The translations under genes and the position numbers were made by a program. Source: a virus. Taken from it: a stretch of DNA of 23,711 bases. Every line of letters starts with the position of its first letter. Within the stretch, counting starts at the first letter, position 1. The notes under the pieces are model-generated. The model was given only the letters and a program-made list of their open reading frames with translations, searched no databases and had not been told where the DNA came from. Where the stretch lies: IMG/VR virus record IMGVR_UViG_3300009159_000325, positions 1 to 23,711 of that record; one strand, 5' to 3'. Positions 1-23,711 of this stretch are shown here, in pieces.

Positions 1-241
1 ATGTGCCTGAGGCGACAGTCGTATAGAAGGATGCATCGACTGATCCAACTTTGGTACTTTTTTCTGGTTGTATAGGTTTATTTTTACCAATAAGATTTGG
101 TATGGTTCCAGTTTTCTGGAAGCTATTACCAAGAGCACTTTGAGCCATAGTTTTAGGCTGAAGTTTGGACCCCAAGCCAGTCATTACTGACTGCATAGAA
201 TCGGATACTTTTGGTTTTTCATTTTTTTGGGGTAGAATCAT
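1..241 (-). CDS. Probable tape-measure / hub protein, N-terminal part (runs off left edge)
   Basis: An open frame of 80 codons starts at an ATG at 241 and stays open to the window edge, so only the N-terminus is seen. It begins MILPQKNEKPKVSDSMQSVM and is rich in Lys, Ser, Thr and Gln with no hydrophobic core, as expected for a flexible leading segment. The ATG overlaps the stop of the upstream small ORF in an ATGA arrangement, which suggests translational coupling; no good ribosome binding site is visible. In tailed phages the gene directly after the tail-assembly chaperone pair is usually the tape measure, which sets tail length inside the tube. That position, not recognised sequence homology, is the main reason for the call. 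It could instead be another hub component. Confidence 0.5.
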   Translation of the reverse strand, partial: MILPQKNEKPKVSDSMQSVMTGLGSKLQPKTMAQSALGNSFQKTGTIPNLIGKNKPIQPEKSTKVGSVDASFYTTVASGT

Positions 242-369
242 CTTTGTCTTTGCTTAATCTTTTCGTTTTGTTCCTCAACATATTGAATAAGCATAGCAAC
301 ATAAATGTCACGTTCCCAAGGTATCATATTTTCAAGTTCAAACAAACTATACTTGTGATGTTGTATCAT
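238..369 (-). CDS. 51: Small gp51-like tail assembly ORF (43 aa from ATG; probably expressed as a -1 frameshift extension of gp26)
   Basis: This short ORF encodes 43 residues beginning MIQHHKYSLFELENMIPWER and ending in a Glu/Gln/Lys/Arg-rich helix. The segment LENMIPWERDIYV resembles the small protein that follows gp26 in T4-like aquatic phages and is often labelled gp51 (baseplate hub assembly). No Shine-Dalgarno sequence precedes the ATG at 369. The same frame is open for a further 18 codons upstream, through a protein-like stretch (RHDNLKNYYKTNFS) that reaches back to a slippery heptamer inside the end of gp26. I therefore infer that the main product is a gp26 fusion and that the ATG may not be a real start. 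Its stop overlaps the next start codon. T4 gp51 itself is much longer (about 249 aa), so equivalence is by position and assumed role. Confidence 0.6.
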   Translation of the reverse strand: MIQHHKYSLFELENMIPWERDIYVAMLIQYVEEQNEKIKQRQR

Positions 370-1142
370 TGAAAAGTTTGTTTTATAGTAATTCTTCAGA
401 TTGTCATGACGAAATGTTAGACGAAAAAACTTTCTAGCCCCTCCGCTGTAATTTTATGATCGAATCCACATTTACGACATTTGAATTCTACTTTCTTATT
501 TAACTTAGGTAAATTCTCAAAGAATTCTTCTATCTTTTTAAATTGTTGTTGATTCAAAGACTCAAGAAAATCTACGATTTCACCTGGTTCGGTCTCATTG
601 GCATAAAAGTATTGTTCTCCATCAAAGATACTTTCGACACTTTCAACAATCATATTGAATGCCATATCTGTGGTGTTGTCAAATTTAGTTGAAGAACCTA
701 TCACAGAAAATTCTGGATACTTTAATTTTATACTAATTCTGTCAGTTAACTGAATAGAATCACTAATTGATTCATCTCTATCAACCTTAATATCTAAAAG
801 GTTAATTTCAACATCCATCATGTTGTTACAGGTTCTATCTTCAACAACATTCTCACAACGATACCTATTCTCTACAATTTCACCAACAGACCTTGCTCGA
901 AGGTTAATGAAATAGTATTCAACATCAATAATTGGTAATGAATCTATATCAATATTTTCTGTCAAGGTACAATTATGTAAAACTTGTTTTATATTTTTCT
1001 CAATGGTATCTTTATCATCTGATTCCATTGCCATCAATAAATTCTTTTGTTCTTTGACTAAGAAAGGTCTAAATCGAATAGTTTTCTTTGATAGTGGTAA
1101 TTCAAGTTCATAAATTGGTGTATCAATTTTTGGCAAAGCCAT
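238..1142 (-). CDS. Predicted gp26-gp51 fusion made by -1 ribosomal frameshifting (301 aa)
   Basis: If ribosomes slip back one base on the heptamer at 429-423, translation runs from residue 240 of gp26 (Phe-Phe) directly into 61 further codons and ends at the TGA at 240-238. The product is 301 residues and joins the gp26 domain to the conserved LENMIPWERDIYV segment. The -1 frame has no stop anywhere between slippery site and TGA, and its amino-acid composition is protein-like throughout. Fusions of this kind (gpG-gpGT in lambda and equivalents in P2, Mu and many siphophages) act as chaperones that bind the tape measure and recruit tube subunits. The gene just downstream is the probable tape measure, which fits. 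This is inferred from sequence only. Confidence 0.62.
417..1142 (-). CDS. 26: gp26-like baseplate hub assembly protein / tail assembly chaperone
   Basis: This 241-residue protein has the size and layout of the T4 gp26 baseplate family (T4 gp26 is about 208 aa). The N-terminus resembles that family (KTIRFRPFLVKEQKNLLMAM), followed by an acidic helical region (residues 40-60). Four cysteines, C96, C105, C222 and C225 (the last two in a CRKC knuckle), could bind zinc. In T4 gp26 is needed for hub assembly and is present in few copies or absent from the final particle. An AGGAG ribosome binding site lies about 8 nt before the ATG. The C-terminus, ESFFV, is encoded over a T-TTT-TTC slippery sequence, and the next ORF lies in the -1 frame. 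That is the arrangement of lambda G/GT chaperones. Confidence 0.75.
   Translation of the reverse strand: MALPKIDTPIYELELPLSKKTIRFRPFLVKEQKNLLMAMESDDKDTIEKNIKQVLHNCTLTENIDIDSLPIIDVEYYFINLRARSVGEIVENRYRCENVVEDRTCNNMMDVEINLLDIKVDRDESISDSIQLTDRISIKLKYPEFSVIGSSTKFDNTTDMAFNMIVESVESIFDGEQYFYANETEPGEIVDFLESLNQQQFKKIEEFFENLPKLNKKVEFKCRKCGFDHKITAEGLESFFV
423..444 (-). promoter_or_regulatory. Programmed -1 frameshift signal: slippery T-TTT-TTC plus upstream GGAGG
   Basis: On the minus strand the gp26 codons TTT TTC (428-423) are preceded by T at 429, giving the canonical X-XXY-YYZ heptamer T-TTT-TTC. It lies one sense codon before the gp26 stop. A GGAGGGG run (444-438), unusual in this AT-rich genome, sits upstream, with its GGAGG core ending 10 nt before the heptamer. 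Shine-Dalgarno-like elements at this distance stimulate -1 slippage, as in E. coli dnaX. I saw no convincing downstream stem-loop; there is only an 8-bp palindrome, GTCATGAC. Confidence 0.68.
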
Positions 1143-1173
1143 TATGTATTCTCCTAATATAATTCAAATTTAC

Positions 1174-1716
1174 TTATGGTAGAACAGGAAAAGCACCTAG
1201 TGGAAGGTTTGGTGTTTTTGTCCAATAAGTATATGCAAAAACTACTGTTAACTTGTGGTGACCATCCGATGACCAGTCTAAATCTAATTGATTAACTGAT
1301 ATTGGATAACAGTCTATCAAATCTACAGAATATGTTGGATTATTTTGTAAATCATATTGTACTATTGTTATTTCAGAAATATAATCTTTTTTATATTTTG
1401 GATTAAAATTACTTGATGGAACAACTAATTCCATCCATGAATCGAAAAAATTCTTCTCAGCCATATCTCCAGAAACGATGAAGGTTAATGATAAATCATT
1501 ATATATTGTGTGGTAAGGATATTTTTCAAGTGGATTTGAACCAAATTTTTGTTCTATGGTTGAAAATGTTCTACCTGGCAATTCAGCCGTTTCGCATCGC
1601 AATTTTGAATTTGTTAGTTGCAATCTACCTACTGGAGGTATGAAAACTTCAAACCTATTAGGTCTGGCCAAATCTTTTGTGAAACTACTCATAAAATCTG
1701 AAATATTTGCTGGCAT
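1174..1716 (-). CDS. T4 gp19/gp54-family tail tube protein (probable tube initiator)
   Basis: This 180-residue protein matches the pattern of the T4 gp19 tail-tube family: an N-terminal FTKDLARPNRFEVFIPP strand, LRCETAELPGRTFST, a YNDLSLTFIVSGDM strand, FFDSWMELV, and a C-terminal DWSSDGHHKLTVVFAYTYW strand. Members stack as hexamers to form the tube through which DNA passes. T4 has a major tube protein (gp19) and a related initiator (gp54) that sits on the hub. This gene lies among hub-assembly genes, next to gp26 and close to gp48, rather than beside a sheath gene. I therefore favour a gp54-like initiator over the bulk tube protein, although it is shorter than T4 gp54 (about 320 aa). An AAGG motif precedes the start. 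Confidence 0.7.
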   Translation of the reverse strand: MPANISDFMSSFTKDLARPNRFEVFIPPVGRLQLTNSKLRCETAELPGRTFSTIEQKFGSNPLEKYPYHTIYNDLSLTFIVSGDMAEKNFFDSWMELVVPSSNFNPKYKKDYISEITIVQYDLQNNPTYSVDLIDCYPISVNQLDLDWSSDGHHKLTVVFAYTYWTKTPNLPLGAFPVLP

Positions 1717-1719
1717 TTT

Positions 1720-2316
1720 TTAAACCTTGTTCATTTCTTGTACTGATTCGGCAAAAACGGTTCTCTTGTTTGCCTTTTGGAATTGTTCCACTGGTAAAAA
1801 TAGTGCTGTTTCCCACTCATGCGGTTCAACCTTCAGCAACCTAGAAGTCGTATGATTGTATAGATAACGTTTTAAACACGGTCCAAACGCTTTTAAACGT
1901 CTAGATGCATTGAGTATGTTATAAGTTACTCTCATTCGTTTAATCTCGTCCTCGTCATTATAGGAAGCATAGTCTAAAAGTTGATCCAGAAACGCAGCTC
2001 TGACTGGAATTGGTAAATAATGTAAGTTTAGACCCATAAAACCATCCGGGTACTTCTCCAATACCAATACCAGAGGAAACATATCATAGTATGGTAATGT
2101 ATTTGCATATTTCGGATCATAACAAAAGAAATACAAACCACCGGTGACAAATCGACCACCACTTCTCTGTTTCTCTTTGACTATATCAGCGACAACCCTT
2201 CTTGGGTTTCTGATAGCTTTAACTTGATCTTTTAGCCAGTCGGTACTCTTTCTCGACAACAATTGATAGTCGAGAGCTTTATGTTGCTGAGCGAGGGTTG
2301 TGAGTTTGGAAGCCAT
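1720..2316 (-). CDS. Conserved T4-like phage protein, possibly gp2-like DNA end protector
   Basis: The protein has 198 residues. It has a basic N-terminal half (residues 28-52, many Lys/Arg) followed by a distinctive conserved-looking block, LYFFCYDPKYANTLPYYDMF (61-80), then GFMGLNLHYLPIPVR (92-106). Next come helices and a late block, VEPHEWETALFLPVEQF. I recognise this block from T4-like phage genomes, but the family name is uncertain. In T4, gene 2 (a DNA end protector that shields packaged DNA from RecBCD) neighbours gene 4, and here the gene directly follows gp4, which is the main reason for suggesting gp2. It ends 3 nt before the gp19/gp54-like gene. No clear ribosome binding site precedes its ATG. 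A generic virion or maturation protein is the alternative. Confidence 0.5.
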   Translation of the reverse strand: MASKLTTLAQQHKALDYQLLSRKSTDWLKDQVKAIRNPRRVVADIVKEKQRSGGRFVTGGLYFFCYDPKYANTLPYYDMFPLVLVLEKYPDGFMGLNLHYLPIPVRAAFLDQLLDYASYNDEDEIKRMRVTYNILNASRRLKAFGPCLKRYLYNHTTSRLLKVEPHEWETALFLPVEQFQKANKRTVFAESVQEMNKV

Positions 2317-2328
2317 ATAGGTATTTAG

Positions 2329-2763
2329 TTATAGTCCTAGATCATCTTCAGTAATAATTTTAAAGTCCCATTTGCGATCTAAACAATATTCTTGGGCTGC
2401 TTTCCATTTGGCTTGATTTACACCATAGGTTGCAACCTCATTAATGAATTGTTTAGTCACTCGTTTCTTTGGAATTGGCGGTAAAGTTTGTCTTTTTGGT
2501 TTTACTTCTATGAGTATAGTGTTTATTTTATCATCTTTTGTTCTAACCTTCACAAGGAAATCTGGAAAGTATCTGTGAAAACGACCATCGACAGGTGACT
2601 TGTAAGGAATAATCACTTCCTCGGATGACCAAGAGATAACGTCACGATTATTATCTAACCATGACATAACTTTACACTCCCAAGATGAGCGATAGATAAT
2701 ATTGGTTGGATCACCCATATACTTCTGGGGATTTCTTGGTTTGAATTGTCCTGAATAAGCCAT
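2329..2763 (-). CDS. 4: gp4-like head completion protein with PD-(D/E)xK nuclease fold
   Basis: This 144-residue protein closely follows T4 gp4 (also gp50, about 150 aa), which completes filled heads before tail joining. Visible hallmarks are the N-terminal KPRNPQKYMGDP, then IIYRSSWECKVMSWLD with E29, then RYFPDFL with the PD pair at residues 67-68, then ILIEVKPK with E86 and K88, and finally the helical AKWKAAQEYC segment. E29, D68, E86 and K88 make up a PD-(D/E)xK nuclease active site of the TnsA-like kind, so catalytic residues appear intact. The start codon abuts the divergent promoter region. No Shine-Dalgarno sequence is present, and the nearest late-promoter-like octamer would put the transcript start within a few bases of the ATG. 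Confidence 0.82.
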   Translation of the reverse strand: MAYSGQFKPRNPQKYMGDPTNIIYRSSWECKVMSWLDNNRDVISWSSEEVIIPYKSPVDGRFHRYFPDFLVKVRTKDDKINTILIEVKPKRQTLPPIPKKRVTKQFINEVATYGVNQAKWKAAQEYCLDRKWDFKIITEDDLGL

Positions 2764-2770
2764 ATAAATA
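2763..2770 (+). promoter_or_regulatory. T4-type late promoter (-10 octamer TATAAATA) driving the plus-strand tail operon
   Basis: This is a perfect match to the T4 late promoter octamer TATAAATA, recognised by a gp55-type sigma factor with the sliding clamp. Initiation is expected near 2776, giving a leader of about 28 nt before the gp48 ATG with an AAGAAGG ribosome binding site at 2791-2797. It is the only perfect copy I noticed in the window. Confidence 0.75.
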
Positions 2771-2771
2771 C

Positions 2772-2779
2772 TATGTATA
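2772..2779 (-). promoter_or_regulatory. Candidate minus-strand late promoter (TATACATA)
   Basis: On the minus strand this octamer differs from TATAAATA at one base and faces the gp4 gene. Initiation 5-7 nt downstream would fall at about 2765-2767, only a few bases before the gp4 ATG, so the message would be nearly leaderless. A divergent operon needs some promoter here, but this particular one is inferred. Confidence 0.4.
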
Positions 2780-2803
2780 ACAAATTAATTAAGAAGGTTA
2801 TAA

Positions 2804-3952
2804 ATGGCCGCCGTAGAAATAACAGAACAGATTGCTTTTGGCACAAATACTGGTGTTACTGGTCCATTAAGATCATTGATTAGCACAGCTGCAAACCAAG
2901 GGTTATCAGTGCAGAGATATCCAGCCGACTTGGGTGGAAACCTTGATAAAAATAAAAAGAATCATTGGGTAACCTTTAACATCTATGATATACAAACAGC
3001 AAAATATAACACAGATTCAACAATATCAATTAGTGAAAAAACAACTACTGCCGGTGCTGTTGTGGGTGTGGCGGCTGGTGCATATGCAATAAAAGAAGCT
3101 CGCACAATTCCCGGTGCAGCTGTTGGTGCAGTAGGTGCCGCAGGAGGCGTTGCTGTTGCAACAACCATATTAGCATCAGATTCTTTAAAATTCAGTCCAA
3201 CATTAACACAAATAAAATCTTGTATTTCTTTGTATATGCCAGACACACTAAACGCAACTTATAATGCAAGTTATGATGAAATGAGTTTAACTAAAGATTT
3301 GGGACAAACTGTACAAACATTGAGAGCTATTGAATCAGCCGTGCAAAAAGGTACTTTTGATTGGGAGAATCTAAAAGAAGGAAATAACCTAGGTAGTGAT
3401 CCTGGAGTAATTCAAGCTGCGACTAACTTATTCAATAATTTAGGTGGTGGTATTAATTTTCAAAATATCGGTTCACTATTATTAAAGGCAAACGGATACG
3501 CACTTAATCCACAAGTGCAGATGGTTTATCGTGGTACAGGACTTCGATCATTTCAATTGACGTTTACTTTCACACCAAAATCACAAGAAGAAGCACAAAC
3601 AGTTAATAACATTGTAAATCAATTTAGATTCTATTCTTCGCCGAGCTTGGCTAGTCCTGGAAATCCAACAAATAGTATGTTTTTGACACCTCCATCAGTA
3701 TTTGGTATTCAGTTTTATGTCAACGGTCAAGAGAGCACAGTTTTACCAAAATATGGTAAATGTGTTCTCACCTCAATTGATGTTAATGATAGTCCAAACG
3801 GTTTTGCGGCATATGATGATGGTTCAATGGTTCAAAGACAGGTGAACCTTTCATTTAAAGAATTGGATATGCTTACACGAGATCATTTTAAAGGATTTGG
3901 CACTACAATCAATTCAGGTGGTGGTTATTCTGAAGTAGATATAAGAAGATAA
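2804..3952 (+). CDS. 48: gp48-like baseplate tail-tube cap protein
   Basis: The protein has 382 residues, close to T4 gp48 (about 364 aa). The C-terminal half carries the recognisable family core: NPQVQMVYRGTGLRSFQLTF, TFTPKSQEEAQTVNNIVNQF, an FRFYSSPSL segment, and a late KYGKCVLTSIDVNDSP strand. gp48 binds the hub and, with gp54, nucleates tail-tube polymerisation. Residues 82-124 form a Gly/Ala/Val-rich stretch with repeated small-x3-small spacing, split in the middle by a charged KEAR. This could form packed helices or a membrane-like hairpin. The gene is first in the plus-strand operon and has a strong AAGAAGG ribosome binding site 6 nt before the ATG. Confidence 0.82.
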   Translation: MAAVEITEQIAFGTNTGVTGPLRSLISTAANQGLSVQRYPADLGGNLDKNKKNHWVTFNIYDIQTAKYNTDSTISISEKTTTAGAVVGVAAGAYAIKEARTIPGAAVGAVGAAGGVAVATTILASDSLKFSPTLTQIKSCISLYMPDTLNATYNASYDEMSLTKDLGQTVQTLRAIESAVQKGTFDWENLKEGNNLGSDPGVIQAATNLFNNLGGGINFQNIGSLLLKANGYALNPQVQMVYRGTGLRSFQLTFTFTPKSQEEAQTVNNIVNQFRFYSSPSLASPGNPTNSMFLTPPSVFGIQFYVNGQESTVLPKYGKCVLTSIDVNDSPNGFAAYDDGSMVQRQVNLSFKELDMLTRDHFKGFGTTINSGGGYSEVDIRR

Positions 3953-3953
3953 A

Positions 3954-4580
3954 ATGAAATATTTCGAAACTTTACCTAAAGTCATCACGACAGATTATAG
4001 AAACAATGCCATATTGTTAACAAACATAATGGCTAGGGCTGAAATCATACCTGCTCTGTTAAATAATCCTTTGATTTTTTATAGTTATGATATTCAAGAT
4101 GGTGATTCTCCCGAGGTTATCGCACACAAATATTATGGAGATTCATATCGTTATTGGTTGGTTCTTTTTGCAAATCAAATTTTAGATCCGCAATTTGAGT
4201 GGCCATTAACGAGTCAACAATTTGAACTTTACTTGAACGATAAGTATTCAGCTGCGGCCAATTCTTCAACTGTATTGTCTTATACACAAGGTACAGTACA
4301 AGAATATAGAAAAACAATTGCGACATATGATCCTGCTTCTCTAGAAACAACAACAAGAACTATCGTAATTGATGTATTTACTTATAATACAACGCAAACT
4401 GGTACTGTAACTCAATCATTTTCAGATGGTAATTATGTGACACAAACAACAACAAAAACACCTGTTAGTATCTACGATTATGAGATTGAAAAAAACGAAG
4501 CAAAACGTAATATTAAACTCATAAACAGTGAGTACGCATCGGATTTTGAAAAGCAGTTAACTTCTTTGATGGGAAGTTAA
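3954..4580 (+). CDS. 53: gp53-like baseplate wedge protein
   Basis: The protein has 208 residues (T4 gp53 is about 196). The N-terminus, MKYFETLPKV, leads into a LysM-like segment at residues 43-95 (YSYDIQDGDSPEVIAHKYYG, then SYRYWLVLFANQILDPQFEW). This is the signature of gp53, the wedge subunit that links wedges around the hub. The C-terminal half (residues 105-165) is Thr-rich and low in complexity, followed by a charged helix (EIEKNEAKRNIKLI). The start codon is one base after the gp48 stop, with AAGAAG about 5 nt upstream. Confidence 0.82.
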   Translation: MKYFETLPKVITTDYRNNAILLTNIMARAEIIPALLNNPLIFYSYDIQDGDSPEVIAHKYYGDSYRYWLVLFANQILDPQFEWPLTSQQFELYLNDKYSAAANSSTVLSYTQGTVQEYRKTIATYDPASLETTTRTIVIDVFTYNTTQTGTVTQSFSDGNYVTQTTTKTPVSIYDYEIEKNEAKRNIKLINSEYASDFEKQLTSLMGS

Positions 4581-4581
4581 A

Positions 4582-5922
4582 TTGGCTACTGGTATTTTAA
4601 ATTCCAAAGACTATGCAATAAGTAATTTATTATTACTTACGGCTGACTCAAGCTTCGATCTCAAGAATATGATGATTGAGATTGGGTATACCGAAGATTT
4701 ATTCAATAATGTTAGTTATGGTTATGTCGTTATCACAGAAGCAATGGGTTATATTGAAACACTTGCTATGATGGGAAATGAATTCCTTAGATTGACATTC
4801 AGTAAAACTGGTGAATCTTTTAATCAAATAGATAAAGTTTTTCGGGTATTTAAATTATCCGATAGAAAACTTGAAGGTACAACTTACAAAGAATCTTATA
4901 CGTTGCATTTCTGTTCAGAAGAATTATTGTTATCTTCACAATATAAGATTTCTAAAGTGTACAAGTCAGAAACAGTTTCAAACATGGTTACTGACATACT
5001 TAAAAACTATTTGCAAGTATCACCAAATAGAATCAATACTATTGAACCATCATATGGCAATTACAGTTTTACGTTGCCTACGATTAGTCCATTTGATGCA
5101 ATCAATTGGATATCAATATACGCAAGACCAAATCCATCAAATCCTGGTGCAGATATGGTTTTCTATGAAAATAAAGACGGGTATAATTTTAGATCATTGC
5201 AAACAATGATGTTGCAATCACCTTTTAGAACGTACACATACAAACCAAAAAACGTTAACTTTTCAGATATAAATTATTCAGTATTCAACGTTATCACATA
5301 TGAAATTTTAAATTCATTCGATTCGTTAGATGCAATTCATTCTGGAATATTTGCAAATCAATTGATATCGGTTAATCCAACTACTAGGGAAAGAAAAGTA
5401 ACCAATTTTGATTATAATGATTATCAAAACAAATCAAAGAAATTAAACAACTATCCAATCACCAACAATTTTACAAATAGGTTTGGTGACGGGTTGAATC
5501 AGACACCACAAGCTGTAACTAAATTGGTATTTTCTAATTTTGATTCAAAATTTAATAGTTATATCTCTAGTGCTCCAGCTTCAGCCAGCGCACCTGATAT
5601 TTTTGCAGAAACTTACATACCATATAGAACTGCACAGTTAGCTCTTGCAAATTACACAAGATTGAAAATATCTGTTCCTGGTGATCCTACTTTGACTGTT
5701 GGTGGTATTATAACCTTTGATCTAACAACAAAACAACCAGATAGTTCTAATCCGGATAGATATTATTCCGGAAATTACTTGATAACTGCTGTTAAACATC
5801 AAATTGGTTTGACGGAATATATAACTATTCTAGAAATAACAAAAGAAAGTGTGCCAACACAGTACCCACAAACGGATAATTCTTCATCTCTGTGGAAAAA
5901 TACCTCTAAGGGAAATATATAA
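4582..5922 (+). CDS. 27: gp27-like baseplate hub protein (TTG start)
   Basis: This 446-residue protein is the likely trimeric hub ring that sits between tube and spike (T4 gp27 is about 391 aa). Features in line with that fold are an N-terminal strand region (NMMIEIGYTEDLFNNVSYGY), a hub-type beta segment (residues 35-110, including ESYTLHFCSEELLLSSQYK), a helix typical of spike hubs (VSNMVTDILKNYL), and SPFDAINWISIYARP. Near the C-terminus is an OB-like segment with the pattern LKISVPGDPTLTVGGIITFD followed by YLITAVKHQI. The start is TTG at 4582: an in-frame stop at 4567-4569 precludes any upstream ATG, and the first internal Met is near residue 29. A weak GGGAAG lies just upstream. The end overlaps the next start by one base. 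Confidence 0.75.
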   Translation: MATGILNSKDYAISNLLLLTADSSFDLKNMMIEIGYTEDLFNNVSYGYVVITEAMGYIETLAMMGNEFLRLTFSKTGESFNQIDKVFRVFKLSDRKLEGTTYKESYTLHFCSEELLLSSQYKISKVYKSETVSNMVTDILKNYLQVSPNRINTIEPSYGNYSFTLPTISPFDAINWISIYARPNPSNPGADMVFYENKDGYNFRSLQTMMLQSPFRTYTYKPKNVNFSDINYSVFNVITYEILNSFDSLDAIHSGIFANQLISVNPTTRERKVTNFDYNDYQNKSKKLNNYPITNNFTNRFGDGLNQTPQAVTKLVFSNFDSKFNSYISSAPASASAPDIFAETYIPYRTAQLALANYTRLKISVPGDPTLTVGGIITFDLTTKQPDSSNPDRYYSGNYLITAVKHQIGLTEYITILEITKESVPTQYPQTDNSSSLWKNTSKGNI

Positions 5923-6284
5923 TGTCAAAAGTTACTAATAACTTTGCAGGTCTAAATGGATTTGTATGGTGGGTTGGTGAAATTGTAGATCGTGCGGATG
6001 AATTAGGTATGTCTAGATATCGTGTCCGTATCTTTGGATGGTACGGAGATGAAATAGAAGATTCAGATTTACCATGGGCATCCGCTATGTTGCCAACAAA
6101 TTCATCCGATTCTTTTTCACCAATGAAAAAACATGATTGGGTTGTTGGTTTCTTTATGGATGGTGAATCTGGCCAATATCCTATAATAATGGGTGTTCTT
6201 CCTGGTGTTAGTCAAGTTGATAGTGGTGTCGGTGATAATACATCACCAGTGACGGTTGGTCCAAATCAGTATGTATCGGAATAA
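5922..6284 (+). CDS. 5: gp5-like hub OB-fold protein without lysozyme domain
   Basis: This 120-residue protein corresponds to the N-terminal OB domain of T4 gp5. Family marks are WWVGEIVDRADELGMSRYRV, RIFGWYGD, SDLPWASAMLP, HDWVVGFFMDGESGQYPIIM and GVLPG. In T4 this domain binds gp27 and is fused to a lysozyme and a beta-helical needle in one 575-aa chain. Here the frame stops after the OB domain and a short tail. The needle appears to be encoded two genes downstream, and no lysozyme is visible. The start codon overlaps the gp27 stop (TAATG), with AAGGGA upstream, so production of gp27 and gp5 is probably coupled. Confidence 0.82.
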   Translation: MSKVTNNFAGLNGFVWWVGEIVDRADELGMSRYRVRIFGWYGDEIEDSDLPWASAMLPTNSSDSFSPMKKHDWVVGFFMDGESGQYPIIMGVLPGVSQVDSGVGDNTSPVTVGPNQYVSE

Positions 6285-6297
6285 CTAAGGATATAAA

Positions 6298-7158
6298 ATG
6301 GCTACTATTGTTAATTTAGCATTAACGCAAAAAAATCCAAGTAATTATAATAGCATAAGTGAAAATGTTCCTCCTGAAGTAAGAAATATAGGAGATGCTA
6401 TTCTTAAAGGAAATGCTACAATCTCCAATTTAGCTAGAGGACTGATTGCTAACACAGGTATTGCTTTTTCAAATTCAAATGTATTTCACATTTGCGAACC
6501 TTTTGGTGCTCCTGCAACTAAGAATGTAACTAGATATAGTTTAAATTCAAAAGGTCAAGTCGTAAAAATATCACAAACATCTTTAGGTACACCAGTACTG
6601 AAGATGGATATTTTATTAAAGAGTGCAGCAATGCAAGCAGTTATTGCAACAATCAGAAGTGCCATTGAAAACGCACTGGGTTTGGCCAGTCCTTTGGTAC
6701 AATTAATTAAAGATGTTGCATCTTATATTGCTGGTATATTAGAAGTCGTTAATTATGTTCTCAGTATATACAATGATATTGTTGTGACGATCATACAAGT
6801 GCAACAATATATAAACTTAATTCTTAAATTCATTGCATCATTACCATTACTAATAGCAAATGCTTTAAGTGAATGTGTGAGATTATTGGCAGCAGGATTA
6901 GCCAGTGCTTTATCTGGTTCACTCAATATTAGTACTGGTGGATTATTGACACAGTATCAACAATTACAATCTAATTTGGCAGCAGCTCAAACATATACAC
7001 AACAGGTTGCTGACGGAGCTAAAGATATTGTTACAAATGTTAACAATTTGGGTGGTAATCTAAGTAATAATATAACCTCGGCTGTTTCAACAGTTCAAGG
7101 TTCATTAATAAACGCAAAAACTTCTTTCACACCAACTGTTTTAGTTAAGGTAGTTTAA
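6298..7158 (+). CDS. Unknown hydrophobic tail-tip protein between OB and spike genes
   Basis: I do not recognise this 286-residue protein. It has a polar N-terminus (1-95), a long hydrophobic helical region at about 105-206, and a Gln/Asn/Ala-rich region (217-275) that looks like a coiled coil. The hydrophobic region holds several 15-20-residue stretches without charge, for example around residues 159-169 and 176-190. There is no signal peptide. It has a good AAGGA site and lies 2 bases before the spike gene, so it is probably made in step with the hub. Possible roles, all inferred, are a spike or hub connector, or an ejected protein that inserts into the host membrane. It occupies the place where the T4 gp5 lysozyme domain would be. 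Confidence 0.7.
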   Translation: MATIVNLALTQKNPSNYNSISENVPPEVRNIGDAILKGNATISNLARGLIANTGIAFSNSNVFHICEPFGAPATKNVTRYSLNSKGQVVKISQTSLGTPVLKMDILLKSAAMQAVIATIRSAIENALGLASPLVQLIKDVASYIAGILEVVNYVLSIYNDIVVTIIQVQQYINLILKFIASLPLLIANALSECVRLLAAGLASALSGSLNISTGGLLTQYQQLQSNLAAAQTYTQQVADGAKDIVTNVNNLGGNLSNNITSAVSTVQGSLINAKTSFTPTVLVKVV

Positions 7159-7159
7159 T

Positions 7160-7987
7160 ATGATTCAAGCACCAGCTGGAAGTATATGGTACACAGAACC
7201 AATCGAAATTGGAACGTATCCTTTTATTAATGTGAAACAGACTGAATCTGGGCATTTCCTTTTAATGGATGACACACCCACAAAAGAAAGAATTCTATTT
7301 CAACATGGTAAAACAGGCACGATGATTCATATGAAACCAAATGGTGACTATGAACAGAGAGTGTATGGTAATAACTTCTCTATTGTTGTTAATGATGAGA
7401 ATGTAGTCATTCAAGGCGTTTGTAATATTGAAATACATAACGATTCAAAGCTTCATGTATATGGAGATTCTAACATACAAGTTGATGGATCACTATATGC
7501 TAAAACGGGTCAAGATGCGAAAATTCATGTTACAGGTAATCTAGATGTTGCTTCAGAAGGAACAGTTGCAATCTCCGCCGGCGGTCAATTACCCGGACAA
7601 TCAAAGAGTATTCTATTAAATACTGGTGCCAACGTGATTATTACTGGTGGATTGATAGTTTCTGGTGGAATAACTGCTGGTTCTGTAACGTCAAAAACAA
7701 GCGTTCAAGCACTTACTAAAGTATTTGCAACAGGTGGTTTAGAAACTTTAGGTGGTGCTAATATTGGATTTGCTACACCAGGTCCTCTTATTCCTACAGG
7801 TATAACAACATCTACTACGAGTCAAACAGCGCCATTACAAAAAGCAGGCGTTACTCTTGCTGGAATAACTTCTGATATATTTGGTCCTTTAGCAATTTGG
7901 CGACTTTTTAGTGGAACGCATAATCATGTTGCACCTTCAGGTGGTGGACCAACTTCTCCTCCACCAAACGGTTCAAGTGTTGTATAA
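7160..7987 (+). CDS. Baseplate central spike with beta-helix and HxH tip motif
   Basis: The 275-residue protein looks like the membrane-puncturing spike corresponding to the C-terminal part of T4 gp5 and to P2 gpV tips. Residues 27-75 form the lead-in strands (TESGHFLLMDDTPTKERILF, then GTMIHMKPNGDYEQRVYG). Residues 83-142 show an eight-residue periodicity of the gp5 type, with xVxG-like turns: VIQG, EIHN, HVYG, QVDG, HVTG, ASEG, SAGG. Near the C-terminus is THNHVAPSGGGPTSPP with H254 and H256, an HxH pair that binds iron at the apex of P2 gpV and phi92 spikes. The short Gly/Pro/Ser tail is unusual for an apex. The start codon is one base after the preceding stop. Confidence 0.78.
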   Translation: MIQAPAGSIWYTEPIEIGTYPFINVKQTESGHFLLMDDTPTKERILFQHGKTGTMIHMKPNGDYEQRVYGNNFSIVVNDENVVIQGVCNIEIHNDSKLHVYGDSNIQVDGSLYAKTGQDAKIHVTGNLDVASEGTVAISAGGQLPGQSKSILLNTGANVIITGGLIVSGGITAGSVTSKTSVQALTKVFATGGLETLGGANIGFATPGPLIPTGITTSTTSQTAPLQKAGVTLAGITSDIFGPLAIWRLFSGTHNHVAPSGGGPTSPPPNGSSVV

Positions 7988-8005
7988 TTTATAATTGGAG
8001 ATATT

Positions 8006-8869
8006 ATGGGTGTTTTTAATAATTTTAATTACAGTTTTGATAATAGTAGATTTGGTTCTTTAATCAATTTAAATTCAGATCAATCAAACACTATAAATTT
8101 AGTGTCAAATACAACTAATTTTGCACCATGGCAAATTAGTGATCTTGCTAACGGTTCAATAGTTAAAACAGATTATTTTCAGAATCCAACATTTGGTTTC
8201 TGTACTTCAATGGCAAATAATTTGATTTTAATTAATGCTGCTGCGGTTGCTATTGCAAATGTTAATTCTGCAAATACAGGTGCAGGACCTTTAAATGGCG
8301 ACTTAGCAAATGCCGCCAATGCTTTAGCACTTTCTGCGAACAATTGTTTACTTGAAGTTTCTGCTTTTGGTTCACATACAAATAATGTTTCAGGTGTATC
8401 CGCAAATATTGGAACATATACAATACCAACTTATGATATGATTATTGGTTCAGGCACTCAATTAACAATGTTGTTAAATAAGACAGATGGTATTTCTAAT
8501 GCTGTTTCCACATTAGGTTGTATGACAAGTTTGTTTATTAATGATATATTAACTGCAAACACATTAACCATAGCAAACGATGCAAACGTAATTGTTATCG
8601 CAAATACAGCAGGAAACGTAACATCTAGTATGTGTTTTAACGTTGCAAATGACTTAACTAACGTGCAATCAAGTTTATACAATAGTAGATCACAAGATTG
8701 GTTCTTTTATAGCACATCTATGACAACCTTGCAAAATTATATGTTTTTAAGTGGTTTTAGTGCTATGGGTAATACTAAAACTGGATTAATCAACAATGTA
8801 ATTGGTTCACCTAGTTTGATAGCTAAAATTTCAGCAAATACCGCCAATAGTGCGGCAAACACATCATAA
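8006..8869 (+). CDS. Unknown Asn/Ala-rich structural protein
   Basis: I do not recognise a family for this 287-residue protein. It is very rich in Asn, Ala, Thr and Ser and poor in charged residues, with repeated Ala-Asn-Thr motifs in several places (residues 80-115, 185-210 and the C-terminus, ANTANSAANTS). The same flavour occurs in the 541-aa fibre-like protein further along. Four cysteines are present. A GGAG ribosome binding site lies 5 nt before the ATG. Placed between spike and gp25, it is probably a virion or assembly protein of the tail tip. It could be a helical-bundle wedge accessory, but nothing in the sequence proves it. Confidence 0.65.
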   Translation: MGVFNNFNYSFDNSRFGSLINLNSDQSNTINLVSNTTNFAPWQISDLANGSIVKTDYFQNPTFGFCTSMANNLILINAAAVAIANVNSANTGAGPLNGDLANAANALALSANNCLLEVSAFGSHTNNVSGVSANIGTYTIPTYDMIIGSGTQLTMLLNKTDGISNAVSTLGCMTSLFINDILTANTLTIANDANVIVIANTAGNVTSSMCFNVANDLTNVQSSLYNSRSQDWFFYSTSMTTLQNYMFLSGFSAMGNTKTGLINNVIGSPSLIAKISANTANSAANTS

Positions 8870-8876
8870 ATAAAAC

Positions 8877-9269
8877 ATGGCCACACTAAAAAAAATATAC
8901 TCAGATTTAGATTTAACGTTTAATCGCTTGCCGGTTACGAACGATGTTGCCTTGAGCTATGATGAAAAGTCGGTAATTCGCTCGGTCAGAAATCTTTTAC
9001 TAACAAATTTTTATGATAGGCTATTTCAACCAGAAATTGGATCAAATTTAACTAAATTATTATTTGAAAATGTGGATGCATTGACCGCATCTTTGTTACA
9101 GAATGAAATATCAAATGTAATCAAAAACTATGAACCTAGAGTGGCAATTGAATATATTAAGGTTACTCCTGATGAGGACAATAACAAATATTCAGTTTCG
9201 TTATCTTTTTTCATAGGAAATAATTCTACACCTACAGCGGTAAATCTACTTCTTCAAAGGTCCAGATAA
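8877..9269 (+). CDS. 25: gp25-like baseplate wedge protein
   Basis: At 130 residues it matches T4 gp25 (about 132 aa) in size and pattern (gpW/gp25 family): IYSDLDLTFNRLPVTNDVAL, SVIRSVRNLLLTNFYDRLF, the QPEIGSNL segment, and the conserved EPRV at residues 86-89 followed by beta strands. gp25 caps the wedge and provides the first sheath contact; the EPRV loop is its signature in contractile systems, including type VI secretion TssE. The gene begins 7 bases after the preceding stop without a visible Shine-Dalgarno sequence, and its last base is shared with the gp6 start codon. Confidence 0.9.
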   Translation: MATLKKIYSDLDLTFNRLPVTNDVALSYDEKSVIRSVRNLLLTNFYDRLFQPEIGSNLTKLLFENVDALTASLLQNEISNVIKNYEPRVAIEYIKVTPDEDNNKYSVSLSFFIGNNSTPTAVNLLLQRSR

Positions 9270-11344
9270 TGGCATCTAACACAAATATTCAAATCACAAA
9301 TCTAGACTTCAGTTCAATCAAGTCTAATTTTATTAATTATCTACAAACTCAGGATACCTTTAAAGATTATAACTTTAGTGGTTCTGCCATGTCGGTGTTA
9401 CTAGATGTGTTGGCATATAATACACAATATAATGCTTATTATCTGAATATGGTTGCAAATGAGATGTTTTTAGACTCATCATTACAAAGATCATCAGTTG
9501 TATCACACGCAAAACTATTGAATTACACACCAAGATCAGCTGTTGCATCTTCAGCAACAATCAATTTTCAGGCCAATGGTGTAGCAAATAGTTCATTTAC
9601 ATTACCAAAATTCACAAACTTTATGTCTGTTCCTATTGATGGGGTCAATTATAATTTTGTGACTACAGACTCATATACAAACAACACTTCAGGTGGCGTT
9701 GTTACACTTAATAATGTGATATTGAAACAAGGTATTCCAACAACATATTCTTTTACTGTTAATGGTACAACAAACCCATCGTATACATTTGAAGTACCTG
9801 ATGCAAATATTGATACTTCAACAATCGAGGTACTTGTACAACAGTCATCTTCAAATACAAGTTATGACATTTATCAAAATGCAACAGATTATCTTACATT
9901 AGATTCAGAATCTAATGTTTATTTCTTGCAAGAAAGTCTGACTGGTTATTATCAAATTTACTTTGGTGACGGAATTCTTGGTAGAAAATTATCAGACGGT
10001 AATATTATACAAGTTTCTTATGTCTCTACAGAAGGATCATCAGCAGCAGGTGCCAATAATTTTGTATTGATGGATAGTTTTCCTTCATTTACAAGTTATA
10101 ATATTACTCCTGTCGCATCAGCTTCCAGTGGTTCAGCCAAAGAATCCATTGAGTCTATTAAGTATCAAGCACCTAAAGCATACTCCTCACAGAATCGTGC
10201 AGTCAGTAAAGATGATTATATTTCTATTATTCAGAGAAATAATTTAGGTATCACATTTGATTCGGTGAACGTTTGGGGTGGAGAAGAAAATGATCCACCA
10301 GTTTACGGACAAGTTTTTGTGTCTATGAAACCAACTGGTGCATACAATATTACTGAAACTCAAAAAGAAAGATTGATAAAAGAGGTTATTAAACCAATTA
10401 GTGTACTGACAGTCACACCAACAATTGTTGATCCAGACTATACTTACATCAAACTTACTGTTAATGTTTATTATAATCCATCAAAAACTACACTATCTTC
10501 TTCACAAATTCAAAATGGTGTTACTACTGCAATACAAAATTATGCCACGACAAACTTAAACACATTCAATTCAACATTTAATACATTTGATGTTTTAACG
10601 GCTATTCAAAATTATGATAAGTCGATTATCACAAGTGAATTTACCACACAATTGCAAAAGAAATTCTTTCCTAATTTAGCTACACCAACAACATATAAGT
10701 TGAGTTATAATGTTCCATTAGAAAAAGGAATGTTTTTGAGTGGTGTATCTTCCACACCTGCGTTGCAATTTAGAGATGCAACAAATTTATCAAATATTAT
10801 TGATGGCATTTATATCGAAGAAGTTCCTTCATCGACAGGTGGTGTAGAATCAATTTCAGTTATTAATCCAGGTTTCAATTATCAATACGCACCAAAAATC
10901 ACTATCTTAGGAGATGGAACTGGTGCTACAGCACACGCCGTAGTTAATAATGGAAGTATTTCTAATATTGTTATTGATAATGCTGGAACTGGTTATACCA
11001 GTGCTATAGCCACAGTAACGGCACAATCTGGAGATACAACAGGTCAACTAGGTGCGGTTGTTGTGAATCTAACCGGTAGAACCGGTACACTTAGAACTTA
11101 TTACAATGATACAACAAATGTTAAGACAATATTCAACCAAAATATTGGAACAATTGATTACAATAATGGTTTAATTACATTGAATTCATTCGGACCAATT
11201 AATGTAGATAATGCATTGGGTCAACTAACAGTAACCGCAAATCCTTCGACCTCGATTATATCATCCACATATAATAGAATCATTACAATTGATCCGTTCG
11301 ATCCAACTGCTATCACAGTAAATGTTATTACTAAAAATACATGA
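9269..11344 (+). CDS. 6: gp6-like baseplate wedge protein (baseplate J family)
   Basis: The 691-residue protein corresponds to T4 gp6 (about 660 aa), which forms the wedge core and the iris ring that closes around the hub. The N-terminus (ITNLDFSSIKSNFINYLQTQ, then MSVLLDVLAYNTQYNAYYLN, then EMFLDSSLQRSSVVSHAKLL) and the central IYFGDGILGRKLSDGNIIQV are strong family marks. The region EDDYISIIQRN-like (KDDYISIIQRNNLGI) follows. Residues 527-600 carry a Gly-rich beta module (INPGFNYQYAPKITILGDGT and VIDNAGTGYTSA) that also occurs in three downstream genes and, as far as I know, not in T4 gp6. An AAAGG site precedes the ATG, which overlaps the gp25 stop. Confidence 0.9.
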   Translation: MASNTNIQITNLDFSSIKSNFINYLQTQDTFKDYNFSGSAMSVLLDVLAYNTQYNAYYLNMVANEMFLDSSLQRSSVVSHAKLLNYTPRSAVASSATINFQANGVANSSFTLPKFTNFMSVPIDGVNYNFVTTDSYTNNTSGGVVTLNNVILKQGIPTTYSFTVNGTTNPSYTFEVPDANIDTSTIEVLVQQSSSNTSYDIYQNATDYLTLDSESNVYFLQESLTGYYQIYFGDGILGRKLSDGNIIQVSYVSTEGSSAAGANNFVLMDSFPSFTSYNITPVASASSGSAKESIESIKYQAPKAYSSQNRAVSKDDYISIIQRNNLGITFDSVNVWGGEENDPPVYGQVFVSMKPTGAYNITETQKERLIKEVIKPISVLTVTPTIVDPDYTYIKLTVNVYYNPSKTTLSSSQIQNGVTTAIQNYATTNLNTFNSTFNTFDVLTAIQNYDKSIITSEFTTQLQKKFFPNLATPTTYKLSYNVPLEKGMFLSGVSSTPALQFRDATNLSNIIDGIYIEEVPSSTGGVESISVINPGFNYQYAPKITILGDGTGATAHAVVNNGSISNIVIDNAGTGYTSAIATVTAQSGDTTGQLGAVVVNLTGRTGTLRTYYNDTTNVKTIFNQNIGTIDYNNGLITLNSFGPINVDNALGQLTVTANPSTSIISSTYNRIITIDPFDPTAITVNVITKNT
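10850..11070 (+). repeat. Gly-Gly-x-Gly-Tyr module in gp6
   Basis: The encoded pattern is a strand, then NPGFNY, xPKITILGDGTGATAHAVV, NGSISNIVIDNAGTGY, and more strands. Equivalent modules lie in the gp7-like, gp8 and DUF4815 genes. Confidence 0.65.
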
Positions 11345-14226
11345 TACCAAATAACAATAAAACATCGCTACTGATACCATCACAACTTCCTGAATTTATT
11401 CGGGCAGACCCATCATATCAAAATTTTACCCTGTTTTTACAGGCTTATTATGAATGGATGGAACAATCTGGAAATGTTACTGATGTATCTAAAAATCTAA
11501 CAAATTATTGGGATATTGATAATACAACTGATCAATTTTTAGACTATCTTTATAATGATTTTTTACCTTATTTCCCAAAAGAAATATTAGCAGATAAACA
11601 GAAAGTTACAAAAATTGCAAAAGAGTTATACAAAACAAAAGGAACACCAGCATCTTATCAATTTCTTTTTAGAGTTCTTTATAATTCGGATGTAGACTTC
11701 TTCTACACAAAAGATGCTGTTCTAAGAGCTTCGGCTGGTAAGTGGTATGTTGCCAGAAGTTTGAAACTTGCATCTAACAATATCAATTTTTTAAATACCA
11801 ATAATCTAAGACTCTTTGGTGAAACAACGAAATCTATTGCAACAATTGAAAATTCAGTATTGGCTGGAACAAAAATTGAAGTATTCATTTCGAATATTCA
11901 AAGATTGTTTCAATCTGGTGAGTTCATTCGTGTTGTTGATTCAAATAACCAAGATGTTTTATTTGGTGGTCAACCACTTAGAGCTAAAATTGTTGGTCAA
12001 ATTAGTCAAATTAAGATTGATCCAAGTAATAGAGGTAATTATTACCAGCCTGGTGATCCAGTCATTGTTTATAATGGTCTAAATTCTGCCAATGGACTTG
12101 GTGCATCTGCAAAGGTGGGTACAACTACGGCTGGTGCAATTCAACGCATTACAGTCAATTCTGGTGGATTTGGGTATGCATTAATTAATGCAAATACAAA
12201 AACAACAATCAATATTACTAACGGTGGAGGAGCACTTGCCGTACCTGGTGGTTTTAATCCTGCCGCAAATTCTACGGCAAACGTAGCTTTTATACCTAGA
12301 GATTACATTTCACTGAAACGTTTTCATTATATTGGAAATATTGCGACAAGTTCTGGCGCAAACACTTACAACCCAGCTACTGGATTGTGGACACAACAAA
12401 AATACCAATTTGCAAATAACTTAACAGCTAACGCAAATACGTCTTTAGCTAATGCCTTTACTTTTTTAGCATTTTCAACTTATCCTATTTCATCCGTAAT
12501 TGTTCAAAATGGTGGCGGTGGAATTTCAACACCACCATCAATTACAGCTTCATCACTTTATGAATCTGATGTTGATGAGGCTTATGGTGATCTTAAAAAC
12601 TTGGGTATTCTTGCACCAATTCAAATTGTTGCAGGCGGCAAAGGTTACGTAGCAAATGATGTAATTAATTTTATTGGTGGTACAGGTAATGGAGCCAGAG
12701 CAAACGTATTGACCGTCAATGCAACAGGTTCGATTACATCAGTTGGTTATGTTTATAAAAAAGGTGAGTATCCAAATCGTTACCCTCTTGGTGGTATGGG
12801 CTATACATCAATTTCATTACCCACACTAACAGTCACATCATCAAATGTACAGGCTTCAAATGCATCCTTATACGTATCTGGTATTTTAGGTGATGGTGCA
12901 ACATTCAGTGCAATTACTGATCGTGTTGGTACAATTACAACAATTAATGTAACCGAATTTGGTGAAGATTATGTTTCAACACCTAATGTATCATTGAAAG
13001 TACAGGATATCATTGTTAGTAATGTATTAATCAATAATATTGTAAAGACTGGTGATATTGTTTATCAAGGTACATCATATGCAAACGCAGTATATTTTGC
13101 AACAGTATCTTCGATAAATCAAGTATACGCATTTGCTAATGTGGAACAGTCATTATATAATCTAAGAGTATATAACTACAACTCTTTACCTAATATTAGT
13201 TTACCGATCAAGGTAGATACAAAGAGTATTGTAATGAATATGTCGAATCAATATCCGACTTTGAACACTAGTGCAACAAGATATAATTCAGACGGTGTTA
13301 TCACTTATGGTGATGGATCTGCAAAAGCTAACGCATTTTTCTTAAATGGTTTGGTAATTAGTCAAGGACAATACTTAGATACTACTGGTCAACCTAGTTC
13401 GTTTGATGTATTACAAAGTACAAATTTCAATAACTATACTTACCAGATTACACTAGAAAAAGAAATTGAGAAGTACAGATCCACATTACTTAATTTATTG
13501 CATCCTACAGGTATGAAAGTACTTGGTCGTTTTGCAATGAAGTCTAATAATGCAATGAATTTCCAAGCTTTAAATGTTTTAAATACAGGTTTACCGTTGT
13601 CGTATTATACTGGTGCAGCAGGTTCTAATGTTACTATGTCTGCAACATTCAGTAATCCCAGTAATAATATTGTACAACTGAATAACTTGGCTGGCGCAAA
13701 TATTTCCGGATTCATTTTTGCAAATACTATATTATCTTTTGTTACATCGAATAACGATAAAGTTCATTCCGAAATAACTTCATTTGATCCAATTGCAAAT
13801 ACAGTAACATTAAAAGATAATGTATGGTTAGCTTTTGCAAATGTGGCAAATGTGACTGCAAATTCAGGTAGTAATGTCATAAATATTCGAACGTTGACAA
13901 ATTCCTATAATATTATTAATAATGGAATTTACAGTAACACGCAGTATCCATTAAAAGATATTGTTCGATCTGGCGATATTGTTCTTGTTGCAAATAATGC
14001 ACAAAAGACAGTATCGAGTGTTGATTACATAAACAATAAAATCGTTTTAACAAGCAATTTATCAAGTAATGCCAATTCATTCTTGTCTGTATCAAGAACA
14101 TTGTCTACATATGATGGCAATGTCATATTATATGGACCAGTAGGAACACAATATTACCCACAGATTATAACTGAGTCTGGGGATTCATTAATAACAGAAG
14201 ATGGCGATTTCATTCTCTTAGGATAA
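11341..14226 (+). CDS. 7: gp7-like baseplate wedge protein
   Basis: The 961-residue protein follows gp6 with a 4-base ATGA overlap, as gp7 follows gp6 in T4 (T4 gp7 is about 1032 aa). The N-terminal 130 residues (LPEFIRADPSYQNFTLFLQA, YYEWMEQSGNV, then ELYKTKGTPASYQFLFRVLY) form the helical domain seen in gp7 and P2 gpI-type wedge proteins that pairs with gp6. The rest is beta-rich, with several Gly-Gly-x-Gly-Tyr modules (residues 220-296 and about 420-557). A conserved helix near residue 700 (EKEIEKYRSTLLNLLHPTGM) follows, and then Asn-rich strands. It ends with a tandem ITESGD / ITEDGD motif. No Shine-Dalgarno sequence is seen, so translation is probably coupled to gp6. The gp7 name rests on position plus the N-terminal pattern. 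Confidence 0.72.
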   Translation: MIPNNNKTSLLIPSQLPEFIRADPSYQNFTLFLQAYYEWMEQSGNVTDVSKNLTNYWDIDNTTDQFLDYLYNDFLPYFPKEILADKQKVTKIAKELYKTKGTPASYQFLFRVLYNSDVDFFYTKDAVLRASAGKWYVARSLKLASNNINFLNTNNLRLFGETTKSIATIENSVLAGTKIEVFISNIQRLFQSGEFIRVVDSNNQDVLFGGQPLRAKIVGQISQIKIDPSNRGNYYQPGDPVIVYNGLNSANGLGASAKVGTTTAGAIQRITVNSGGFGYALINANTKTTINITNGGGALAVPGGFNPAANSTANVAFIPRDYISLKRFHYIGNIATSSGANTYNPATGLWTQQKYQFANNLTANANTSLANAFTFLAFSTYPISSVIVQNGGGGISTPPSITASSLYESDVDEAYGDLKNLGILAPIQIVAGGKGYVANDVINFIGGTGNGARANVLTVNATGSITSVGYVYKKGEYPNRYPLGGMGYTSISLPTLTVTSSNVQASNASLYVSGILGDGATFSAITDRVGTITTINVTEFGEDYVSTPNVSLKVQDIIVSNVLINNIVKTGDIVYQGTSYANAVYFATVSSINQVYAFANVEQSLYNLRVYNYNSLPNISLPIKVDTKSIVMNMSNQYPTLNTSATRYNSDGVITYGDGSAKANAFFLNGLVISQGQYLDTTGQPSSFDVLQSTNFNNYTYQITLEKEIEKYRSTLLNLLHPTGMKVLGRFAMKSNNAMNFQALNVLNTGLPLSYYTGAAGSNVTMSATFSNPSNNIVQLNNLAGANISGFIFANTILSFVTSNNDKVHSEITSFDPIANTVTLKDNVWLAFANVANVTANSGSNVINIRTLTNSYNIINNGIYSNTQYPLKDIVRSGDIVLVANNAQKTVSSVDYINNKIVLTSNLSSNANSFLSVSRTLSTYDGNVILYGPVGTQYYPQIITESGDSLITEDGDFILLG
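11999..12230 (+). repeat. Gly-Gly-x-Gly-Tyr module in gp7-like gene, first block
   Basis: The encoded pattern is ISQIKIDPSNRGNYYQPGDP, GLGASAKV, AIQRITVNSGGFGYAL. It has the same order as the gp6 module (strand, aromatic turn, Gly-rich strand, strand, Gly-x-Gly-Tyr). Confidence 0.6.
12599..13013 (+). repeat. Gly-Gly-x-Gly-Tyr modules in gp7-like gene, second block
   Basis: Encoded motifs in order are APIQIVAGGKGYVANDVINF, IGGTGNGARANVL, GGMGYTSISLPTLTV, and ITTINVTEFGEDYVSTPNVS. Two or more degenerate modules run in tandem. Confidence 0.6.
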
Positions 14227-14229
14227 CAA

Positions 14230-15855
14230 ATGAGTACTGTAAAAATCTCTCAACTACCATCAATCGACGATATTGATGCAAATACCGCAAATACACTATT
14301 TGCTGGTGTGGATATTTCATCTGGGGTGACGGGCAAAATGACCGCACACACTTTGGCGCAAGGACTATATTCAAATGAAATACTTAATGTTGGTGTAAAT
14401 CATCAAAATTTACCTAATACAATTGCACAATTTTCTTTGAGTGGGAATTCATACATTCAAACAAACTTGGTGAACACAAACGATGGTGGTACTGCTGACA
14501 TTGTTGTTACTGCAAATACAGGTTCAGGTGGCACTGATTCTGCAAACTTCATTGATATGGGTTATGCAAATAAAAACTATCAACCTGGTTCTGAGTTCAA
14601 TAACATAGGCACTTCTATTAATCCTAAAGATGGTTACCTATATGTTCAAGGAACTGCTGGATCAAATGGTGGTAACTTAATTGTAGGTACTACAACATCA
14701 AATACACAGTTGAAATTTATTGTTGGTGGTGGTTCTGCGGCTAACGTTGTTGCGAGAATGACTTCCAATAGTTTTGTTTTGAATACACAATCATTTATTA
14801 CATTTTCTGATGGAACGACACAATCAACTGCCGCAGCATCTAATGCATATTCAATTGCTGCGTTTGCTGTTGCAAATACTGCGGCTGCAAATACTGTAGT
14901 AATACAAGCAATTAATCTTGTACAAAATACAAGTATAAATGCATCATTCACACAAGCAAATAGTGCAAACGTATTAGCTCAATCAGCATTTAATAAAGCA
15001 AACAATGCTCTTGCAAATACTACTGGTATCTTTGCTGGTGATCTGACAATTACAGGTAATGTAGTTACACAAAGTTATATTGATTTTAATAATTCGAATT
15101 TTAGTTCAAATACAGCTTTAATCAATATAACAGCAAGTAACAATGCTGCGGTTGTTGCACCTTCAAATACTAATTATATGTTACAAGTTACAGGTAAAGC
15201 AAATTCTGTAACAAGAGTTGTACTTGATAGTTTTGGAGCAAATACATATCCTGTAGTAGTAGGTCGTATGGGTCGTGGTTCTGCTGATTTACCAGCCGCA
15301 ACATTAGCTAACGATGTTATGATGAGAATCGTTGGTAATGGATATACAGGAACACAATTTCCTTCATCTAGTCCTACTAAAATTGATTTCGTTGCGACAG
15401 AGAATTTCAGTGATACTAATAGAGGTACACAAATTCAGTTTTGGAATACTCCAACAGGATCAAATACAATACAAAAAATTGCATCATTCAATGCAGATTC
15501 AGTAACATTCGCTGGTGTTGTTAATCCAACAAAAGGATTCATTTACACTCCAACAGTATATCCTGGTGTTCAGACAGCAATCACATTAGACTTTGCAAAT
15601 AATTCAGTTCTTCGTGCTCAGACATCCACAGGATTAACAGTAACATTGAGTAATTTTACTGTAGGTAAAGTTGTCGAATTGTGGGTAACAAACACAGCAG
15701 GAGGAAATCAGACATTCACGCATGGTGTTTCTGCATTAAATTCAACAACAAATTCGACAACTTGGACTATACCAGGAACATCATCAATTCTGGCAAGATA
15801 TATGTGTATTGATGGAACTCTTGCAAATACCCTCGTTGCTGTCATTCACGCTTAA
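14230..15855 (+). CDS. Fibre-like virion structural protein
   Basis: This 541-residue protein has a short N-terminal attachment-type segment (MSTVKISQLPSIDDIDANTA), a beta-rich part with the fibre-like phrase ITFSDGTTQSTAA (about 190-203), and a long Ala/Asn-rich coiled-coil stretch at about 204-265 with repeated ANT/ANS/NKAN units. Then come beta strands (FAGDLTITGNVVTQSYIDF) and a C-terminal domain at about 434-541 that looks like a compact beta tip. It replaces, by position, genes for T4 peripheral proteins near gp8. I infer a trimeric short fibre or fibre-attachment protein; no receptor-binding function can be read from the sequence. The start has an AGGA site, 3 bases after the gp7-like stop. 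Confidence 0.68.
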   Translation: MSTVKISQLPSIDDIDANTANTLFAGVDISSGVTGKMTAHTLAQGLYSNEILNVGVNHQNLPNTIAQFSLSGNSYIQTNLVNTNDGGTADIVVTANTGSGGTDSANFIDMGYANKNYQPGSEFNNIGTSINPKDGYLYVQGTAGSNGGNLIVGTTTSNTQLKFIVGGGSAANVVARMTSNSFVLNTQSFITFSDGTTQSTAAASNAYSIAAFAVANTAAANTVVIQAINLVQNTSINASFTQANSANVLAQSAFNKANNALANTTGIFAGDLTITGNVVTQSYIDFNNSNFSSNTALINITASNNAAVVAPSNTNYMLQVTGKANSVTRVVLDSFGANTYPVVVGRMGRGSADLPAATLANDVMMRIVGNGYTGTQFPSSSPTKIDFVATENFSDTNRGTQIQFWNTPTGSNTIQKIASFNADSVTFAGVVNPTKGFIYTPTVYPGVQTAITLDFANNSVLRAQTSTGLTVTLSNFTVGKVVELWVTNTAGGNQTFTHGVSALNSTTNSTTWTIPGTSSILARYMCIDGTLANTLVAVIHA

Positions 15856-15865
15856 TAAATAGATC

Positions 15866-17230
15866 ATGGCAAATAAAAACATACTCACATATAACGCAAA
15901 AGTCACTCAGATTGAGCAAGACTATTTTTCACCTGTTGCTATTTTGCCAACTTCTGGTCAAGTAATCAACAGTCTTTATTGTTTTCTTTCTCGTATTGAT
16001 CCTTGGTCAACCGATTTGGATCCAGAAGAACCAACACAAGATACAGCATATTTAAAGAATGTATATAAAAATATGTTTGTTGTAAAAAAGATTCAGTCCA
16101 ATGATATTGCAATCATAACAGAAAGAATTGATTGGGAAAGTGGTGCAGTATATGATTATTATCGTGATGATATTGATATGCTTTCAAAGGATGATAATGG
16201 TTTCTTAAACTTACATTTTTATGTAAGAAATCAATATGATCAGGTGTTTAAATGTTTATGGAATAATAATGGTGGAGATTCCACAGAACAACCATATTTT
16301 CAACCAGGAACATACGGCACAAATAACATTTATAAAGGTGCTGACGGTTATAAGTGGAAATATATCTACACAATAGATATTGGAAATAAAACAAGATTTA
16401 TGGACTCCGTATGGATGCCAGTTCCTATTCTTGAAACCACACTAGATCCCTTATCAACATCGGCTGGTTGTGGTGATATTGAGGTAATCAATGTGATAAA
16501 TGGTGGTTCAGGCTACAATCCTTCCAACTCAACTATCACTGTATCAATTACAGGTGATGGTTCAGGTGCAGTTGCATCGGTAATATCTTCTAATAACACA
16601 ATCACTGACGTTGTTGTAACAAATCCGGGTACTAACTATTCTTTCGCTACAATCAATATTGTTTCTAGTTCAGGTGCAGGTGCTAATGTAATTGCGCCAA
16701 TATCGCCAATTGGAGGACATGGATTTGATGCTGTCACGGAATTAGGTTGTAGTCATATTATGTTAACGACTACATTTAATGGCTCGGAGGGAGGATATAT
16801 ACCGACAGATATTGATTATCGTCAAGTTGGAATTTTGAATAATCCTCTGGCTCGAAGTACATATCCAAATTTCGCAAATTCAACCATATATAAAACATCT
16901 ACTGATTTTGTCGTTGCGTCTGGATTTGGAACATATGTGAACGATGAAGTCATTTATCAAGGATCTTCACTAGCCTCAGCATCTTTTTCCGCAAAAGTTT
17001 TGAGTTTTGATTCAGTATCAAATATAATTAACCTCATAAATATAACAGGAAATCCAACAATCAATGCACCTGTTTTTGGTAATTCGTCAGGAACAGCTAG
17101 AACATTATTGAGTGTTAGTACACCAGATTTTATTACTTTCTCAGGAAGAATAAACTATATTCAAAATAGAAGTGGTGTACAAAGAAGTTCTGACGGAATA
17201 GAACAATTTAAATTTGTATTACAATATTAA
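15866..17230 (+). CDS. 8: gp8-like baseplate wedge protein with inserted Gly-rich module
   Basis: The N-terminal 190 residues follow T4 gp8: YNAKVTQIEQDYFS, a YCFLSRIDPWST segment, the MFVVKKIQSNDIAIITERID segment, and the hallmark YKGADGYKWKYIYTIDIGNK followed by DSVWMPVPI. gp8 is a dimeric wedge subunit that bridges gp7 and gp10. At 454 residues it is longer than T4 gp8 (about 334). The extra length is largely a Gly-rich beta module at about 202-280 (VINVINGGSGYNPSNSTI, then TNPGTNYSFATINI). After it the gp8-like sequence resumes at GGHGFDAVTELGCSHIMLTT. There is no visible Shine-Dalgarno sequence before the ATG. Confidence 0.83.
   Translation: MANKNILTYNAKVTQIEQDYFSPVAILPTSGQVINSLYCFLSRIDPWSTDLDPEEPTQDTAYLKNVYKNMFVVKKIQSNDIAIITERIDWESGAVYDYYRDDIDMLSKDDNGFLNLHFYVRNQYDQVFKCLWNNNGGDSTEQPYFQPGTYGTNNIYKGADGYKWKYIYTIDIGNKTRFMDSVWMPVPILETTLDPLSTSAGCGDIEVINVINGGSGYNPSNSTITVSITGDGSGAVASVISSNNTITDVVVTNPGTNYSFATINIVSSSGAGANVIAPISPIGGHGFDAVTELGCSHIMLTTTFNGSEGGYIPTDIDYRQVGILNNPLARSTYPNFANSTIYKTSTDFVVASGFGTYVNDEVIYQGSSLASASFSAKVLSFDSVSNIINLINITGNPTINAPVFGNSSGTARTLLSVSTPDFITFSGRINYIQNRSGVQRSSDGIEQFKFVLQY
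16471..16705 (+). repeat. Gly-Gly-x-Gly-Tyr module in gp8
   Basis: The encoded pattern is VINVINGGSGYNPS, ITVSITGDGSGAVASVI, ITDVVVTNPGTNYSFATI. It interrupts the gp8-like sequence and accounts for most of the length excess over T4 gp8. Confidence 0.65.
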
Positions 17231-17239
17231 AGGAATAAA

Positions 17240-20200
17240 ATGCCTCTGAATTTCAATGTTGATCCTTATTATGACGACTTCGATCCAGCAAAAAATTATC
17301 ATCGAGTTTTGTTTAAACCGGGCTTTGCTGTTCAGGCTAGAGAATTAACTCAGGCACAGACTATATTACAAGATCAAATTACTAAGTTTGCTGATAACAT
17401 CTTCAAGCAAAACTCGCCTGTTACTGGTGGACAAGTAACTACAAACTTAAATTGTAATTATATAAAATTACAATCAACTTACAACAATTCTTCAATTGAT
17501 GTTACTGATTTTTTAGGTAAATTAGTTCAAGATGCAACGGGAACAATTCTAGCTCGTGTTATTGCTGTGGCGGCTCCTACTGGTACTGAAGGTGTTGGTG
17601 ATCCACCAACTCTGATTGTTTCTTATACATCAGGAGAGCATTTTTCAGACAGTGATGTTATTTATGATACTGGTTCAAACTTAGCTGCTCAAGCTGTTAT
17701 TTTGGATGCAACTGGTCAAAGTTCTGTGGTTTCTATTGCTCAAGGCGTGTTTTATATCTCATCTAACTATACCAGATCAGATGGTATAGTTATTTCAAAT
17801 GGTACTTTTGTTCAGGTCAACCCACAAACCACTATTTTAAGTAAGTATAGCAAGTTACCTAGTTTACGTGTTGGTCTAAACATTACAGAAACAATTCGAG
17901 ATTATGTAGATGACACATCACTTCTGGATCCAGCTATTGGGGCATCAAACTATCAAGCACCAGGTGCAGATAGATATCTTATTTCACTAGCGTTGGAGAC
18001 TCGTCCATTGTCTTTGGGTGATGATGACGGCTTCATTGAATTACTTCGTATTACAGGTGGTAATATTGCCAAACTGGTAGACGGTTCAGTTTATAACGTC
18101 ATTGATGACTATTTTGCTAAACGTGACTATGAAACGAATGGTGATTATGTTGTTCAAGATTTCAAATTAACACCAAGAACAAATTCCGCAGATAGTTCAA
18201 ACAATACATATCTTATGAGTATTGGTAAAGGTCTGGCATATGTTCATGGTTATAGAACAGAAAATCCAGATCAAGTTGATTTATTAACTAATAGAGCAAG
18301 AACCACAGAATCACAAGGTAACAATCCCATATTCATGAATTATGGTAGTTATTTTTATGTTAACACGGTTCGTGGTGCAAATGGTTCTTCAGGATTAAGT
18401 AATACCACAACAACACAAACAATAGATTTACACTGCGTACCAGTAGCCAACGTTAACGTGGCATCAGCAATTGCATATAGTTCAACTCTTGTTGGTTCTG
18501 GTTATATTCGTGGTTTAGTATACGATACCAACACAACTGATGCAGCAAACACCTTTGTTTATAAAGCATATGTTTACAATGTACAAAACAACACACTGAC
18601 AGGAAATGCAGTATCCGCAACAGCCAATACTATTACATTACCAAGTACATTCTCCGTGGCTAATTCAGCGTATGTTGGTGTGGATATTTCTATCACTTCT
18701 GGAACTGATGCTGGCGATTTTAAAACAATCACTGCTTACAATGGAGTAACAAAAACAGCAACAGTAAATGCTAATTGGATTGCAACACCAGATACATCAT
18801 CAAATTTTGCTTTGAATTTTGGCATTAAAGATGTTGATATTTTAATGACAGCAACAAAATCCTCATACCCCGCACTTATTACTGGAACCGCATCAATTGA
18901 TCCAATAAGTCGTGTTGGTGGTATCTCTGCTGGTGCAACAGTTTTACAAAACCCAATTACACCAGAATTAATATTTCCTCTTGGTAATCCTTATGTTTCG
19001 AATTTAACCGACACATCATACACAACAACGAGAGTATTTAAAGGTGTCTCTTTCTCTGGTTCGCCAACTGTTACTGGAACATTAAGTCTTTCTTCTTATT
19101 CTGGTGCAATTAAGCACATTGGTTCAGGAGTATTAAGTCCAAGTACAGTCAAACAAAACTTTACTGTTATTGTAACAAATGCCGGAACATCTACTTTTGC
19201 TGTTGGCGATTTAGTTAACTGGTCAACAACAGGTAGAACAGTTACAATAACTTCAGGTGCAACTACATCTGTAGCAGATATGTCAGTTGCCACTTCTGCT
19301 ATTGGTGGTGGATTTACAGCAGATGTAATTGTCACAGTTCAAGTTTTAAATGGTGATAATACAAGTTATGTATTAAAAAATAAAAATTTAGTTAATGCAA
19401 ATACAACAGTTGTTAATGTAAGCGGAACAACTGTAAACACAAATATTTTTATTGATCAAACATTAGGTCAAGTTTATATTACAAAAGCAGGATTAGTTTC
19501 TCCTGGTTTAAAACAAAGTTTATATATTTCTGATGTAAAAAATGTAATTAAAATTATAGATACACGTAGTGCGAATACTTCAGCTAATGTAGCAATGTTA
19601 ACAAATCCATCTCATGATATCACGAATAATTACATTTTTGATAATGGACAAAGAGATAACTTTTACGACCATGCAACATTAACGTTACGTTCAGGCGCAC
19701 CTCAACCAATAGGTAATATTCTTGTTCTAATGAATTTCTATCAACATTCAAGTACTGTTGGTGGTTATTTCAGTAAAATGTCGTACATTGATATAGCGAC
19801 AAGTCCAGAAAATTACAATCAGATTCCAAGATATACAAGTACAAATGGTACAACATATACACTCCGTGATTGTGTTGACTTTAGACCAACAAGAACAAAC
19901 GCAACGACAGCATTTGCTTTTGATTCTGGTGATGTAGCATTTTTACCTATAGATGGTTCAACATTTATTGGTGATTATGCTTATTATCTTGGTCGAAAAG
20001 ACCTTTTAGTATTAACAAAAGATAAGAGTTTCAATATAATTCAGGGCGCACCTTCTTTACAACCAATACTTCCTCCAACACCTGATGGTGCATTATTAGT
20101 TGCCAATTTAAATCTGGATCCATATACAGCATATTTACCTTCAGAAGTTCCTAATTCTGGTCTTCCAGCTAATCTTTCGATTGATAAAGTTCAGCATAAA

Positions 20201-23200
20201 CGATATACGATGCAAGACATTTCAGGTCTGGAAAGTCGTATCAATCAAGTTGAATATTATACAGCACTCAATCTATTAGAACAAAATGCACAATCATTGC
20301 AGATTTCAGATGCACTAGGATTGAATCGTTTCAAAAATGGTATTTTGGTAGATGACTTCTCAAGTTATGCGGCAGCAGATACACTTAACCGTGACTATTT
20401 TGCCACCATTAACAAAAGAACAAGACAAATGACCGCAAGTCAAAATGTTAATAATTTCCCATTGAAATCATTATTACAAGCATACAATATGGGAGCATTG
20501 GTTCCTTCGGCAGCAGCGGCACAAAATATTGCAATCAATCAAGATGGTTATGTTAGTTATTTTACACTACCATATACCACATCAAATGTGATCACACAAA
20601 AAATTGCCAGCAGAGATACAAATATAAATCCATTTGCTATCCCTAGGTCTGAGGGTGTGATTCAATTAACACCAAATACAGACAACTGGGTAGATAAAGA
20701 CTATGCGCCAGCATTACTGATCACGGACCCAAACTTACAAGTCTATAGAGCGTCTAATAGCGTTAACATATTGAGCGTTGGTGATTGGCAAACTATTTCA
20801 TCCACAAGCACATCCGTTTCCTCATCATCACAATCATCATCTAGTACACAACAAGAAAATCATAACTGGTCACAAGATTGGGGATTTGGTGCAGGTATTG
20901 GTGTTCAGTCAGATTCAACAACTACAACTACAACAACATTTACATCAACATCATCATTACAAAGTCAAAATAATATATTAGGTCCATACAGTAGAATTGG
21001 CAATACCTATGCACTTAATAATGGATACATTACCGATATTAGTATTTTGCCTTGGATTAGACCACAACAAGTTGTTGCTAGAACAAAGGGACTTTTGGTT
21101 AATACTACATTACATACGACATTTGACGGTATTGATGTTGATAGATATGTAAGAAATCCAAATATTATTGAATTGACAAATGTGAATTTGAGTAATGGTG
21201 GATTCAAAGAAGATGATGTGATTGGTTATTATACAGGTGGTGCATTTAAGAGTACAGCAAGAGTTGTCGGTGTTTATGTATATCCTAACACAGTCAATTC
21301 AATAACACAAACCGCAAACACAAGATTATATGTTGCTGCTGATGGTTATTCATCAACATATTCAACTACAGGTGTTATTCAAAATGCTTTATTTAATGCA
21401 TCTGGCGTTTATCAATCAAATACTGCGGCAGGTACAATAGTTTCAACAAAGCACGTTGCTGCTGTAGTTAAGGGTGTTTCTGGAAATACAATAACACTCT
21501 CACCATTGTCATCTTCAACTGACATTTATACAGGTAATACAATTCAAATCACCGCAGGTGTTGGTAGTGGTCAGTCGTATATTATCAACTCTTATAACGT
21601 AGCAACAAAAAATGTAACAGTTACCTCAGCATCAGTATCGTGTGCAAACGGAGACTTTTATTCGGTTGGTGGATTCAAATCAGATGAAACTGGTAGTTTC
21701 TATGGTATATTGAATATACCTCCAAATGCTTTTCATACAGGCGAGAGAGTATTCCGTGTTGACAATAACACAAACGGAAATGCAAATACAGCGACAACTT
21801 ATGCTCAAAGTACTTTCTATGCATCTGGATTATCTACAAAAGTTCAAGAAATTGATTTTGGTGCATCTCCATCTGGCGCAAAAGGAACTTTCACAAGAAC
21901 ACAACAAAGAACTGTTGTAAGTACATCCGTATCTGTAAGTGAAGATACTTTTTCATCATTGTCACCATACGATCCAGTTGCACAAACATTTATGGTTGAT
22001 GTTGAAAATTATCCCAATGGTGTATTTTTGAGCGACATTAAAGTTTTCTTCAGATCAAAACCAACAATTGTTAATTCACCAGTTACATTATCAATTGTTG
22101 GAACATTAAATGGTTATCCAAATGGTTTAACTTTAGACCATTCTGTAGTAACATTAACTCCAGATCAAATTAAAACATCTGAGAATCCACATTATTTGGA
22201 TAACACAACATATACTCAATTTAAGTTTGCTGTTCCTGTATATATTCAACCAGATGTAATGTATGCATTCATTCTCAGATCATCGAGTAATGAATATACG
22301 ATGTGGACTGCGGCTAATGGCGATACAGCAATTCCATCGTCTGTTAAAAACTTACCGACAGATCCAACTCCAACAACAATCACTAAGATTTCTACTCCTC
22401 CATATACAGGTTCTTTGTTTATATCACAGAACTCACAAACATGGACAGCGGAACAAAATCAAGGATTGATGTTTACTGTTGATAGATGTGTGTTCAATAC
22501 ATCAGTGACACCAAGCATTCAGTTTGTTGTTCCTAATGGATTGCCACAAAGATCAATGATTGATACTTCAATTGCTTATTTTGAAAATTCAAATGTGACA
22601 TCCAATGCAGTAACTACAGTAACAAGATCAAACGTTGTGGCTGATGCTTTTAATATCACAACAACAGATTTCTTACCAAGCACAACAGGTATTGGATATT
22701 CTTACAATTCAACATTGGCTTCTGGTTCGGCAGCAGGACTAAGAAATGTTAATCCAGGTAAATATGCCACATCAATGTCTGATAACATATATCTGAGTGA
22801 TGGATTAGGTGAACGTATACTTGCTGCAAATTCAAATACCTCGTTCTCGTTATATGCACAATTATCATCAGTTGATCCTGCTGTAAGTCCAATCATTTCT
22901 GATGCAGGATTGTCGGTTTATTCTATTCAATGGAATATCAATAACTGTGAATTGTCAAATAGTTTAATTACTATTGTTAATGGTGGCACTGGTTATGCAA
23001 ATGGTAATGTAATAACTGCCAACGTAGTTGTTTCGGCACCAACAGGAAGAAATGGTGAGCAAGCATATGCTATAGCTAACGTGGTGAATAATGCAGTTTC
23101 TAGTGTAACGTTCACTTCAGTCGGTTCTGGGTATGTTACAACACCAACAATCACTATACTGGGAAGTAACACATCAAGGGCTAATATTATAATTACTGGT

Positions 23201-23644
23201 GAAACTTCTAGTTCTGGTGGTCCTGCTATAGCTAAATATATGACAAAGAAAGTTGTGTTAAATGCTGGATTTGATTCTGGTGACTTAAATGTGTATATGA
23301 CAGCATATCGTCCTATTAACACAGATATCCTTGTTTACTACAAAATATTAAGTAGAACAGATACACAAAGTTTCGATGATGGTAGTTGGCAATTAATGAC
23401 CATGACAAACAGTTCTGATACACTATATTCGCAAACAAGATCAAACTTGTATGAATATACTTTCTCACCAGGAACAAATGGTGTAGATCAGGGTTATGTT
23501 TCTTACACTAGCACGAATGGTCAATCATATACAAACTTCAGTCAATTCGCAATCAAAATTGTACTAACATCAACTGATCATACATATACACCTTTCTTAA
23601 CGGATTTAAGATGTATTGCTTTACCTTCAAATACTAATTTATAG
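17240..23644 (+). CDS. Giant DUF4815-type virion structural protein (2134 aa)
   Basis: The N-terminus (YYDDFDPAKNYHRVLFKPGF, then AVQARELTQAQTILQDQITK) is the signature of the DUF4815 family, large baseplate-peripheral proteins of aquatic T4-like phages. Landmarks: about 455-526 and 1412-1476, two copies of a beta module; about 1187-1250, a Ser/Thr/Gln-rich low-complexity linker; about 1260-1310, ITDISILPWIRPQQVVARTK and TTFDGIDVDRYV; about 1575-1765, a conserved-looking beta domain (YDPVAQTFMVDVENYPNGVF); about 1907-1988, a Gly-Gly-x-Gly-Tyr module; and a C-terminal beta domain. AAAGGA lies 5 nt before the ATG. It follows gp8, where T4 places gp9 and gp10, so I infer that it takes over the gp10-like role of linking wedges to fibres. 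It may also bind the host. Confidence 0.8.
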   Translation: MPLNFNVDPYYDDFDPAKNYHRVLFKPGFAVQARELTQAQTILQDQITKFADNIFKQNSPVTGGQVTTNLNCNYIKLQSTYNNSSIDVTDFLGKLVQDATGTILARVIAVAAPTGTEGVGDPPTLIVSYTSGEHFSDSDVIYDTGSNLAAQAVILDATGQSSVVSIAQGVFYISSNYTRSDGIVISNGTFVQVNPQTTILSKYSKLPSLRVGLNITETIRDYVDDTSLLDPAIGASNYQAPGADRYLISLALETRPLSLGDDDGFIELLRITGGNIAKLVDGSVYNVIDDYFAKRDYETNGDYVVQDFKLTPRTNSADSSNNTYLMSIGKGLAYVHGYRTENPDQVDLLTNRARTTESQGNNPIFMNYGSYFYVNTVRGANGSSGLSNTTTTQTIDLHCVPVANVNVASAIAYSSTLVGSGYIRGLVYDTNTTDAANTFVYKAYVYNVQNNTLTGNAVSATANTITLPSTFSVANSAYVGVDISITSGTDAGDFKTITAYNGVTKTATVNANWIATPDTSSNFALNFGIKDVDILMTATKSSYPALITGTASIDPISRVGGISAGATVLQNPITPELIFPLGNPYVSNLTDTSYTTTRVFKGVSFSGSPTVTGTLSLSSYSGAIKHIGSGVLSPSTVKQNFTVIVTNAGTSTFAVGDLVNWSTTGRTVTITSGATTSVADMSVATSAIGGGFTADVIVTVQVLNGDNTSYVLKNKNLVNANTTVVNVSGTTVNTNIFIDQTLGQVYITKAGLVSPGLKQSLYISDVKNVIKIIDTRSANTSANVAMLTNPSHDITNNYIFDNGQRDNFYDHATLTLRSGAPQPIGNILVLMNFYQHSSTVGGYFSKMSYIDIATSPENYNQIPRYTSTNGTTYTLRDCVDFRPTRTNATTAFAFDSGDVAFLPIDGSTFIGDYAYYLGRKDLLVLTKDKSFNIIQGAPSLQPILPPTPDGALLVANLNLDPYTAYLPSEVPNSGLPANLSIDKVQHKRYTMQDISGLESRINQVEYYTALNLLEQNAQSLQISDALGLNRFKNGILVDDFSSYAAADTLNRDYFATINKRTRQMTASQNVNNFPLKSLLQAYNMGALVPSAAAAQNIAINQDGYVSYFTLPYTTSNVITQKIASRDTNINPFAIPRSEGVIQLTPNTDNWVDKDYAPALLITDPNLQVYRASNSVNILSVGDWQTISSTSTSVSSSSQSSSSTQQENHNWSQDWGFGAGIGVQSDSTTTTTTTFTSTSSLQSQNNILGPYSRIGNTYALNNGYITDISILPWIRPQQVVARTKGLLVNTTLHTTFDGIDVDRYVRNPNIIELTNVNLSNGGFKEDDVIGYYTGGAFKSTARVVGVYVYPNTVNSITQTANTRLYVAADGYSSTYSTTGVIQNALFNASGVYQSNTAAGTIVSTKHVAAVVKGVSGNTITLSPLSSSTDIYTGNTIQITAGVGSGQSYIINSYNVATKNVTVTSASVSCANGDFYSVGGFKSDETGSFYGILNIPPNAFHTGERVFRVDNNTNGNANTATTYAQSTFYASGLSTKVQEIDFGASPSGAKGTFTRTQQRTVVSTSVSVSEDTFSSLSPYDPVAQTFMVDVENYPNGVFLSDIKVFFRSKPTIVNSPVTLSIVGTLNGYPNGLTLDHSVVTLTPDQIKTSENPHYLDNTTYTQFKFAVPVYIQPDVMYAFILRSSSNEYTMWTAANGDTAIPSSVKNLPTDPTPTTITKISTPPYTGSLFISQNSQTWTAEQNQGLMFTVDRCVFNTSVTPSIQFVVPNGLPQRSMIDTSIAYFENSNVTSNAVTTVTRSNVVADAFNITTTDFLPSTTGIGYSYNSTLASGSAAGLRNVNPGKYATSMSDNIYLSDGLGERILAANSNTSFSLYAQLSSVDPAVSPIISDAGLSVYSIQWNINNCELSNSLITIVNGGTGYANGNVITANVVVSAPTGRNGEQAYAIANVVNNAVSSVTFTSVGSGYVTTPTITILGSNTSRANIIITGETSSSGGPAIAKYMTKKVVLNAGFDSGDLNVYMTAYRPINTDILVYYKILSRTDTQSFDDGSWQLMTMTNSSDTLYSQTRSNLYEYTFSPGTNGVDQGYVSYTSTNGQSYTNFSQFAIKIVLTSTDHTYTPFLTDLRCIALPSNTNL
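18607..18817 (+). repeat. Duplicated beta module, copy 1 (within DUF4815 protein)
   Basis: The translated segment reads NTITL, then DISITSGTDAGDFKTI, then TAYNGVTKTATVNANW. The same pattern recurs at 21475-21670. The similarity is at protein level; the DNA has diverged. Confidence 0.6.
21475..21670 (+). repeat. Duplicated beta module, copy 2 (within DUF4815 protein)
   Basis: The translated segment reads NTITL, then NTIQITAGVGSGQSYII, then NSYNVATKNVTVTSAS, in the same order and spacing as copy 1 about 2.9 kb upstream. Confidence 0.6.
22961..23205 (+). repeat. Gly-Gly-x-Gly-Tyr module in DUF4815 protein
   Basis: The encoded pattern is LITIVNGGTGYANGN, AYAIANVVNNAVSSVTFTSV, GSGYVTTPTITILG. 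It lies in the C-terminal 230 residues. Confidence 0.65.
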
Positions 23645-23651
23645 GTTAATT

Positions 23652-23711
23652 ATGGCATTAGTTCAAGTTAAAGGTACAACTTTCTACCGTGATACAGAAT
23701 CCATGGGTCTC
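23652..23711 (+). CDS. Start of next plus-strand gene (partial, 20 codons)
   Basis: An ATG 7 bases after the DUF4815 stop opens a frame that runs off the right edge: MALVQVKGTTFYRDTESMGL. Spacing and direction fit continuation of the same late operon. The visible residues are too few for a family call. A virion structural protein is likely from context. Confidence 0.55.
   Translation, partial: MALVQVKGTTFYRDTESMGL

Follow-up and report, generated by a model that had tools for sequence, protein, structure and literature searches.

A programmed −1 ribosomal frameshift at the heptamer T TTT TTC very probably produces a long tail assembly chaperone from the gp26 gene of a T4-like virus. The gene lies in IMG/VR virus record IMGVR_UViG_3300009159_000325, of which positions 1 to 23,711 (23,711 bases, referred to here as the window) were analyzed. 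T4-like tail and baseplate genes are found on both strands of the window: the minus strand encodes gp4, gp2 and a tail tube protein, and the plus strand encodes gp48, baseplate wedge proteins and a piece of a gp5-like hub.

In the proposed mechanism, the gp26-like gene would encode the short form of the chaperone. During a minority of passages the Phe-tRNAs on TTT TTC would slip one base back to TTT TTT, probably aided by a GGAGG element 10 nt upstream that would pair with the 16S rRNA. The slipped ribosomes would miss the stop located one codon on and add 61 residues, yielding a 301-residue long form. Both forms would be present at a set ratio and, like lambda gpG and gpGT, would serve as chaperones during assembly of the tail hub and tape measure. 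We infer the slippage, its rate and the role of the GGAGG; the chaperone function of the gp26-like protein is a putative one, assigned by homology to T4 gp26 and gp51.

The predicted shift site and the −1 frame in the window

The gp26-like ORF (417..1142, minus strand) encodes 241 amino acids, the predicted short form read in the 0 frame. It aligns with PF12322 over profile positions 2-218 of 219 (E 3.6e-60), that is, the domain spans the whole short protein, and with phrog_150 (E 1.2e-65). Directly upstream lies the gene of a gp54-like tail tube protein (1174..1716, minus strand; phrog_45 tail tube, E 2.7e-41). The 3' end of the gp26-like ORF (minus strand 1142..417) reads, in frame, GCG GAG GGG CTA GAA AGT TTT TTC GTC TAA. 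The heptamer T TTT TTC occupies positions 423..429 and the 0-frame stop TAA, one codon past it, positions 417..419, both on the minus strand. The −1 frame extension (238..423, minus strand) comprises 61 codons, RLTFRHDNLKNYYKTNFSMIQHHKYSLFELENMIPWERDIYVAMLIQYVEEQNEKIKQRQR, and a TGA at 240..238; it matches phrog_634 with an E value of 4e-27 and would form the C-terminal part of the long chaperone. After 18 codons it contains an internal ATG (367..369, minus strand) from which a small ORF could be annotated separately. This ATG is preceded by AACTTTTCA, without a Shine-Dalgarno sequence, and was judged not to be a start. The Shine-Dalgarno-like GGAGG (440..444, minus strand) is located exactly 10 nt upstream of the heptamer and is a possible stimulator.

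An earlier sequence-only reading of the window had placed the heptamer at 429-423, one codon before the gp26 stop, with a 61-codon open −1 frame, an ATG devoid of a Shine-Dalgarno sequence and a GGAGG 10 nt upstream of the heptamer, and all of these proved correct. The window sequence on its own is nevertheless weak evidence, because an open run of 61 codons has a chance of ~1% in random sequence of the window's composition and the window holds 51 in-frame XXXYYYZ heptamers.

Conservation of the site and constraint on the extension

A scan of IMG/VR with the window gp26 identified 80 loci with 64–76% identity, 78 of which contain the gp26 stop; the sequence TTT TTC NNN stop together with an open −1 frame occurs in 78/78. 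A second scan, with a cyanophage gp26 as query, added 80 loci, with TTTTTTC in place and the −1 frame open in 80/80. The heptamer described at this single junction by the sequence-only reading is thus universal in close relatives, T TTT TTC being kept in 158/158 relatives whose gp26 stop lies inside the contig. The gp26 of Vibrio phage D490 used as an IMG/VR query found no relatives. Such breadth bears on the explanation that the arrangement arises from an assembly or sequencing error and that the gene is really one ORF. A homopolymer of six T is a common place for errors, but the same arrangement recurs across finished phage genomes and over 150 contigs, and the stop is always one codon on from, or directly behind, the heptamer, which leaves this explanation with a negligible probability.

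The complete extension is present in 156 loci, the window included, and dereplication at 95% identity of the extension left 106. The Phe-Phe pair at the site is encoded by TTT-TTC in 106/106 of these, compared with 8/123 of the Phe-Phe pairs elsewhere in the same genes. The codon ahead of TTT-TTC varies (AGT, TCT, AAT, GCT, GAT, GGT, encoding Ser, Asn, Ala, Asp and Gly), yet its third base is T in 106/106. Because TTT-TTC and the preceding T are fixed at the site and TTT-TTC is rare elsewhere, selection acts on the nucleotides and not on the amino acids alone. RNA polymerase slippage on the T6 run, adding a U, would give the identical fused protein, and at the gp26 ends of VmeM-32 and C48C1 (L183, L185) the run at the shift site extends to 7–8 T. 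Six T is, however, short for polymerase slippage. TTT outnumbers TTC among Phe codons (848 to 376), yet the final C is invariant in 106/106, so extension of the T run is not favored; the in-frame phase and the upstream Shine-Dalgarno-like element fit slippage by the ribosome. Polymerase slippage is therefore considered very unlikely.

The extension is under protein-level constraint over codons 1–45. For codons 1–18, from the heptamer to the internal ATG, 48 independent pairs give a pN/pS ratio of 0.18 in the −1 frame; the continued 0 frame gives 1.08 and the +1 frame 1.92. These are the 18 codons that had been described beforehand as protein-like, which they are. The −1 frame ratio is 0.12 for codons 19–45 and 0.14 over the 45 codons. 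The first ATG in the extension is found at codon index 3, 4, 6, 19, 32 or elsewhere, with no position common to the loci, and 33/106 loci have no ATG, GTG or TTG within the first 18 codons. A Shine-Dalgarno-like sequence precedes candidate ATGs in 4/162 cases.

These results can be set against the reading implied by most database annotations, in which the gp51-like tail would be a small protein of its own, initiated either at an internal ATG or, through translational coupling, at the stop of gp26. Records name it 'baseplate hub assembly catalyst', and an ATG in the right frame does lie at or near the gp26 stop in Vibrio D490, nt-1 and phiM9 (TAATG or TGATG overlap) and in S-SKS1. However, the lack of a common start, the near absence of Shine-Dalgarno sequences and the constraint on codons upstream of the ATG, which are as protein-like as those behind it, make an independent gene unlikely, and a separate small gene with an internal start was rejected on these grounds. 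Translation as a separate small protein would also leave unexplained the invariant heptamer and the fusion of the tail to PF12322 in T4 gp51. Overall it is regarded as improbable. Hundreds of cyanophage and vibriophage records either omit the gp51-like tail or give it a gene of its own, 'baseplate hub assembly catalyst', whose start is doubtful; these annotations would be corrected by treating the tail as the C-terminal part of a frameshifted protein.

Frameshifting may be stimulated from upstream. The Glu codon of a conserved Glu-Gly gives a GAGG 10 nt upstream of the heptamer, and GAG is used in 64/105 loci compared with 27% of Glu codons elsewhere (nominal p 1e-13, uncorrected for shared ancestry), a preference to which shared ancestry may in part contribute. 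The dnaX geometry comprises a Shine-Dalgarno-like element ~10 nt upstream of a slippery heptamer. The GAGG placement fits this geometry and the GGAGG of the window, ~10 nt upstream of its heptamer, is a predicted stimulator of the same type. In contrast to the dnaX-type frameshift, no downstream stem-loop was found in the window, and the search for a conserved downstream RNA stem-loop as a stimulator came up empty (z-score +1.3).

T4 gp26 and gp51 and the distribution among T4-like phages

T4 gene 51 is a complete gene of 249 codons that is transcribed divergently from gene 26, which is followed by gene 25. The two products are named as hub assembly chaperones (PMC3004832), and they are paralogues (T4 record, L082, 3803-5229). 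Residues 1–201 of T4 gp51 correspond to PF12322 (E 3.9e-52), and the last ~50 residues match the −1 extension, with a BLASTP E value of 6e-6 and an E value of 9e-9 for a profile of the tails alone. When the two frames of the window are conceptually fused, the alignment to gp51-type proteins covers 238 columns and continues across the slip point (E 9e-18). Because gp51 consists of the PF12322 domain plus the extension and is colinear with the fusion, it is the T4 counterpart of the frameshift product, and T4 gp26 is that of the short form. With a full PF12322 domain and extension encoded in a gene of its own, T4 uses two genes and no shift. The possibility that T4 gp51 is an unrelated protein was ruled out by the same composition, PF12322 plus tail, and a puzzling T4 protein is made plain as the long chaperone form with its own gene. 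The sequence-only reading had held that gp26 and gp51 of T4-like phages are one chaperone system annotated as two genes; this stands for cyanophages and similar phages but does not extend to T4, where gp51 is a full 249-residue protein of a divergent gene. Its central proposal, that a −1 shift would extend gp26 with a gp51-like tail into a pair resembling lambda G/GT, is strongly supported by the comparative sequence data.

Among the complete records searched for PF12322, the domain occurs twice in three (T4, Aeromonas 44RR2.8t and Acinetobacter AB-Navy97) and once in 17 others. At the end of gp26, none of the three two-copy genomes has a shift site that opens into an extension; T4 has TTC TTT there. 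The sequence T TTT TTN, with C, T, A or G as its final base, is present in 14 of the 17 one-copy genomes: four Kyanoviridae-type cyanophages together with S-H34, S-CRM01 and C48C1, and Vibrio D490, nt-1, Aeromonas ZPAH1 and Ah1, VmeM-32, XG4 and Sinorhizobium phiM9. Judged from these genomes, the T6 shift would be common to most distant T4 relatives, with T4 itself using two genes. In an unrooted domain tree the two-gene phages contribute two groups, one of gp26 copies and one of gp51 copies (support 97/98 and 100/100), as would be expected for one split. Recoding in most lineages and two genes in that of T4 offer a natural comparison for the question of why phages retain two chaperone forms in a set ratio.

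The remaining 3 of the 17 one-copy genomes belong to the Ackermannviridae and possess the extension but not the heptamer. In this family (18 IMG/VR loci and three phage records; L175, L176, L198-L215) the homologous extension is in the −1 frame, without a start codon and without a canonical heptamer, and has a pN/pS ratio of 0.17 in the −1 frame compared with 0.82 and 1.74 in the others. The Kuttervirus/Taipeivirus junction reads GAR ATT TTC ATY TAA throughout the loci. The two Kuttervirus and Taipeivirus records have no annotated gene for the extension. There is an even chance that the Ackermannviridae use an unusual shift site or other recoding to make the long chaperone and that expression of one chaperone has been switched among three strategies (T6 shift, other recoding and two genes) within T4-like phages; the switch would follow from recoding in Ackermannviridae without the T6 heptamer. 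Another junction, that of Vibrio phage 1.244.A, reads CTT TTT CGC TAATG, and there the small ORF is annotated separately.

Downstream gene, predicted fold and known systems

The gene that follows the extension (2..241, minus strand) is cut off at the contig end, and it starts with an ATG that overlaps the extension's TGA stop (ATGA). The partial product has no family match. In relatives this gene encodes 479 to 797 amino acids. One product contains a phage lysozyme domain (L008 3908-5494; PF00959, E 2.6e-14), a cyanophage counterpart has an endolysin-type match (L085 4206-6551), some show nothing clear, and that of Vibrio D490 has a weak tape-measure match only. The gene may encode a lysozyme of the hub or a tape measure that carries a lytic domain. 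The earlier assignment of the next gene as the likely tape measure found no support in the window clade: the gene is truncated in the window, and relatives have lysozyme/endolysin-type domains or nothing recognizable there.

The predicted gp26 fold is a good model (pLDDT 86). It has no significant match in the PDB, where the HK97 chaperone 2ob9 appears at E 8.5 with a TM score of 0.40 by target, and a sequence search for solved relatives returned none. A comparison of the model with a viral structure library retrieved gp26/gp51-type and uncharacterized phage proteins, which is consistent with the assignment and adds little.

The lambda slippery site is G GGA AAG, whereas that of the window is T TTT TTC; the two systems are likened by arrangement, with no sequence similarity claimed. 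As in the window, lambda gpG/gpGT combines a short protein, a −1 shift near the 3' end and a C-terminal extension in a tail gene cluster (PMC5009743). The chaperone frameshift of Vandenendeviridae and Andersonviridae has a conserved GTTTTT signal and a −1 extension that is unbroken and was for a long time annotated as its own gene (PMC12846349); it resembles the window in its conserved shift signal and unbroken extension but belongs to other phage families and uses another motif. Two papers (PMC10885494, PMC12846349) credit Vladimirov et al. 2022 with T4-like tail assembly chaperones carrying poly-T shift signals and, likewise, with the short-plus-long two-gene alternative in T4-like phages. 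As credited there, the chaperones of Vladimirov, Gautam and Davidson 2022 are of the same family as that of the window (PF12322), with a poly-T shift signal in the short-form gene. Going by these crediting papers, the mechanism in the T4-like group and the two-gene alternative of T4 are therefore already known. What is new from the window is an uncultured clade with the probable shift, in contrast to T4 with its separate full-length gp51 and no shift, and the calculations give quantitative support to the known mechanism.

Three further features were observed on the plus strand of the window. A 2134-residue ORF (17240-23644) matches phrog_358, a family of unknown function. At 5909-5924, a tail-protein gene (4582-5922) contains G GGA AAT in frame, 13 nt ahead of its stop, and the next ATG, which is in the −1 frame, overlaps this stop (TAATG); the AAGGG there is most simply the Shine-Dalgarno sequence of the following gene. 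A 120-residue ORF (5922-6284) resembles 'baseplate hub and tail lysozyme' families (640–930 residues) over no more than their first ~100 residues, and the gp5-type hub protein thus seems to be split or reduced in the window.
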